A DNA stretch of 64,000 nucleotides. Origin: a bacterium. GTDB lineage: Bacteria; Bacteroidota; Ignavibacteria; Kapaibacteriales; UBA2268. The stretch is from positions 1 to 64,000 of the forward strand of contig JANJTB010000021.1 of NCBI GenBank assembly GCA_024711295.1. Reading direction: 5' to 3'. Positions 1 through 64,000 of the stretch are shown in pieces. Under the pieces are notes generated by a model. It was given only the letters and a program-made list of their open reading frames with translations, was not told the DNA's origin and did not search any database. Both the position numbers and the translations under genes were made by a program. Each line of letters opens with the position of its first letter. Within the stretch, counting starts at the first letter, position 1.

Positions 1-129
1 AACAAATCCAAAGACGGAGTGATGTATTATGATATATTTTTACAAAAATTTAACCAGGGGAACAAAATAAATGAAGCACCTAAAATCAAAAAGCCCGAAT
101 TGCCTGCTTGGTTCACAGAAGCAAGGTGA
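1..129 (+). CDS. C-terminal tail of an unidentified protein, cut by window start
   Basis: Frame 1 is open from the first base and ends at a TGA at 127-129, giving a 42-residue tail with ending KKPELPAWFTEAR. I do not recognise the family. The same frame continues after the TGA for 33 more sense codons to a TAA at 229-231, with wording (EYYGLAVSGSKTISANEHQF) that faintly resembles the YYPFGL...N.Y stretch before the core of Bacteroidota RHS proteins. The tail may therefore belong to a degraded RHS-type gene whose body lies upstream. A 63-codon ORF in another frame (71-262) overlaps it and looks spurious. Confidence 0.45.
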   Translation, partial: NKSKDGVMYYDIFLQKFNQGNKINEAPKIKKPELPAWFTEAR

Positions 130-231
130 TTTTTTGAATATTATGGACTCGCTGTTTCCGGATCCAAAACTATCAGTGCAAACGAGCATCAGTTTAGCTT
201 TTCTCTTTGCAGTCAGGATAATATTCACTAA
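130..231 (+). pseudogene. Possible RHS-core remnant, in frame after a stop
   Basis: These 33 codons lie in the same frame as the upstream tail, directly behind its TGA. The translated phrase EYYGLAVSG followed by ANEHQFSF is reminiscent of the segment that precedes the conserved core in RHS/YD-repeat proteins of Bacteroidota (YYPFGL, then N.Y.YNGKE). The GKE core itself is absent here. The match is by eye only and short, so it is weak. It gains some weight from a second RHS-like scrap at 826-955. Confidence 0.25.
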
Positions 232-351
232 TTTTGTAAATCCATTTATCGAGAATTCGTAGATAAGTGATTTAAGAATAAGATAATTGCAAATGCCGAG
301 TGATGGTTAAAGATTTTGTCCAATTTATTTTGAAGACTTACAAGGTATACA

Positions 352-651
352 ATGGAATTTCAAAAAATGGAAAAAATAATCAAATGGATTACTTTCCAAA
401 TTAGTTTTATTCTATCATTTTTTTTAATATTTGCATACATTTTAGATAACTATTTCTTGTTTGGAAATAGAAGACCATTTGTTGATAATGTTTGGTCAGT
501 TATTGGTTATATATTTATCATATTATTTCTAAATTTGATATTAAATATTATTTTTTATAAAAGAATAAAACATCCATTGATTGCTTTAATTTTGAACATT
601 TCCGGATTATTATTCATATATTTCTGTGGACAATCGTTTAACCCATATTAG
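352..651 (+). CDS. Small multi-pass membrane protein, unknown
   Basis: This 99-residue ORF encodes a highly hydrophobic protein with about three predicted membrane segments (roughly residues 10-30, 44-66 and 73-93), separated by short basic or polar loops (NRRPF, KRIKH). No family is recognised. There is no clear Shine-Dalgarno before the ATG; a second ATG lies five codons in (367). The first 25 bases recur imperfectly at 655-679, just after the stop, as if the gene start had been duplicated. It sits alone in an eroded accessory stretch. Whether it is expressed is uncertain. Confidence 0.45.
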   Translation: MEFQKMEKIIKWITFQISFILSFFLIFAYILDNYFLFGNRRPFVDNVWSVIGYIFIILFLNLILNIIFYKRIKHPLIALILNISGLLFIYFCGQSFNPY

Positions 652-989
652 AACGTGGAATTTCAAAAAAGGAAAAAATGGATGAAGAAGTTTAATAAGT
701 AAGTTCGATTATTAGTCATGATATGTTTACAATAGATGAACTATAAAAATTAAGCAAGATGGGAATTAATATAAGTATTCCTAAGACTGATTGGTAATTG
801 AGATATATTCTGAACAAATAATAAATATGATTCATACAGTTATGACAACTGGAATTATGGCTATAAATATAATCATACCGGAGTGCGTGAGTTTGAGAAT
901 TGAATTTGAGAACGAAATTGGAAGTAATATAAGATATTTAAAATATTTTCGTATTTAATTAAGTGTATTAATTTAATGAAGAGTATATA
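652..989 (+). other. 338-base gap with degraded coding remnants
   Basis: No intact gene. It starts with an imperfect copy of the 5' end of the preceding gene (655-679, one base shorter than 352-377), which runs into stops within a few codons. At 826-955 there are two overlapping frames that together read like a degraded RHS core (see separate entry). The rest is AT-rich with frequent stops in all frames. Confidence 0.5.
826..955 (+). pseudogene. Probable RHS core remnant, frameshifted
   Basis: From 826 one frame reads YDSYSYDNWNYGYKYN then HTGVREFEN before a TGA at 901-903. From 902 another frame reads EFENEIGSNIRYL. Together they resemble the RHS/YD-repeat core of Bacteroidota (YKYNGKE..ELGLN.YDYGAR). 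The shift results from a near-duplicated eleven-base block (889-899 and 902-912) set 13 bases apart. The downstream core (YDYGARMYDP) is gone. RHS proteins carry polymorphic toxins; only debris is left here. Recognition is by eye. Confidence 0.4.
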
Positions 990-1190
990 ATGTTGAATGT
1001 AACAGAAAATATTGTTTCGGAATCTATGCTTAAGTCAGCAATTGTTGATATGATGAATAACCATAGAGACTTTTTTAAAGAATTAGTTATTGAAGTTATT
1101 GAAGATATTGGAATGTTAGCAGCTATGAAAGAGGTAGATGAAACCGATGTTGTCAGCGAGGAGTCAATTATAGCATTATTGGCAATCTAA
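990..1190 (+). CDS. Small acidic protein, antitoxin-like, orphan
   Basis: This ORF encodes 66 residues, acidic and predicted mostly helical. The layout (helix ending in ...ELVIEVIEDIGMLAAMKEVDET.. then VVSEESIIALL) resembles small antitoxin-like proteins whose C-terminus reads EAIEEG..TE.VS.EEI..IL, partners of RelE/ParE-type toxins. No toxin-like ORF follows; the next ORF is an unrelated membrane protein. The likeness is structural and by eye, so function is not assigned. There is no strong ribosome binding site. Confidence 0.4.
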   Translation: MLNVTENIVSESMLKSAIVDMMNNHRDFFKELVIEVIEDIGMLAAMKEVDETDVVSEESIIALLAI

Positions 1191-1216
1191 ATGGGAATCA
1201 AGTCTTTGATATACCA

Positions 1217-1588
1217 ATGGATAATCCATATAATGAAGATCCGCCACCACAAGACCCACAACCGTGCTTTTGGGCAGCACTAGCTGCAATAGCAGCAGCA
1301 GTAACCGCAGCAGTAGCAGTTTATGAATTAATCGCTGGTACTGAAGAAACGACAATAAAAGAGACTGTACATCCTGATGGTTCAAAAACTGTTGAAACAA
1401 CTAAGAAAACTGATCCTACTCCCATTGAGGTATTTGTTAATGGACAGTCCTATGTGGTTGATGAATGGGGAATAAAATATTCTGAAACTATATCTGCAAT
1501 CCATACAGATAAAATAATGACAATCGCTGCTTTGCAAATTACTGGCTATAATCTTGGTAATTTAGTCATCACTTCCATAACAACATAG
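1217..1588 (+). CDS. Hypothetical protein with one membrane segment
   Basis: The 123-residue product has a proline/acid-rich N-terminus (NEDPPPQDPQP), one Ala/Val-rich membrane segment around residues 18-40, a charged threonine/lysine-rich stretch (about 45-70) and a C-terminal hydrophobic beta-like part. No family is recognised. The start ATG lies 26 bases after the preceding stop, with no clear Shine-Dalgarno, so the two may be co-transcribed. It is immediately followed by the inverted-repeat element at 1594-1659. Found in the eroded accessory stretch, it could be a remnant of a larger gene. Confidence 0.45.
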   Translation: MDNPYNEDPPPQDPQPCFWAALAAIAAAVTAAVAVYELIAGTEETTIKETVHPDGSKTVETTKKTDPTPIEVFVNGQSYVVDEWGIKYSETISAIHTDKIMTIAALQITGYNLGNLVITSITT

Positions 1589-1593
1589 CATGA

Positions 1594-1659
1594 TGGGCTG
1601 TCTTAAAAATTAGTTTTTAAATTTTATATTTTAAAATAATTGATTTGTTAGACAGTCCA
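1594..1659. mobile_element. 66-base inverted-repeat element, MITE-like
   Basis: The ends TGGGCTGTCT (1594-1603) and AGACAGTCCA (1650-1659) are inverted repeats with one mismatch, and similarity continues inward (TTAAAAAT against the complement TAACAAAT). The interior is almost pure A/T. Ends of the form GGRCTGTCTWA are common as terminal inverted repeats of insertion sequences, so this may be a tiny non-autonomous element. No clear target-site duplication is seen. A simple transcription terminator for the gene ending at 1588 is the main alternative, although the 46-base loop and lack of a T run argue against it. Confidence 0.4.
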
Positions 1660-1683
1660 ATTGTATTTTAAGGATTCTGTTTT

Positions 1684-2340
1684 ATGAAACTATTATTAGG
1701 TTTGTTATTGTTTTTTATTACTATATCTTGTAGCAATCCAATTGTTTACAAACCTAATAGCAGTTTTACATTTCTGATTAAAAATACAAAACAAAATAAA
1801 AATGATACTTTAATTTTGTTTGTTACTAACGACAGTTGGAATGTATTTCAAATTAAATGTATATGGAGATATTCCCCAATTATTGATTCTTTGGGATCGA
1901 AAACAAATATTACAGAAATGACTGGAATTGTAGATAAGAATTATTCATTTCCCTTTAACATTTTTTTTCCTTCACAAATATGGTTACATCCTCCAAGGAA
2001 TGTATACTTAAGAATGACTGAATTAGTTCCGTTTCCCAAAATCATTTTTCCGATTGAACAAGGCCAAATAATACCTTGGAGCTTAACACCTAAATCTGGG
2101 TGGGGTGAATTTGAGGGTATTACAATCATAGGGGAAATAAAGATCATTGATAGAATATTATTCAATAATCCGGTTTTTAGTGATTTGTGTTGGGTACTAG
2201 AAGCGCATGCTGAAAGTGTAATTGGTTCTTACAAATCAAAATACTATTTTCACGAAAAATACGGATTTGTATATTTATTCTATGATTTTAATGATTTTCA
2301 GGTAGAATTATCATTAATAGATGCGAAAATTTCAGAATAA
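1684..2340 (+). CDS. Putative lipoprotein, unknown function
   Basis: The 218-residue product begins with a type II signal peptide: MKLLLG, a hydrophobic core, then a lipobox ending in Cys16 (TISC). The mature part looks beta-rich with aromatic residues and no recognisable motif; it may be an outer-membrane-anchored lipoprotein. A TAAGGA-type Shine-Dalgarno lies about 8 bases before the ATG. It follows the inverted-repeat element and precedes a broken ferredoxin-like gene whose upstream remnant begins right at its stop codon. No function is proposed. Confidence 0.6.
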   Translation: MKLLLGLLLFFITISCSNPIVYKPNSSFTFLIKNTKQNKNDTLILFVTNDSWNVFQIKCIWRYSPIIDSLGSKTNITEMTGIVDKNYSFPFNIFFPSQIWLHPPRNVYLRMTELVPFPKIIFPIEQGQIIPWSLTPKSGWGEFEGITIIGEIKIIDRILFNNPVFSDLCWVLEAHAESVIGSYKSKYYFHEKYGFVYLFYDFNDFQVELSLIDAKISE

Positions 2341-2863
2341 AGTTATGCGGTTTGGCTAAGAATCTACAAAACAATTCCTTACAAAGTCTCTATTGATAAT
2401 GATCTGTTTTTACTGCCTGGTATAAGTTTGGGTGGTTGCAAATAATGACATTACCAAGTACCACCCTACAGTTCGCCAATCTTTACTGTCAGATGCAATC
2501 AAAACAATCAATGAACGACCTTACTGGACTTTTAAATGTGAAAGCTGTATGAAATGTATAAATTCGTGTCCTAAAAAAGCGATTGAAACAGCACATGGAC
2601 TATTTATCGCAATTAGTCTATTAAGTTCAATAACGATTACGATTTTACTCAATAATATTCTAAAATTAAGCATACAATCAGGATTTATAAGGTTTTTATT
2701 ATTTTCGGTTGTATTCTTTGCTTTATTATGGGTTTTCTATAAACTTCATCATTTATTACTCAGAAATAGGTTCTTCGGGAAGTTGATTTCCTATACATCA
2801 TTGACACATTATAAATTTTGGGGACGATATAAATCAATTCCGGATTATAGATGGAAAAAATAA
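2341..2863 (+). pseudogene. Broken EFR1-like ferredoxin membrane protein
   Basis: From 2432 (GTG) an open frame of 143 codons encodes a single 4Fe-4S-type cysteine motif CESCMKCINSCP near residue 36, followed by two membrane helices (about 55-78 and 87-108) and a basic tail. Ferredoxin motifs of EFR1-like proteins usually sit behind an N-terminal domain. Directly upstream, a different frame (2341-2445) stays open and reads like protein (YKVSIDNDLFLLPGISLGGC) until TAA at the point where the GTG frame takes over. One frameshift near 2440 would join the two, so I read this as a truncated and frameshifted gene. The open part alone could still be translated. Confidence 0.45.
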
Positions 2864-2869
2864 TAACAC

Positions 2870-3000
2870 TGCTAACAGCAAGAGGTATAGTAAATTGCAG
2901 GTGAAGTGCGTATTCTGGCTTTTCAGACCTTATCAAAAGTAGTTATAACTTGCCAGTGAAGTGCTTAGTATTCAGACACTGCGCCAATCGCTAATCGTAA
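2870..3000. repeat. Intergenic repeat-like element with internal duplication
   Basis: This noncoding stretch contains two related blocks 55 bases apart: TTGCAGGTGAAGTGC at 2895-2909 and TTGCCAGTGAAGTGC at 2950-2964, each followed within about 12 bases by TTCAGAC. It begins with CACTGCTAACAGC and ends with CGCTAATCG. The general pattern (GCTAACAGC, GTGAAGTGCG, TTCAGACACTGCG) resembles intergenic repeats that are widespread in Bacteroidota genomes, as I recall them. Only one copy is in this window. Confidence 0.4.
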
Positions 3001-3009
3001 AAAAACAAC

Positions 3010-3044
3010 AAAGCCCTTGCAACTTATTTAATTACAAGGGCTTT
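3010..3044. terminator. Terminator behind tRNA(CAT)
   Basis: A perfect 10-base stem (AAAGCCCTTG with CAAGGGCTTT) closes a 15-base AT-rich loop. On the minus strand it lies 15 bases after the tRNA and is followed by a T-rich run, as expected for intrinsic termination. Confidence 0.7.
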
Positions 3045-3058
3045 AATGAATGTGTATG

Positions 3059-3132
<74 letters not shown>

Positions 3133-3207
3133 TACATTATTTTTCAAATGTTCACAATACGAACAACAAAAATAACACTTTTTTGTGAATATGAAAAAAA
3201 TATTTTA

Positions 3208-3978
3208 CTAATAGTTAAATAATCCTACAAAAATTCCCGCTTGAATTTGAAAAGCATTGGCATTAATGTCATCAGGCACATTCTGTAATTCAGCTATATT
3301 GTTTTGTTTCCATGAGTTACCAAAAGTCAAATTGTATGATACACTACCACGAAACATTAAGAAATTTGTAAGTGCATATTCAAGGTGCAGATTTGGTTTT
3401 ACTGACCAAAAGTCAGTTGAAGCAACATTCATATAATTATTATTGCCCGGATTAGGCTTGTAATCACCCCAATCAGCTGCTCCAGGTCCTTCGTAGGTGC
3501 TTATACTAATGTCGCCTCTTCCAAATGAAATACCTGGTACAACAGCGAATGACTTAACAGGAACGATTGCATACTCAAGCGAAATACCTGTCAGACCTAC
3601 TCTGTATTCGACTTCTCGTTTTACTCCTGATTCGAATGTTGAACTCAACAAACTTGATCCACCATAACTAAAAAATCCAACTCTCATATTCGGTACATAA
3701 ACAACTCCGGTAAAGCCTTCACCACCCCACATAGCGAGCTGTCCGCTGAAACTGTCTACATCAAATCCACCCTGTTCACTTGAAAGTCTTAAATTGACAG
3801 CATCGAAGTTTGCAAAGTGAAAAGTGTAAGTTAATCCTCCGGCTATTGCAAAATAAGGCGGATTAACTTGCTCTAATTCGCTTGAATCAAATGAATAATC
3901 ATCTAATCTGTCGTCTTGTTTTGCAAAAAGTGATAAGTTCAGCGTCAAAAACATTATTGTGAATAAAATCTTTTTCAT
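3208..3978 (-). CDS. Outer-membrane beta-barrel-like protein
   Basis: The 256-residue product has a type I signal peptide (MKKILF, hydrophobic core, cleavage after LFAK or near it) and a mature part made of alternating hydrophobic/polar strands with many Gly, Tyr and Phe residues, ending in the aromatic FVGLFNY. A C-terminal aromatic residue is typical of barrels assembled by BAM. An N-terminal acidic stretch (DDRLDDYSFDSSELE) precedes the strands. Specific family and cargo are not recognised. It is monocistronic, about 75 bases from the tRNA. Confidence 0.6.
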   Translation of the reverse strand: MKKILFTIMFLTLNLSLFAKQDDRLDDYSFDSSELEQVNPPYFAIAGGLTYTFHFANFDAVNLRLSSEQGGFDVDSFSGQLAMWGGEGFTGVVYVPNMRVGFFSYGGSSLLSSTFESGVKREVEYRVGLTGISLEYAIVPVKSFAVVPGISFGRGDISISTYEGPGAADWGDYKPNPGNNNYMNVASTDFWSVKPNLHLEYALTNFLMFRGSVSYNLTFGNSWKQNNIAELQNVPDDINANAFQIQAGIFVGLFNY

Positions 3979-4044
3979 ATAAATTTGCTCATTATTAATT
4001 ATTAAAAAAACAGTAACGAAAAGATATTTGCTAAATTTTAGTTT

Positions 4045-4761
4045 TTACTTCGACCACGAAAGTTTAAAATTTAAGTTTTGCCCGCTATTACCAATAATTT
4101 TTCCTATATATATACCTGGTTGCAAATCACTCAGGTCCAAGTGTAAAGTATTAGTTCCTGCTCTGAGGTTCTTAAATTTATATTCGTTTATTTCTTTACC
4201 CAGAAAATTTAGAATTTTGATCGTTATATTACTTTGCTCTTTGATAGCGAATCTTACACTAACAGAGCTGGAAGCAGGGTTCGGGAAAATCTCAACACCG
4301 GATTTCAATAAATCATCATTTTGGTTTTCATTAGTATTTTTGCAAGCTGACTGTTGAAATTCCAAAATCAGCGGAGACTTAGGATGTGGATCGTAAACAT
4401 ACATTTCCCTCTTCGACAAGTTGATTTTTCTGTCTTTTGGGTAGCCATATCTGACCAGCTCTTCTTTAATAATGTTTATATTATATTTACCCTGCGCAAT
4501 TGGACCCAGACTCATTTTTAAATCAATATTGCAGTTGCATTTACACTTCTGGGCAGTAGTATCAATGATGTTGAATGTAATAGTATTATTTGAATTGTTT
4601 ATGTAATATTCTACCAGATATCCTGAGCAGCAATTTGTACTCAAATTATTTATGTTTACAGTAAGCAAATTATCATCAATATTATATTCAATTTTCTCTT
4701 CGGAATTTGAATAATATATGATTGAAAGCAAGATAAATATTACTGTATAAATATATCTCAT
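4045..4761 (-). CDS. Secreted protein with type IX sorting domain
   Basis: Residues 1-20 form a signal peptide. The middle has several cysteines (CCSGY, CKCNCNI). The last about 80 residues form a classic type IX secretion (Por) C-terminal sorting domain: EIFPNPASSSVSVRF, then NITIKILNFLGKEI, LRAGTNTLHLDLSDLQPGIY and a final strand ending in K. Such proteins cross the outer membrane by the type IX system and are anchored or released after removal of the domain. The N-terminal function is unknown. This domain is a key pointer to the phylum; no por/gld machinery genes are in the window. Confidence 0.85.
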   Translation of the reverse strand: MRYIYTVIFILLSIIYYSNSEEKIEYNIDDNLLTVNINNLSTNCCSGYLVEYYINNSNNTITFNIIDTTAQKCKCNCNIDLKMSLGPIAQGKYNINIIKEELVRYGYPKDRKINLSKREMYVYDPHPKSPLILEFQQSACKNTNENQNDDLLKSGVEIFPNPASSSVSVRFAIKEQSNITIKILNFLGKEINEYKFKNLRAGTNTLHLDLSDLQPGIYIGKIIGNSGQNLNFKLSWSK

Positions 4762-4857
4762 AAAGAATGTTGTAAATACATATTATCCAAAAATAAAATA
4801 AATAATGTCAAATGCTGTTTCATATTACTTTAAAAACGAAGTAATACACAAAAAGTT

Positions 4858-5463
4858 ATGAATTTGTTATCAACACCTGCAGCTATGATTATTTTTTTGC
4901 TGACTATCGGCATCAGCCTTTATACTTTATTCAGAGACCAGCAATTATTATATAAATTAATGCTGCGTCCATATAGCTTTTGGAACGAAAAGCAGTATTA
5001 CCAAATTATAACCTCAGGTTTTCTTCATGCTGATTTGATGCATCTCCTGTTTAATATGTTCACTTTTTACTTTTTTGCTTTCTACCTGGAATCTGTTTTA
5101 GGAACATTATTTTTTCTAATTATTTATGTTGCATCGCTGATATTAAGTTCGGTATCAACAATTATTAAGAAAAAAAATGACTATTCTTACGCAAGTTTGG
5201 GTGCAAGCGGTGCTATATCAGGTATTGTATTTGCTTATGCCCTAATAAATCCCACATCTAGCCTTTATATAATGCCAATACCATTCCCAATTCCTGCCTA
5301 TATATATGGTGTTCTATATCTCGTTTGGAGCTATTATGCCTCCAAAAAGTCACATGATATGATAAATCATGAAGCACATTTTTGGGGTGCGATCACAGGT
5401 ATCATAATTGTGATAATACTTGTCCCATCAGTAATTCAAAACTTCATTAATCAAGTTTTTTAA
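4858..5463 (+). CDS. Rhomboid family intramembrane serine protease
   Basis: The 201-residue, six-helix membrane protein cleaves transmembrane substrates inside the bilayer. The catalytic dyad is visible: Ser117 in GASGAISG and His174 in HEAHFWGAITG. The oxyanion/structural region GFLHADLMHLLFNMF (His57, His62, Asn66) in the second helix is also intact. Length is that of a minimal bacterial rhomboid without a cytoplasmic domain. It is divergent from the sorting-domain gene and stands alone. The substrate cannot be inferred. Confidence 0.9.
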   Translation: MNLLSTPAAMIIFLLTIGISLYTLFRDQQLLYKLMLRPYSFWNEKQYYQIITSGFLHADLMHLLFNMFTFYFFAFYLESVLGTLFFLIIYVASLILSSVSTIIKKKNDYSYASLGASGAISGIVFAYALINPTSSLYIMPIPFPIPAYIYGVLYLVWSYYASKKSHDMINHEAHFWGAITGIIIVIILVPSVIQNFINQVF

Positions 5464-5526
5464 ATAATTTTTAAAAAAAATAAAAAAAAATTCAATGATT
5501 TAAAATATGTTAAAACAATTATCGTT

Positions 5527-5543
5527 TATACAATTGTTGTATA
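5527..5543. promoter_or_regulatory. Palindromic operator upstream of marR
   Basis: TATACAA-TTG-TTGTATA is a perfect inverted repeat with a three-base centre, 23 bases before the marR-family start codon. It resembles the TACAATT...AATTGTA boxes bound by OhrR/MarR-type dimers. Autoregulation of the MarR-YceI-OYE operon is the natural reading; binding is inferred. Confidence 0.5.
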
Positions 5544-5565
5544 TACATTATTTGTTAAAACATAC

Positions 5566-6015
5566 ATGAAAATTGAAGACGCAATACAGCAAACGAAGTT
5601 CAAAAGCGAGTACCACAAGATGGTAATCAATATTCTTTATACTTCGAAGTGGATTGAAGAACAAAATGCAGTTGTTCTAAAGCCATTTGGGATATCAAAC
5701 CAACAGTTTAATATTCTAAGAATTCTGAGGGGGCAACATCCAAAGTGTGCCTCAATGACTACTCTACAGGAAAGGATGTTGGATAAAATGTCGAATGCTT
5801 CGAGATTAGTCGAAAAATTGCGTGTTAAAGGATATGTTTTAAGAACAATTGATGAAAAGAACAGAAGGCAGGTAAAAGTTAACATTACGGACAAAGGACT
5901 AGAAATTCTACAGAAAATTGATGTAATTATGGCAAACAAAGAAAAAGAGTTTGAAAAATTTTCGGTTGATGAAGCTTTTGTTTTGAATGATTTACTTGAC
6001 AAACTTAGAAATTAA
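5566..6015 (+). CDS. MarR family transcriptional regulator
   Basis: The 149-residue protein has the MarR winged-helix layout: N-terminal dimerisation helix, helix-turn-helix around residues 50-90 (FNILRILRGQHP, then TTLQERML.KMSNASRLVEKL as recognition helix), a wing with the typical basic DEKNRRQVKVNITDKG, and a C-terminal helix pair. Such proteins repress genes for stress or drug response and dissociate on ligand binding or oxidation; no cysteine obviously placed for OhrR-type sensing is seen near the N-terminus. It leads the operon with YceI and an Old Yellow Enzyme homologue, and a palindromic operator precedes it. Confidence 0.9.
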   Translation: MKIEDAIQQTKFKSEYHKMVINILYTSKWIEEQNAVVLKPFGISNQQFNILRILRGQHPKCASMTTLQERMLDKMSNASRLVEKLRVKGYVLRTIDEKNRRQVKVNITDKGLEILQKIDVIMANKEKEFEKFSVDEAFVLNDLLDKLRN

Positions 6016-6050
6016 TTTTTTTTATATTTTTATTTTAAGGAGTATTTATT

Positions 6051-6650
6051 ATGGTTAGATTTTTTGCTTTAATCGTAGTTGCAATTGCAACTTTATCAAT
6101 TGGTCTTTTTTCTCAAGAATATAATGTAGATTTAAAAGGCAGTACTTTGAAATGGACAGGGGAAAAAGTCACAGGCAAACACTTTGGAACAATCAACATC
6201 AAAGATGGTAGTTTCAAAAAAGAAGTTGCAGGTTTTAGCGGCATTTTCAATATTGATATGAATAGTATAAAAATTGATGATTTGAAAGATGCCGGTACAA
6301 ATGCAAAGTTGCTTGGTCACCTGAAGTCAGATGATTTCTTTTCAGTTGAAAAGTTTGCTATAGCTACATTCAAATTAAAGAGTATCAAAGATTATAGCCC
6401 TAAAAAGGGTGAAAAAGGCAAACACCTTGTAACAGGTGATTTAACAATCAAAGGGATTACAAATGAAATTAGTTTTCCTGCTGAAGTAAAATTTGATAAC
6501 AAAAGCTTCAAAGCTGATGCTAATTTTACAATCAACAGAGCAAAATGGGATATCAGATACGGCTCTGGAAGCTTTTTTGACAACCTTGGAGATAAAATGA
6601 TTTATGATGATATCAAATTTGAATTAAAGCTTGTAGCTAATTCAAAGTAA
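6051..6650 (+). CDS. YceI family periplasmic protein
   Basis: The 199-residue product has a signal peptide ending near FSQ (residues 1-22) and a YceI-like lipocalin-type barrel: YNVDLKGSTLKWTGEKVTGKHFGTI is the classic opening, followed by GSF, a Ser/Asp loop, ATFKLKSI, GDLTIKGITNEISFP and the final DDIKFELKL strand. YceI proteins bind isoprenoid or other long hydrophobic ligands in the periplasm. A GGAG ribosome binding site lies 10 bases before the ATG, and the gene follows the MarR gene by 35 bases. Co-regulation by that regulator is likely. Confidence 0.9.
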   Translation: MVRFFALIVVAIATLSIGLFSQEYNVDLKGSTLKWTGEKVTGKHFGTINIKDGSFKKEVAGFSGIFNIDMNSIKIDDLKDAGTNAKLLGHLKSDDFFSVEKFAIATFKLKSIKDYSPKKGEKGKHLVTGDLTIKGITNEISFPAEVKFDNKSFKADANFTINRAKWDIRYGSGSFFDNLGDKMIYDDIKFELKLVANSK

Positions 6651-6675
6651 TTTTAAAAATTTATTTGGTGGAAAG

Positions 6676-7764
6676 ATGAGTCAAGAATCTGCACTTTTAA
6701 GTAAGTTTAAGCTAGGAAATATTGAGTTAAAGAATAGAGTTGTAATGGCGCCCATGACAAGAAGCAGGGCTTTTACAGAGAATATACCGCACGAAAAGGC
6801 GTCGCTGTATTACAAACAAAGAGCAAGTGCCGGGCTTATAATTACTGAGGGTACCCAAGTATCTCCGCAAGGAATTGGGTACCTTTGGACACCGGGTATC
6901 TATACCAGAGAGCAAATTAAAGCCTGGGAGAAAATTGTAAATGAAGTTCATGATGCTGAGGGTAAAATATTTTTACAGCTATGGCACGTCGGAAGAATTT
7001 CTCATCCAGACTTACTAGGTGGTATGCAACCTATGGCTCCATCATCAATAAAAGCTTTGGGTAAGACATTTACTCAAAATGGATGGCAGGATCTTGCAGA
7101 ACCTAAAATGATGACTAGACAAGATATAAAACAAACTATTGATGATTTCAGAAAAGCTGCAAATAATGCTAGAGAAGCTGGATTTGATGGTGTTGACTTA
7201 CACGGAGCTTTTGGATATTTGATTGACCAGTTTATTCAGACCGGAACAAATATTCGAACTGATGAGTATGGGGGTAACATTCAAAACAGAAGTAGATTTT
7301 TGCTAGAATTAATTGAAAGTGTATTAGAAGTGTGGGGTGATTACAAAGTAGGTATTAAATTATCTCCTTCTAATAGATTTAATGATATGCAAGATGATAA
7401 CCCAAAAGAAAACTTTTTTTACCTGATTGATAAGCTTAATGATTATAAGTTGGCTTACCTGCACCTTATGGAACCTCAAACAGATGTAAGTGAGTTAAAT
7501 GGATATGTTACCAATGTGGCTGAATATTTCAGACCTATCTACAAAGGCACGATAATAAGTAATGCAGGGCATAGTTTTGAGAGTGGCGAATCATTCATTA
7601 ACAGTAATAAAGCAGATTTGATTTCATTTGGTTCATTGTTTATTTCTAATCCTGACTTGGTAAATAGATTCAGAAATTCATACCCACTTACCCAACCGGA
7701 CAAAAAGACCTTTTACGGTGGCGACGAAAGAGGATATATTGATTACCCCGAATACACAGAATAA
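6676..7764 (+). CDS. Old Yellow Enzyme homologue (alkene reductase-like), atypical
   Basis: The 362-residue TIM-barrel protein aligns along its length with OYE/NemA flavoenzymes: LGNIELKNRVVMAPMTRSRA, the TEGTQVSPQG.GY loop, LQLWHVGRISHPD and FDGVDLHGAFGYLIDQF. These enzymes use FMN and NAD(P)H to reduce activated C=C bonds. Several positions deviate from the norm: the second residue of the substrate-binding pair is Phe (HGAF instead of HGAN/HGAH), the usual GVRLSP Arg is Lys (GIKLSP), and FGRPFI has become FGSLFI, with AGH in place of GGY. FMN binding or activity may be altered. GTGG ribosome binding site; 25 bases after yceI. Confidence 0.85.
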   Translation: MSQESALLSKFKLGNIELKNRVVMAPMTRSRAFTENIPHEKASLYYKQRASAGLIITEGTQVSPQGIGYLWTPGIYTREQIKAWEKIVNEVHDAEGKIFLQLWHVGRISHPDLLGGMQPMAPSSIKALGKTFTQNGWQDLAEPKMMTRQDIKQTIDDFRKAANNAREAGFDGVDLHGAFGYLIDQFIQTGTNIRTDEYGGNIQNRSRFLLELIESVLEVWGDYKVGIKLSPSNRFNDMQDDNPKENFFYLIDKLNDYKLAYLHLMEPQTDVSELNGYVTNVAEYFRPIYKGTIISNAGHSFESGESFINSNKADLISFGSLFISNPDLVNRFRNSYPLTQPDKKTFYGGDERGYIDYPEYTE

Positions 7765-7774
7765 CTTAAAAAAA

Positions 7775-7803
7775 ATGCCCATTACCAATTGAATAACGGG
7801 CAT
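7775..7803. terminator. Shared terminator between OYE gene and hydA
   Basis: ATGCCC (7775-7780) and GGGCAT (7798-7803) form the base of a stem that continues imperfectly inward (ATTA/TAAT-like). A run of A precedes it on the plus strand, giving a U run for leftward transcripts. It lies between two convergent genes. Confidence 0.5.
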
Positions 7804-7828
7804 ACTTATATTAGAGAATATTCAAGTT

Positions 7829-9619
7829 TTAGTATCTGTTGCGCTTTGTATAGTGTGTATGCAATAATTTATGTGACATGTGACCCAGAGGTCCGTCAAC
7901 CAAAAATTCTTCATATATTTTCTTGATTTCCGGATTCTCATGAGATTTGCGGATTGGTTTGCCTGCATCCTCATCATAAATTGCCTTAATTCTTTTCTTT
8001 CTTACGTCGTCATTTGTGGGTATGGGCTGGCCTCCGCCACCTATACAACCACCAGGACATGCCATAACCTCAATAAAGTGGTATGGTGAAGTACCTGCTT
8101 CGATTTGCTCCATGATGATTCTTGCATTTTTTAGCCCATGAGCTACAGCCACTTTCAGTTCTACACCTTCGAGGAAATTCCATTCAGGCAGACAATTATC
8201 AATGAGAATTCCAGCTTCCTTAATTCCTTCTAAGCCTCTGACAGGAGTTATATTAAGTTTTTCGAACGGAACATCTCTTCCAGTAATTATTTCATAAGCT
8301 GTTCTAAGGGCAGCTTCCATTACACCACCTGTAGCACCAAATATCACAGCAGCACCGGTTGAATCACCCATTAGTGAGTCAAAATCTGAATCTATCAATT
8401 CTTTGAAATCAACACCTGCTTGTTTTATCATGTGTCCAATTTCTCTTGTTGTTAGCCCTGCATCTATATCCTGATATCCGCTTGATTTCATCTCAGGTCT
8501 GTTTGCTTCGAATTTCTTAGCAGCACAAGGCATCGCAGCAACGCTGACAATGTTTTCAGGCTCAATACCCATTTTTTCAGCTAAATATGTTTTTGATAGA
8601 GCACCAAACATTTGTTGTGGTGATTTACAAGTTGATAGATGAGCAAGCTTATCAGGGTACATGTGCTCAATGAACTTCACCCAACCCGGAGAGCATGATG
8701 TTATCATCGGCAGAGCTACTTCTTCCTTGTTAACTAGTGCTTTTTTCAGTCTCATTAGCAGTTCATTACCTTCTTCAATAATTGTAAGGTCAGCAGTGTA
8801 ATTGGTATCGAGAACCATATTAAATCCAATTTGCTTAAGTGCTGAAACCATTTTGCCAGTTACACTGGCACCGGGCCCATAACCAAGCATTTCACCAATC
8901 GCAACCCTAACAGAAGGAGCTGTATTAATAATTACCTTCTTTTTCTCGTCACCTATTGCATTCCAAATGTCATCATAATATCTTCTCTCAGTCAATGCAC
9001 CTGTAGGACAATGGATAACGCACTGTCCGCAATTAACACATACAACCTCATTCATAGGCAAATCCATGAATGTAGAGATTTTCATATCCTTGCCTTTATG
9101 TGCAACTGTAATTGCGTTAACATGCTGAAGCTCGGAGCAAGTTCTGACGCATCTCTGGCACCTTACACACTTGCTGTCATCTTTCTCGATAGACCATGAT
9201 GACTTATCTATTCTTAAATGCTCAGGTTTGAGAATACTCATATATATATCATTATCAATGTTATACTCCGAGGCCAATGCCTGTAGCTCACAATTAGTAC
9301 TTCTATAGCAAGTAGTACACTGGGTATTATGCTCAGATACTAATAGTGCAATAAGGTCTCGTCTAGCATTTCTTACCTTTGGAGTATTAGTTTTGATTTT
9401 CATACCCTGTTCGCAAGGAGTTGCACAACTGGCAATAAGTGTCCTGTAACCCTCTGCTTCAACAACACAAACTCTGCAATTACCTGCAACACAAAGGTCT
9501 TCATGATAGCAAAGAGTAGGTATTCTAATATTAATTTTCTTTGCAGCTTCTAATATTGAAGTACCCCTATCTACACTGACATCTATACCGTTAATTGTCA
9601 AACTGATTATATTTTCCAT
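7829..9619 (-). CDS. hydA: [FeFe]-hydrogenase catalytic subunit HydA
   Basis: The 596-residue protein makes or oxidises H2. In order: a 2Fe-2S plant-type domain (Cys37, 48, 51, 65), a His-ligated 4Fe-4S site (EHNTQC..C, Cys101, 104, 110), two 4Fe-4S clusters (Cys151-161 and Cys194-204), and the H-cluster domain with all three signatures: TSCSPGW (Cys309), MPCAAKKFE (Cys365) and ECMACPGGC-type VMACPGGCIGGGGQP (Cys521, Cys525). The short C-terminal region ends by residue 596, so this is the group A trimeric type. It is the last gene of an operon after NuoE- and NuoF-like partners, 28 bases behind the latter. HydEFG maturases, needed for activity, are not in the window. Confidence 0.93.
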   Translation of the reverse strand: MENIISLTINGIDVSVDRGTSILEAAKKINIRIPTLCYHEDLCVAGNCRVCVVEAEGYRTLIASCATPCEQGMKIKTNTPKVRNARRDLIALLVSEHNTQCTTCYRSTNCELQALASEYNIDNDIYMSILKPEHLRIDKSSWSIEKDDSKCVRCQRCVRTCSELQHVNAITVAHKGKDMKISTFMDLPMNEVVCVNCGQCVIHCPTGALTERRYYDDIWNAIGDEKKKVIINTAPSVRVAIGEMLGYGPGASVTGKMVSALKQIGFNMVLDTNYTADLTIIEEGNELLMRLKKALVNKEEVALPMITSCSPGWVKFIEHMYPDKLAHLSTCKSPQQMFGALSKTYLAEKMGIEPENIVSVAAMPCAAKKFEANRPEMKSSGYQDIDAGLTTREIGHMIKQAGVDFKELIDSDFDSLMGDSTGAAVIFGATGGVMEAALRTAYEIITGRDVPFEKLNITPVRGLEGIKEAGILIDNCLPEWNFLEGVELKVAVAHGLKNARIIMEQIEAGTSPYHFIEVMACPGGCIGGGGQPIPTNDDVRKKRIKAIYDEDAGKPIRKSHENPEIKKIYEEFLVDGPLGHMSHKLLHTHYTKRNRY

Positions 9620-9647
9620 AATTTTATTCTTTATTAATATTTACAAA

Positions 9648-10829
9648 TTAGTAAATCATCTCTTCACGGAAATTCTCAACTATTGATGAGAAAGAATTTG
9701 CAACTGATTGTCCCAGACCACATTTAGCAGTGATTTTCATGGTTTCAGTAAGCTTTAATAACTGGTCAAGATACTCAGGTGGCCTGATACCCCTCTTAAC
9801 TGCATCTATGCCTTTTTTCAACTGCTGGCAGCCGATTCGACAAGGTGTACACTGCCCACATGATTCTTCTTCGAAAAATTCTAGATAATTCTCTAACACA
9901 TGGTACATTGACCTTGAAGAATTAAACAGCATCATTGACCCACCGGTTGGCAAGTTATCTCCATCTAAACCGGCTTTGTAACCAATTGTTGTCTGACTAA
10001 ATTTTTTACGTGGGACACAAAATCCGGAGGCCCCTCCTACTTGCACTGCCTTAGTATCGCCATCACCAAATTCTTTTACGAATTCTTCCAATGACAAACC
10101 AAACTCTAAGTCATAAATTCCTGCTCTTGGTGTATCACCTGATACTGAGAAGAGCTTAGATCCATGAGAGTCCTGAATACCTAATTTCTTAAACTGGTCG
10201 GGCCCAATCTTACAAACCATCATTGCAGATACTAAAGTTTCTACATTATTTACAACAGTTGGCTTGCCAAATAACCCTTCATTTGTTGGAAATGGTGGCT
10301 TGTTGCGAGGCTCTCCCCTTTTACCTTCAATGGAGTTAAGCAAGGCAGTCTCTTCACCACATACATAAGCACCGCTACCTAAGAAAATTTCTACTCTAAA
10401 ATCTAATCCTAATTTATCGCAATATGTATGGAACTCATCAATTTGATCATTTAATTGTGCAACAAGAAATTTATATTCACCTCTGAGATAAATATAACCT
10501 TTTTTTGCTCCAATTACTTTAGCGCAAATACCCATACCTGATAAGACTTTTCTGGGAACCTTAGTTAGTATTTCCCTATCTTTGAAAGTCCCGGGTTCGC
10601 CTTCATCTGCATTACATATAACATACTTTTCTTCCGAGGGTACCTGAGCAGCGAATTTCCATTTAAGTCCGGTTAAGAATCCTGCTCCACCTCTACCTTT
10701 CAATCCTGAATCAATTAAGTCCTGAATAATGTCTTTATTAGGACGTTCCATAGCACCTGCTAATATTTTGTATTTTTCAGGGTGATAATTGCCTAGAATG
10801 ACATCTACCCTTTTTAATCTATCTGACAT
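9648..10829 (-). CDS. hydB: NuoF/HydB-like NADH-binding hydrogenase subunit
   Basis: This 393-residue flavoprotein binds NADH and FMN and passes electrons to HydA. Visible motifs are GRGGAGFLTGLKW (NADH), ICNADEGEPGTFKDR (FMN), GAYVCGEETALLNSIEG, and the 4Fe-4S site SCGQCTPCRIGCQQ with a later Cys (AKCGLG). It has only the NuoF core: the N-terminal thioredoxin-like 2Fe-2S domain and the C-terminal 2x[4Fe-4S] domain of the long HydB of Thermotoga are absent. It lies 9 bases after hydC. As the other complex I subunits are missing here, it is a hydrogenase partner rather than nuoF. Confidence 0.88.
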   Translation of the reverse strand: MSDRLKRVDVILGNYHPEKYKILAGAMERPNKDIIQDLIDSGLKGRGGAGFLTGLKWKFAAQVPSEEKYVICNADEGEPGTFKDREILTKVPRKVLSGMGICAKVIGAKKGYIYLRGEYKFLVAQLNDQIDEFHTYCDKLGLDFRVEIFLGSGAYVCGEETALLNSIEGKRGEPRNKPPFPTNEGLFGKPTVVNNVETLVSAMMVCKIGPDQFKKLGIQDSHGSKLFSVSGDTPRAGIYDLEFGLSLEEFVKEFGDGDTKAVQVGGASGFCVPRKKFSQTTIGYKAGLDGDNLPTGGSMMLFNSSRSMYHVLENYLEFFEEESCGQCTPCRIGCQQLKKGIDAVKRGIRPPEYLDQLLKLTETMKITAKCGLGQSVANSFSSIVENFREEMIY

Positions 10830-10838
10830 AATAAGCTC

Positions 10839-11306
10839 CTAATTTTTATTTTTGTAAATAGCTATAATTTCCCTGACTCTTTCAGGTGTCAGATCGGTAA
10901 ATACTTCATCATTAATAAGCATCGCAGGACCCATGTGGCACCACCCCAAACAATTTGTATAAAGCAAAGAAAACTTTCTGTTTAAAGTTGTCTCCCCTAT
11001 TTTAATCTTCAACAAATTTTCCAGTGTTTCGATGATACCTGATTTATTGTGCATTTCACAAACTATGGTTTTGCATACACGTATTACATATTTACCACGT
11101 GGGACGGTATCAATGAATGAGTAAAAGGTTGCTTTCCCATATACATCAGCTGTAGAAATATCAAGTTGCTTTGCTATTTCTACCATTGCATCATCTGATA
11201 CATAATGCTCTGTTCGTTGGATGTCTTGAAGAATAGGTAGCATAGACTCTCGACTTCTTCCATAAGTATCAACCAACTTTTCGACAAGCTCTTTGGTATG
11301 AGGCAT
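10839..11306 (-). CDS. hydC: NuoE/HydC-like 2Fe-2S hydrogenase subunit
   Basis: The 155-residue thioredoxin-fold protein has the two cysteine pairs of NuoE: CKTIVC and, 36 residues on, CLGWC, which hold a 2Fe-2S cluster. The N-terminal helical part (LPILQDIQRTEHYVSDDAMVEIAKQL then YGKATFYSF) is standard. It is first in the operon with hydB and hydA, and shuttles electrons between the flavin subunit and HydA. Whether the complex bifurcates (ferredoxin plus NADH) cannot be read from the sequence. The AT-rich 250-base gap upstream carries the promoter. Confidence 0.88.
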   Translation of the reverse strand: MPHTKELVEKLVDTYGRSRESMLPILQDIQRTEHYVSDDAMVEIAKQLDISTADVYGKATFYSFIDTVPRGKYVIRVCKTIVCEMHNKSGIIETLENLLKIKIGETTLNRKFSLLYTNCLGWCHMGPAMLINDEVFTDLTPERVREIIAIYKNKN

Positions 11307-11543
11307 AAAATATCACCGTTGTTTAATGTGAAAAATCATAAAATTTATTTGAAAAATTTGTTTATTTTTCATTACTAATATAATATTATGCTACAATATA
11401 TCCAAATTATATTACTAATTTATCTTTATTTTATTTTTTATACATATATTATGTTATATTTTTATCATTATGATATATTTTACTAGTGCTTAAATTGCTA
11501 ATAATATTTTAATTTTATGATGTGAAAATAAAAGTAATTGTGT

Positions 11544-11551
11544 TATTTTTG
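11544..11551 (+). promoter_or_regulatory. Possible Bacteroidota -7 box for tRNA-Pro
   Basis: TATTTTTG fits TAnnTTTG and ends 8 bases before the mature tRNA start, a suitable distance for a transcript beginning a few bases upstream. No convincing -33 TTTG is seen, so this is tentative. Confidence 0.3.
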
Positions 11552-11559
11552 CATTGACT

Positions 11560-11633
11560 CGGTGTGTAGCGCAGCCCGGTAGCGTACTTCGTTCGGGACG
11601 AAGGGGTCGCAGGTTCAAATCCTGTCACACCGA
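11560..11633 (+). tRNA. tRNA-Pro(CGG)
   Basis: A 74-nt cloverleaf: acceptor CGGTGTG/CACACCG, D arm GCGC..GCGT, anticodon stem CTTCG/CGAAG with loop TTCGGGA (anticodon CGG), and T arm CGCAGG/CCTG with TTCAAAT. The anticodon arm CTTCGTTCGGGACGAAG is the same as in E. coli tRNA-Pro(CGG). C1-G72 is the proline hallmark. CCA is not encoded. It is divergent from the hydrogenase operon. Confidence 0.95.
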
Positions 11634-11944
11634 CTATTTATTTTTATTTGTAAAGACTTACAATCCTTTCTTGACATTAATTACTAACATTTTCTGATTA
11701 ATATTCAAATTATTACTCTAAAACAGATAAGAATTACAAAGTAATTAGTGAGAGTTGTCAAAACAAAACAGCTGCAGTTTTACGATAGTTACATAAGCGG
11801 AATCGTTTAATAAAATTTGTTTCATTTTTATTTCTTTCTAAAAAATAATTTATGGAAAGTATTTATACCATTACTATTCTATTTTGCTATTCTTTTTTGT
11901 TAGAACAATGTAATTAATAGGAAATTTTTGCTCAAGATTCGGAA
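11634..11944. other. 311-base gap, no gene seen
   Basis: AT-rich, with stops in all frames. It lies between tRNA-Pro and the end of a leftward glycosyltransferase operon. The only structure noticed is a small palindrome AATTAC-AAA-GTAATT at 11732-11746. No clear terminator for either neighbour. Confidence 0.5.
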
Positions 11945-12712
11945 TTATTTCATTAAAATCTTATAAAGAAGTATATTTTTTTTCATGTTCATTTTTTTTA
12001 AAAATTTAATCAACAAATTGTTGGTGTACCTGTCTGTAACAAAATCAGCTTCTTTGAACTGGATATCAAATGAAGTTTCACTTTTTGAAGTATCATGTCT
12101 TCTGAAACCAGATAAATATTCCCTTACAACAAATGGTTTACTTTTCATGGCAAATCTCAACCAAAGATCATAATCCATAGCATAATGTAATTCTTTATCA
12201 ATCCAGCCACATTCTTTAATCAAAGATTTTCGCATAAATACAGCAGGTTGCGAAATATAATCCTCAAACAAGAAAAAGTTGAAATTAAAGTAATTTAAAA
12301 AGAAATTTTTGTATTTTGTCAACCATTTTTTGATTTCCTTATTATTCTCATCTACAATTTTGCAATATCCAACTATCCATTCTACCTCAGGTTGTTTTTC
12401 AAAGATACTCATTACCTTTATCAAGGTACCATCAAGATAGTAATCATCTGAGTTTAACCAACCGATAATTTCTCCAGTAGCTAAATTTAATCCTTTTATT
12501 AGAGCATCTGATTGCCCCTCGTCCTTTTCAGATATCCAGGTTAAATTATGTTTGCTGTTTATTAAAACTTTAATTGTATCATCATTTGAACCTCCATCAA
12601 TAATGATATGCTCAAGTTCGTGAAAATTTATTTTTTGTTCATGAATACTATTGATACACATAGTAAGAAATTTTGCTTGATTAAATGATGGTGTCAGTAT
12701 TGATATTTTCAT
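11945..12712 (-). CDS. Family 2 glycosyltransferase
   Basis: This 255-residue GT-A enzyme transfers a sugar from a nucleotide donor. Motifs: SILTPSFNQAKFL at the N-terminus, IIIDGGSNDDT, GQSDALIKGLNLATGEIIGWLNSDD (the metal-binding DxD equivalent at NSDD) and YAMDYDLWLRFA near residue 190, which carries the catalytic acidic residue. No membrane segments, so it acts at the cytoplasmic face, presumably on a surface polysaccharide. It is the third gene of a leftward trio, 1 base behind the next one. The acceptor is unknown. Confidence 0.88.
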   Translation of the reverse strand: MKISILTPSFNQAKFLTMCINSIHEQKINFHELEHIIIDGGSNDDTIKVLINSKHNLTWISEKDEGQSDALIKGLNLATGEIIGWLNSDDYYLDGTLIKVMSIFEKQPEVEWIVGYCKIVDENNKEIKKWLTKYKNFFLNYFNFNFFLFEDYISQPAVFMRKSLIKECGWIDKELHYAMDYDLWLRFAMKSKPFVVREYLSGFRRHDTSKSETSFDIQFKEADFVTDRYTNNLLIKFLKKMNMKKNILLYKILMK

Positions 12713-12713
12713 A

Positions 12714-13532
12714 TTATCTCATTATAATAGATTTAATTAAAAAAAATACTTTTAAAATGATAATTTCCAAAAAGGAGATACTTCTTAATGAATTGACTTT
12801 TGCGAAGTGATCCGATTGAACTTTAATCTTGTGTAAAAAGTAGAAAAATTTTGGAATTCTGAAAATTATATTTCTAGCACCGACAACATTCCCATAATGC
12901 TGTCTGTAATACATTGTTTTAGTATCGAAGTAGTCTATAATTCCGAAATATGAAGCATTAAGGCTAATCCACCAATCATGCATTGATGCTTCTTTGGGTA
13001 TAGGCAAGATCAAATCTTTCAATTCTTTATTTAGAACAATCGAACAACCTGTAACATTGTTTGAAGTCAGATAATATAATGTAGATTTAACTTTTGGATT
13101 TAATCCCAACTTCTTCCAAAATGATGGCGAAACAATATTTAATTTTTGATCTGTTACATAAATATCTGAATGAATTAAAATTGGTTTATCTGGATATTTT
13201 TTTTCTACATCAGTAATTTTGTTATAAAAAAGTTCTAATTTGTTGCACAGCCAAACATCATCTTGATCACAAAGAGCAATATATTTGCTTTTAGAAATTT
13301 TCATCAATTCCCCAAAACTCAACATTGGTCCCAAATTATCATTTGATTCTATTAACTCAATTCTATTAGGATAGTTTTGAATGTAATTTTTTATTATTGA
13401 TAAAGTTGCGTCATTAGACCCGTCATCTCTGATTATAACTTTCCAATTTGAATAACTTTGATTAATAATTGAATCTAATTGTTCAGCTAAATATTTTTCG
13501 CCATTATATGTAGAAATAAGTATATCGAACAT
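12714..13532 (-). CDS. Family 2 glycosyltransferase (rhamnosyltransferase-like)
   Basis: The 272-residue GT-A protein begins with MFDILISTYNGEKYLAEQLDSI, then VIIRDDGSNDAT and ALCDQDDVWL, the DQDDVW motif common in rhamnosyltransferase-like GT2 enzymes of O-antigen clusters. MHDWWISLNA provides the later conserved acidic/aromatic block. The C-terminus has a short amphipathic/hydrophobic tail. It begins 3 bases after the restored stop of the upstream frameshifted glycosyltransferase, so the three genes form one operon. Donor sugar not determinable. Confidence 0.88.
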   Translation of the reverse strand: MFDILISTYNGEKYLAEQLDSIINQSYSNWKVIIRDDGSNDATLSIIKNYIQNYPNRIELIESNDNLGPMLSFGELMKISKSKYIALCDQDDVWLCNKLELFYNKITDVEKKYPDKPILIHSDIYVTDQKLNIVSPSFWKKLGLNPKVKSTLYYLTSNNVTGCSIVLNKELKDLILPIPKEASMHDWWISLNASYFGIIDYFDTKTMYYRQHYGNVVGARNIIFRIPKFFYFLHKIKVQSDHFAKVNSLRSISFLEIIILKVFFLIKSIIMR

Positions 13533-13535
13533 AAA

Positions 13536-13668
13536 TTAATGTTTAAACCTGCCAAAGTTTGAATTAAAATAATCCATGACTCCCCTTTTGAAATGAAAGA
13601 GTTTTTGCTTTTTCTCTTTTTCGAATATAATAATCACTATCATTTTTGATATAAACAGCCTTATTACA
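13536..13668 (-). pseudogene. Out-of-frame C-terminal tail of the GT2 gene
   Basis: In the shifted frame this region reads VIRLFISKMIVIIIFEKEKK, QKLFHFKRGVMDYF, then SNFGRFKH and TAA (13536-13538). This is the normal end of rhamnosyltransferase-type GT2 proteins, whose C-terminus typically has a hydrophobic helix with a charged segment and ends in a G(R/K)FG(R/K) type motif. The restored protein would be about 285 residues. Either the gene is broken, or the homopolymer reflects a sequencing slip or phase-variable tract. Confidence 0.75.
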
Positions 13669-14394
13669 TTAAAAACATATAAAGGAAATGTTTTTGTAAT
13701 ATGTAGTCCAGATGTAAAGATTGTTCCTTGTCATATAATAAATTCTGACAGGTGGATGTGTTTTGTGATATATATTAAAAATTAATTTCTCAGGTATTCC
13801 TAAATTATGATTTAAAAATATATTATCAAAATATGCGATATTATATCCATATTGATTTAATCTCAAACAATAGTCGTTATCTACCTCATCAATAAATAGT
13901 GTTGAATTAAAACCACCTATTTGTTTAAAAATATCAAGGTTAACAATAGCCCCTGAAGAAATTGTCGTTAATTTGAATTTTAGCTTAACTTCACTAAGTA
14001 TATTGCATTTTTTGTTATCCGTATAGTTTAAAGAATATAATCCGATATTGCTTTTTTCAATATTCATACTTACATTATATATATAATTTTGGATACAAAG
14101 TGAACTAAAAGAACTATCCTGGTCCATTGTTAAAATAAATTTGTAACCATCTGCGATTGCCTTATTACAAGCAATATTAAAAGCATGAGCGACACCTAAG
14201 TTTTCGTAATTTGGCAAATATTCAATTTTGTCACAAAATTCAAATAGATGTCCATAATCATCCTCTGAATTATCTACTACATAAAGAATGTCAATATATT
14301 CAATATAAGTATTAATATTATGAACGATTTCATCAATTTGTCCTTGGTAATTATATACTACGACACAAGCGCTAAGTTTCATTTGTATATTCAT
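13669..14394 (-). CDS. Family 2 glycosyltransferase, C-terminus lost by frameshift
   Basis: The open frame codes for 241 residues of a rhamnosyltransferase-like GT2: SACVVVYNYQGQI, VVDNSEDD, NLGVAHAFNIACNKAI, TMDQDSSF, GGFNSTLFIDEVDNDYCLRL (the FIDxVDxE-like block) and the HPPVRIYYMTRNNLYI segment. It stops early at ICF-TAA in a run of five T (plus-strand A at 13671-13675). Removing one T restores 45 further residues of the expected helical, basic C-terminus and a stop 3 bases before the next gene. A start two codons earlier than MKLSAC is taken (MNIQMKL). It is first of the trio. Confidence 0.8.
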   Translation of the reverse strand: MNIQMKLSACVVVYNYQGQIDEIVHNINTYIEYIDILYVVDNSEDDYGHLFEFCDKIEYLPNYENLGVAHAFNIACNKAIADGYKFILTMDQDSSFSSLCIQNYIYNVSMNIEKSNIGLYSLNYTDNKKCNILSEVKLKFKLTTISSGAIVNLDIFKQIGGFNSTLFIDEVDNDYCLRLNQYGYNIAYFDNIFLNHNLGIPEKLIFNIYHKTHPPVRIYYMTRNNLYIWTTYYKNISFICF

Positions 14395-14581
14395 TACTTC
14401 GTAAAAATATAATTAAATTAGAAAATCAGATTCACTAAAATAAACATTAAATATTTAGAATACAAATATTTTGATAGTTAGCCTCTCGATTTCTATACCC
14501 CAAAACATTTTAAAGATAATAATTATGTAACCGTCTATATTTAGTTAATCAAACAATATTAAATATTTTATAACCTTTTTT

Positions 14582-16624
14582 ATGAATAAATTTGAATTAG
14601 TATCAAGCTACAAACCTGCCGGAGACCAGCCAAGAGCTATTGATGAGCTTACAGGAGGAGTTAATAATGGCGAAAAATTTCAGACACTTCTTGGTGTAAC
14701 CGGTAGTGGTAAAACTTTTACAATTTCAAATGTTATTAAGAATGTTCAAAAGCCAACCTTAATCATTTCTCATAACAAAACTCTTGCTGCCCAATTATAT
14801 GCAGAGTTTAAGTCCTTTTTTCCAAACAATAGAGTTGAGTTTTTCATTTCATATTATGATTACTACCAACCTGAAGCTTATATCGTAAAATCCGATACAT
14901 ATATCGAGAAAGACTTCTCAATCAATGATGAAATAGACAGACTCAGGCTCAAAGCAACAAGCGCACTTGTTGAAGGAAGAAGAGATGTTATAATCGTTGC
15001 TTCGGTATCATGCATTTATTCAATTGGACGAAAAGATGATTTTGCATCATTTTTATTTCCGATAGAAGTAGGCCAACAGCTTAGCAGACAACAAATACTT
15101 TATAAATTATTGGACATGCATTACGAGCGAAATGATTATGAATTCAAAAGAGGAACATTTAGAGTCCGTGGAGACGTTGTTGATGTTATTCCTGCTTATG
15201 AAGATAAAACCGGTATCAGAATTGAGCTTTTTGGTGATGAAGTTGACAAAATTACAATAATTGATGCAATTACAGGAAATAATATCGAAGTTGTCAAAAA
15301 TGTAATCATACATCCTGCAAAGCTTTTTGTAACGCCGGAAGACAGATTACAAAAAGCTATGTCAGATATCAGAGAAGAGATGATTCAGAGATTACAGGTA
15401 CTGAGAAGCGAAGAAAAACTTTTGGAAGCACAAAGATTAGAGCAACGTACACTTTTTGACCTTGAGATGATGAGAGAAGTAGGTTATTGCTCAGGTGTTG
15501 AGAATTACTCAATGCACCTGACAGGAAGGACATTTGGTGAACGACCTCACTGTATTTTTGATTTTTTCCCTGAAGACTACCTTATAATTGTAGATGAAAG
15601 CCACGCTACTGTCCCACAGCTTAGGGCTATGTATAACGGTGATAAATCAAGAAAGACAAGTTTAGTTGAGCATGGATTCAGATTACCCTCAGCTTTAGAA
15701 AACAGACCATTAAAATTTGAAGAATTTGAATCTCTACTAAATCAGGTCATTTTTGTAAGTGCTACACCCGGACCTTATGAATTAGAAAAATGTGAAGGGG
15801 TAGTTGTAGAGCAAGTAATCAGACCAACCGGATTACTTGATCCACTAATAAGTGTCAGACCAGTTCGTAACCAAATAGATGATTTATTAAATGAAATATT
15901 GATAAGAATTAAGAAAAAGCAAAGAGTATTGGTTACTACTCTTACTAAAAGAATGGCAGAAGATTTATCAGATTATTTCAGCAATCTCAATATCAAAGTT
16001 TCTTATATTCACTCTGATATTGACTCTTTGGAGAGAGTTGAAATTATCAGAGACTTAAGGCTTGGAGAATATGATGTTTTGGTAGGTGTAAACCTGTTAA
16101 GAGAAGGATTAGACCTACCTGAAGTTTCATTAGTTGCTGTCCTTGATGCTGACAAAGAAGGATTTTTGCGAAGTGAAAGGTCATTACTTCAGATTGCAGG
16201 GCGAACAGCTAGAAATTCTGAAGGACTGGTTATCTTGTATGCGGATAAAATTACAAATTCTATGAATGTACTCATTCAGGAAACAAACCGAAGAAGAGAA
16301 ATTCAATCAAAATATAACTCTGAAAATGGTATCAATCCAGTAACAGTATATAAATCAATTGAAGATATATTAAATAGTACCTCGGTTGCGGATATTAGCA
16401 ATTCATTAAACAGAAAACGTGAAGAGTACAAAATTACTAAAGTTAATGTTGCAGCAGAGCCGGTTATTGAATATATGAGCAGTAAAGAGCTTAAGCAATT
16501 GATTGACCAGATGTATATTGAAATGAAAAATGCTGCTCGTGATTTGGATTTCGAACGTGCAGCATCTTTAAGAGATGATATTGGAAAATTACAAATAAAA
16601 TTAGATTCTATGGAAACTAAATAA
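14582..16624 (+). CDS. uvrB: Excinuclease ABC subunit B
   Basis: The 680-residue DNA repair helicase loads UvrC at lesions handed over by UvrA. All hallmarks are present: Walker [11 protein letters not shown] (around residue 40), the beta-hairpin region [14 protein letters not shown], Walker B-type DESH (IIVDESHAT), VSATPGPYE, the [15 protein letters not shown] and QIAGRTARN helicase motifs, and the C-terminal UVR domain ([20 protein letters not shown]) that binds UvrC. Full family length. Its last 8 bases overlap the end of the convergent TPR-SH3 gene. Confidence 0.97.
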
Positions 16625-17369
16625 TCTCTATGGTTGATTTATCAATCCACCCAATATCGCCATTTTCCAGTTTTATCTGAATCCAATTATCGATTCCTTC
16701 CATAATCAGGATTTTTGTTCCTTCATGCAAAATGAAGAGATCTGTAGAACCAGGGTCAGGTGCGCTTTTTACATAAACACTTGGCTGGTAAATAATTCCA
16801 TAGTTTTGAGTATTTTCATTTTTGTAAGCTTTGTATCCGAAGAAAGATGAAATTAAAACTATTGTGAATGAAATAAACAACAATAGAACTAAATATTTAC
16901 GAATACCGGGGAAGAAACCGAAAAATATCAAAAAGAGTAAAATAAAAAATAACCAGACCGAAGAAACAATCACATAGCCCCAGTCTCCTGAGTACAGGAG
17001 AGTAATTAAAGTTTCGTACCATTCTATAAGGAATAATTTCGGTATTGGTTCAAATTTATCAACAATTTTTAGATTGGCAATCTGAAGATTAAAATCAATG
17101 TCGTCATCACTTGGATTTAGCTTCTTTGCACGCTCATAATTCAATATAGCTTTAGGTATGTTATTAAGTCTAAAATAAGAATTCCCTAAGTTGTAATAAA
17201 CTTCACTTTCTTTGTACCCTTCATCTATAAGTGCTTCATAAATATCAGCAGAAGCCTTGTATTCTCCTGCATTGAACAATTCATTTGCCTTATTAAAATC
17301 ATTTAATTTAGAAAATGAATTTACAGATACAAAAAAGAATAATAAAATTATATACCAGACTTTAATCAT
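16617..17369 (-). CDS. BatE-like TPR and SH3 membrane protein
   Basis: The 250-residue product has a signal sequence, two or three TPR units (about residues 24-95, [23 protein letters not shown] and [24 protein letters not shown]), two membrane helices (about 120-150 and 155-178), and a C-terminal SH3-like domain ([28 protein letters not shown]). This is the BatE layout. Bat operons of Bacteroidota are linked to oxygen or envelope stress tolerance, with unclear mechanism. It overlaps the BatD gene by 4 bases (ATGA), so is translationally coupled. Confidence 0.8.
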
Positions 17370-19204
17370 TTCAAAACTCCTTCTAAATCAGTTATTACTC
17401 TTGCAGCAGACTTATAAATTTTATCCATGCCGGTCGTTTGTTCAATAGGAGCATATCTTGCAAATTCAGCACTATCAAGCGTTCCCAAAAATTCATTAAT
17501 CAATAAATCATCAACCCCAAGACTTATCAAAGTTTCCCTTGCTTTATCCTTTGTCAGATCTGAATATGGCATGTTAAACTTATCACTCAGATAGCCCCAC
17601 AAAGCCTTATTAATTTCTTCATAAAACTTGTCATGCTCTGATTTATTCATATATTTCTTTGCAATTGATAATCTTTTGTTTGCAAATTTTGTAGCTTTTT
17701 TATTTTTGAATAAGGAAATATCTGCATGAAGATTTCTTCGCTTTTTCAACCAATATATCATTATGAAGAAAAGTGCTATTATCAGAAAAATCAAAAACCA
17801 GAAAATATTTGAAAAGATAAAACTATGTCTGTTTTTCTCAAAATTTCTGGCATTAAGTTTAATATATCTAATATCCTTGCCGATAAGCTGAACTTCTTCC
17901 TTTCTCACTCCACTGATAATGTTATTAACCACATTTTGATTATCATTTTTATCAACATTAATCTCAAACTCAAGTGACTTGATGCTTTGATATGAGTTTT
18001 TAGTCAAGTCATAATAAGTAAATAAAACAGGTTCAATTTTGTAAGTACCAGAATTTCTAGGAATAAACAGATATTCGTAAATGAAATTTCCTGTTACACC
18101 ACCGGCACTAACAGAAATATTATCCACAATTTTGGGGTCATAGACTTCAAAATCAGGGGGGAAATTAATTTTTATTGGTTCAATCAACTTCAGATTTCCA
18201 CGACCTGAAATCTTAACCTTAAGTGTTATAGGCTCACCGGCTTTGCAAGAAGATTTATCAAGCCAGGCATCCATGTTAAGAGAGCCAACGGCACCTGAAA
18301 AATTATCAGGCTCGGGCTGAGGCAATGCTTTTACATTTACAGTATATGATTCTGAGCGTGGTTTGTATGGGAAATCTCTATAACTTCCACCAAAGAAAGG
18401 GTCATCAAAAAAAGAGCTAAAAGGGTCATTAGACCTGCGTCTTGATTGAACTTTTAACCTGGCTATTACATCAAATTCATAAGGGTCAATAATAAGCTTT
18501 CCGGATCTTTGGGGGAATAAAACTACTTGTTTTATAACAGCTGAGTTAAATGGTACGCCATTTATTACTTCACGGGTCCATTTCGTTTGCTCATTGCCAA
18601 GCTCCTGTGCCCAAAAACCGTTAAATGAAGGAATTTTACTAGGGTTTAGCTGTACTATGTTTATTTCTGGATGGATATATAATTTATAAATTGCCGTAAT
18701 CTGTTCACCGACGTAAACGTCCCTTTTAGATATGTTGAGTTTTACAAAAATATTTTCTTTTAATACTTGTAATGCCTGATCTCCGAGTGACTTTTCCTGA
18801 TCAGCTTCCTGCTTTCTTCTTTCTTTTTGTGCATCAGTTTCAGGTAGTACTTTTACTGTAATGGGTGAAGACTTGACTAACGAGCCATTTGATGAAATAG
18901 TTGCTGAACCAATGCTAAATTCGCCGGTTTTGTCAGCTGACAAAATGAAAGCAAATGAAAGTGACCTGCTCATTGCTCCATTAATAATTTGAATATTCTG
19001 AGACTGATTAGGACCGCTTAATACTGATAAGCCTTTGAAATCCGGTGCTTTAAAATTGCTTCCTTCACCATTCAGAGTAAAAGTGACCTGAAATCTCTCG
19101 CCAACTGTGACAGGATTCCTGCTTAAGGATGCGCTGAATTCCTGTGAGAAAACGACACAATTTATTAGTAAGAATAGGAATAAATATAAAGTAAATTTCT
19201 TCAT
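17366..19204 (-). CDS. BatD-like protein
   Basis: The 612-residue product has a cleavable signal peptide (ending near VVFSQ), an Ig-like beta-rich ectodomain with repeated BatD units (EFSASLSRNPVTVGERFQVTFTL, VYVGEQITAIYKLYIHPEI and SSCKAGEPITLKVKISGRGN), a membrane helix near residue 470 (IFWFLIFLIIALFFIMIYWL) and a cytoplasmic helical tail (YEEINKALWGYLSDKFNM..TKDKARETL). This matches the BatD (oxygen tolerance) family in length and order. It follows the TPR gene (BatC-like) by 36 bases. A periplasmic assembly role is inferred. Confidence 0.85.
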   Translation of the reverse strand: MKKFTLYLFLFLLINCVVFSQEFSASLSRNPVTVGERFQVTFTLNGEGSNFKAPDFKGLSVLSGPNQSQNIQIINGAMSRSLSFAFILSADKTGEFSIGSATISSNGSLVKSSPITVKVLPETDAQKERRKQEADQEKSLGDQALQVLKENIFVKLNISKRDVYVGEQITAIYKLYIHPEINIVQLNPSKIPSFNGFWAQELGNEQTKWTREVINGVPFNSAVIKQVVLFPQRSGKLIIDPYEFDVIARLKVQSRRRSNDPFSSFFDDPFFGGSYRDFPYKPRSESYTVNVKALPQPEPDNFSGAVGSLNMDAWLDKSSCKAGEPITLKVKISGRGNLKLIEPIKINFPPDFEVYDPKIVDNISVSAGGVTGNFIYEYLFIPRNSGTYKIEPVLFTYYDLTKNSYQSIKSLEFEINVDKNDNQNVVNNIISGVRKEEVQLIGKDIRYIKLNARNFEKNRHSFIFSNIFWFLIFLIIALFFIMIYWLKKRRNLHADISLFKNKKATKFANKRLSIAKKYMNKSEHDKFYEEINKALWGYLSDKFNMPYSDLTKDKARETLISLGVDDLLINEFLGTLDSAEFARYAPIEQTTGMDKIYKSAARVITDLEGVLK

Positions 19205-19240
19205 TATAAAGTCTCATTCATTGTTATAAAATATACAGAT

Positions 19241-20044
19241 TTACCAATTACGTTCAATTTTAGCTCTTTCACCTTTTTGCTTTCGTAATTTTTTATGTAA
19301 ATCTTTCTCGTCTTTTTGCAGAGCATTCAAAAGTCTTTCAGCATTCTCTTTTGATATTTGTTGTGGTTTTGGTTTACCGTCATTTTTCTGATTATCACTT
19401 AGTTTTTCTTGAGACTGCTGATTTTTATCATTTGAATTTTCATTCTCATTACTTTTTTTATCTTCATCTTTTGAATTACCGGATTGTTCCTGATTTTTGT
19501 TTTGTTCCTGATTTTTATTTTGATTATTGCCAGAATTTTGGTCTTGCTGTTGCTCTTGGTTTTTGTTTTCCTGATTTTGATCCTTATTCTGTTGTTGTTG
19601 CTTCTCTTTATCCTTCTGATCTTTAAGGTATTTACGTGCTAACTCCAGGTTATATCTAGTGTCATTGTCTTTTGGATTTTGCTTGAGGGCATTTTTGTAA
19701 GCTTTTATGCTTTCTTCATATTTACCAGATTTAAACAGTGCATTGCCAAGATTATGATTTGCAGCTGCGAGAGTCATTTTGTCTAAATTTTGTGATGCAA
19801 CTTCCTGGAATTTCTGTGCAGATTCTTCATAATTACCTTGTTTATAAAGAGCGTCTCCTAAATTGAATACTGAATGATTATTGTACTCAATCTCTTGAGC
19901 TTTTCTGTACTTTATTTCTGCTTCATTAAATTTTTCATTTTTATACAATTTATTACCATCTCGAAGCAAAGATTTCTTCTCATCACTATATGAGCTGAGG
20001 GTATTCGATATCAAAAAAAATATAAGCAAAATTAATAATTTCAT
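19241..20044 (-). CDS. BatC-like TPR protein with Q/N-rich tail
   Basis: The 267-residue product has a signal peptide, then three TPR units (residues 27-145: LLRDGNKLYKNEKFNEAEIKY, FNLGDALYKQGNYEESAQKF and NHNLGNALFKSGKYEESIKAY) and a long low-complexity region (about 150-235) rich in Gln, Asn, Lys and Glu. A short charged helix ends the protein. BatC proteins of Bacteroidota share the TPR part and often a compositionally biased tail. It overlaps the VWA gene by 4 bases (20041-20044), so is coupled to it. Confidence 0.8.
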   Translation of the reverse strand: MKLLILLIFFLISNTLSSYSDEKKSLLRDGNKLYKNEKFNEAEIKYRKAQEIEYNNHSVFNLGDALYKQGNYEESAQKFQEVASQNLDKMTLAAANHNLGNALFKSGKYEESIKAYKNALKQNPKDNDTRYNLELARKYLKDQKDKEKQQQQNKDQNQENKNQEQQQDQNSGNNQNKNQEQNKNQEQSGNSKDEDKKSNENENSNDKNQQSQEKLSDNQKNDGKPKPQQISKENAERLLNALQKDEKDLHKKLRKQKGERAKIERNW

Positions 20045-21081
20045 TTATTTATTCCTAAGAAGTTAATGAAATTAGATATTGAAGAACGTTTTCTTTTAGA
20101 AATAAAAAACTCTAGTGAGATAAATATAACAGCAATTAATAAAAAAAATTGAAATTTGTCATCAAATTGAGTAAACTTTTTAGTGCCGAACTCTTGTTTT
20201 TCCATGGTTGATAATTTATTTATCAAGTCCGTCAGATTTACATCTGCTAACTCTGCCATTACAAACTCACCATTTGAAACAGAGGCTATTTTTTGAAGAG
20301 TTTCATGGTCTAATTTAGTTAATATTACATTTCCCTGGTTGTCTTTTCTGTATCCGGATAATCTTCCATTTTCGTATATGGGTATTGGTCCACCTCCACT
20401 ACTACCCATTCCTATAGTATGAATTGTAATACCTGCATCTGCAGACTTTTGTGCTGCAGCAACAGCGTCATCTTCGTGATTTTCACCATCGGTGATAATT
20501 ATTAAAGCTTTGCTTTTGGTTTCATCCTTAGAAAAGGTTTCAACAGCAAGTTCAATAGCAGCTCCTATTGCGGTACCCTGTGTAGAAACCATTTCTGGAC
20601 TCAATGTTGAAGTAATTAATTTCGCAGCTGAATAATCAGTTGTTAAAGGTAATTGAAGATATGACTTTCCGGCGAATACTATTAATCCTATTTTATCATC
20701 TTCAAGCTTATCAATAAGCCTCAATATGGCTTGCTTAGACCTTTCCAATCTGCTTGGTTTTATATCTTCAGACAACATACTGTTCGAAACATCAACTGCT
20801 AAAATAATCTCAACACCCATCCTCTTTACTTCTTCAAGTTTACTTCCAAGTTGTGGACGAGCCAAGGCAATAATAATAAAAATATATACTATCAACAAAA
20901 AAATAAACTTCAATAAATGTTTAAAACCAGAAACATCAGGCATGAGTTTAATAACAAGGTCCCTATCACCAATAGAATTAATTTTGCGTCGGCGCCACAA
21001 CCTATAATAATAATAAATTATCATTAATATGGAAACACCTGCAAGACCATATAGATATTCAAAATATTCGAATCTCAGCAT
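20041..21081 (-). CDS. BatA/BatB-like VWA domain membrane protein
   Basis: The 346-residue protein has two N-terminal membrane helices (about 8-25 and 57-75), a von Willebrand A domain with an intact MIDAS motif (DVSNSMLSED, and TTDYSAAK and ITDGENHEDDA loops) and a C-terminal helix (FFLLIAVIFISLEFFIS). This is the Bat VWA layout; many Bacteroidota have two (BatA and BatB) but only one is here. It is the first gene of the operon VWA-TPR-BatD-TPR/SH3, which lacks the usual MoxR ATPase and DUF58 gene; a DUF58 gene lies at 33353. Confidence 0.85.
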   Translation of the reverse strand: MLRFEYFEYLYGLAGVSILMIIYYYYRLWRRRKINSIGDRDLVIKLMPDVSGFKHLLKFIFLLIVYIFIIIALARPQLGSKLEEVKRMGVEIILAVDVSNSMLSEDIKPSRLERSKQAILRLIDKLEDDKIGLIVFAGKSYLQLPLTTDYSAAKLITSTLSPEMVSTQGTAIGAAIELAVETFSKDETKSKALIIITDGENHEDDAVAAAQKSADAGITIHTIGMGSSGGGPIPIYENGRLSGYRKDNQGNVILTKLDHETLQKIASVSNGEFVMAELADVNLTDLINKLSTMEKQEFGTKKFTQFDDKFQFFLLIAVIFISLEFFISKRKRSSISNFINFLGINK

Positions 21082-21222
21082 ACATTAAATTAGATACTTG
21101 AATAATTATAATAAGACGTCAATTTTTTTTTGTAAGTGTAAAAATCATAATTCCAAAAAGAATAAATTTATAATTAAATAATTTTTGATTTAATCAGTTT
21201 ATGTTAATTTTCAGATAATTAA

Positions 21223-21957
21223 ATGAATTTTGATTTAACTACAAAAAAGCCTGTAAAGAAATATCAATATGGAATTGCTTTATTTGCCGTATCGACATTA
21301 ATAGTATGGAATATTCCGGGCGGACATCTTATTTTGTATCCATTTACTTTGTTAGGCACATGGTTTCATGAGTTGGCTCATGGATTGATGGCAATATTGT
21401 TAGGTGGAGATTTCCACAAATTAGTTATACAAGATGATGGATCGGGCTATGCGCAATTTTCCTATTCATCGTTATTATTTGGTAATTTCGGTAAATCAAT
21501 TGTAGCTGCAGCTGGTCCTGTTGGTCCGAGTTTAGCAGGTGCAATATTTGTAGTTAGTTCCGCAAAAATAAAATCTACAAAAATAATGCTATTTGTCCTT
21601 AGTTTTCTACTTATAATATCATCAATTCTTTGGGTTCGACCTGTTATAAGTATTGGATTCCTTGTGATTTTGATTTTCTCAGCAGTCATATCATTTATTG
21701 CATACAAATCAAGTGACAATACAAAAGTTCTAACGCTGCAATTCTTGGCTGTACAAGCTTTTATTAGTGTCTATATGAGTATTGATTATTTATTTACATC
21801 AGGAGCTGTTGTTGGTGGACAGGAAATGCTGAGTGATACAGGTGTAATTTCACAAAACTTGTTTCTTCCACACTGGATATGGGGTGGTTTAATTCTAATA
21901 TTGAATATTTATTTATTATACATTAGCTTTAAGTATTATTTCAAAAAAAATAAATAA
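21223..21957 (+). CDS. M50 family (M50B-like) membrane metallopeptidase
   Basis: The 244-residue polytopic protein carries HELAHG (His49, Glu50, His53), the zinc site of site-2-type proteases, in a helix after WF, followed by GSGYAQ and the AAAGPVGPSLAGA motif. SDTGV near residue 208 could supply the third ligand region. About five or six membrane helices are predicted. The family includes the M50B-like group annotated only as 'peptidase M50B-like', whose substrates are not known. It starts 141 bases from the divergent Bat operon. Its stop lies inside a strong hairpin. Confidence 0.8.
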   Translation: MNFDLTTKKPVKKYQYGIALFAVSTLIVWNIPGGHLILYPFTLLGTWFHELAHGLMAILLGGDFHKLVIQDDGSGYAQFSYSSLLFGNFGKSIVAAAGPVGPSLAGAIFVVSSAKIKSTKIMLFVLSFLLIISSILWVRPVISIGFLVILIFSAVISFIAYKSSDNTKVLTLQFLAVQAFISVYMSIDYLFTSGAVVGGQEMLSDTGVISQNLFLPHWIWGGLILILNIYLLYISFKYYFKKNK

Positions 21958-21983
21958 GGGCTTCACAAAGTGAAGCCCTTATT
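21953..21983. terminator. Bidirectional terminator, M50 gene / DUF1338 gene
   Basis: A perfect 13-base stem AATAAGGGCTTCA (21953-21965) with TGAAGCCCTTATT (21971-21983) around a 5-base loop. It starts inside the stop of the plus gene and has a T run for leftward transcripts. Confidence 0.85.
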
Positions 21984-22003
21984 TTCTTCAAAATTATCAA
22001 CGT

Positions 22004-22810
22004 TTATTTGCTATATTTATCTGTGCTTTCAAATATTTTATCAGCACTCTTAGCAATAAAGCCAGAGTATAATTTTCCCGTTGAATCTGCATATCTCTTA
22101 GCGAATTCATAGTAACAACCGGTTATTTCATGATTACCGTCAACAAACTCACCATTAATAATGTCTGCTTTTATACTTGATTGCTCCAGTAATTCATCAG
22201 GAGTACCTTTTATTTCACCACCTGAATCATTGAGTAAAAACCCATTTTCTTTAAGCAAAGAATTCACTTTTTGTATTGCGTTATATTTCTTTAGATGGTT
22301 TACTGACACAGTAAAATGGTTTGCGCAAAAACCATTATAATATACCCATGCAGCATATTCTGATTCATTTCTCAGCAGTTCATAGGTTGAGTAAGAAGGT
22401 GTTCCCCAAACATTTCCTGAAAAAATTAAATTTTGAGATTTTATTAGTTCTGATGGAATTTTATCAGTGATTGAATGAATCGTATTTTGAAGAAAATCAC
22501 TAAATTCCTCGACCTTCAATTCACTTATAAAAACACGAGGAGCGTTTTTGTTATTTTCGTGTTCAAAATGTTTAGCATTTAGTTTTTTTGCTTCAAAATT
22601 ATATGATTGTATGTATTTGTAGCCATTTTCCAAAAAAACTTTTGAAATTACATCAATATTTACTTTTGGATGATTGAATGTACGGAATGCAATATGGTCA
22701 TTAAGCACTTCCTCACCATGAGACTTAAACAAATCATATACTTTTTGAGCAGATGGGTTTTGGGTTGAGTAAATTTCCCACAATCTGTTAAAAATCAAAT
22801 CTAGGTTCAT
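22004..22810 (-). CDS. DUF1338 family protein (2-oxoadipate dioxygenase-like)
   Basis: The 268-residue protein matches DUF1338: NDHIAFRTFNHPKVNIDV at the N-terminus (metal-binding His in DHIAFRT), EAKKLNAKHFEHEN, and the ANHFTVSVNHL block with the second His. Members such as YdcJ/HglS are Fe(II) enzymes that convert 2-oxoadipate to 2-hydroxyglutarate in lysine catabolism. The short form in Bacteroidota is not well tested, so the substrate is open. The gene is alone, ending at the shared terminator. Nothing of a lysine pathway is near it. Confidence 0.8.
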   Translation of the reverse strand: MNLDLIFNRLWEIYSTQNPSAQKVYDLFKSHGEEVLNDHIAFRTFNHPKVNIDVISKVFLENGYKYIQSYNFEAKKLNAKHFEHENNKNAPRVFISELKVEEFSDFLQNTIHSITDKIPSELIKSQNLIFSGNVWGTPSYSTYELLRNESEYAAWVYYNGFCANHFTVSVNHLKKYNAIQKVNSLLKENGFLLNDSGGEIKGTPDELLEQSSIKADIINGEFVDGNHEITGCYYEFAKRYADSTGKLYSGFIAKSADKIFESTDKYSK

Positions 22811-22901
22811 ATTATTAAAAAATCATATAATTAAACAAAAAGATATAGACGATGATGTAGCATTTAAGTGAATCAATCAGCAATTTAATTTTAATAAAAA
22901 A

Positions 22902-22921
22902 GACTGCCGTTAAAGGCAGTC
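22902..22921 (-). terminator. Terminator of the hibernation factor gene
   Basis: Stem GACTGCC/GGCAGTC with a 6-base loop, followed on the minus strand by a T run (plus AAAAAA at 22896-22901). It is 25 bases after the stop. Confidence 0.8.
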
Positions 22922-22946
22922 CTCATAAATGTGATTCAAATATATA

Positions 22947-23252
22947 TTATGCAATGTCTTTTGTTCGACCTGCAATTTGCTTAGTTTTGTGCTTTTGAAT
23001 TTGACGGATAATTTTCTCTGATGCATCATGAAGACTTTTATGGAAATCATCTGAGTGCTCTTTTGCAACAAGAGTAGCTCCCTGCAGATGAATAGTAATC
23101 TCGACAGTTTTATTTACCTCATTAATAAATTCCACATTAGCAGATGTTATGCTATCGGCATACTTAGAAAATCCCTGAGCGACACTTACTGCTTCATCTT
23201 GTAAGTGTGGATGTGATGAATTCACATGTCTGAAAGTTACTTGGGTTTTCAT
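22947..23252 (-). CDS. Ribosome hibernation factor HPF/RaiA type
   Basis: The 101-residue protein is of the short HPF/YfiA kind: opening TQVTFRHVNSSHPHLQDEAVSVAQGFSKYAD, then VEITIHLQGATLVAKEHSDDFHKSLHDASEKIIRQIQKHK. The beta-alpha-beta-beta-beta-alpha order and basic C-terminus are typical of 30S-bound hibernation factors that dampen translation in stationary phase. The usual DMYAAID is changed to DDFHKSLHDA. It lacks the long-HPF C-terminal dimerisation domain. Monocistronic with its own terminator. Confidence 0.85.
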   Translation of the reverse strand: MKTQVTFRHVNSSHPHLQDEAVSVAQGFSKYADSITSANVEFINEVNKTVEITIHLQGATLVAKEHSDDFHKSLHDASEKIIRQIQKHKTKQIAGRTKDIA

Positions 23253-23378
23253 ACTAACCTCATCTAATTATAATGTTATATAAAATTAAGTTATAATAAT
23301 TGCACACTGATTATCAGCCTGTACAATATAATCTTTCTCTAAATATTCAAACGTTTCTTCATAAAAATTGTTTTTGAT

Positions 23379-24161
23379 TTATTGATTAAAATTGAAAGTA
23401 ATTCCTAATGATAGCATAAAGTATCCTGGTAAAATATTAACTGTCTCATTTAACTTTGCATTTTCCGGAACGAATTGTCTTTTTACAGTTCTGAAAAGAT
23501 CTGTCTGAGCTGCATTGTAATTATACGAAGCTTCAATAACCAAACTACCTAAAAAAGTCAGTTCATTCATTTTATCAAATCCAAGCTCGACACCTGTATA
23601 AATGCTGAATGCAGGATATATTTGTGTATCATTATAATGCTGCCCACCTACTCTATAATCTAAAGGAATACTTGTTCTGACACTTTCTAGCCATTCTATT
23701 TTTCTCATTAAGAAACCAACGCCAGCCCCTGTATATGTTCTAAATTGACCTATGAAAGGCATATATTCAATAGTTCCTATTATTGGTATATCACTAATGG
23801 ATATTGATTGTCCAAGGTTCCTGTATCCGGTTACATCCTTGGTTTTCACTTCCTGGTCGTAATAATCTTTCAGTGTACTATGAATATATCTGAATTGAGC
23901 ACCAATTCTATAATTGCCTTCAAATCTGATTTTTGTTCCTCCTCCTATAGCAGGTTCAGTTTTTATATCTTTCTTGAAACCTGCAAATTCATTATTATAA
24001 ATTGAGAAAAAATTTGGTGAACCGGTACTGAAAGGCATTCCTGCCGAAATGAAAATTAAAGATTTAAAATTTCTTTTTCTCTCCTTTTTAGTTGCATCAT
24101 CAGAATTTGAAACAACTGTGAACGAAAAATAAATTAATATTGTTAATAATATAAATTTCAT
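23379..24161 (-). CDS. Outer-membrane beta-barrel-like protein
   Basis: The 260-residue product has a signal peptide (MKFILLTILIYFSFTVVSNS) and a beta-rich mature domain with alternating pattern and Gly/Tyr turns (IGAQFRYIHSTLKDY, YTGAGVGFLMRKI, FSIYTGVELGFDK, ASYNYNAAQTDLF) ending in SLGITFNFNQ. This is the pattern of small eight- to ten-stranded barrels (OmpA/OmpX-like). No ligand is known. It is alone between the hibernation factor and aconitase. Confidence 0.6.
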   Translation of the reverse strand: MKFILLTILIYFSFTVVSNSDDATKKERKRNFKSLIFISAGMPFSTGSPNFFSIYNNEFAGFKKDIKTEPAIGGGTKIRFEGNYRIGAQFRYIHSTLKDYYDQEVKTKDVTGYRNLGQSISISDIPIIGTIEYMPFIGQFRTYTGAGVGFLMRKIEWLESVRTSIPLDYRVGGQHYNDTQIYPAFSIYTGVELGFDKMNELTFLGSLVIEASYNYNAAQTDLFRTVKRQFVPENAKLNETVNILPGYFMLSLGITFNFNQ

Positions 24162-24214
24162 AGTTTAAAATAGTAAATTTTTGAGTATAATGCAAATATT
24201 ATTTTAAATAAAAT

Positions 24215-24244
24215 AGCCGATACAACAAAAATATTGTATCGGCT
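24215..24244 (-). terminator. Terminator of the aconitase gene
   Basis: Perfect 11-base stem AGCCGATACAA/TTGTATCGGCT with an 8-base loop, 23 bases past the stop, followed on the minus strand by ATTTTATTTAAAA. It also lies between the convergent-less neighbour and its promoter region. Confidence 0.75.
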
Positions 24245-24267
24245 GATAATTATTGAGTAATTTTAAT

Positions 24268-26535
24268 TTATTTCGCAAACTGCTTTTTAATAATGTTCAA
24301 AGCAGCACCGGCTTTAAACCATTCAATTTGCTGTGTATTATAAGTGTGATTTACAAAAAAACTATCTTTAGTGCCATCTTTATGGTTGCAGACAACAGTA
24401 AGTTGTTTTTCAGGCTGAAAATCAGTTAAACCAATAATATCAATTGAATCATCTTCAAGAATTTTGTTGTAATCTTCTTTATTGGCAAATGTTAAAGCCA
24501 GCATACCTTGTTTTTTTAGATTTGTTTCATGAATTCTGGCAAAGGATTTAACAAGAATTGCTTTTACCCCCAAATGACGTGGCTGCATAGCAGCATGTTC
24601 TCTTGAAGAACCTTCACCGTAGTTTTCATCACCTACTACAATACTACCAATTCCATTTTTCTTGTAATCCCTCTGAACAGCAGGCACTTCTCCAAATTCG
24701 CCTGTGATTTGGTTTTTGACAGAATTTGTCTTTTCATTGAAGTAATTAACTGCACCTGTAAGAGTATTATTTGCAATATTATCTAAGTGGCCTCTAAATC
24801 TTAGCCATGGTCCCGCCATCGAGATATGGTCAGTTGTGCATTTTCCTTTTGCTTTAATAAGCAACTTCAATCCCTGAATATCATTTCCATCCCACTCAGG
24901 GAATGATTCAAGCAGTTGCAATCTGTTTGAATCAGGTGAAACTACAATTTGAACCCCTGAACCATCTGCTGCAGGAGCTTGATATCCATTATCCAAAACA
25001 TCAAAGCCTTTATTTGGTAATTCGTCTCCACTAGGTGGATCTAATTTAACTTTTTCTCCATTTTCGTTGGTCAAGTAATCTGTCAAAGGATTAAATGACA
25101 AACTTCCTGCTATAGTTAACGCTGTTACCATTTCGGGTGAAGCTACAAATCCATGAGTATTTGGGTTGCCATCGTTTCTTTTAGCAAAATTACGATTGAA
25201 GGATGTTATAATAGTATTTTTTTCCTGTTTGTCTGCACCATGTCTTGCCCATTGCCCAATACAAGGACCACAAGCATTTGCAAGTACTACACCACCAATT
25301 TTTTCAAAATCATTTATAAAACCATCTCTTTCAATTGTATATCTAACCATTTCAGAGCCAGGTGTGATTGTATATTCAGACTTAACTTTTAGATTTTTAT
25401 TCACTGCTTGTTTTGCTAATGAAGCTGCCCTGGAAATATCTTCGTATGAAGAATTTGTACAAGAACCAATCAAACCTACTTCGATTTTATCCGGCCAACC
25501 ATTTTGCTCTACTGCTTCTTTTAATTTGGATATAGGTGTAGCCAAATCAGGTGTAAACGGACCATTGACATGTGGCTCAAGCTCAGATAAATTGATTTCA
25601 ATTACCTGGTCAAAATATTTTTCAGGATTATCATATACTTCTCTGTCACCGGTTAAATAATTTGATATTTTATTTGCCATTTCAGCAACTTCAGTTCTTC
25701 CCGTAGATTTTAAGTACCTACTCATTGACTCATCATACCCGAAAATTGAAGTAGTGGCTCCAATTTCAGCACCCATATTACAAATTGTTCCTTTTCCTGT
25801 GCATGACAATGACTCAGCACCATCTCCAAAATACTCAAGGATTGCCCCCGTTCCACCCTTGACAGTCAGAATCCCTGCAACTTTAAGAATTACATCCTTG
25901 GCTGAAGCCCAAGGATTTAATTTCCCTGTAAGTTTGACTCCAATAAGTTTAGGGAATTTAAGCTCCCATGAAAAACCTGCCATAACATCAACGGCATCTG
26001 CCCCACCCACACCGATTGCAATCATTCCCAAGCCACCTGCATTCACTGTGTGTGAATCAGTACCTATCATCATACCACCAGGAAAAGCATAATTTTCGAG
26101 AATTACTTGATGGATAATACCTGCACCGGGTTTCCAAAATCCAATACCATATTTATTCGATACAGAAGATAAAAAGTCGAAAACCTCTTTATTTAAATCT
26201 TTTGAGCTGTTTAAATCTTTTTCAGCACCATCTTTTGCTAAAATTAAGTGGTCACAATGAACAGTAGATGGAACAGCAGTTTTAGGTCGTCCTGCTTGCA
26301 TAAACTGTAGCAATGCCATTTGGGCTGTTGCATCTTGCATTGCAACTCTGTCAGGCCTAAAATTAACATAATCTTTTCCACGTGAATATTCTTTAATCAC
26401 CATTTCTGAATCAAGATGATTGTACAATATTTTTTCGGTCAAAGTGAGAGGTCTGTTGATAGTGCTTCGGAGTGAATCAACCTTGTTTGCAAAATTTGAA
26501 TAGATAGTTTTAATCATATCTAGGTCAAAAATCAT
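24268..26535 (-). CDS. acnA: Aconitate hydratase, mitochondrial type
   Basis: The 755-residue TCA enzyme interconverts citrate and isocitrate. The 4Fe-4S ligand cysteines are in GSCTNSS (around residue 355) and [11 protein letters not shown] (two Cys, around 420). [33 protein letters not shown] and the C-terminal swivel domain ([17 protein letters not shown]) are typical of the mitochondrial-type aconitase found in Bacteroidota. The start is preceded by AAAGG at 8 bases. No neighbouring TCA gene. It has its own terminator. The gene symbol is by analogy; family names for this type vary. Confidence 0.93.
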
Positions 26536-26651
26536 ACCTGTACCTTTAAATTGTAATCTAAAAAATTATCTTTAGTAAGACGTAAAAATACAAATATTAA
26601 CATATATAAAAGTGAAATAAAATTACATTATCCACTTATTTACAAAAAAAA

Positions 26652-26677
26652 CCACAGTTCAAAAAATTGAACTGTGG
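26652..26677 (-). terminator. Terminator of the ackA-pta operon
   Basis: Perfect 11-base stem CCACAGTTCAA/TTGAACTGTGG, loop AAAA, followed on the minus strand by a run of eight T. It is 26 bases after the pta stop. Confidence 0.9.
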
Positions 26678-26703
26678 AAAATTTTTCATTCAAAAAAAAA
26701 AGT

Positions 26704-27684
26704 CTAAGCCATCAAGGAGCAAATTGCTGATACTGTTATCATATCATCGGTACTACAACCTCTAGATAAATCACAATAAGGCTTTTTCAATCCTTGCACT
26801 ATAGGTCCTACGGCTTCTGCTCCAGCTAATCTTTCAGTAATTTTATAGCCAATATTACCGGCATTCAAATCAGGAAAAACAAGAACATTTGCCTGCCCTG
26901 CTACTTCACTATCAGGAAATTTTCTTTTTCCGATAGAAGGAATAATTGCTGCATCAAATTGCATCTCACCATCACTTGGTATATGAGGGGCTTTTTCTTT
27001 AAGCATCGAAGTTGCTAATCGAACTTTTTCGACCAAATCATGTTCAGCAGAGCCGTTAGTTGAAAATGAGAGCATAGCTACTTTGGGTGAAACGCCAGTG
27101 ATTGCTTCGAAGTTTGTAGCAGAGCTAATAGCAATATCACACAATTGAGCAGGATTTGGGTCAGGATTAACAGCGCAATCCGCATAGCAGTACAACTTAT
27201 CAGGGAATGTCATTATAAAGAATGAGCTTACTATTGAAATACCTTCAGCAACACCGACTGTATGTATGGCGGCCCGCATTACATTACCTGTAGAAGATAC
27301 ATTGCCCCCAACAACAACTTCAACTCTATTTGTTTCTAGCAATAAACCTGCAAAATACAACGGGTCTTTGATAGTTTCAGCAGCCTGTTCCAAGCTCATC
27401 CCTTTTGACTTTCTCTTGTTAAATAACAATTCAGTAAATTCGCTGGTCAAATTACTATCATCAGGGTTATAAATTGTTATGCCTTCTATATTCAGGTTAT
27501 TATCATTGGCAACTTTTACTATTTTTTCAGGATTGCCAACTAATACTGGCTGTGCAATCTTTTCATTCTTCAAAAAAATTGAGCACTCGAGAGTTCTGAT
27601 ATCATCAGCATCAGGAAATGCAACTAAAGCGTTAACAGCTTTAGCTTTTTCTCTCATTTTAGTTATAAATGGATTTTGTGACAT
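26704..27684 (-). CDS. pta: Phosphate acetyltransferase
   Basis: The 326-residue enzyme of the PTA_PTB family converts acetyl-CoA and Pi to acetyl-phosphate. Visible: PFITKMREKAKAVNALVAFPDADDIRTLE, the GGNVSSTGNVMRAAIHTVG active-site region with SFFIM, and the C-terminal QANVLVFPDLNAGNIGYKITERLAGAEAVGPIVQGL. It is the short single-domain form. The start MSQNPF is chosen because an AAGGA lies upstream of it; a longer frame to 27735 would overlap ackA. It follows ackA by 17 bases; together they make ATP and acetate. Confidence 0.95.
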   Translation of the reverse strand: MSQNPFITKMREKAKAVNALVAFPDADDIRTLECSIFLKNEKIAQPVLVGNPEKIVKVANDNNLNIEGITIYNPDDSNLTSEFTELLFNKRKSKGMSLEQAAETIKDPLYFAGLLLETNRVEVVVGGNVSSTGNVMRAAIHTVGVAEGISIVSSFFIMTFPDKLYCYADCAVNPDPNPAQLCDIAISSATNFEAITGVSPKVAMLSFSTNGSAEHDLVEKVRLATSMLKEKAPHIPSDGEMQFDAAIIPSIGKRKFPDSEVAGQANVLVFPDLNAGNIGYKITERLAGAEAVGPIVQGLKKPYCDLSRGCSTDDMITVSAICSLMA

Positions 27685-27701
27685 AATATTTAATTCCTTT
27701 A

Positions 27702-28946
27702 TTAACTTAATGGTGCATTCATAACAACACGGCAAGTATCCCTTGCCATTATTAATTCTTCATTTGTTGGTATTACGTAAACTTTAACTTTTCCGTCTTT
27801 TTTGCTAATAATACCTTCTTTTCCACCAACTGTTGCAGCATTTTTCTTATTATCAATTTCAATTCCGAACCAATCAAGCCCTTCACAAACTCGTTGTCTG
27901 ATTTCTACAGCATTTTCACCGATACCACCTGTAAAGCAAATGGCGTCAGCCCCATTCATAGCAGATAAATATGCACCTATGTATTTTTTGATTCTGGCAC
28001 TGAACATTTTCACAGCTAAAATAGCTCTTCTATCCTGGTGTTCAGCTTCTTCCTCAAGAAGATCTCTCATGTCGTTGGTTAGCCCGGATATACCCATTAT
28101 ACCTGATCTTTTGTTGAGCATATTGAATACTTCATCCATTGAAGATGCTTCTTTGTGTGATATAAATTCAACGATTGACGGGTCAATGTCACCACAACGT
28201 GTTCCCATAATTAATCCTTCAAGAGGAGTAAAACCCATTGACGTATCAATAGACTTTCCGCCTTTGATAGCACAGGCTGATGCACCATTTCCTAAGTGTA
28301 AGGTTATTATATTAGTTTTATCTTTGGGGATATTTTCCAAAACACTATACCTGTATGAAACATATCTGTGTGATGTACCATGAAATCCATATTTACGAAT
28401 TTTGTATCTTCTATAATATTGATAAGGAATTGCGTATAGATAATTTTCTTCAGGCATAGTTTGATGGAATGATGTGTCAAATATACCAACTTGTGGTATG
28501 CTGGGCCCAAAAACTTCACGGGCAGCTCTGATACCTTTAATATTGGCAGGATTATGCAGAGGAGCAAGGTCAATATTATCTTCAAGACATTTTATTACAT
28601 CATTATCAATTCTTACGGATTGACTGAATGTTTCACCGCCATGAACTGTTCTGTGGCCTACTGCATGTATATCTTCCAGACTTTTAATCCCTGGTATTTG
28701 TGATTCATCAGATGTAATCCACTGTATAATGTGACTGATAGCCGCTTTGTGGTCTCTGATAGGCGCAGTTGTTTTGAAGGCTGATTGACCTTCAGCTTTG
28801 TATGAAACAAGAGCCTGACTGCCAATTCTTTCTATTAATCCCTTAGCAAGTTGTTTATCTGCATTCTTTTCGATTAGTTCTAAATCTGTTTGTACAATTT
28901 GAAACTTTAATGAAGAACTACCGCAATTGATAACTAAAATATTCAT
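27702..28946 (-). CDS. ackA: Acetate kinase
   Basis: The 414-residue ASKHA-fold kinase transfers the phosphoryl group between acetyl-phosphate and ADP. MNILVINCGSSSLKFQ is the family N-terminus, then GHRTVHGGETF, FDTSFHQTMPEENYLYAIP, GFHGTSHRYVS, HLGNGASACAIKGGKSIDTSMGFTPLEGLIMGTRCGDIDP and the Glu near the end (TNEELIMARD). The longer open frame to 29003 is not used, since MNILV fits family starts. It is upstream of pta in one operon ending at a strong terminator. Confidence 0.97.
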   Translation of the reverse strand: MNILVINCGSSSLKFQIVQTDLELIEKNADKQLAKGLIERIGSQALVSYKAEGQSAFKTTAPIRDHKAAISHIIQWITSDESQIPGIKSLEDIHAVGHRTVHGGETFSQSVRIDNDVIKCLEDNIDLAPLHNPANIKGIRAAREVFGPSIPQVGIFDTSFHQTMPEENYLYAIPYQYYRRYKIRKYGFHGTSHRYVSYRYSVLENIPKDKTNIITLHLGNGASACAIKGGKSIDTSMGFTPLEGLIMGTRCGDIDPSIVEFISHKEASSMDEVFNMLNKRSGIMGISGLTNDMRDLLEEEAEHQDRRAILAVKMFSARIKKYIGAYLSAMNGADAICFTGGIGENAVEIRQRVCEGLDWFGIEIDNKKNAATVGGKEGIISKKDGKVKVYVIPTNEELIMARDTCRVVMNAPLS

Positions 28947-29042
28947 ATAATTACCATTATTATTGACAAAATTGAAACAAATTTCATTGCAAATATAACA
29001 CAAAAATTACTAATAATACTAAAATATATGAAATTATTGTTA

Positions 29043-30242
29043 TTAATTTCCCGTAATTGAATTTATTATTCCATCTGTCAACCAATTAGCAATAGCTTGT
29101 CTATTGTTAGACTCAATGATTCTGATTTGGTCGCGTGGGTTTTGAATATTACCAATTTCAATGAAAATTGTAGTAGGCTGAAGTTTGCGAATCATATAAA
29201 GTCCTCTCGAACTGACAGAACCCTCATATCCCCTTCCAGGTTGCGCTTTATTGTATTTATTTTTTATAGTTTTCATTAAGGTATTTGCCATTCTTCTTCC
29301 TTCTGAGTTTCCGTCTTTGTAATAAAAGAAAATATCAACTTTTTTCCCTGTATATCTAGAATCTACATGTGTTTCAATACAATACTGTTGCTTTTTCTTA
29401 GATTTGTTCTTTGCATATAAATCGTTTACAATAGATACTCTCGACGACAATCTTTCATTTTGAGATTGGGGTATTGCATGGTTATTGATATGATATTCGT
29501 TATAAGAATTTTTTAAATATTTCTCATCTCTGATACCATCATTTGGATCTTGAACTATAATATATACTTCTGCTCCAACCTCCATGAGTCTCTTTGCTAA
29601 TCTTAGTGACACATCATAAGCATATTCATCTTCATGTAGTTCATTTCCATCTTTGTACCCAACCGCCCCAGGATCAGAACCTCCATGACCACTTATTATA
29701 TAAAAAATACAACCACTCAGTGAATTGCTCGATATGGTTACCGATTTATGCCTTTCTCCAAATAATGGCTCAACCATAACACTTGAAATTTTGGGCATTT
29801 CAATTTTTGAAGATGTTTGCTTTGAAAATTCCTGAATATCTGCTTGTTTGAGAGACAATGGAATCCAAATTGTTAAATCTTTTGTGTAAGGTAATTTCAA
29901 CCTCTTTCTGACAACTCTATTATTATATTTTTTTATTTTGTTGATATAATTCTTATCATTCACAGCAATGGATTGTTTCAAAGATTTACCATTATAATTA
30001 ATAATACTAATTGGTAAAACATATTCTTTACCTGCTATAAGACCGCCATTTATTATTCTTTCTTTATTAGTTTCATTAAAGAAATCAACATTAAATTTAT
30101 CAACAGACAAGCTAAATTTATTTAAGACTATTGTTATACCATCACCACTAACAGCTTTGTAAGTGACATATTTGCCATCCTGTGAATGGAGATACAAAGA
30201 GGTGAGATACAATAATATTACTAGAAGGAGTATTTTTGACAT
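29043..30242 (-). CDS. N-acetylmuramoyl-L-alanine amidase
   Basis: The 399-residue protein has a signal peptide (KILLLVILLYLTSLYLHS), an N-terminal Bacteroidota-type region with basic patches, and a C-terminal Amidase_3 zinc domain: ISGHGGSDPGAVG (His ligand), HEDEYAYDVSLRLAKRL (Glu ligand), CIETHVDS (His ligand) and TTIFIEIGNIQNPRDQ (catalytic Glu). It cleaves the peptide-sugar bond of peptidoglycan during growth or division. The longer open frame to 30338 would overlap the divergent gene, so MSKILL is preferred. Alone, divergent from the MTHFR fusion. Confidence 0.85.
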   Translation of the reverse strand: MSKILLLVILLYLTSLYLHSQDGKYVTYKAVSGDGITIVLNKFSLSVDKFNVDFFNETNKERIINGGLIAGKEYVLPISIINYNGKSLKQSIAVNDKNYINKIKKYNNRVVRKRLKLPYTKDLTIWIPLSLKQADIQEFSKQTSSKIEMPKISSVMVEPLFGERHKSVTISSNSLSGCIFYIISGHGGSDPGAVGYKDGNELHEDEYAYDVSLRLAKRLMEVGAEVYIIVQDPNDGIRDEKYLKNSYNEYHINNHAIPQSQNERLSSRVSIVNDLYAKNKSKKKQQYCIETHVDSRYTGKKVDIFFYYKDGNSEGRRMANTLMKTIKNKYNKAQPGRGYEGSVSSRGLYMIRKLQPTTIFIEIGNIQNPRDQIRIIESNNRQAIANWLTDGIINSITGN

Positions 30243-30352
30243 AATTTTATAAATTGCAACAAAATCATTTTCAAAGATACTTAGATTTAATATAATATCA
30301 AAGTTTTTGAACGTTATAAGCATATTAATCATTGTCATTTTTTTTAATATCT

Positions 30353-32203
30353 ATGAGCAAAATCAATAAATTCTTTGATAAATTAAAAAGTGGTGTAATT
30401 CTTTTTGATGGTGGATTCGGAACAGAACTATATAATAGAGGCATTTTCATTAACCGTTGTTTTGATGAAGTCAACATTTCTAACCCTAATTTAGTCAAAC
30501 AGATACATGAAGAGTATTTAAAAGCTGGTGCCGACGTAATCGAAACCAATACCTTTGGTGCAAATAGATACAAACTATCAAAATATCAGTTATCGGACAA
30601 GGTTTATTCAATCAACCATTCAGGTGCATCATTAGCAAAGGAAACTGCAGGTAAAAATGCCTTAGTTGCTGGTGCAATTGGTCCTCTTGGTATAAAGATT
30701 GAACCCCTAGGTAAGACTTCAATTGATGAAGCAAAAGAAGCATTTGCAGAGCAGATTGAAGCTTTGATTAAAGGTGGTGTTGACTTGTTGATTTTTGAGA
30801 CATTTATTTATCCAGAAGAATTAGTCGTCGCAGTTAATACAGCAAAAGATATTTGCAACCTTCCAATTATTGCTCAAATGACTATTGATGAAGATTGTAC
30901 TTCTCTTACAGGAGCCGAACCGGAACATTTTATAAGAATTCTAGACAATTCAAAAGCTGATGTCATTGGTATAAACTCTACTGTAGGACCTCAGGTAATG
31001 TTGAGGTGGTTAGAGCGCGTAAGACATCTAACAAGTAAACCAATTTCCATAATGCCTAGTGCTGGCAAACCAAGAAATATTGATGGCAGAAATATTTACC
31101 TTACTTCGCCAGAATATATGGGTGAATATGCCAAACATTTTGTACAGGCAGGTGCTAACATCATTGGCGGTTGTCTGGGTACAGGACCGGAGCACATACG
31201 CAGAATGAGAAACATGATAAATGCGATTAAACAAGATGAAAGGAAATATGAATTTGAAAAAGTTTCACTTGTTGTTCCGGAAAACATTAAACCAATAGAA
31301 CCCGAACATAAATCAAGGTTAGCAAGGAGATTATCAGCCGGTCATTTCGTTACTTTCGTCGAACTATTGCCGCCTCATGGATTAATATCAGAACCTGTAA
31401 TTGAAAAGGCAAAGGAAATGTTTTACGAAGGAATTGATGTAATCAACATCCCTGACGGACCAAGAGCAAGCGCAAGAATGTCGGCATTATCAATGGCAAT
31501 TCAAATTCAGAATAAAGTAGGAATTGAAACAGTTCTGCATTACGTTTGCAGAGACCGTAACGTAATTGGAATTCAATCAGATTTGTTGGGTGCTTATGCA
31601 CTTGGGCTCAAAAATATTTTAGCAATAACTGGAGATCCACCAAAGTTAGGCAACTATCCTGATGCAACAGCCGTATTTGATGTAGATTCAATAGGATTGG
31701 TAAACATTATAAACCGACTTAATCATGGCCTTGATATTGCTGGAAATCCAATCGGAACTCCAACAGGATATCTTATTGGGGTAGGTGCAAACCCGGGAGC
31801 CGTAAATCTCGATGAAGAAATTAGAAGACTTGACTGGAAGGTCGAAGCAGGTGCTGAATATATCGTAACACAACCGGTTTTTGATTTGAATATTTTTGAG
31901 AATTTTCTTGAGAAAATTGAACACATTAAAATCCCCATAATTGCAGGTCTTTGGCCCTTGACTTCAATTAGAAATGCCGAGTTTATGAATAACGAAATTC
32001 CCGGGTGCAATGTACCAGACGATATTATGGAACGACTCAGAAATGTTGAAGAATCCAAAGAGAATTCAATCAAAGAAGGAATCGAAATTGCTAGAGAGAC
32101 ACTCGAAAGGATGAAAAATATGATCAACGGTGTACAAATATCTGCACCATTCGGAAGGATTAAAAGTGTAGTTGATGTATTAGATGGATTCGTTTTACCC
32201 TAA
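30353..32203 (+). CDS. Homocysteine S-methyltransferase/MTHFR fusion, zinc site altered
   Basis: The 616-residue protein joins two domains. Residues about 10-290 form a Hcy-binding TIM barrel (GVILFDGGFGTELYNRG, ETNTFGANRYKL, IFETF). Residues about 320-610 form methylenetetrahydrofolate reductase (TFVELLPPHG, CRDRN, AITGDPPK, YIVTQPVFD). The family uses three zinc cysteines: one after GxN in the middle and two in GGCCG. Here they read GINSTVGP (Ser) and GGCLGTGPEH (Cys-Leu), so only one of three remains. The reductase half looks intact. The ATG at 30353 is taken rather than an upstream TTG. Confidence 0.88.
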   Translation: MSKINKFFDKLKSGVILFDGGFGTELYNRGIFINRCFDEVNISNPNLVKQIHEEYLKAGADVIETNTFGANRYKLSKYQLSDKVYSINHSGASLAKETAGKNALVAGAIGPLGIKIEPLGKTSIDEAKEAFAEQIEALIKGGVDLLIFETFIYPEELVVAVNTAKDICNLPIIAQMTIDEDCTSLTGAEPEHFIRILDNSKADVIGINSTVGPQVMLRWLERVRHLTSKPISIMPSAGKPRNIDGRNIYLTSPEYMGEYAKHFVQAGANIIGGCLGTGPEHIRRMRNMINAIKQDERKYEFEKVSLVVPENIKPIEPEHKSRLARRLSAGHFVTFVELLPPHGLISEPVIEKAKEMFYEGIDVINIPDGPRASARMSALSMAIQIQNKVGIETVLHYVCRDRNVIGIQSDLLGAYALGLKNILAITGDPPKLGNYPDATAVFDVDSIGLVNIINRLNHGLDIAGNPIGTPTGYLIGVGANPGAVNLDEEIRRLDWKVEAGAEYIVTQPVFDLNIFENFLEKIEHIKIPIIAGLWPLTSIRNAEFMNNEIPGCNVPDDIMERLRNVEESKENSIKEGIEIARETLERMKNMINGVQISAPFGRIKSVVDVLDGFVLP

Positions 32204-32344
32204 TTATTTAAGGATTTTTATACAAAAAAGTGCATTATTTTTATAGTAATTAAAAAAAATAATTGAATTTATCAAATTTGTTTTGTAATTTGGAAAATAT
32301 TTTTTGGTGATTAATTAAAAATTATTTTTGTTACAGGAGGCAAG

Positions 32345-33352
32345 ATGCTAAATAAGCACTTTACCAGAAAATTTGAAACCAGCGAAGATTTTATTGAAGA
32401 TATTGCATTTGCTTTCAAAAAAAGCAGAGTATTACTTTCTGCAAGCGAGCTCAATATTTTTGAAACAATAGGTTATAGATCTTTAAGTGCCAAAGATGTC
32501 GCAGAAATTCTTAACCTCGATCTAAAGGCAACAGACAGACTATTAAATGCTCTGGTTGGATTAGACCTTCTTGAAAAAAAAGACTTGTTATACACAAATT
32601 CTGAAGAGTCTATAAAGCACCTGATAAAAGGAAGTGCTGATTACATTGGTACTATTGATCATCTTGCAGACTTATGGGAATCCTGGTCTTCACTAACCAA
32701 CACAATAAAAACCGGAAAACCAGTTATTTATCAGGAATTGACCGAAAAAAGTGATGAATGGCTTGATTCTTTTGTTAATTCAATGCATTGGAGAGCAAAT
32801 CTTGAAGCACCTGAGATTATTTCACACCTAAATTTAAAGGGTGTTAAAAGAGTACTTGATTTAGGCGGCGGCAAAGGGGCATTTACTTTCCATTTGGCAA
32901 AACAATTGCCTAGTGCAACAATATCCCTTTTTGATTTACCTCAAATCACAAAGTTCACTGAAGATTATTTATCTGTAAGCGGCGTCAGAGATAGAGTAAA
33001 CATAATTTCAGGTGACTTTATGAAAGATGACATTGGAAAAGGTTACGATATGATTTATCTTGGTAACGTTATTAGCTTCAGGTCTATTTGGGAAAATGTC
33101 GCATTATTGCAAAAGTGTTATGACGCTTTAAACCATGAAGGGCAAATAATTATTTCTGATATGATAATTAATGACAATAGAACAAAACCTCTAAATCACA
33201 CTTTATTCTCATTGAATATGTTGTTAAACACAACTTCTGGAGAAGTTTACACTGAAACAGATATTTGGATTATGTTAAGAGAAGCTTGGTTTAAAGATAT
33301 CAAGCTAACACATACACACTACGAAACAGCAATTATGTCAGGTGTTAGATAG
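32345..33352 (+). CDS. SAM-dependent O-methyltransferase-like protein
   Basis: The 335-residue protein has a winged-helix dimerisation domain (residues about 30-90, AKDVAEILNLDLKATDRLLNALVGL) and a Rossmann methyltransferase domain with GxGxG equivalent RVLDLGGGKGAFTFHLAKQL (around 170) and ISLFDLPQITK. This is the acetylserotonin-OMT-like family seen in natural-product and carotenoid methylation; the substrate is unknown. A strong AGGAGG lies 5 bases before the ATG, and the stop abuts the stop of the convergent DUF58 gene. Nothing nearby suggests a biosynthetic cluster. Confidence 0.85.
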   Translation: MLNKHFTRKFETSEDFIEDIAFAFKKSRVLLSASELNIFETIGYRSLSAKDVAEILNLDLKATDRLLNALVGLDLLEKKDLLYTNSEESIKHLIKGSADYIGTIDHLADLWESWSSLTNTIKTGKPVIYQELTEKSDEWLDSFVNSMHWRANLEAPEIISHLNLKGVKRVLDLGGGKGAFTFHLAKQLPSATISLFDLPQITKFTEDYLSVSGVRDRVNIISGDFMKDDIGKGYDMIYLGNVISFRSIWENVALLQKCYDALNHEGQIIISDMIINDNRTKPLNHTLFSLNMLLNTTSGEVYTETDIWIMLREAWFKDIKLTHTHYETAIMSGVR

Positions 33353-34303
33353 TTAAATTTTTCTTCTTTTTGTTAAATAATCTCTCAATGCCTTGTCAAA
33401 TGGTTTTGATGTATCAATTAAGTTATAATCAATATTATGGTTGTAACATTCTTTCTTTATTTCATTAATAAATTCTGATACAGCTTTTGAATAAGAAACC
33501 TGCAAATGATAAGGCACAGTGACCAATTCTTCGCCTGATTCAAGATCTTTGAAGTTGGCACCTTCACCCAACTTGAAATCTATCTCACGAGGATCAAGAA
33601 TGTGAAATACCAGAACCTCGTGATTACGGTGTCTGAAATGCTTTAAGGCTTGAAGTACAGATTGTTTATCGTCAAAAAAATCACTAAATATTATCACTAG
33701 TCCCCTTCTTTTTATTCTTTCAGCAAGTTTGTCCAATGATTCAGCTGTATGAGTTGCATTTGATGGTTGAACGTTTGAAAGTGTTTTTAGGATTTCTGAA
33801 ATATATGATGGCTTTGACCTTGGAGGTAAAATCTTACTGATGTCTTCATCATAAAGTGCAATACCTACTGCATCTCTTTGATTAATCATAAGGGTAGCCA
33901 AAGCTGCAGTAAGATAGCAGGAATAGTCAAATTTTGAAATATTACCTTTTGAGGCATACCCCATAGATGCACTGGAATCAATTGCAATCATTGCTCTGAG
34001 GTTCGTTTCCTCCTCATACTGCTTAACATAAAATTTATTTGTTCGGGCATAAACTTTCCAATCAATGTTTTTTGTTTCATCACCGTGTCTGTATTGACGA
34101 TGTTCTGCAAATTCAACACTAAAACCGTGGTACGGAGAGCGATGCAATCCTGTAATAAACCCTTCAACAACAAGTCGTGCAATAAGTTCAATATTACCAA
34201 TTTGAGCAGCAGTTTGGGGCTGTAAATATTTTCTGTAATCTTGCAAAATGCTTAATTCCCTTAATTTTAAAATATAAACGATTTTAAAAATAAATTTGTG
34301 CAT
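33353..34303 (-). CDS. DUF58 domain protein (MoxR/Bat-associated)
   Basis: The 316-residue protein is DUF58-like: LIARLVVEGFITGLHRSPYHGFSVEFAEHRQYRHGDETKNIDWKVYARTNKFYVKQ is the DUF58 core, followed by a VWA-like Rossmann part with AIDSSASMG. These proteins usually sit beside a MoxR AAA ATPase and Bat genes; here neither is adjacent and the Bat operon is 12 kb away. The first ATG gives a basic, hydrophobic N-terminus; the family start is likely somewhat downstream. Ends directly against the methyltransferase stop. Confidence 0.85.
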   Translation of the reverse strand: MHKFIFKIVYILKLRELSILQDYRKYLQPQTAAQIGNIELIARLVVEGFITGLHRSPYHGFSVEFAEHRQYRHGDETKNIDWKVYARTNKFYVKQYEEETNLRAMIAIDSSASMGYASKGNISKFDYSCYLTAALATLMINQRDAVGIALYDEDISKILPPRSKPSYISEILKTLSNVQPSNATHTAESLDKLAERIKRRGLVIIFSDFFDDKQSVLQALKHFRHRNHEVLVFHILDPREIDFKLGEGANFKDLESGEELVTVPYHLQVSYSKAVSEFINEIKKECYNHNIDYNLIDTSKPFDKALRDYLTKRRKI

Positions 34304-34498
34304 TGATAATCATATTCATCAAACTAAGCAAAATTAGAAACGCAATTAGTTTTATTCGTTATGTTTATTTTTTTGTCAAATAATGCAATTAATCCATTGA
34401 TAATTATTGCTACTAATTTATTACTAGCTTATAAAAAACAATAATTATCATAATATTACATTATTAGACAATTATTTATAATAATTTAGGAAATAAAA

Positions 34499-36175
34499 AT
34501 GGCTGATGATAATAAAATTATTTTTTCGATGGTTGGGGTAGGGAAAGTATTCCCACCCAATAAACGAGTTCTGAACAACATTTACTTATCCTTTTTTTAC
34601 GGAGCCAAAATTGGTATTATTGGTTTGAATGGTTCAGGTAAATCTACTTTATTGAAGATAATTGCAGGGATAGAACAATCCTATGAAGGTAATGTTGTGT
34701 TCTCTCCTGGATACAAAGTTGGTTACTTATCTCAAGAGCCCGAGCTTGACGATAGTCTTACTGTTAAGGACATAGTTTCGCAAGGTGTTCAGGAGATTGT
34801 TGACTTAATGAAGGAATATGAGGAAATTTCTGCAAAATTTGCCGAACCTATGGATGATGATGAAATGCAGAGAGTAATTAACAGACAGGGTGAGTTGACT
34901 GACCTGATTGACAGATATGATGGCTGGGAATTGGATAATAAGTTAGAAAGAGCAATGGACGCACTTAGGTGTCCTGATGGTGATACTCCAATTAATATCC
35001 TTTCAGGAGGCGAAAGAAGAAGAGTTGCACTATGCAGACTGTTGCTTAGCGAACCGGATATTTTATTACTTGATGAGCCTACTAACCATTTGGATGCTGA
35101 ATCAATACAATGGCTCGAAGAACATCTTAGACAATATAAAGGAACTGTAATTGCAATAACACATGACAGATATTTCTTAGATAACGTTGCAGGCTGGATT
35201 CTTGAACTAGATAGAGGTGAAGGAATTCCGTGGAAGGGTAATTATTCTTCATGGTTAGACCAAAAATCCAAACGTTTGGAAGAAGAAGGAAAACAAGATG
35301 AAAAAAGGAAGAAAACACTCGAACGAGAACTTGAGTGGGTTAGAATGTCGCCAAAAGCAAGACAGGCTAAATCCAAAGCAAGGCTGTCTGCTTATGAAAG
35401 AATGTTAAGTGAGGACATAAAGCAAAAAGAAGAAAAACTGGAAATTTTTATCCCAAATGGTCCGAGATTAGGCTCGAAGGTCATCGAAGCTAACAATATA
35501 ACAAAATCTTACGGGGAAAGGATTCTATTCGAAAATCTCAGTTTTTCCCTTCCTCCTGCCGGCATTGTAGGTATTATTGGCCCAAATGGTGCAGGTAAGA
35601 CTACACTTTTTAGATTAATTATGGGACTCGAAACTACTGAATCAGGAGATTTTGAAGTTGGAGATACTGTCAAAATTGCTTATGTTGATCAGATGCATTC
35701 CAGTATTGATAAGGAAAAAACAGTATTCGAGCAGGTTACAGGCGGTAATGATACCATAACTCTTGGAGGAAGGACTATTAATTCGCGAGCTTATGTTGCC
35801 AAGTTTAATTTTTCTGGTGCAGATCAGCAAAAAAAATGTGGTATTCTATCAGGTGGTGAACGCAATAGATTACAACTTGCGGAAACTCTTAAATCAGAGG
35901 GTAATGTAATATTACTTGATGAGCCTACCAACGATATTGATATTAATACTTTAAGAGCACTTGAGGAAGGTTTGGAAAACTTTGCCGGTTGTGCAGTAAT
36001 TATTTCACATGATAGATGGTTTCTTGATAGAGTAGCAACGCATATCCTTGCATTTGAAGGTGATTCTCAGGTGTATTTCTTTGAAGGTTCTTACAGCGAT
36101 TACGAAGAAAACAAGAAAAAACGTCTTGGCGATACCGGTCCCCATAGAATTAAATATAAAAAGTTGAAAGATTGA
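34499..36175 (+). CDS. ettA: Energy-dependent translational throttle protein EttA
   Basis: The 558-residue ABC-F protein gates 70S ribosomes according to ATP/ADP. Two ABC domains are seen: Walker A GLNGSGKSTLLK, signature LSGGERRRVAL, Walker B LLLDEPTNHLD; then GPNGAGKTTLFRL, LSGGERNRLQL and LLDEPTNDID. The domain order, length and the linker (KRKKTLERELEWVRMSPKARQAKSKARL) match EttA rather than Uup or Vga. It has no partner genes; a hairpin lies downstream. Confidence 0.95.
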   Translation: MADDNKIIFSMVGVGKVFPPNKRVLNNIYLSFFYGAKIGIIGLNGSGKSTLLKIIAGIEQSYEGNVVFSPGYKVGYLSQEPELDDSLTVKDIVSQGVQEIVDLMKEYEEISAKFAEPMDDDEMQRVINRQGELTDLIDRYDGWELDNKLERAMDALRCPDGDTPINILSGGERRRVALCRLLLSEPDILLLDEPTNHLDAESIQWLEEHLRQYKGTVIAITHDRYFLDNVAGWILELDRGEGIPWKGNYSSWLDQKSKRLEEEGKQDEKRKKTLERELEWVRMSPKARQAKSKARLSAYERMLSEDIKQKEEKLEIFIPNGPRLGSKVIEANNITKSYGERILFENLSFSLPPAGIVGIIGPNGAGKTTLFRLIMGLETTESGDFEVGDTVKIAYVDQMHSSIDKEKTVFEQVTGGNDTITLGGRTINSRAYVAKFNFSGADQQKKCGILSGGERNRLQLAETLKSEGNVILLDEPTNDIDINTLRALEEGLENFAGCAVIISHDRWFLDRVATHILAFEGDSQVYFFEGSYSDYEENKKKRLGDTGPHRIKYKKLKD

Positions 36176-36220
36176 TTTCGATTCTGATTTTTTTTAAAAA
36201 AATTACAATTTTTTATTTAA

Positions 36221-36249
36221 AATAATCCGGCTTATTTGGCCGGATTATT
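36221..36249 (+). terminator. Hairpin behind ettA
   Basis: Stem AATAATCCGGC/GCCGGATTATT with a 7-base loop, 45 bases past the ettA stop and followed by TGATTTTAT. Probably intrinsic termination. Confidence 0.7.
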
Positions 36250-36347
36250 GATTTTATATAAAAATATTGTATTTTCTTTTTTCTATGAAACATACTAGCT
36301 AATCAGACGTAATCTAAATTGTATGAATTTGAACTGAAATCGGAAAA

Positions 36348-37694
36348 ATGATGAAGAATTCTATTTTAATACTAATATTATTGATGGTAACAGTTGTTAC
36401 CGGTTACTCACAAATTGGAAGTAAGAAAGTCTATACATTGCAAGAATGTATTGATATCGCTGCAACTAAGAATCCTGATGTCGTTTTAAGTGAAGCGCAA
36501 GTAAGAACTTCCGGTGCAGATATTACCCAGGCATTTGGAGCATATCTACCTCAGGTTGACTTCAATCTTGGATACCAGCGAATTTTGAACCCTGAGGGCC
36601 AACGCTCTGTTAATGTCGGTGGTGTAATAATTCAGACTCCGGGAACAAATCCAAATTCTTATTTTATGAGCGCAAGTGCTGGTATGAGTATTTTTGATGG
36701 TTTTTCAAGAGAAGCAAATTACTCAAGAGCACAATCACAATTGATTTCAAACCAGTTAAATTTAGACCAAACACTTGTAAATGTTAAATTTAATGTAATA
36801 AGCCAGTATATTGAAATAATCAGGAATAGTCAACTAGTCAAGACAAGAATAGAGAATTTCAATCAGGGGAAAAAAGAACTTGAGAGAATACAGGCACAAT
36901 ACGAAGCAGGATTTATTCCAATTAATGTGGTATATTCGCAGGAAGCCGAACTTGGTAATCGAGAGATGGAAATAATTGAAGCTGAAAACAGACTTAATTT
37001 ATCTAAAACAGCATTATTAACTACAATGGGATTATCCCCTGATCAAGAAGCCGACTTTATTGAAACTGATATATCTTCGAACATTGAAGCAAGTGATGTA
37101 GAAAATTTCAGAAGAAAAACAGGAACAATTCAACTTGCAATGAAAAATGCTATACAGAACAGAAGTGATTATAAATCGGGCACAACAAGTCTGGAAGCAG
37201 CTAAGAACCAAATCACTGTTGCAACTGCAGGTTATATGCCAAATATTACTGCTCAGGGTGGTTGGAGATGGAATCATTCTGAATTTTCAAGTTTTTCTGA
37301 TTATGGTAGAGCATTTGCAGGATTAAATCTTAGTCTTCCAGTTTTCGATAATTTTAGAACAAATTTACAGATTCAAAATGCAAAATTGCAGGTAAATCAA
37401 GCTGAAATCCAACTGCAAAGATTAGACTTACAAATTAAACAAGCTGTACAAAATGCTATCCTGAAACTCGAAGCAGCTGAAAAGCAGTTGGAAGTTTCTG
37501 ACAGAGCTTTGAAAGCATCTTCAAAGAATTTTGAAGCAATTTCTGAACGTTTCAGACAAGGGGCTGCCAATATTACCGACTTTACATTAGCAAACTCGCA
37601 GCTTATTACTTCACGTATAAACAGAATAACAGCCGTTTATAATTATATTTCAGCACAAAAAGAAGTTGAATTCGCAACAGGAATATTAAAATAA
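36348..37694 (+). CDS. TolC-family outer-membrane efflux protein
   Basis: The 448-residue protein has a signal peptide (MMKNSILILILLMVTVVTGYS) and two copies of the OEP helix-strand repeat. Visible features are YTLQECIDIAATKNPDVVLSEAQVRTSGADITQAFGAYLPQVD, LVNVKFNVISQYIEIIRNSQLVKTRIENFNQGKKELERIQAQYEAG and the second repeat ending VEFATGIL. It forms a trimeric outer-membrane duct. It is the first gene of an efflux operon with RDD protein, MacA-like adaptor, ATPase and two permeases. Confidence 0.9.
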   Translation: MMKNSILILILLMVTVVTGYSQIGSKKVYTLQECIDIAATKNPDVVLSEAQVRTSGADITQAFGAYLPQVDFNLGYQRILNPEGQRSVNVGGVIIQTPGTNPNSYFMSASAGMSIFDGFSREANYSRAQSQLISNQLNLDQTLVNVKFNVISQYIEIIRNSQLVKTRIENFNQGKKELERIQAQYEAGFIPINVVYSQEAELGNREMEIIEAENRLNLSKTALLTTMGLSPDQEADFIETDISSNIEASDVENFRRKTGTIQLAMKNAIQNRSDYKSGTTSLEAAKNQITVATAGYMPNITAQGGWRWNHSEFSSFSDYGRAFAGLNLSLPVFDNFRTNLQIQNAKLQVNQAEIQLQRLDLQIKQAVQNAILKLEAAEKQLEVSDRALKASSKNFEAISERFRQGAANITDFTLANSQLITSRINRITAVYNYISAQKEVEFATGILK

Positions 37695-37707
37695 AGGAGC
37701 AATTGAC

Positions 37708-38319
37708 ATGAGTGAAAACAATGAAAATCGAAATTACACAGACTTCCTTCCAAATTATTATGTAGAGCCGGACCCATACGAATTTAGAGTAGGTTTTGGA
37801 AGAAGGTTGGGAGCGTACATAATTGACCAACTTATTGTATCATTATTGATTCTGATAGCAATGTTTGCAACAGGTCAAATGACTGAAATATTTGACGCAT
37901 TAGTTCATTTAGGAAAGTCCTTTGATGATGAAATGATAAATGAAACAGTCAGCAAGTTAGTACCTATGGTTGGTGTCATTACGCTATTGTATTTTTCGAG
38001 TGAGCTTTTCTTTGGTGCATCCTTAGGCAAGTTGATGCTTGGCTTAAGAATTGGCAACGATGACCGCTATGCAGCACCATTTGTCAAGCTTTTGGTAAGG
38101 TTCATTATTAAAAACGTTGCTATAGTACTTAGCTTGGTAAGTTTTGTATTCTCAACACTCATATTTGATTTCTTTGGTGATTTTTTGCAAATAATCATCT
38201 ATATAGGATTTTTCTTTACTCTTAGTGCACGACGTCAGTCTTTTCATGATATGCTTAGCACAACGGCAGTATTTTATTCAAATGAATTAATCGAGAATAA
38301 TAATAATCAGGAATTATAA
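37708..38319 (+). CDS. RDD family membrane protein
   Basis: The 203-residue product has an N-terminal acidic/aromatic stretch, then RVGFGRRLGAYIIDQLIVSLLILIAMF (the R-x-x-D signature of RDD proteins), GASLGKLMLGLRI and three or four membrane helices, with RRQSFHDMLSTTAVF near the end. RDD proteins are membrane proteins of uncertain role, some linked to transport or ion movement. It is 13 bases after the TolC gene and 5 before the adaptor gene, a position unusual for an efflux operon. Confidence 0.88.
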   Translation: MSENNENRNYTDFLPNYYVEPDPYEFRVGFGRRLGAYIIDQLIVSLLILIAMFATGQMTEIFDALVHLGKSFDDEMINETVSKLVPMVGVITLLYFSSELFFGASLGKLMLGLRIGNDDRYAAPFVKLLVRFIIKNVAIVLSLVSFVFSTLIFDFFGDFLQIIIYIGFFFTLSARRQSFHDMLSTTAVFYSNELIENNNNQEL

Positions 38320-38324
38320 ATAAA

Positions 38325-39602
38325 ATGGCAAAAAAGAAAAAACGTAAAGGGTTGTGGATTACAATCGGTATCTTAATAATAGTTATAGTTGGAGCAGGCA
38401 TATTTTTATCAGGTAGTAAAAATGATGCAATTAATGTTACAACAGGAAAAGTTGCAAAAAGAACAATTACACAGACTGTATCAGCAATTGGTAAAATTCA
38501 ACCTGAAACAGAAGTCAAAATCAGTTCACAAGCATCCGGAGAGATTATATTTCTGGGAGTAAAAGAAGGTGATACTGTAAAAAAAGGTCAGCTGCTTGTA
38601 CGAATCAAACCTGATATTATCGAGCCAAGATTGAAACAAATGATTGCAGCATCAGAAGCTTCAAAAATGGATATCACTGTTGCTGAAGCTGAAAAAGAAA
38701 GAGCTGAATTAGATTTGAAAAGAATTGCAGAACTTTACAAGAAAGAATTCATTTCTAAACAAGAGTTTGAAGCAGCAAAAGCAACAGCATCACGTGCATT
38801 AGGAACATACCAATCAGCAATGTCAAGATATCAACAATCTTTAGCTCAACTTAATCAAATTGAACGGGAACAAGAACGTACATCAATTTTTTCTCCTATA
38901 GATGGAGTAATTACTATGTTGTCAGTTGAACTTGGTGAAAAAGTTGTTGGAACAGATATGATGGCAGGTACTGAATTAATGAGAGTAGCAGACTTATCTG
39001 TCATGAATGCTCTTGTTGATGTTGACGAAAATGATATTATTATGGTCAAAAAAGGAGATACAGCAAACATAGAAGTAGATGCATTGCAGAATTTGTCTTT
39101 TATTGGTCAGGTAATTGAAATTGGCCACTCTGCTAAACAAAGCCAACTTGGGACCCAGGATCAAATCACCAATTTTGAGGTCAAAATTAGACTGATTAAT
39201 CCTAATACAAAATTAAGGCCCGGTATGAGCTGCAATACTGATATCATGACAGAAACAAGATATAATGTATTAAGTGTTCCATTGCAAGCTGTGACTGTCA
39301 GAGATAGTAAGCTTGAAGCCAGGCCTGACTTGGATATGAGCACAGATGGTAAGGAAGAGGAAAAAGAAATTAAAAAAGAACGCCCACCATCAGTGGTATT
39401 TTTGAAAGATGGCTCAAAAGCCAAAATGCTAAATGTAGAAACCGGTATTAGTGATAAAGGATTTATAGAAATTATTTCAGGGCTCAATAATGATGATGAG
39501 ATTATTGTTGGTTCTTATTTAGCTGTCAGCAAAGAATTATCTGATGGTTCTAAAATTAAAATTGATACTACTTCAATCAAAAACATTCAAATGAAAAAAT
39601 AA
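38325..39602 (+). CDS. MacA-like periplasmic adaptor protein
   Basis: The 425-residue membrane-fusion protein has an N-terminal anchor ([20 protein letters not shown]), a lipoyl-like barrel half ([39 protein letters not shown]), a coiled-coil hairpin (about 100-185, rich in E, K and A), a second barrel half ([16 protein letters not shown]) and a beta-barrel/MP domain. It links the inner-membrane ABC transporter to TolC. A lysine/glutamate-rich insert ([15 protein letters not shown]) near residue 345 is unusual. It is followed by the ATPase gene 5 bases on. Confidence 0.9.
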
Positions 39603-39607
39603 TTAAA

Positions 39608-40318
39608 ATGGAAAATAAAATAATAATTGATATTAAGAATATCTCAAAAATTTATCAGATGGGTGAAGAAAAAGTTTTTGCACTCAGAGATGTTTCACTT
39701 AATATTTGTAAGAATGAATATGTAGCAATAATGGGTCCATCAGGCTCAGGAAAATCAACTTTGATGAATATTCTCGGTTGTTTGGATACGCCTACTGCCG
39801 GACACTATATGTTTAATGAAAATGATGTTTCGGCAATGGATGATAATGATCTTGCAGAAATTCGAAATAAAGAAATTGGGTTTGTATTTCAAACATTTAA
39901 TTTGTTGCCAAGGGCTACTGCTACAAAGAATGTTGAGCTACCGCTTGTTTATTCCGGTATGCCATCAGCTGATAGACTTGAAAGAGCTTTAAAAACCCTT
40001 GAAAACGTAGGTTTAGCCGATAGAGCTGAGCACAAACCAAACGAATTATCAGGAGGCCAGCGTCAAAGAGTAGCAATAGCCAGGGCTTTGGTTACTACCC
40101 CTTCTATCATACTTGCTGACGAACCTACAGGTAATTTAGACTCTAAGACAGGTGAAGAAATTATGAAGCTTTTTAACGACTTATGGAAAAAAGGAAATAC
40201 AATAATTCTAGTTACACATGAAGAAGATATAGCTTTACACGCAGGAAGAATTATCAGACTAAGAGATGGACTTATTGAAAGTGATTACATCAATCATAAA
40301 CAGGTTAAATACGATTAA
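39608..40318 (+). CDS. MacB/LolD-type ABC transporter ATPase
   Basis: The 236-residue ATPase carries [18 protein letters not shown] (Walker A), the Q-loop [36 protein letters not shown] (signature), [17 protein letters not shown] (Walker B) and the switch His ([14 protein letters not shown]). MacB/LolD/FtsE-type ATPases drive extrusion or trafficking of lipoproteins, peptides and drugs with partner permeases. Two permease genes follow, the first 2 bases after the stop. Confidence 0.95.
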
Positions 40319-40320
40319 TT

Positions 40321-41574
40321 ATGACATTTTCTGAAATCATAGAAAACATCAAACTTGCTTATGATTCGATGAGATCTAATAAAGTGAGGTCATTTTTGGC
40401 ATCATTGGGAGTAGTAATTGGAATATCAACAGTTATTCTTATGGGTTGGATACTCTCTGGTCTGCAATCTGCCATGGATGACACTTTCAAAATAATCGGT
40501 GTTGATGTGATTTATATTGATAAATACGATTGGGCAGGTGGTAAAAAGTGGAAAGAAACACGAAACAGAAAAGACATCACTCTAGAGCAAGCTGATGATT
40601 TCATGAGCCTGATTCAAACTGCCGAGACAGCTTTCCCAACCATAAGAGACTGGGCTGGTACAATTAAATATGAAAATAATAATTATAAAGGGATATCAAT
40701 ACTAGGAACTACACATCATCATGGTCTTACACCGGCGGGCGAAACGTCTCAGGGTAGATACTTTACACCATTCGAAGAAGATTCTAAAGCGAATGTTGTC
40801 GTGATAGGATCAAAAGTTGCTAGCAGTATATTCCCGAATAATGATGCATTAGGTAAAGATATTAAAATTCAAGGGCATAAATTCATGATTGTAGGGGTTA
40901 TTAAAAAACAAGGCACAATGATGCTTGACTTTATTGATAATCAGGTATTTTTACCGCTTGGATCGTTTATAAAAGTATTTGGTAAAAACGGAAGGTCAGT
41001 TTCTATAGGTGTAAAAGCAGGCGGAGAAGAAAAACTTGATGTTATAAGAGAAGAATCGCGTGGAATAATGAGAACAATCCGGAATTTACATCCAAGCGAG
41101 GAAGATGATTTCTCAATTAATGAAACAAAAGCATTCGAGAGTCAAACGGCCCAAATCAAACTCTATGTTTGGGGTGTTGGTATCGGCATGACTGTTTTAT
41201 CCTTTATTGTTGGTATTATTGGCATTATGAACATTATGTTTGTATCTGTAACTGAACGTACTAAAGAGATAGGTATCAGAAAAGCAATCGGTGCAAAAAG
41301 TCGCTCGATACTATTTCAGGTCATATCCGAAGCTACAGCATTATGCATAGTGGGAGCACTTATATCACTGTTCATTTGCTCTGCAATCGCATATTCAGTT
41401 GCAACAATATTGCCAAAATTTGTTCCGCAAGCTGAGTTTCTAAAACCGTATTTGCCAATGGAATTATTAATTATTGCATCGTTGGTATCTTTATTTGTTG
41501 GTGTTTTAGCAGGATTACTACCGGCACTGAGAGCAGCAAGACTAGATCCTGTCGAAGCCCTTAGATTTGAATAG
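40321..41574 (+). CDS. ABC transporter permease (MacB/FtsX type), first of two
   Basis: The 417-residue permease has an N-terminal helix (SFLASLGVVIGISTVILMGWIL), a large periplasmic MacB_PCD domain (residues about 50-280), and three C-terminal helices of the FtsX domain with the coupling motif EIGIRKAIGAKSRSI. The topology with four helices is that of MacB without its ATPase part. Its tandem neighbour is homologous. The pair probably forms a heterodimer with the upstream ATPase, working through the adaptor and TolC. Confidence 0.93.
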   Translation: MTFSEIIENIKLAYDSMRSNKVRSFLASLGVVIGISTVILMGWILSGLQSAMDDTFKIIGVDVIYIDKYDWAGGKKWKETRNRKDITLEQADDFMSLIQTAETAFPTIRDWAGTIKYENNNYKGISILGTTHHHGLTPAGETSQGRYFTPFEEDSKANVVVIGSKVASSIFPNNDALGKDIKIQGHKFMIVGVIKKQGTMMLDFIDNQVFLPLGSFIKVFGKNGRSVSIGVKAGGEEKLDVIREESRGIMRTIRNLHPSEEDDFSINETKAFESQTAQIKLYVWGVGIGMTVLSFIVGIIGIMNIMFVSVTERTKEIGIRKAIGAKSRSILFQVISEATALCIVGALISLFICSAIAYSVATILPKFVPQAEFLKPYLPMELLIIASLVSLFVGVLAGLLPALRAARLDPVEALRFE

Positions 41575-41585
41575 GTGGTTTAATA

Positions 41586-42818
41586 ATGAATTTTAGAGAA
41601 AGTATATTAATTGCATTAGATTCGATACGAGTAAATAAACTACGAGCTTCACTTACATTGCTGAGTATCTCCATAGGTGTATTTGCAATTGTTATTGCAA
41701 TGAGTTTAGTCAGGTCAATAGATAGTACTGTTGATTCTCAACTCTCTTCCTTGGGTGAAAATACTTTTTACATTTTCAGAGTACCAAAGATTCAATTCGG
41801 TGGAAATGCATGGAGAATGTATAGAAGCCGTAAGATAATTAATTTCAGGCAAGTTGAAGACTTTAAGAAAGCAATGACTACTGCTTCTGCAATTAGTGCA
41901 AGTTCGAAATCTGCTGGCCAAACAGTAAAATATTACGATAATGAAACAAACCCTGATGTTCTTCTGGTTGGAACAGATGCTGAATACTTCCAAACTTCAA
42001 ATATGAATGTTGTATCAGGAAGGGCATTTTATTCAAGTGATATTGATTTGAATCGAAATATTGCTGTAATTGGTAATGATATTGCTGTTTTACTTTTTCC
42101 TGGTTCAGATCCAATCAATAAAGAAATTACAATCGGAAAGCAGAAGTTTACAATAGTTGGATTGTTGGAAACCAAAGGAGCGATTCTTGGCAATAGTCAG
42201 GACAATCTAGTAATAATTCCTCTTACTCAATTTTTGAAATACTACTCTGAAAGATGGGAAGAATCTCTTGATTTACAAATTAAAGTAGCAAACAAATCTA
42301 TGATACCGATTGCTATGGACGAAGCTATTGGTATCATGCGGGGCATAAGGAATGTACAGCCATGGGAAATGAATAGTTTCGAAGTTGAAACAAACGAATC
42401 ACTTTCAGAGCAATTTCAAAGTATTACAGGGTTTCTTTCAATTTTCGGATTTGCCTCGGGAATAATAGCACTTCTCGCTGCCGGTATAGGTATTATGAAT
42501 ATCATGCTTGTCACTATTAAAGAAAGAACTCGTGAAATTGGAATCAGAAAGGCAATTGGAGCTAGAAAATCATACATAATGACTCAATTTATTACTGAAA
42601 CTGTAACTCTAAGTCAAATTGGCGGTCTTATTGGGATTACATTAGGTCTTGGATTAGCTTCATTTTTCGGATCTGTAATGGGGCTAACTATAGCACTTCC
42701 GATAGATTGGATTATTTACAGCATTCTGATTTGCACAATTTTAGGAGTGTTATTTGGTGCTTATCCAGCCTGGAAGGCAGCTAATCTGGATCCCATAGAT
42801 GCACTAAGATACGAATAA
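41586..42818 (+). CDS. ABC transporter permease (MacB/FtsX type), second of two
   Basis: The 410-residue paralogue of the preceding gene starts with MNFRESILIALDSIRVNKLRASLTLLSISIGVFAIVIAM and carries the same periplasmic PCD domain and C-terminal ATG ligand EIGIRKAIGARKSYIM. It ends with the conserved YPAWKAANLDPIDALRYE, nearly the same as the last residues of its neighbour (ALRAARLDPVEALRFE). GGTGG lies before its start. It is the last gene of the operon, which ends at a long hairpin. Confidence 0.93.
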   Translation: MNFRESILIALDSIRVNKLRASLTLLSISIGVFAIVIAMSLVRSIDSTVDSQLSSLGENTFYIFRVPKIQFGGNAWRMYRSRKIINFRQVEDFKKAMTTASAISASSKSAGQTVKYYDNETNPDVLLVGTDAEYFQTSNMNVVSGRAFYSSDIDLNRNIAVIGNDIAVLLFPGSDPINKEITIGKQKFTIVGLLETKGAILGNSQDNLVIIPLTQFLKYYSERWEESLDLQIKVANKSMIPIAMDEAIGIMRGIRNVQPWEMNSFEVETNESLSEQFQSITGFLSIFGFASGIIALLAAGIGIMNIMLVTIKERTREIGIRKAIGARKSYIMTQFITETVTLSQIGGLIGITLGLGLASFFGSVMGLTIALPIDWIIYSILICTILGVLFGAYPAWKAANLDPIDALRYE

Positions 42819-42820
42819 AT

Positions 42821-42855
42821 AAAAAAGTCCGATTAAAATTGAATCGGACTTTTTT
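42821..42855. terminator. Bidirectional terminator, permease / aminotransferase
   Basis: A 14-base perfect stem AAAAAAGTCCGATT/AATCGGACTTTTTT with a 7-base loop, starting 3 bases after the permease stop and ending 17 bases before the end of the convergent aminotransferase. U runs form on both strands. Confidence 0.9.
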
Positions 42856-42871
42856 TTTATAGAAACCTATT

Positions 42872-44068
42872 CTACTTTCTGTATGAAAGATAGAATTCTC
42901 CAATTAACTCAAAAGCTTTTCTTAGAATTTCTTCTTGTGGCAAAGTTACAATTCTGAAATGATGTGAGCCGGGTTTTTGTCCAAAGCCTGAACCCGGTAC
43001 AACAATAACACCTGTATTTTTAATCAATTCTGAACAGAAGTGAGCATCATCTTCTACATCAATAGAAGGGAATGCATAGAATGCACCTTCAGGGCTGACT
43101 AAATCAATACCGTTAATTTTCTCAAAAGCATCAATCATGATTTTCCTTCTGTCTTCAAGTTTTTTAATCATTAGATGTAAGTGAGACTGGTCGCCTTCGA
43201 GAGCTGGCTGAACAGCAAATTGCTCCGGATGATTTGCAGATACTCTTGCTCTTAAGAGTTTGTTGATAGCTTCTATATAATCAGACATGACATCTTGTCT
43301 ACCGCTAACCACACCCCACCCTATTCTAAAGCCGGGAGCAATAAAGTTTTTGGATAAACCAGAGAATGTAATACAAGATACATCTTTGTTTAATGCTGCG
43401 ATTGAAGTAAGTTCTTTACCATCAAAAATCAGTTTGTCATAAATCTCATCAGCAAATATGACCAAATTATGCTCAAGTGCTAAATCAATAATTTTTAATA
43501 AAGTTTCCTTTTTGCAAACTGATCCTGTAGGATTATTTGGATTAATCAAAACTATTGCTCTTGTCTTATCATTTATTTTCGACTTGATATCTTCAATATC
43601 AGGTTGCCAGCCATTTTTCTCATCTAGATAGTAAGGATTAGACTCTAATTCAAGCTTACTCTGAACAGCAGTATATAATGGATACCCCGGAGTAGGCATC
43701 AAGAAATTCTCGCCACGATTTAGTAAAGCAGTTAAACATATTTCAATAGCTTCACTTGCACCTGTTGTAACAAAAATATCAAGAATATTTGTAATTCCCT
43801 TTTTCTCTGCATCACGTGCAATAGCATCAGTTGCTTGCTTTATACCACTAGAGGGTGCATAACCATTTTGATTTTCTTTTATTGCTTTACATGTGGCATC
43901 AACAACAGTAGCAGGGGTAGCGTGATCGAAAATGTTTGGATCACCTATGTTGAGGTAATACATCTGTCTGCCACTCTTAGCAACTTCATTTGCCAAAACT
44001 ATAATATCTCTTATTGCATATTTAACGTTCTCTGTCTTATGTGCAGGAACTATTTTTCTAAAGTTCAT
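42872..44068 (-). CDS. AlaA-like pyridoxal phosphate aminotransferase
   Basis: The 398-residue fold-type I aminotransferase has LNIGDPNIFDHATPATVV, VTTGASEAIEICLTALL, INPNNPTGSVCKKETLL, FADEIYDKLIF and FSGLSKNFIAPGFRIGW, whose Lys forms the Schiff base with PLP. The GLSKN..APGFR form and FRIVTLPQEE ending resemble AlaA (alanine-synthesising, glutamate:pyruvate) enzymes. Substrate is inferred from this similarity only. Monocistronic, convergent with the efflux operon. Confidence 0.88.
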   Translation of the reverse strand: MNFRKIVPAHKTENVKYAIRDIIVLANEVAKSGRQMYYLNIGDPNIFDHATPATVVDATCKAIKENQNGYAPSSGIKQATDAIARDAEKKGITNILDIFVTTGASEAIEICLTALLNRGENFLMPTPGYPLYTAVQSKLELESNPYYLDEKNGWQPDIEDIKSKINDKTRAIVLINPNNPTGSVCKKETLLKIIDLALEHNLVIFADEIYDKLIFDGKELTSIAALNKDVSCITFSGLSKNFIAPGFRIGWGVVSGRQDVMSDYIEAINKLLRARVSANHPEQFAVQPALEGDQSHLHLMIKKLEDRRKIMIDAFEKINGIDLVSPEGAFYAFPSIDVEDDAHFCSELIKNTGVIVVPGSGFGQKPGSHHFRIVTLPQEEILRKAFELIGEFYLSYRK

Positions 44069-44173
44069 CTATAATCTCCAAATAAATAGGATTTTTTAGT
44101 TCGTAAAAGTCAATAGTACAAAAGTAGAGATTTTTTATCTACTTAAGCACAAAATTAAAAATTATTCTGTTTA

Positions 44174-44632
44174 TCAACTCAAAGCTTTAATGACATCTTC
44201 AGGTGCTTGCACAAGCTCAACCAAAACACCTTCCGAGCACAAAGGGAACTCATCATTTCCTTTTGGGTGAATAAAGCACACATCGTATCCTGCTGCACCT
44301 TTTCTTATTCCGCCTGGTGTAAATCTAACTCCTTGTGATGTAAGCCATTCTACACAAGATTTAAGATCGTCAATCCACAAACCAATATGATTTAGTTGAG
44401 GTTCATGTACTTTAGGTTTTTTATCAGGATCTAATGGTTGCATGATATCAACTTCGACGGAAAATGGTCCTTTGCCAATTCTTAGAATATCCTCATCTAC
44501 ATTTTCTGATACACTCTGGAATGTATTGACCTTTGTTAAACCCATTATGTCAACCCAAAAATTTGCCAATTTTGACTTATTCAATCCGCCAACTGCTATT
44601 TGCTGAATTCCTAATACTTTAAATGGTCTCAT
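44174..44632 (-). CDS. VOC superfamily protein (glyoxalase-like)
   Basis: The 152-residue protein has two betaalphabetabetabeta units of the vicinal-oxygen-chelate fold. The second opens with [23 protein letters not shown] (a His ligand) and closes with [17 protein letters not shown] (a Glu ligand), like methylmalonyl-CoA epimerase and related enzymes. In the first unit the usual His (IDHIGIAV) is Gln (IQQIAVGG). Substrate unknown. MRPFKV is taken as the start; the longer frame to 44677 adds a basic stretch unlike the family. Monocistronic. Confidence 0.8.
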
Positions 44633-44843
44633 TATTTTATCTCTCATTTTCAAAATAAGTAATTTAGTTATATTCAAAATTAATAAAATTTAACCGGATG
44701 AACAAATTATTGTGATTTTTTTGCAATTAAAATGAGTACAATATATCATTTCGTAACAAAATAATTTTAAAACTATATAAAATTATTAATTTATTTTTTT
44801 ATACTTTTGAAGAAATATTGATTTACAATTCCTTAGGAAAATA

Positions 44844-46589
44844 ATGATAATTCTAAAATATATACTTTTTGCTTTGGTTCTGAGTTTATTAGCTTGCTCT
44901 GACAATGTTACCAATTTAATCGGTTACAACCGTACTTTAGTTTTGATTACAGACTTTGAGAAAAGCTCAGAGCAGGTTATAAAAATTATTGGAAGTATCA
45001 GAGAGTCTCATCCAGATACAGATATTCAATATTTTAAGTCCAAAGACTTTGATGTTAATGAAGCATCATATTTAGCTGAATTAGCAGATATCTCATTCAA
45101 GGGTAAAGTTTATTTTGCAATAATTGTTGACCCTGGGAGCAACTCTGACAGAATAATTTATAAAGTAGCCGGAAAGAGTGTGCTTGCACCAAATAATGGA
45201 GTAAACACCAGACTTAGATTAAGACATAATCCTGACAAAATTTTCTTTATAGATAATTTATCAATTTTTGATAACAAATATAAACAAATCAAGGATATTC
45301 CTTATGAAGAGTTTTATACTGAAGCTATCATTAAAATGCTCAATGACACCCCGTCCGAAAATTTTGGAAGTATATGCAATAACCCGATTAATATAGAAAT
45401 AACAAATCCAAAGACAGACAATGGAAGAGTATATGGTGAAGTCTTAATTAGTGATAATTTTGGAAATTGTGAAACTAATATTGACTATAATTTAATGAAT
45501 GGATTTGAAAAAGGTGAAATTCTACGTATAAAAATCAACAATAGAAGTTTATTCATTAAGTTTGGAGATACATATTCAAATGTTGAAGTCGGTGAAAACA
45601 TTTGTTTGATTAATTCCAGAGGACGGTTAGAACTTGCAATAAATTATGCAAGTTTTGCATCAAAATATTCTACAAAATCAGGAACAAAAATTGAGATTGA
45701 AAAAGCTATTGTCAATATTGGAATTATTAAATTCAATTCTTCACAATTAGTTGAAAACATTATCGCAAATTTTAAAGATCAGCTCAATTCATATGGATTT
45801 AAGGAAAATGTAAACACAATCTACTATGAAGTTGATGCCGGTGGAGATGCGACAAAATTACCTACCTTGATTAATCAGCTTCAAAAAAATCAACTTGATA
45901 TAGTAGTACCTGTTTCTACTCCAGCTTCAAAGTCAGCAATAAATATAATAAAAGATATACCAATTGTTTATACCTATGTTACTTCTCCAGAATTTGCAGG
46001 ATTAACGAATGCCGGTGAACTTGTTACAGGCTTGTCCGATGCTACAAATTTTGATGATTACCTAAGTTTTGTCAAGGAATTATTGCCTGAAATAAATGAA
46101 GCAGGTAGAATTTATAATCCAAACGAGCCAAATTCGGCTTTTTCGCAGGAACAATTCATAAATTTGACACCAAAGTACGAAATTGATTTATACAGCAAGA
46201 GCATTAATGATATCGAAAGTATAGTACCTGCTTATAATGAATTAAAAAATCAGGGAATTAAAACTATACTCATTGCTGCAGACAATACCTTGAATATTGT
46301 TATGAAACAACTTGCAAATAAATGTATTAATGACGGTAGTTATCTAATAGGAGATTCGTATGAGAATGCTCAGGATGGTGCACTTGCTTCAATTTCAGTA
46401 GATTATGATTTATTAGCTGATGCAACAGGGAAAACCGTTAAAAATGTTTTATTAGGCATTATCCCATCGAGTATAATTATCAAGAGATTTCCTACATCTT
46501 TTATAACGCTAAACCAAATTACAGCTGATAAGATTGGGTTCAAGTTCAGTTCTAGTATAGTTAGTAAAGCAAAAAACATTATTAAATAG
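44844..46589 (+). CDS. Lipoprotein fusing DUF62-like and ABC_sub_bind domains
   Basis: The 581-residue product has a lipobox ending in Cys18 (LLAC). Residues about 30-285 follow the SAM-hydroxide adenosyltransferase (DUF62/fluorinase) layout: LITDFE, FAIIVDPGSNSDR (Asp96 and Arg103, seven apart as in the family), KSVLAPNNGVNT, ISDNFGNCETNI and a C-terminal barrel GRLELAINYASFA. The family's HGRD catalytic His is not seen; the region reads DIPYEEFYTE. Residues about 288-581 match pfam04392-type binding proteins (VPVSTPASKSAINIIKDIPIVYTYVTSPEFAGL, TGLSDATN). No permease or ATPase is adjacent; a GH57 gene follows after 2 bases. Function unknown. Confidence 0.75.
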   Translation: MIILKYILFALVLSLLACSDNVTNLIGYNRTLVLITDFEKSSEQVIKIIGSIRESHPDTDIQYFKSKDFDVNEASYLAELADISFKGKVYFAIIVDPGSNSDRIIYKVAGKSVLAPNNGVNTRLRLRHNPDKIFFIDNLSIFDNKYKQIKDIPYEEFYTEAIIKMLNDTPSENFGSICNNPINIEITNPKTDNGRVYGEVLISDNFGNCETNIDYNLMNGFEKGEILRIKINNRSLFIKFGDTYSNVEVGENICLINSRGRLELAINYASFASKYSTKSGTKIEIEKAIVNIGIIKFNSSQLVENIIANFKDQLNSYGFKENVNTIYYEVDAGGDATKLPTLINQLQKNQLDIVVPVSTPASKSAINIIKDIPIVYTYVTSPEFAGLTNAGELVTGLSDATNFDDYLSFVKELLPEINEAGRIYNPNEPNSAFSQEQFINLTPKYEIDLYSKSINDIESIVPAYNELKNQGIKTILIAADNTLNIVMKQLANKCINDGSYLIGDSYENAQDGALASISVDYDLLADATGKTVKNVLLGIIPSSIIIKRFPTSFITLNQITADKIGFKFSSSIVSKAKNIIK

Positions 46590-46591
46590 TC

Positions 46592-48658
46592 ATGAAAAAA
46601 TTAAAAATATCATTCCTATGGCATCAACATCAACCTTACTATAGAATAGATAACGAATTCATACTTCCATGGGTATTACTTCATGGTACTAAGGACTATT
46701 TTGATATACCCGAAGTATTGTATGAGTTTCCAGACATAAAGCAAACTTTTAATTTTGCACCTTCTCTAAGTCTTCAAATAGATGAGTATATTTCAGGTAA
46801 AACCAAGGACAAAGTACAAAGTTTGACAGCTAAGCCTGCAGCTATGCTTAGTTTTGATGACAAGACTGAGATTATTAAATTATTCTTTCATGCTAATTAT
46901 CAGAACATGATAGAAGCAAATCAACGCTATTTGGAATTATTTAATATTAAAAATAATTCTGATTTTGAGCTTAATCATTTTTCTGAAAATGATTGGCGTG
47001 ATTTGCAGGTATGGTATAATCTGGTTTGGTTTGGATACTTTAGTAGTCAGAGTGGTATTATAAAAAGATTATACCAAAAAGGCAGAGATTTTACTGAGGC
47101 TGATAAGTATTCATTACTGGATTATCAAATGGAAGTATTGAAAAGGATAAACTTTCAGTACAAAAAGCTTAAGGAATTAGGTCAAATAGATATTTCATGT
47201 TCTCCTATGTTTCATCCAATATTGCCCTTATTAATAAACTCTGCATCTGCAAGGGAAAGCAGACCAAACAACAAATTGCCAAATCCAATATTTAATTTTT
47301 CCGATGATGCTCAACTTCAAATATCAAAAGGTATCCAATATTTTGAATCGGTTTTTGGCGAAGTGCCCATTGGAATGTGGCCATCTGAGGGTTCGATATC
47401 TGATGACACCTTAGAATTAATGATAAAGAATGGCATTAAGTGGGTTGCAACTGATGAACAAATTCTGAAAAACTCAAAAAACAATGATTATATTGATACG
47501 CTGAAGTTTTTCCCTCACAAATTTAAAAATAACTCAGGATATATATCTATTCTGTTCCGTGACCATTTTCTCTCTGACAGGATCGGTTTTGAGTATTCAA
47601 AATGGAATGAGCACGATGCAGCAAATGATTTCATCGGACACTTAAGAAATATTAAAAACGAGATTGCTAAAAATCATGGCGAAGAATCTCTCGAACATGC
47701 ATGTATATCTGTTATTCTTGATGGTGAAAATTGTTGGGAATATTATAAAGAAAATGGAATTCCTTTTTTAAGGGCACTTTTCACCAAGCTTGAAAAAAGT
47801 GATGAATTCGTCACCGTTACTTGCACAGAAGCAATTATAAATGGTCATTCAGATTATATGCCCGAACTCAACCATATTCAGGCAGGTTCGTGGATCAATG
47901 GAAATTTTGATATTTGGATTGGCCACCATGAAGATATAAACGCATGGAGCTTATTATCAAAAGCAAGGCATCAGCTTGACAGCCTAAAAAATACTATCAG
48001 TAATGAAGCATATAATTCTGCATTAAACCATTTATTGATAGCTGAAGGATCTGACTGGTTCTGGTGGTATGGACCTGAACATTCAACTCCCAATAAACCC
48101 GATTTTGACAGATTATTCCGCCATTACATCAAAAATGCTTACTTTTCTATGAATTGTAGAATTCCTGATGAATTAGAAATACCAATTTATAATATAAGCA
48201 GTCTAAGCAATTTTACCGTCCCAAAATCTAAGATTACTAACCGCTATAATTTGATGTCTGAAAATTATATTAATGAGAATGACGGATTAATTGAATTAGT
48301 TCCTGAAATGAGCTCCATGCACCAAATTGGAGATTTTGCAGATTCTTTAACTTATAATAACGATGATGAGTATCTTGTCCTGAGGGTTGACTACTTAAGT
48401 AAGCTCGATTTTTACTACGAATTCAAACTTATGTTCGTTTCTGATAACAAACAAATAATCATCAAATACGATAGTCAAGATATTAATTATATTAATTTTG
48501 AACTTAAAAAAACAGAAACATTTTTCACTTTAAATATACCGCTTAAGTCTTTAACAATTATAGATGATAAAGTAAAAATCAAGATTGAAACAATTTTCAA
48601 AGGAACCTATTTAAACTATCCTGCATTTGATAGCTATGACTTAGAAATCCTTAAATAA
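46592..48658 (+). CDS. Glycoside hydrolase family 57 protein
   Basis: The 688-residue protein opens with ISFLWHQHQPYY, the GH57 N-terminal motif (His11, His13), has the nucleophile region GMWPSEGSIS (Glu266), ATDEQIL, and DGENCWEYYKENG whose Asp is the likely acid/base. GH57 enzymes act on alpha-glucans (amylases, amylopullulanases, glucanotransferases) by a retaining mechanism. The C-terminal about 150 residues form a beta-rich extra domain. No signal peptide is seen, so it is likely cytoplasmic. It starts 2 bases after the preceding lipoprotein gene, and 2 bases separate its stop from the convergent one. Confidence 0.88.
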   Translation: MKKLKISFLWHQHQPYYRIDNEFILPWVLLHGTKDYFDIPEVLYEFPDIKQTFNFAPSLSLQIDEYISGKTKDKVQSLTAKPAAMLSFDDKTEIIKLFFHANYQNMIEANQRYLELFNIKNNSDFELNHFSENDWRDLQVWYNLVWFGYFSSQSGIIKRLYQKGRDFTEADKYSLLDYQMEVLKRINFQYKKLKELGQIDISCSPMFHPILPLLINSASARESRPNNKLPNPIFNFSDDAQLQISKGIQYFESVFGEVPIGMWPSEGSISDDTLELMIKNGIKWVATDEQILKNSKNNDYIDTLKFFPHKFKNNSGYISILFRDHFLSDRIGFEYSKWNEHDAANDFIGHLRNIKNEIAKNHGEESLEHACISVILDGENCWEYYKENGIPFLRALFTKLEKSDEFVTVTCTEAIINGHSDYMPELNHIQAGSWINGNFDIWIGHHEDINAWSLLSKARHQLDSLKNTISNEAYNSALNHLLIAEGSDWFWWYGPEHSTPNKPDFDRLFRHYIKNAYFSMNCRIPDELEIPIYNISSLSNFTVPKSKITNRYNLMSENYINENDGLIELVPEMSSMHQIGDFADSLTYNNDDEYLVLRVDYLSKLDFYYEFKLMFVSDNKQIIIKYDSQDINYINFELKKTETFFTLNIPLKSLTIIDDKVKIKIETIFKGTYLNYPAFDSYDLEILK

Positions 48659-48660
48659 TG

Positions 48661-49923
48661 TTATGGCTTGGATAGTGTTTTGATATGTTCAATCTCCTTT
48701 TTTATACTTTCAATATATTGAGAGTATGTTTCATTATTTTGAGCTAATTTGATAAATTTATTAAAATCCTTTATCGCGTCATCATGTTTACCTAACATCC
48801 TGTAAACTTTTCCTCTGTTGAAATATATTTGGACAGACTCGGGTATTAGTTTTAATGCCATGTTATAATCATTCAAAGCATTCTCAAATGAATTTAAATT
48901 GAAATAACAATTACCTCGATTTAGATAGTAATCCGCTTCATCTTTTCGTTTATCAATCAGACTGTTGAGGTCTGCAATCGCTTTTTCGTAATTTTTTAAC
49001 GAATAATGTAACATTGCTCTATTGTGCATTGCATCATAATCGCCCGAATCAAGGTTAATTACAATATCATAATCAGCAATGGACTTTTCGAATTCGCCCA
49101 ACTCGAAATAAACTAAACCTCTATTGAAATATGCAAGTTTATTATTTGGTTCAATTCTAATTACATTGCTGAAATCAGAAATTGCACTGTCGTAGTTTTT
49201 TAATTCCTGATAAGACATACCTCTGTTAAGTAATTCAAGTGTAGCGTCAGGATGCTTGGTCAAAATCAAATTATAATCTGTTATCGAACCAAAATAATCT
49301 CCGGTTTTTTGAAGAATAGGTCCTCTTAACCTATATGGTTCAATTTTATCAGGATTTAACTTAATTAATTTATTTAGATCAATCAAAGCATCGTCAAAGT
49401 TATTAATGTTATATAACACATTAGCCCTGCTAAGCAAATAATTATAATTTTCACTGTCAAGCTCTACAGCTTTGTTGAAGTCTTTGAGTGCCTCAATCAT
49501 TTTACCAAATTCAGTATAAAACACGCCCCTGTTAAAATAAACATGCTTATCTTCCGGTTTGATTTCTAAAGCTTTCTTGTAATCAGATAGTGCTTTATCG
49601 AAGTTTTTTAGCTTTGTATAAGTATTTGCCCGATTCACAAATACATCATGATTTTTAGCATTTTTTTTGATATAAATATTAAATTCTTCAAGGGCAGACT
49701 TAAAATCTTCTTTTTGATAAAATATCACCCCTCTTAAATTGTGAATTTCATCTCTCAAATATGTTGAGCTAAGAATTTCATCTGTAATTTTAAGTGCTTC
49801 ATCAAATTTACCTGAATTGTATTTATCAACTGCTATGTTATAAAGAGAATCTGAAACTGCAGATATTGAATTCTGATAAGTGATTAATATAAAAAATATA
49901 CTATGCCAAAATATTATTTTCAA
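48661..49923 (-). CDS. TPR repeat protein, secreted
   Basis: The 420-residue product has a signal peptide (KIIFWHSIFFILITYQNSISA) and about ten consecutive TPR units with the W/L-G-Y-A-F-A-P-type pattern (for example AYFNRGLVYFELGEFEKSIADYD, and HNRAMLHYSLKNYEKAIADL). It is likely periplasmic or membrane-linked scaffolding. The start is set at TTG 49921-49923, which has a GGAGG nine bases upstream and gives a normal signal peptide; an ATG eleven codons earlier would give MIQSFLWRKKK before it. It overlaps the OsmC gene end by 23 bases. Confidence 0.8.
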   Translation of the reverse strand: MKIIFWHSIFFILITYQNSISAVSDSLYNIAVDKYNSGKFDEALKITDEILSSTYLRDEIHNLRGVIFYQKEDFKSALEEFNIYIKKNAKNHDVFVNRANTYTKLKNFDKALSDYKKALEIKPEDKHVYFNRGVFYTEFGKMIEALKDFNKAVELDSENYNYLLSRANVLYNINNFDDALIDLNKLIKLNPDKIEPYRLRGPILQKTGDYFGSITDYNLILTKHPDATLELLNRGMSYQELKNYDSAISDFSNVIRIEPNNKLAYFNRGLVYFELGEFEKSIADYDIVINLDSGDYDAMHNRAMLHYSLKNYEKAIADLNSLIDKRKDEADYYLNRGNCYFNLNSFENALNDYNMALKLIPESVQIYFNRGKVYRMLGKHDDAIKDFNKFIKLAQNNETYSQYIESIKKEIEHIKTLSKP

Positions 49924-50338
49924 CTTCTTTTTCCTCCACAAAAAACTTTGTATCAAACTCTACAAAATCTGCCAAACTTCTCGAAACAGGGCATGTCTTA
50001 ACGACATTTTGTAATATTGCAAATTCCTTTTCCGAATACTTAAAAGGCAAGTAAATTCTTAATTCAAACTTATTTATATGACGAATCGGTTCATTTTTCA
50101 TGTGCTTGACCACAGAAATTCTCAAACCTTCGATTTCAAATCCTGAATTTCGAGCCCTTATAGCCATAATTGTGGCAATACATGAACCGATAGATGCAGC
50201 TGTCAAATCAGTTGGTGATATAAATTCACCCTTCCCATTATTATCAACAGGAGCATCAGTAATAAATGACTGCCCGGAAGGAGTATGAGTAATCTTACAA
50301 TGTAAATCACCAATATATTCAATATCAATTTGTACCAT
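49901..50338 (-). CDS. OsmC family protein
   Basis: The 145-residue protein has the OsmC fold with both conserved cysteines: ASIGSCIATIMAIRAR (Cys ~52) and VVKTCPVSRSL (Cys ~121). These cysteines react with organic hydroperoxides in OsmC and Ohr. The sequence is closer to the broader OsmC-like (YhfA-type) group than to Ohr. It is upstream of the TPR gene and overlaps its start, suggesting shared transcription. Confidence 0.88.
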   Translation of the reverse strand: MVQIDIEYIGDLHCKITHTPSGQSFITDAPVDNNGKGEFISPTDLTAASIGSCIATIMAIRARNSGFEIEGLRISVVKHMKNEPIRHINKFELRIYLPFKYSEKEFAILQNVVKTCPVSRSLADFVEFDTKFFVEEKEVENNILA

Positions 50339-50366
50339 TCTACATTATTTTTTTAATTAATAAATA

Positions 50367-51146
50367 TTAAAAAGGTAACTCAAAATTTATGCCATCAAAC
50401 GAAAGAAACACATTAGGAGGTAAAATATTTTCAGTTTCTTTGTGTTTTAGTTGATGAGCAATATGTGTAAGATATGATTTATTTGGCTTTAGCAAATCAA
50501 TTACTTCCAGTGCCTGAGACACATTGAAATGAGTTGGATGTTGGTCGAACCTAAGAGCATCAATCACTAATACTTCTAAACCCATAAGTTTTTGTAATGA
50601 TTCATCAGGTATATAATTAGTATCTGTTAGATAAGCAAAATCTACAACCCTCAATCCCAAAACATCTAACTTACCGTGTTTCATTTTTATTAATTGAATG
50701 ACCAAATCATTTATAACAAGTTCATCGTTGTGAATTATGTATGGATTTATCATTGGAACTCCACCACCCATTTGCTCAGGCGTACTAAATGCATACTCAT
50801 ACACTCTATTCAAATTTTTCATAGTCGTTTGATTAGCATAAATATCAATCGGTTTATTATTGATAAAATTGAAAGCTCTGATATCATCGAATCCTCCAAT
50901 ATGATCAAAATGATGGTGGGTAAAAATTATGGCATCAATATTCTTAACTTGATATAGCAACATCTGCTGTCTAAAATCAAGTGAAGTATCAACAAGAATT
51001 GTAGATTTTGGGGATTCAATCAGCAATGAGCATCTTAATCTTTTATCTTTTATGTCGGTTGATATGCAAGTATCACAGTTGCAGGCAATCAGTGGCACAC
51101 CCGAAGATGTGCCGGTACCTAAAAGAGTAAACTTAACTGTTTGCAT
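50367..51146 (-). CDS. MBL-fold metallohydrolase (PhnP-like)
   Basis: The 259-residue metallo-beta-lactamase-fold enzyme has THHHFDHIGGFDDIR (the HxHxDH zinc motif) and LTHIAHQL near the end with further His ligands. LLGTGTSSGVPLIACNCDTC at the N-terminus and the Cys-rich CDTC resemble the PhnP/YcbJ group of phosphodiesterases. The exact substrate is not known. It overlaps lipA by 14 bases at its start, so the two are coupled. Confidence 0.85.
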   Translation of the reverse strand: MQTVKFTLLGTGTSSGVPLIACNCDTCISTDIKDKRLRCSLLIESPKSTILVDTSLDFRQQMLLYQVKNIDAIIFTHHHFDHIGGFDDIRAFNFINNKPIDIYANQTTMKNLNRVYEYAFSTPEQMGGGVPMINPYIIHNDELVINDLVIQLIKMKHGKLDVLGLRVVDFAYLTDTNYIPDESLQKLMGLEVLVIDALRFDQHPTHFNVSQALEVIDLLKPNKSYLTHIAHQLKHKETENILPPNVFLSFDGINFELPF

Positions 51147-52098
51147 TTACTTTTAAATGCTCATGTGCATGGTAAGAACTTCTGACTAAAGGACCCGACT
51201 CAACATGTGGTATTCCCATTTGTTCACCAATTCTCTTAAATAACTTAAATTGCTCAGGTGTAACAAACCTGTCAACAGGTGAATGATTTACAGATGGTTG
51301 TAGATACTGTCCTATAGTCATTACATCGAGCTTAATTTTAACGAAATCTTCCATCAATTCAAATACTTCATCATCATTTTCACCTATACCAACCATAATT
51401 CCGGATTTAGTTTTCATACCACGGGATTTTGAATACTCAAGTACATCAAGAGATCTTTGATACTTTGCCTGAGGCCTAATTTTTTTATAGAGTCTTGGAA
51501 CAGTTTCTACATTATGGTTTAGGATGTCAGGTTTTGCATGAATAACTCTGTCTAGACAAATTGTATCACCTTTGAAGTCAGGTATTAAAACTTCTACGGT
51601 AAGGCCAGGGTTAAGTTCCTTAGCTCTAAGAATAGTATCTGCCCAAATAGTTGAGCCTTGGTCTTTGAGTTCATCTCTATTCACAGATGTAATTACGGCA
51701 TGTTTTAATGCCATTTTTTTAATGGCCATAGCAACATCCATAGGTTCATTTTTGTTAAGGTAATCAGGTATTCCTGTTTTTACTGCACAAAAGCTACATG
51801 AGCGGGTACAAGTATCACCCAAAATCATGAAGGTTGCAGTGCCATGAGCCCAACATTCACCAATATTAGGACAGTGCGCTTCCTCACAAACAGTATGCAA
51901 TGATTTTGAACGCATAAGCTTTTGGATATTTATGTAGCTTTCGCCGGCAGGTGCTTTTACTTTTAGCCAATACGGCCTTTGACCTTTTGTAGTCTTCAGT
52001 TCCGGATTGTTTCTTTTAGCTTTCTTATTGTGAGGTTTAAATTCTTTATTAATTTCAATAACGTCTGTAGTGTTCGAACTATAGGCTGTACTTTGCAT
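51133..52098 (-). CDS. lipA: Lipoyl synthase
   Basis: The 321-residue radical-SAM enzyme inserts two sulfurs into octanoyl-protein to form lipoate. Radical-SAM cysteines are in CTRSCSFCAV (CxxxCxxC) and the auxiliary cluster cysteines in CEEAHCPNIGECW. WLKVKAPAGESYINIQKLMRSKSLHTV and the C-terminal VESGPLVRSSYHAH are family features. The N-terminal extension (about 30 residues, rich in Lys/Asn) is longer than usual. It lies between the RpoD gene and the MBL gene. Confidence 0.96.
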   Translation of the reverse strand: MQSTAYSSNTTDVIEINKEFKPHNKKAKRNNPELKTTKGQRPYWLKVKAPAGESYINIQKLMRSKSLHTVCEEAHCPNIGECWAHGTATFMILGDTCTRSCSFCAVKTGIPDYLNKNEPMDVAMAIKKMALKHAVITSVNRDELKDQGSTIWADTILRAKELNPGLTVEVLIPDFKGDTICLDRVIHAKPDILNHNVETVPRLYKKIRPQAKYQRSLDVLEYSKSRGMKTKSGIMVGIGENDDEVFELMEDFVKIKLDVMTIGQYLQPSVNHSPVDRFVTPEQFKLFKRIGEQMGIPHVESGPLVRSSYHAHEHLKVNANS

Positions 52099-52122
52099 TA
52101 TTTACCAAAATTATTAATACTG

Positions 52123-52983
52123 TTAACCAAGATAAGCTCTTAATGACTTTGACCTTGATGCATGTCTTAGTCTTCTAATTGCCTTTTCCTTAATTTGACG
52201 AACTCGTTCTCTGGTCAAATTAAATTTTTCTCCAATTTCCTCAAGAGTGAGGGTAGTACCATCAAGTCCAAAGTAAAGCTTTATTACCTCGGCTTCTCTT
52301 TGTGATAATGTTGTCAAAACTTGCTGAACTTCAACTCTTAATGATTCTCTGATTAATTCAGAATCAGGAGGCGGCTGCATTTCATTAGGTAAAACGTCCA
52401 AAAGTCTGTTGTCTTCACCCTGAACAAACGGAGCATCAACTGACAAATGGCGACCAGAAATTTTAATTGTTTCAGAAATTTCTGAAATACTCATGTTCAA
52501 TTGCTCAGCCAATTCTGCAGCTGTAGGCTCTCTTTCAAACTCTTGCTCAAGTTCAGAGAATTTTTTTCCAATTTTATTCAGTGCACCTACTCTGTTGAGT
52601 GGTAATCTTACTATTCTTGATTGCTCAGCCAATGCCTGAAGAATTGATTGTCTAATCCACCAAACTGCATAAGAGATGAACTTAAATCCCCTAGTTTCAT
52701 CGAAACGTTTTGCAGCTTTTATCAATCCTAAATTGCCTTCATTTATTAAATCGCCCAAAGACAAACCTTGGTTTTGGTATTGCTTAGCAACAGAAACAAC
52801 AAACCTGAGGTTTGCTTTAACCAAGCGTTCAAGGGCTCTGATACCCTCACCACTGCCTCTTTTAATTGCTTGTGCTAAATCTACCTCATCTTCCGGAGTT
52901 AAAAGTTCAACTCTTCCAATCTCCTGAAGATATTTATCAAGCGACTGACTTTCTCGATTAGTATATTGTTTAGTTATTCTCAT
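52123..52983 (-). CDS. rpoD: Primary sigma factor RpoD/SigA
   Basis: The 286-residue sigma-70 protein lacks region 1.1, as is typical of Bacteroidota. Region 1.2/2 shows [74 protein letters not shown], region 3 follows, and region 4 has [47 protein letters not shown]. It is the housekeeping sigma factor recognising the phylum's TTTG/TAnnTTTG promoters. It sits 24 bases upstream of lipA on the same strand. Confidence 0.94.
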
Positions 52984-53067
52984 TTAATAACCTAAAATGA
53001 AACACTTTGTTATAAAAATACAATTAACGATAATTTAGTGTGAATATTTGATTGCAATAATCTATAA

Positions 53068-54705
53068 TTAATTTGAATTTAATATTCTCTTGTAAATGTT
53101 GTTCTTAAGCAAAGAAATAGATAAATTTAAATTATTATCTTTGTTCAAAAATGCACGTTTGTAACCTATATCATTATTAATAAGTTTGAAAATGTAATCA
53201 AGCTCCATCATTACATCTTTCTTGTTTTTTCTGAGCTCGGCTAAACTAATTTTACTTACTTCTTTTTGTAAATTATTAATTTGCTTTTGTACTGCTTTTG
53301 AGTAGTTTGATTCAAGAGATATTTCATTCAATCTTTCTAATAATTCATCAGACTCTGACTTATAACTATATGAATTTGATATTAACCACTTATTAAACTG
53401 CTCAAAAATTTTATCATCAATAACAACATTTTTGGGTTTAGATTTAATACTAATAAAATAATGCTCAGCAAACTTCAGGAACATGTCCTTTTCGTACAAA
53501 TCATAAATGATATAGGAATAAATACTATTGTTGGCATTTGTATCTGGCTCGATACCATTTAACTGATACAATTTTCTTCCATTTTTGGTAAAGAAAGTTA
53601 CAGTATCTGCTTTAATTGTAGTATCCATAATATATTTGTAATTATTACCGAAATTTTGCTTTTGTATATGCCTTCCTAATGGGGTATAATATCTTGATGT
53701 TGTTATTTTTAGATTAGTTTTGTAGGGTAATGGCAAAACTCTTTGCACGAGCGCTTTGCCGAAAGACCTACTCCCTACAACAACAGCTCTGTCGTATTCC
53801 TGTAATGCTCCTGCTAGTATTTCACTAGCCGAAGCTGTATTTTCATTTATCAAAATACAAAGCGGAAGGTCTGGTTCTGAAGGTATTGATGTTGACTTTT
53901 CAACACTCATGTCTTCAGGATTTCTTCCTTTTGTTGTTAATAATTCACTTCCATAGGGTAAAAACATTTCCAGGATGTTGGTTGCAGATCTCATCAATCC
54001 ACCCCCATTATTTCTTAAATCAATAATAAGCCCGTTTAATTTTCCATTTGCTTTTCGTTTCAATTCATTCAAAACAGTTTTAAACTCAAAAGCTGTATTT
54101 TGTTTAAAAACATCTAATTTGATAAAAGCTATGTTTGAGTCAAGTAATTCTGACTGAAAAATATTGTCAATTTGGATATTTTTTCTCGTAAGGGTTAGTT
54201 CAATGGTATCTTTAGTTACAAATTTAACCAATTTAATAACAGATTTTGAACCTAATTCTCCTCTAAAAACATCCTGAAAATCCTTATCCAGATCAATAGG
54301 CAATTTTGTACCATCAATGCTGATGATTTTATCTCCTACCTGGATTCCTGCTTCTTTTGCAGGTTGCTTATCAGCAACTTCAATTACAGTTATTACACTG
54401 TCAATATTTCTAAGAATAAAACCAAAACCTGTATAGGAACCTGTTGTAAGAATATCAAAATCATTTTGGTTTGAACTATCATAATACTCGGTATATGGAT
54501 CTAAAGTACTAATCATTCCTTCAATTGCACCACGAGCTAAAATCTCAGGATCAGTTTCTATGACATAATTTGAATTAATCTCACGGAATATTGCTCCTAT
54601 TAAGTCGAAGGATTTGTTAATTTTGAAGTAATAATCCTGACTAAACCCTAAAATTACAATAGAAGCAATAAATACAATAATAAATACATATAATTTCTTT
54701 TTCAC
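53068..54705 (-). CDS. S41 family C-terminal processing peptidase
   Basis: The 545-residue protein has an N-terminal membrane anchor (VFIIVFIASIVILGFS), a PDZ domain (TGFGFILRNIDSVITVIEVADKQPAKEAGIQVGDKIISIDG) and the S41 catalytic domain (LIDLRNNGGGLMRSA, ENTASASEILAGALQEYDRAVVVGSRSFGKALVQ with Ser/Lys dyad). It cleaves periplasmic C-termini. The C-terminal about 170 residues are a helical extension. It overlaps the glyS stop by one base, so is the second gene in that operon. Confidence 0.92.
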   Translation of the reverse strand: MKKKLYVFIIVFIASIVILGFSQDYYFKINKSFDLIGAIFREINSNYVIETDPEILARGAIEGMISTLDPYTEYYDSSNQNDFDILTTGSYTGFGFILRNIDSVITVIEVADKQPAKEAGIQVGDKIISIDGTKLPIDLDKDFQDVFRGELGSKSVIKLVKFVTKDTIELTLTRKNIQIDNIFQSELLDSNIAFIKLDVFKQNTAFEFKTVLNELKRKANGKLNGLIIDLRNNGGGLMRSATNILEMFLPYGSELLTTKGRNPEDMSVEKSTSIPSEPDLPLCILINENTASASEILAGALQEYDRAVVVGSRSFGKALVQRVLPLPYKTNLKITTSRYYTPLGRHIQKQNFGNNYKYIMDTTIKADTVTFFTKNGRKLYQLNGIEPDTNANNSIYSYIIYDLYEKDMFLKFAEHYFISIKSKPKNVVIDDKIFEQFNKWLISNSYSYKSESDELLERLNEISLESNYSKAVQKQINNLQKEVSKISLAELRKNKKDVMMELDYIFKLINNDIGYKRAFLNKDNNLNLSISLLKNNIYKRILNSN

Positions 54706-56123
54706 TATTCTATACCATCTTGGATATAATTCTTTATCTTATCAATTGAGATTCTAATTTGCTGCATAGAGTCACGCTCTCTGATTGTAACGGTGCCATC
54801 TTCGAGTGATGTGCCATCAACAGTAACACAATAAGGAGTACCAATTTCATCTTGACGTCTGTATCTTCTTCCTATAGCACCTGATACATCATATTGAGAT
54901 TTAAAATTCTTTTGTAAATCCTTATAGATTTTATGAGCCAATTCAGGCATTCCGTCTTTGTTGACTAATGGGAATACTGCTGCTGTGACAGGGGCTAACT
55001 TTTTGTTGAATCTCATGACTACTCTGGTTTCACTCCCTCCCTTTTCATCAGAAACTTGTTCTTCCTCATAGGCATTACACAGAAATGCCATCAAACCTCT
55101 AGATACTCCACCTGATGTTTCTATGACGTAAGGTATATATCTATCCTGGTTGACTGTGTCAACATACTCCATCTTTTTACCTGAAAATTCCTGATGTGAT
55201 TTGAGGTCAAAATCTGTTCTTGAGTGAATACCCTCAATTTCACCAAAACCAAATGGGAACTCGAATTCTATATCTACAGCCATATTCGCATAATGTGCTA
55301 ACTTTTCATGGTTTTTCCACTTCATCTTTTCAGGCTTCATGCCTAATGACAAGTACCAATTCCATCTTTGTTCTTTCCAATATTCGAACCAATCTTTTTC
55401 GGAGCCGGGTTTTACAAAATACTGCATTTCCATTTGCTCAAATTCACGAGTACGAAACAGAAAGTTTTTTGTATTAATCTCATTTCTGAATGCCTTACCG
55501 ATTTGCGCAATACCAAATGGAGGCTTTTGACGGCCTGTTTCCATTACATTTTTAAAATTCACAAAAATCCCTTGAGCTGATTCGGGACGAAGATAAACAA
55601 TGCTACTTGAATCTTCAATTGGACCAACAAATGTTTTGAACATCAAGTTAAAATTTCTAACCTCAGTCCAATCCATTGAGCCCGAAATCGGGTCTTTAAT
55701 TTCATGCTCTGTAATTATATCATAATAATCAGAATTTTCCTTTACAGAATCTAATTTAATCTGAATTTTATCGGCTTCATCATTTTTATTTTTTTTGCGA
55801 AGTTTTTCGATGTGTTCTTCAATCAAATTATCAGCTCTGTGTCTTGATTTACTGGTTTTATTATCTATCATTGGATCGCTGAATTGTTTTGTGTGTCCGC
55901 TGGCATCCCAAGTACGTGGATGCATAAGTATGGAAGCGTCAATACCTTCGATATCATCGCGGTAGGTCATCGCTTTCCACCATGCTTCTTTGATGTTTAA
56001 TAATAATTCCACACCTAAAGGACCAAAATCCCAACAACCATTTAGACCGCCATAAATTTCTGAAGACTGAAATACAAATCCTCTTCTCTTTGCTAAAGAA
56101 ATAATTGTTTCAAGTTTATACAT
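54705..56123 (-). CDS. glyS: Glycine-tRNA ligase, homodimeric type
   Basis: The 472-residue class II synthetase charges tRNA-Gly. Motif 1/2/3 regions are visible: GFVFQSSEIYGGLNGCWDFGPLGVELL, FRNEINTKNFLFRTREFEQMEMQYFV and VIETSGGVSRGLMAFLCNAYEEE; the C-terminal anticodon-binding domain has RRYRRQDEIGTPYCVTVDG. This is the eukaryote/archaea-like alpha2 form found in Bacteroidota, not the alpha2beta2 type. Full length. It is upstream of the S41 peptidase. Confidence 0.96.
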   Translation of the reverse strand: MYKLETIISLAKRRGFVFQSSEIYGGLNGCWDFGPLGVELLLNIKEAWWKAMTYRDDIEGIDASILMHPRTWDASGHTKQFSDPMIDNKTSKSRHRADNLIEEHIEKLRKKNKNDEADKIQIKLDSVKENSDYYDIITEHEIKDPISGSMDWTEVRNFNLMFKTFVGPIEDSSSIVYLRPESAQGIFVNFKNVMETGRQKPPFGIAQIGKAFRNEINTKNFLFRTREFEQMEMQYFVKPGSEKDWFEYWKEQRWNWYLSLGMKPEKMKWKNHEKLAHYANMAVDIEFEFPFGFGEIEGIHSRTDFDLKSHQEFSGKKMEYVDTVNQDRYIPYVIETSGGVSRGLMAFLCNAYEEEQVSDEKGGSETRVVMRFNKKLAPVTAAVFPLVNKDGMPELAHKIYKDLQKNFKSQYDVSGAIGRRYRRQDEIGTPYCVTVDGTSLEDGTVTIRERDSMQQIRISIDKIKNYIQDGIE

Positions 56124-56243
56124 AAATGAAGCTCAAGTTTGATAATTGTAAAAAAAGTAATTACTAAGAATTAAAAAATTAAAAAATATTGCTGTATTGA
56201 CGTATCTTTGTAGTTTGAATTAATTAAAAAATCAAATTATTTT

Positions 56244-58049
56244 ATGGAATTAACAAAAAATATTGCTAAGCATTATAAATTATCTCTGTTTATAATAATC
56301 TCGATTGTGTATCTGCAAGTATTTACTTTTGATTTGTCATATTATATTGATGATACTCTTTTAGATAACTATAAAAGTGGTTTTGATATTAGTTTGATAT
56401 TACCAGTTAATCAACTTAATTCAGAGGACGAATCAAAAATCTTACCACTAACAGGTTTGACCTATATTTTTAACAGTATAATTTCAGGACAGAGTTTATA
56501 CACATTCCAATTAACTAACCTGATAATTCTATTATTTTTATCATTTTTTTTTGTAAAAATATTAAAATCCCTACATTTTGAAAATGACACTTCGTCATTA
56601 ATAACAATTCTTATTGCAACAAACCCTGTCTTACTATATTATGTTGCATGGATTCCCGGTAGAGAAATATTGCTAAGCGCTTTATTCGCATCAATGGCAC
56701 TTTATTTCACAATAAAACAATTAAATTATAGAGATAGAAATTCAGCAATCTATGGTTTCATCTGTATATTTTTAGGAGTTTTATCATCATTTGATTTTAT
56801 TTTTTACATTGCATTTTTGATTGTTGTAATTCTAATATTTTTCAAAGAAGAAACGAAGGATAATCAAGGTTTCGTAATCAGTTTCATTACTTTTGGAGTT
56901 ATTTTCAATTTAGTTATCATTTATTTATATTTTCCAGGACTATTTTCAAACATTGACTTGATTTTATTATTACAAAAATCTCTAAACATATTTGGTTCTG
57001 CCATTTTCCCATTTGCTACAAATAATGCAGAAATATTTAATCCTATTAGAATTTTACTTTCATTATTATATTCAATAATGTTAGTCCTGATATACTTAAA
57101 AATTGATTTTCACTCAAAGTATGCATTAGCATCATTGATCTCATTTTCTCTGTTTCTCATCTCAAATGTATTAAATTTTCAACCAAATAATTTAATTCAT
57201 CTATCTGGAAACGGAATATTATTTGTATTAATTTCTATTACTTTTACTATTATCCCATTTATTTCAAAATTACTTAAATCAAATGCAAAGTTAGTATCCA
57301 TTTTTTATGTAGTAATTTTAGGTATATTGTCTTTTTCAACATTTTTTGGTTCAAGGATTTTTGAGAATAAAGAGAAATTCTATACATACGCATTCCAGCA
57401 TAATGTAAACGATGACATAATAAATAAGCTTGTAGAAATTAATGTTCAAAACAGAAATATCAAAAATGCTGAGAGTATATTAAGTAATGTTAAGGAATCA
57501 AAGAATTTAGCAAAGTCCTGGATTGCAATCGGAGATTATTATTACTCAATGTTTGATTATAATAATTCTGTTTATTATTTCGACAAAGCGGTTAAATCTG
57601 ATTCTAACAATGTCAATGCAAAAAATCTATTAATAAATTCGTATTTCCAATTAAAAAATTATTCTAAAGCTATTGATTTGCTGAAACCACTTGCTTACAA
57701 TCCTTCAAAATACCCTGATGCCAAATGGGACCTTCTTAACATATATTTGGAAGCTAAGCTTTTTGAGGATGCAAGACCTTTTGCTCTAGCGAGTTTTACA
57801 ACAAATGATGACATTATTCGGGCTCTTAAGTTGATTGATAATTGGTCAAAAATTTATTACCAAGAACCTGATAATCCGTCAGTAGTCAAAGTTATGAAAT
57901 TAGGCCTCGAGCTTGATCCTGATAATGCTATAATTCTCAATTATTTATATGATACTTATATTAAAATTGGTCTAAGAACTAAGGCAATTGAGTACGAAAA
58001 AAGATTAAAGAAAATATTTAATGAACAAATACAAAAAAAGATAAAATGA
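56244..58049 (+). CDS. Membrane protein with C-terminal TPR domain
   Basis: The 601-residue product has about ten hydrophobic helices over residues 15-380 and a soluble C-terminal part with TPR-like repeats (SWIAIGDYYYSMFDYNNSVYYFDKAV, INSYFQLKNYSKAIDLL and IKIGLRTKAIEYEKRL). The topology resembles GT-C glycosyltransferases or O-antigen ligase-like proteins joined to TPRs, but no DD or E signature is clear in the first loop. Unknown function. It overlaps the next gene by 4 bases (ATGA), a translational coupling to a nucleoid protein that is unusual. Confidence 0.7.
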   Translation: MELTKNIAKHYKLSLFIIISIVYLQVFTFDLSYYIDDTLLDNYKSGFDISLILPVNQLNSEDESKILPLTGLTYIFNSIISGQSLYTFQLTNLIILLFLSFFFVKILKSLHFENDTSSLITILIATNPVLLYYVAWIPGREILLSALFASMALYFTIKQLNYRDRNSAIYGFICIFLGVLSSFDFIFYIAFLIVVILIFFKEETKDNQGFVISFITFGVIFNLVIIYLYFPGLFSNIDLILLLQKSLNIFGSAIFPFATNNAEIFNPIRILLSLLYSIMLVLIYLKIDFHSKYALASLISFSLFLISNVLNFQPNNLIHLSGNGILFVLISITFTIIPFISKLLKSNAKLVSIFYVVILGILSFSTFFGSRIFENKEKFYTYAFQHNVNDDIINKLVEINVQNRNIKNAESILSNVKESKNLAKSWIAIGDYYYSMFDYNNSVYYFDKAVKSDSNNVNAKNLLINSYFQLKNYSKAIDLLKPLAYNPSKYPDAKWDLLNIYLEAKLFEDARPFALASFTTNDDIIRALKLIDNWSKIYYQEPDNPSVVKVMKLGLELDPDNAIILNYLYDTYIKIGLRTKAIEYEKRLKKIFNEQIQKKIK

Positions 58050-59122
58050 TAAATTTTTATAATCTTGAATTTAAAAGAGTGGTTTTGCACCAAATTGTTG
58101 CAAAATCAGATGGCATCGAGCATGCAACACTTGTGCCTGACGAAAATTTATTTGACCTCAATGATGATGTTACAAATACCATCAAAGAAAGGCTAGCTAA
58201 GTCTTGTTCTAAGGTTTCCAAAGCATTCGAACCGGAAATACTGGACTATCATGGTGGTACATTCTTTTCATTCTGTGAGACCTTGAAGGAAAAATCCAAC
58301 TCTAAATTCATTAGCAGCTCAACTGATGTTGCTATGTTGCTAGCAAGGTCACAAACAAAAAACACCATTCCTGGTGGATCTTTGATTTTTATTGAGGCTC
58401 TTAGTCCAACATTCAAGACATGGTATATTGCTATCAAAGCTGAATGGAACAAAGCACTAAGATATGAAGTGCACAATCAGCGATCATTTATTAAACTTCT
58501 TGATGATGTATTTTTAGACAGTAATTCAAAAAATTTCAAGGTGGGTGCCATTTTTGAAAAGGATGAAATAAACATGGAGATTCCTTATCCGAATAACCTG
58601 TTTGGAGCTTACTTTTTCGATGAACAATTTACGATTGATTCTAAACCGGCTGAGTATTTCTACAAAGATTTTCTTGGCTTTACATTAGACTCACTTCCAA
58701 AAGTACAAAGTTTGAAATTTTTTAAGAGTACAGACAATTTTATTCGTTCCTATGTTGGAGATTCAGATGAAAAAAATAGTTTGTTAAAAGCTCTTAAACA
58801 AGAGTTCCTAATAAATGAAGAACCGAGCGTATCACCTACTGATTTTGCAAATTTATATTTTCACGAACCAAAGCTTAAAGAAACCTATGTAAATGATATT
58901 GCACCATACTTGCCGCCGTTAATAAACAAAGACCCTTTATTGATCAAGAACAAACTGGAAAAGAAAAAAATTGAATTTCCCAATAATATTTCTATAACAG
59001 GACCAGAAAAAACATTTGATCTGAGCGTTGAATTTATTAATTCCATTGAAGAGTTGTCAGATGAAGACTTTGATGGTAGTACAACCATAATAAAAATTAA
59101 GGGGAATCCCTATCAGAAGTAA
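58046..59122 (+). CDS. Nucleoid-associated protein (NA37/YejK-like)
   Basis: The 358-residue protein resembles PF04245 in length and order: LEFKRVVLHQIVAKSDG at the N-terminus, IPGGSLIFIEAL and WYIAIKAEWN in the middle, and a C-terminal strand pattern EFPNNISITGPEKTFDLSVEF then TTIIKIKG. Proteins of this family bind nucleoid DNA and may relate to phage defence or condensation; the role in this phylum is not known. It overlaps the membrane/TPR gene and ends in a bidirectional terminator. Confidence 0.72.
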   Translation: MINFYNLEFKRVVLHQIVAKSDGIEHATLVPDENLFDLNDDVTNTIKERLAKSCSKVSKAFEPEILDYHGGTFFSFCETLKEKSNSKFISSSTDVAMLLARSQTKNTIPGGSLIFIEALSPTFKTWYIAIKAEWNKALRYEVHNQRSFIKLLDDVFLDSNSKNFKVGAIFEKDEINMEIPYPNNLFGAYFFDEQFTIDSKPAEYFYKDFLGFTLDSLPKVQSLKFFKSTDNFIRSYVGDSDEKNSLLKALKQEFLINEEPSVSPTDFANLYFHEPKLKETYVNDIAPYLPPLINKDPLLIKNKLEKKKIEFPNNISITGPEKTFDLSVEFINSIEELSDEDFDGSTTIIKIKGNPYQK

Positions 59123-59126
59123 AAAA

Positions 59127-59163
59127 AACCGGTTATTCAAAATATTGAGTAACCGGCTTTTTA
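59127..59163. terminator. Bidirectional terminator, nucleoid protein / sod
   Basis: A stem AACCGGTTATTCA/TGAGTAACCGGCTT with small bulges around an AT loop, preceded by a run of A and followed by TTTTATTTTT. It lies between two convergent genes. Confidence 0.75.
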
Positions 59164-59185
59164 TTTTTAAATAATTCTCTTTGTT

Positions 59186-59761
59186 TTAAAGATTTTTAGC
59201 TACTGTATTCCAGTTTATTACATCAAAGAAAGCTTCTACATATTTTGGTCTGGCATTACGATAGTCAATGTAATATGCATGTTCCCAAACATCAATTCCA
59301 AGCAAAGCTGTTTTACCTTCAGTTAATGGATTACCGGCATTGCTATACGAAACTATATCAAGTTTGCCATCAGAATTCTTTACAAGCCAGGTCCAACCAG
59401 AACCAAACAAAGAAGTTGCCGCCTTAACAAACTTATCTTTAAAACCATCAAACGTACCAAAATTGCTTTCGAGTAAATTTAATAAATCACCTGTAGGTTT
59501 ACCACCACCATTTGGAGTCATTACTTCCCAAAAGAACTCATGATTCCATATCTGAGCGGAATTATTGAAAACTGGTCCTGAAGATTTTTTGATAATTTCC
59601 TCAAGAGACATATTCTCGAACTCTGTACCAGCAATTAAATTATTGGTATTGTTTACATAGGCTTGAACATGCTTACTATGATGAAAATCCATTGTTTCTT
59701 CAGAAATGTAAGGTGCTAAAGCATTTTTTGCATAAGGTAAATCTTTAAGATTGAATGCCAT
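59186..59761 (-). CDS. sodB: Superoxide dismutase, Fe/Mn type
   Basis: The 191-residue enzyme turns superoxide into O2 and H2O2. Metal ligands: His26 or 27 (TMDFHHSKH), the second His in NSAQIWNHEFFW, and Asp/His in DVWEHAYYIDYRN. GSGWTWLV is also typical. Length matches SodB; iron or manganese cannot be decided from the sequence, though the ...AQIWNHEFFW form is common in Fe types. Monocistronic. It fits an organism with an oxygen-sensitive [FeFe]-hydrogenase that meets oxygen. Confidence 0.93.
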   Translation of the reverse strand: MAFNLKDLPYAKNALAPYISEETMDFHHSKHVQAYVNNTNNLIAGTEFENMSLEEIIKKSSGPVFNNSAQIWNHEFFWEVMTPNGGGKPTGDLLNLLESNFGTFDGFKDKFVKAATSLFGSGWTWLVKNSDGKLDIVSYSNAGNPLTEGKTALLGIDVWEHAYYIDYRNARPKYVEAFFDVINWNTVAKNL

Positions 59762-59864
59762 TTTTTTTCTCCATTTAAAAAATAAAATTAAGTACTTAAT
59801 AACAACCTAAAGAACGATTTAGTTTAAATTAAATTTTATTATTGAATTTGGAAAAATAAAAAAA

Positions 59865-59892
59865 GCACTAACCTAGTTATTAAAGTTAGTGC
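59865..59892 (-). terminator. Terminator of pckA
   Basis: Stem GCACTAAC/GTTAGTGC with a 12-base loop, 21 bases after the pckA stop, followed on the minus strand by a run of T. Simple and convincing. Confidence 0.8.
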
Positions 59893-59913
59893 CATTTATC
59901 ATAATAATTCAGA

Positions 59914-61554
59914 TTATAATTTTGGACCGGCAGCTACAAGACTTAAGCCGTGTTCATTATCAGTAAAGTTCTCAAAATTCTTTACAAATTTTTCTGCCAA
60001 TTTTCTGGCTTGTGCATCCCAATCAGTTGGATTTTCCCATAAATTTCTTGGATTGAGTAATCTCGATTCTACATCATGTAGAGTTTTTGGAATCATCAAT
60101 CCAAAAATAGGTAAATCTTCGAATTCTGAATTTTCGATACTTCCATCTAAAATAGCATCAATAATTGCACGAGTAGAAGGAATATCTATTCTTCGTCCAA
60201 CACCTGCAGGACCACCTATCCATCCGGTATTGACCAGATATGCTCTTGAATTATTCTGTTCCATTTTCTTGGTTAATTCTCGGGCGTAGATTGTTGGGTG
60301 CAACATCAAAAAAGCATTACCGAAACATGAAGAGAATGAAGGAGTGGGTTCTGTTACTCCGCGCTCAGTACCTGCAAGTTTAGCAGTATAACCACTCAAG
60401 AAATGATACTCAGTTTGCTCTTTTGTTAATCTGGAAACAGGTGGCAGAACTCCGAATGCATCAGCCGTCAAAAATATTACCTTATCAGGATGCCCACCTT
60501 TTGAAACCGGCTTAACAATGTTTTCAATATGATATAATGGATATGAAACACGTGTGTTTTCTGTTTTTGATGAGCTTGAAAAATCAATCACTCCGGTTTC
60601 TTTGTCGAAAACAACGTTCTCAAGCAAAGCATCACGTCGAATAGCACCATAAATATCCGGCTCTTTTATTGGATCAAGATTGATACATTTAGCATAACAT
60701 CCACCTTCGAAATTGAATACTCCGTGGTCATCCCATCCATGTTCGTCATCACCAATAAGCATACGATGAGGGTCAGTAGACAACGTAGTTTTTCCTGTAC
60801 CTGACAGCCCGAAGAAAACAGCTGTATCACCGGACTTACCCATATTAGCAGAGCAGTGCATTGATGCAATACCTTTCAATGGAAGATAGTAATTCATGAT
60901 TGAGAAAATTCCTTTTTTCATTTCTCCACCGTACCATGTACCACCAATAACTGCCATTCTTTCGTGTAAATTAAAAGCAACAAATACCTCACTGTTTAAT
61001 CCCTGTTCTTTCCAATCAGGATTAACTGTTTTTGAGGCATTTAATACCACAAAATCCGGCTCAAATGATTCTAGTTCTTCTTCTGTTGGCCTTATAAACA
61101 TATTCTTTACAAAATGGGCTTGCCAAGCAACTTCCATAACAAATCTTACTGAAAGTCTTGTGTCTGGATTAGCACCTGCAAAACCATCAATAACGTATAA
61201 TTTCTTATTGGACAATTGATTAACGGATAATGATTTCAAATGATTCCATACATCAGTAGAAATAGGTTTATTGTCTGAACTTTTTTTCCCTGGTGTAGGA
61301 TTTGCCCACCAAACTGTGTTTTCTGTAGTTTCATCTCTAACAATGTACTTATCTTTGGGTGACCTGCCGGTAAAAATACCAGTATCAACAGCTACCGAAC
61401 CTAAGTTGGTTACGTAACCACGTTCGAATCCTTCAAGTGAAGAATTAGTTTCATGTTGATATAGTTCTTCATAAGAAAGATTATAAAATATTTCCTGTAC
61501 ATCATTAATGCCAAGTTTACTAAAATTTAGTTGTTCAGACAAAGAATTGCCCAT
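59914..61554 (-). CDS. pckA: Phosphoenolpyruvate carboxykinase (ATP)
   Basis: The 546-residue enzyme interconverts oxaloacetate and PEP with ATP/ADP. Motifs are [11 protein letters not shown] (P-loop), GDDEHGW (metal-binding, kinase-2), [33 protein letters not shown] and [20 protein letters not shown]-type, full length. In anaerobes it can fix CO2 towards succinate or support gluconeogenesis. It has its own terminator; no partner genes. Confidence 0.96.
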
Positions 61555-61661
61555 AAGAATAATTTCCTTAATTATGTATAAAAAAATAAATTGAAATTTG
61601 CTTAATTATATATTGCAAAAATACTTAATAAAGTCAAATTATTATAGAATAATTTACATAT

Positions 61662-62645
61662 TTATATAATTCTTTTATTTATCGAAGATACCAACCATTT
61701 TAGCATATCAGTGTACATATTTTTCTTTAATTTTGGATAAAACGACTCAGCTGTGGCAAAATATTTATCAATCTCGCATTGAGCTGTTTCGTAAATTCTG
61801 TATTTTCGGAATAAATTATCCATATCAATGACTTCGCATTCATCCAAGCCATTGTTATTCATAAATTTATCAATCAGTTGCCTATCAAGGGTATCATTAA
61901 CTAATTCTACGGCTTTTAGTATAAGATAAGTTTTTTTCCCCTCAACTACATCTTTGCCGATTTTTTTTCCAAAATCAGCCTGATTGGCAGTCATGTCGAG
62001 TAAATCATCCTGAATTTGAAAAGCTAGGCCAATATTGTGAGCAATATTTTTCATAGCATCAATTTCAATGCTGTCACCAAATCCAATATGAGCTCCAATC
62101 ACAGCTGATGTTTCAATAAGGCGCGCTGTTTTTTTGTCAATCATATTAATATAGTCAGCGATTGTTACATCTTTCTTTTCATTGAACACCATGTCAAAAA
62201 CCTGCCCCTCACAGACCTCAATTAATTCTTTAGAAAATATGCTTAATATTTCATCAGCTCTGGAATGATTAGTCGAACTTGGTAATAATTTATAAGCATA
62301 TCCAATCATTACATCACCGGTCAGTATAGCAATTGCAGAGTTCCATTTTTCGTGGATTGTTTGCCGCCCTCTTCTTAGAGGTGAGTTATCCATAATATCA
62401 TCGTGAACTAATGTAAAGTTATGTAAAATTTCGATAGCTACCGCAGAATCTAATGCTTTCAGCGGATCCTCACCCGAAATTCCGCAACCTATCAATGTAA
62501 TAACAGGCCTTAGCCTTTTACCACCCTCTTTCATAATATAACGAAAGGGTTCATATAATTCATTAGGTGCACTTTGAGGAATAACTTCCAGAATTCTATT
62601 TTCTATTTGCTGTAAAAAAAATGAGTATTGAGTTTTAAAATCCAT
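61662..62645 (-). CDS. Polyprenyl synthetase (all-trans prenyl transferase)
   Basis: The 327-residue enzyme condenses isopentenyl diphosphate onto an allylic primer. First Asp-rich motif VHDDIMDNSPLRRG, GKRLRPVITL upstream, and second motif FQIQDDLLDMTAN are intact. The region before the first motif (TLVHDDIMD) controls chain length, but I cannot assign GGPP, octaprenyl or other products. It lies 23 bases after dprA on the same strand, probably co-transcribed. Confidence 0.93.
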   Translation of the reverse strand: MDFKTQYSFFLQQIENRILEVIPQSAPNELYEPFRYIMKEGGKRLRPVITLIGCGISGEDPLKALDSAVAIEILHNFTLVHDDIMDNSPLRRGRQTIHEKWNSAIAILTGDVMIGYAYKLLPSSTNHSRADEILSIFSKELIEVCEGQVFDMVFNEKKDVTIADYINMIDKKTARLIETSAVIGAHIGFGDSIEIDAMKNIAHNIGLAFQIQDDLLDMTANQADFGKKIGKDVVEGKKTYLILKAVELVNDTLDRQLIDKFMNNNGLDECEVIDMDNLFRKYRIYETAQCEIDKYFATAESFYPKLKKNMYTDMLKWLVSSINKRII

Positions 62646-62668
62646 ATTTTTATATCACTTATAAATAA

Positions 62669-63772
62669 TTAGCATTTGACGTAATACTTACCGGGAAGTT
62701 GTTTTACCAAACCCCGAAATTCAAGTTCAAGCAGTCGGACCAATCCATCTGAAATTTCAACTCCACTATCATCAAGTATTTTATCTATATGAATAGGTTC
62801 ATAAGTCAAAAGATTGTATATGTTTTCTTCATGAGGATGATTGAAAGTTATGTCTCGTTGAAATGAACCGTTTTTAACCAGGTCTAACCCTGAAAGTCCT
62901 AAGTCTTCAAGTACCTGAGAGGGTGAATTAACTAAAATGGCCGAATTGCTTCTGATGAGATTATTGGTGCCTTCACTTTTTTCAGATGTGATATTCCCTG
63001 GGACAGCAAATACATCCCTTGACTCATTAGCAGCTAATCTTGCAGTTATTAAGGAACCACCTTTTGCCCCACTTTCAATTACAACTATAGCTTTTGATAT
63101 ACCGGCTATTATTCTATTCCTTTGGGGGAAAGAGCCTAAGTTGGCTAAATATCCACATCTGTATTCACTTATCAAAGCACCTCCATTCTCGACTATTTTT
63201 TCTGCATTTTTTCTTGACACATTCGGACTAATTGTATCTAAACCTGAAGCAAGAACAGCATAAGTGACCCCTTGTGCACGAAGTGTTGCGTGGTGAGCAA
63301 ATGTATCAACTCCGTGAGCAAGACCACTTACAACAACTATATCATTTGCTGCAAAATATTCTGCAAAACGCTCTGTAGCCAATTTTCCATATACAGTTGC
63401 ATTACGGGTTCCTACTATTCCAATGCAAACAGAATCGTTTTCCTGTAATTTACCTTTTACGAAAATATAGTTTGGCGGATAAGTTATTTGCTTTAATAAC
63501 TTAGGATATTCATCATCCCAAATACTAATTATACTTGTTTTACTCAACTCACATTTACTGATTAATGTATCAGCCTGCTTAACGATTTCGTCATTAATAT
63601 TGAATAAATCACCTTGAAGTTGTTGAATCTTTTTGGCTGCATCAGACTTAATAAAAGTAGTAAAATCAGAATATTTATCTACAACTTCTTTAGCTTTCGA
63701 AGCACTTAATCCTTTGATTAAGGATAATTTGATGACCTCTTGTAAGGTCCATTTATTTGGAAATTTATTCAT
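62669..63772 (-). CDS. dprA: DNA-processing protein DprA
   Basis: The 367-residue protein protects incoming single-stranded DNA and loads RecA during transformation. The Rossmann core has GIVGTRNATVYGKLATERFAEYFA, VVSGLAHGVDTFAHHATL, and ISEYRCGYLANLGSFPQRNRIIAGISKAIVVIES. The N-terminal helix-hairpin-helix-like part and a C-terminal winged-helix-like segment (LTYEPIHIDKILDDSGVE) match the Bacteroidota form. It implies a natural-competence route, but no comEA or comEC is in the window. Confidence 0.95.
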   Translation of the reverse strand: MNKFPNKWTLQEVIKLSLIKGLSASKAKEVVDKYSDFTTFIKSDAAKKIQQLQGDLFNINDEIVKQADTLISKCELSKTSIISIWDDEYPKLLKQITYPPNYIFVKGKLQENDSVCIGIVGTRNATVYGKLATERFAEYFAANDIVVVSGLAHGVDTFAHHATLRAQGVTYAVLASGLDTISPNVSRKNAEKIVENGGALISEYRCGYLANLGSFPQRNRIIAGISKAIVVIESGAKGGSLITARLAANESRDVFAVPGNITSEKSEGTNNLIRSNSAILVNSPSQVLEDLGLSGLDLVKNGSFQRDITFNHPHEENIYNLLTYEPIHIDKILDDSGVEISDGLVRLLELEFRGLVKQLPGKYYVKC

Positions 63773-63837
63773 TTTAAATTATTATTTTTTAGTAAACAAT
63801 TTAATATACAAATATATACTAATTTTTTAATTATTTA

Positions 63838-64000
63838 CTAAAAAATTCTTGATAAAATTATTCCACTACTGACAGCTACATTAAGAGATTCAATATTTTT
63901 GCTAATAGGGATATGAACAATATGATCCGAAATCTGCAACAATTCCTGATTTACACCTTGAGATTCATTTCCAAAGATGATTACAAATTTATCAGGGAAC
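63838..64000 (-). CDS. SpoU/TrmH RNA methyltransferase, C-terminal part
   Basis: The final stop (TAG, 63838-63840 on the minus strand) closes a frame that is open to the window end, giving the last 54 residues. FVIIFGNESQGVNQELL and IPISKNIESLNVAVSSGIIL are motifs 2 and 3 of the SpoU family, in which a knotted dimer methylates the 2'-O of rRNA or tRNA ribose. The exact target cannot be known from the tail. The gene is upstream of dprA and continues beyond this window. Confidence 0.9.
   Translation of the reverse strand, partial: FPDKFVIIFGNESQGVNQELLQISDHIVHIPISKNIESLNVAVSSGIILSRIF

Follow-up and report, generated by a model that had tools for sequence, protein, structure and literature searches.

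A lipid-anchored fusion of a DUF62 fold, probably without SAM hydrolase activity, and an ABC_sub_bind domain

The stretch of DNA analysed here (hereafter the window; 64,000 nucleotides) contains on its forward strand, at positions 44844..46589, a gene with an ATG start for a predicted lipoprotein of 581 aa in which a DUF62 (SAM_HAT) part is fused to an ABC_sub_bind part. To our knowledge, all characterised DUF62 members act on SAM in the cytoplasm.

Architecture and recurrence of the fusion

Both halves of the protein were recognised by Pfam well above the respective cut-offs: SAM_HAT_N at residues 32–140 (E 1.8e-8, 34.7 vs 26.3 bits), SAM_HAT_C at residues 198–284 (E 2.5e-19, 69.8 vs 25.5 bits) and ABC_sub_bind (PF04392) at residues 292–578 (E 7.2e-36, 124.3 vs 25.9 bits). 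An AlphaFold2 model built from four sequences (mean pLDDT 80, pTM 0.68; best of five, the others at 48–65) displayed two domains. Residues 31–287 of the model were aligned with DUF62 structures by VIA-align (2zbv, Z 23.5, rmsd 3.5 over 250; 2wr8, Z 21.3), and residues 288–580 with ABC_sub_bind structures (3lkv, Z 32.1; 6hnj, 31.8; 3lft, 31.4). Sequence searches against the PDB agreed with both assignments independently of the model. The original prediction of a DUF62 fold in the first half, followed by a complete ABC_sub_bind domain, is therefore well founded. From Pfam and structure alignment, the DUF62 (SAM hydroxide adenosyltransferase) fold was defined as the region between about residues 28 and 288 (44925..45707) and the ABC_sub_bind domain, of TrpX/CD0873 type, as residues 288–580 (45705..46583). 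The linker is very short in the model, with only two residues between a strand at 282–287 and the next one at 290–296.

Six genomes carry the fusion at full length: the window's own (G000), G190 and G402 from the same genus, and G375, G225 and G233 from a second genus (g8) of the same family, at 41–49% identity. The fusion proteins of G375, G225 and G402 are also those encoded at the loci L003, L004 and L005, respectively. None of the other 48 genomes of this family (54 examined) carries the fusion, and no full-length fusion was detected elsewhere in draws from the class (391 genomes) and the phylum (395 genomes), the other matches listed covering one half only. A GTDB-wide scan with six peptide patterns taken from one protein, which reaches close relatives only, returned only members of the same group. 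No relative was found on viral contigs; on plasmids no place covered 80% of the query, and the best listed matches covered the binding half. Since the same fusion recurs in six assemblies of two genera, an assembly chimera, a refuting condition named with the original prediction, was ruled out: five assemblies besides that of the window carry the gene. No described protein of this architecture had been known at the outset; no description of it was found in the open-licence literature, and in the draws searched it does not occur beyond one family.

The locus L003 (JAGXRP010000033.1) is titled as a Desulfobulbaceae MAG. Almost every gene agrees with the locus of the Ignavibacteriae MAG L004, and the genome set puts L003 in the family of the window protein, in the same genus as L004; the Desulfobulbaceae title looks wrong.

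At the N-terminus, a signal peptide (residues 1–17, 44844..44894) and the lipobox LLAC (residues 15–18) precede the predicted lipidation site, Cys18 (codon TGC, 44895..44897), so that signal peptide, lipobox and Cys of a lipoprotein are all present, as originally proposed. All six fusion proteins have a signal peptide and lipobox, with a hydrophobic N-terminus that ends in Cys. From the Cys onward the residues read CSDN in the window's genome, CTEN in G190 and G402, and CGDEN, CGEDN or CGEEN in g8. The surface export signal of Bacteroidota lipoproteins is K-(D/E)2 or SDDDD-like after the Cys (PMC5080379).

The DUF62 half: active site, selection and origin

The motifs first read from the sequence, namely LITDFE, VDPGSNSDR (with Asp96 and Arg103), LAPNNG and SDNFGNCETNI, were all located. 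The six fusions were aligned with 33 cytosolic and 5 exported DUF62 homologues. All 33 cytosolic and all 5 exported proteins have the FHGRD motif, while it is gone as a whole from the six fusions, the window protein having IPYEE instead (residues 152–156, 45297..45311); in the fusion lineages, the sequence of this region is a different, rebuilt one. The loss of the catalytic His, noted at first for the window protein, thus extends to every fusion. Regarding the other triad positions, Arg103 (45150..45152) aligns with an Arg kept in two of the six fusions (R/K/R/N/N/N), and Asp96 (45129..45131) with an Asp kept in five (D/D/E/D/D/D). The His-Arg-Asp triad has been described as strictly conserved in DUF62 and as activating the hydrolytic water (PMC10491745). 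As the triad His is missing in all six fusions, SAM hydrolysis has very probably been lost. Two (R)-SAM hydrolase equivalogs also scored below their NCBIfam cut-offs (NF058624, 45.5 vs 350 bits; NF053629, 37.7 vs 470 bits).

The absence of the triad alone is no proof against any adenosyl chemistry, since fluorinase and chlorinase lack it too, yet act on SAM (PMC10491745). The fusion could accordingly be imagined as an adenosyl-transferring enzyme with altered, e.g. halogenase-like, chemistry, and the C-terminal NSRGRL of the window protein is indeed identical to the SalL segment. We consider such an enzyme very improbable: NSRGRL is missing from the other five fusions, the score with the fluorinase model TIGR04507 was far below the NCBIfam cut-off (25.2 vs 400 bits), the FHGRD region was rebuilt, and free SAM would be scarce outside the cytoplasm.

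Eight residues are invariant in the fusions: Asp37, Pro116, Asn118, Gly119, Asp204, Gly207, Asn208 and Thr211. The nucleoside-side motifs Asp37, PxNG and DNxGN are thereby kept in 6/6 proteins; Asp37 (44952..44954) is invariant in cytosolic and exported DUF62s as well, and the DNFGN motif of the window protein covers residues 204–208 (45453..45467). As judged from the alignment, much of the substrate-side signature of the family is kept in the fusions, which is compatible with adenosyl binding by this half, though its ligand may be a different one. In the halogenases, the residues of the C-terminal NSRGR segment lie on the methionine side. This segment is not uniform among the fusions (NSRGR in the window protein, DADNK in g8), and its variation argues against intact SAM as their common ligand.

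Selection was estimated within g8, where synonymous sites are unsaturated. Among the three g8 species, omega amounted to 0.07–0.11 for the DUF62 half and 0.08–0.11 for the binding half, so both halves are under strong purifying selection among close species, and a decaying pseudogene half was ruled out. In comparisons across genera, and also inside the window's genus, identity is lower for the DUF62 half (33–43%) than for the binding half (47–62%).

The kept pocket residues could instead reflect folding or trimer packing. In DUF62 enzymes and fluorinase the catalytic site is located at the protomer interfaces of a trimer (PMC12120602), and for this reason the kept motif residues could serve packing. 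The DUF62 half would then be a pure trimerising scaffold which shows three flytraps on one particle and binds no small molecule. The very short linker and the faster divergence of this half between genera would fit such a scaffold; the invariant residues, however, include polar signature side chains (Asp37, Asn118, Asn208) and not only packing residues, and we regard the scaffold as unlikely.

In phylogenetic analysis, the fused DUF62 halves formed one clade (100/100), which joined exported DUF62s of Bacteroidota with modest support (80/92). These exported proteins (L113, L118, L129, L130 and L133), from other Bacteroidota, have signal peptides and an intact FHGRD, which suggests that export of the DUF62 protein probably preceded the loss of catalysis. 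Beyond close species they have no gene neighbourhood in common. Descent from the lineage's own cytosolic DUF62 was not supported, the fused halves grouping elsewhere in the tree.

Each of the three genomes from the window's genus has a cytosolic DUF62 gene (L012:6146-6772, minus strand; L063:1489-2118 and L066:1489-2115, plus strand). The encoded proteins keep FHGRD and end just past DxFGNLI with a similar KKKR...CR(I/V) tail, so that the SAM_HAT_C barrel is largely missing (in the window's genome, 19 of 84 positions were matched). Rather than decay, this seems to be a conserved truncation.

The binding half and the question of an importer

The proteins closest to the binding half hold Tyr, Phe or Trp in their structures, and two positions set their specificity (PMC6816091). 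At the first position, Ser505 (46356..46358) aligns with Glu263 of CD0873, Ala246 of VC_1101 and Ala268 of SP1069, and thus differs from Glu/Ala. At the second one, Tyr521 (46404..46406) aligns with Tyr279 of CD0873, Tyr262 of VC_1101 and Gln284 of SP1069, and matches the first two. Both Ser and Tyr are present in all six fusions. The comparison favours an aromatic amino acid over a nucleoside as ligand of this half; because Tyr521 agrees with the binders of Tyr and Phe and not with that of Trp, our best guess is a Phe/Tyr-like amino acid. The TrpX equivalog NF041285 scored below its NCBIfam cut-off (128.6 vs 390 bits).

No permease or ATPase genes adjoin the fusion gene in the window or in any other genomic context read, as had been noticed for the window at the outset. 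Farther upstream, separated from the fusion gene by two genes on the opposite strand, there is a MacB-type export cassette (38325-42818). Across genera, no neighbour gene is common to the fusions. With names given partly by reading the sequences, the neighbours are aminotransferase, glyoxalase-like and GH57 genes in the window's genome, a KBL-like gene and a secreted protein in g8, UbiA-like and SDR-like genes in G402, and agmatinase-like and K+ channel/TrkA-like genes in G190.

Stand-alone ABC_sub_bind lipoproteins of ~320 aa are encoded in several genomes of the family (L038, L039, L041, L042, L043, L029), and importer genes are not adjacent to them either in the contexts read.

The single BPD_transp_2 permease of the window's genome is part of a 1247-aa protein, encoded on contig 5, with three tandem ABC_sub_bind domains (L011:7034-10777, corresponding to about 63033-66776 of the contig, minus strand). 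The gene is followed by an ATPase gene and preceded by a STAS-domain gene. Among related permease proteins, there are three binding domains in G402, two in g8 and G403 and one in G333, and a dimer of the contig 5 protein would bear up to six binding sites.

These findings bear on a further explanation, in which the fusion is a detached extra subunit of a TrpXYZ-like importer delivering the amino acid, with a DUF62 half that only positions it. In favour of such a partnership, the sole permease of the genome belongs to a protein that already includes three ABC_sub_bind domains and has an ATPase gene as neighbour; an importer of ABC_sub_bind type exists in five of the six fusion genomes, where the fusion may have a role in transport. 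On the other hand, the fusion and importer genes are unlinked, and the binding half is only 26–28% identical to the contig 5 domains. In the tree, these importer domains fall outside a clade (100/100) made up of the fused binding halves. Furthermore, G190 (98% complete, 6 contigs) has no BPD_transp_2 permease, and the fusion is its sole ABC_sub_bind protein. The fusion lipoprotein therefore cannot need such an importer everywhere: it is independent of a BPD_transp_2-type importer in at least one carrier, and a cognate importer is not obligatory. A role as importer subunit appears doubtful overall.

Proposed role and comparison with known systems

The explanation which we favour tentatively, with a probability of roughly 0.4, is a lipid-anchored extracytoplasmic binding lipoprotein of two modules, one of them a pseudoenzyme, acting as a free-standing receptor or scavenger. 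It builds on what sequence and prediction gave for fold, lipobox, triad loss, selection, recurrence and the absence of an importer in one carrier; from these we infer ligands, trimerisation, topology and physiological role. Two modules with almost no linker would be carried by one lipid-anchored protein outside the cytoplasm. The N-terminal half would be a former exported SAM hydrolase which has lost the triad His and most likely SAM hydrolysis with it; it is most likely a non-catalytic binding module with kept nucleoside-side residues, and possibly trimeric like DUF62 enzymes. The C-terminal half would be a flytrap of TrpX/CD0873 type, most likely binding an aromatic (Phe/Tyr-like) amino acid. 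The fusion would act at the membrane or cell surface, and not as a dedicated subunit of one ABC importer.

A more specific version, which we regard as unlikely, is an extracytoplasmic pseudoenzyme serving as sensor or scavenger, with an adenosyl compound (a SAM breakdown product, adenosine or similar) and an aromatic amino acid as its two ligands and without an ABC importer. If true, one lipoprotein would read out both, with the adenosyl compound in the retired DUF62 pocket and the amino acid in the fused flytrap.

Both halves belong to known families; what sets the fusion apart is their combination, the export and the loss of the triad. With the (R,S)-SAM hydrolases of the DUF62 family (PF01887 and PF20257; 2zbu/2zbv, 2wr8, MJ1651) the fusion has both domains, the fold (Z about 20–23.5) and the Asp37, PxNG and DxFGN motifs in common; unlike them, it has lost FHGRD, has a variable Arg, and is predicted to be lipid-anchored outside the cytoplasm and joined to a binding protein. 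The exported DUF62s of Bacteroidota (about 296 aa) have a signal peptide like the fusion and are its nearest branch in the DUF62 tree, but they keep FHGRD and the Arg, show no obvious lipobox and stand alone. A triad-less secreted DUF62 beside exported, triad-intact ones suggests that members of this family work outside the cytoplasm too and are open to conversion into binding modules. The fusion is likely a pseudoenzyme added to the DUF62 family, and since many structures of this family have been solved, the change of its pocket can be read structurally.

The binding half shares its complete fold with TrpX/SP1069 (3lft), VC_1101 (3lkv) and CD0873 (6hni), at 22–25% identity; CD0873 is in addition anchored as a lipoprotein like the fusion and has a Tyr (Tyr279; Tyr262 in VC_1101) at the position of Tyr521. 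In contrast to these three proteins, the fusion has Ser505 at the Glu/Ala position, an N-terminal DUF62 half and no adjacent cognate importer. GlnPQ, an importer with tandem fused substrate-binding domains (PMC8025302), offers a comparison for the contig 5 permease protein, whereas the window protein carries its flytrap on a DUF62 fold without any transmembrane permease part.
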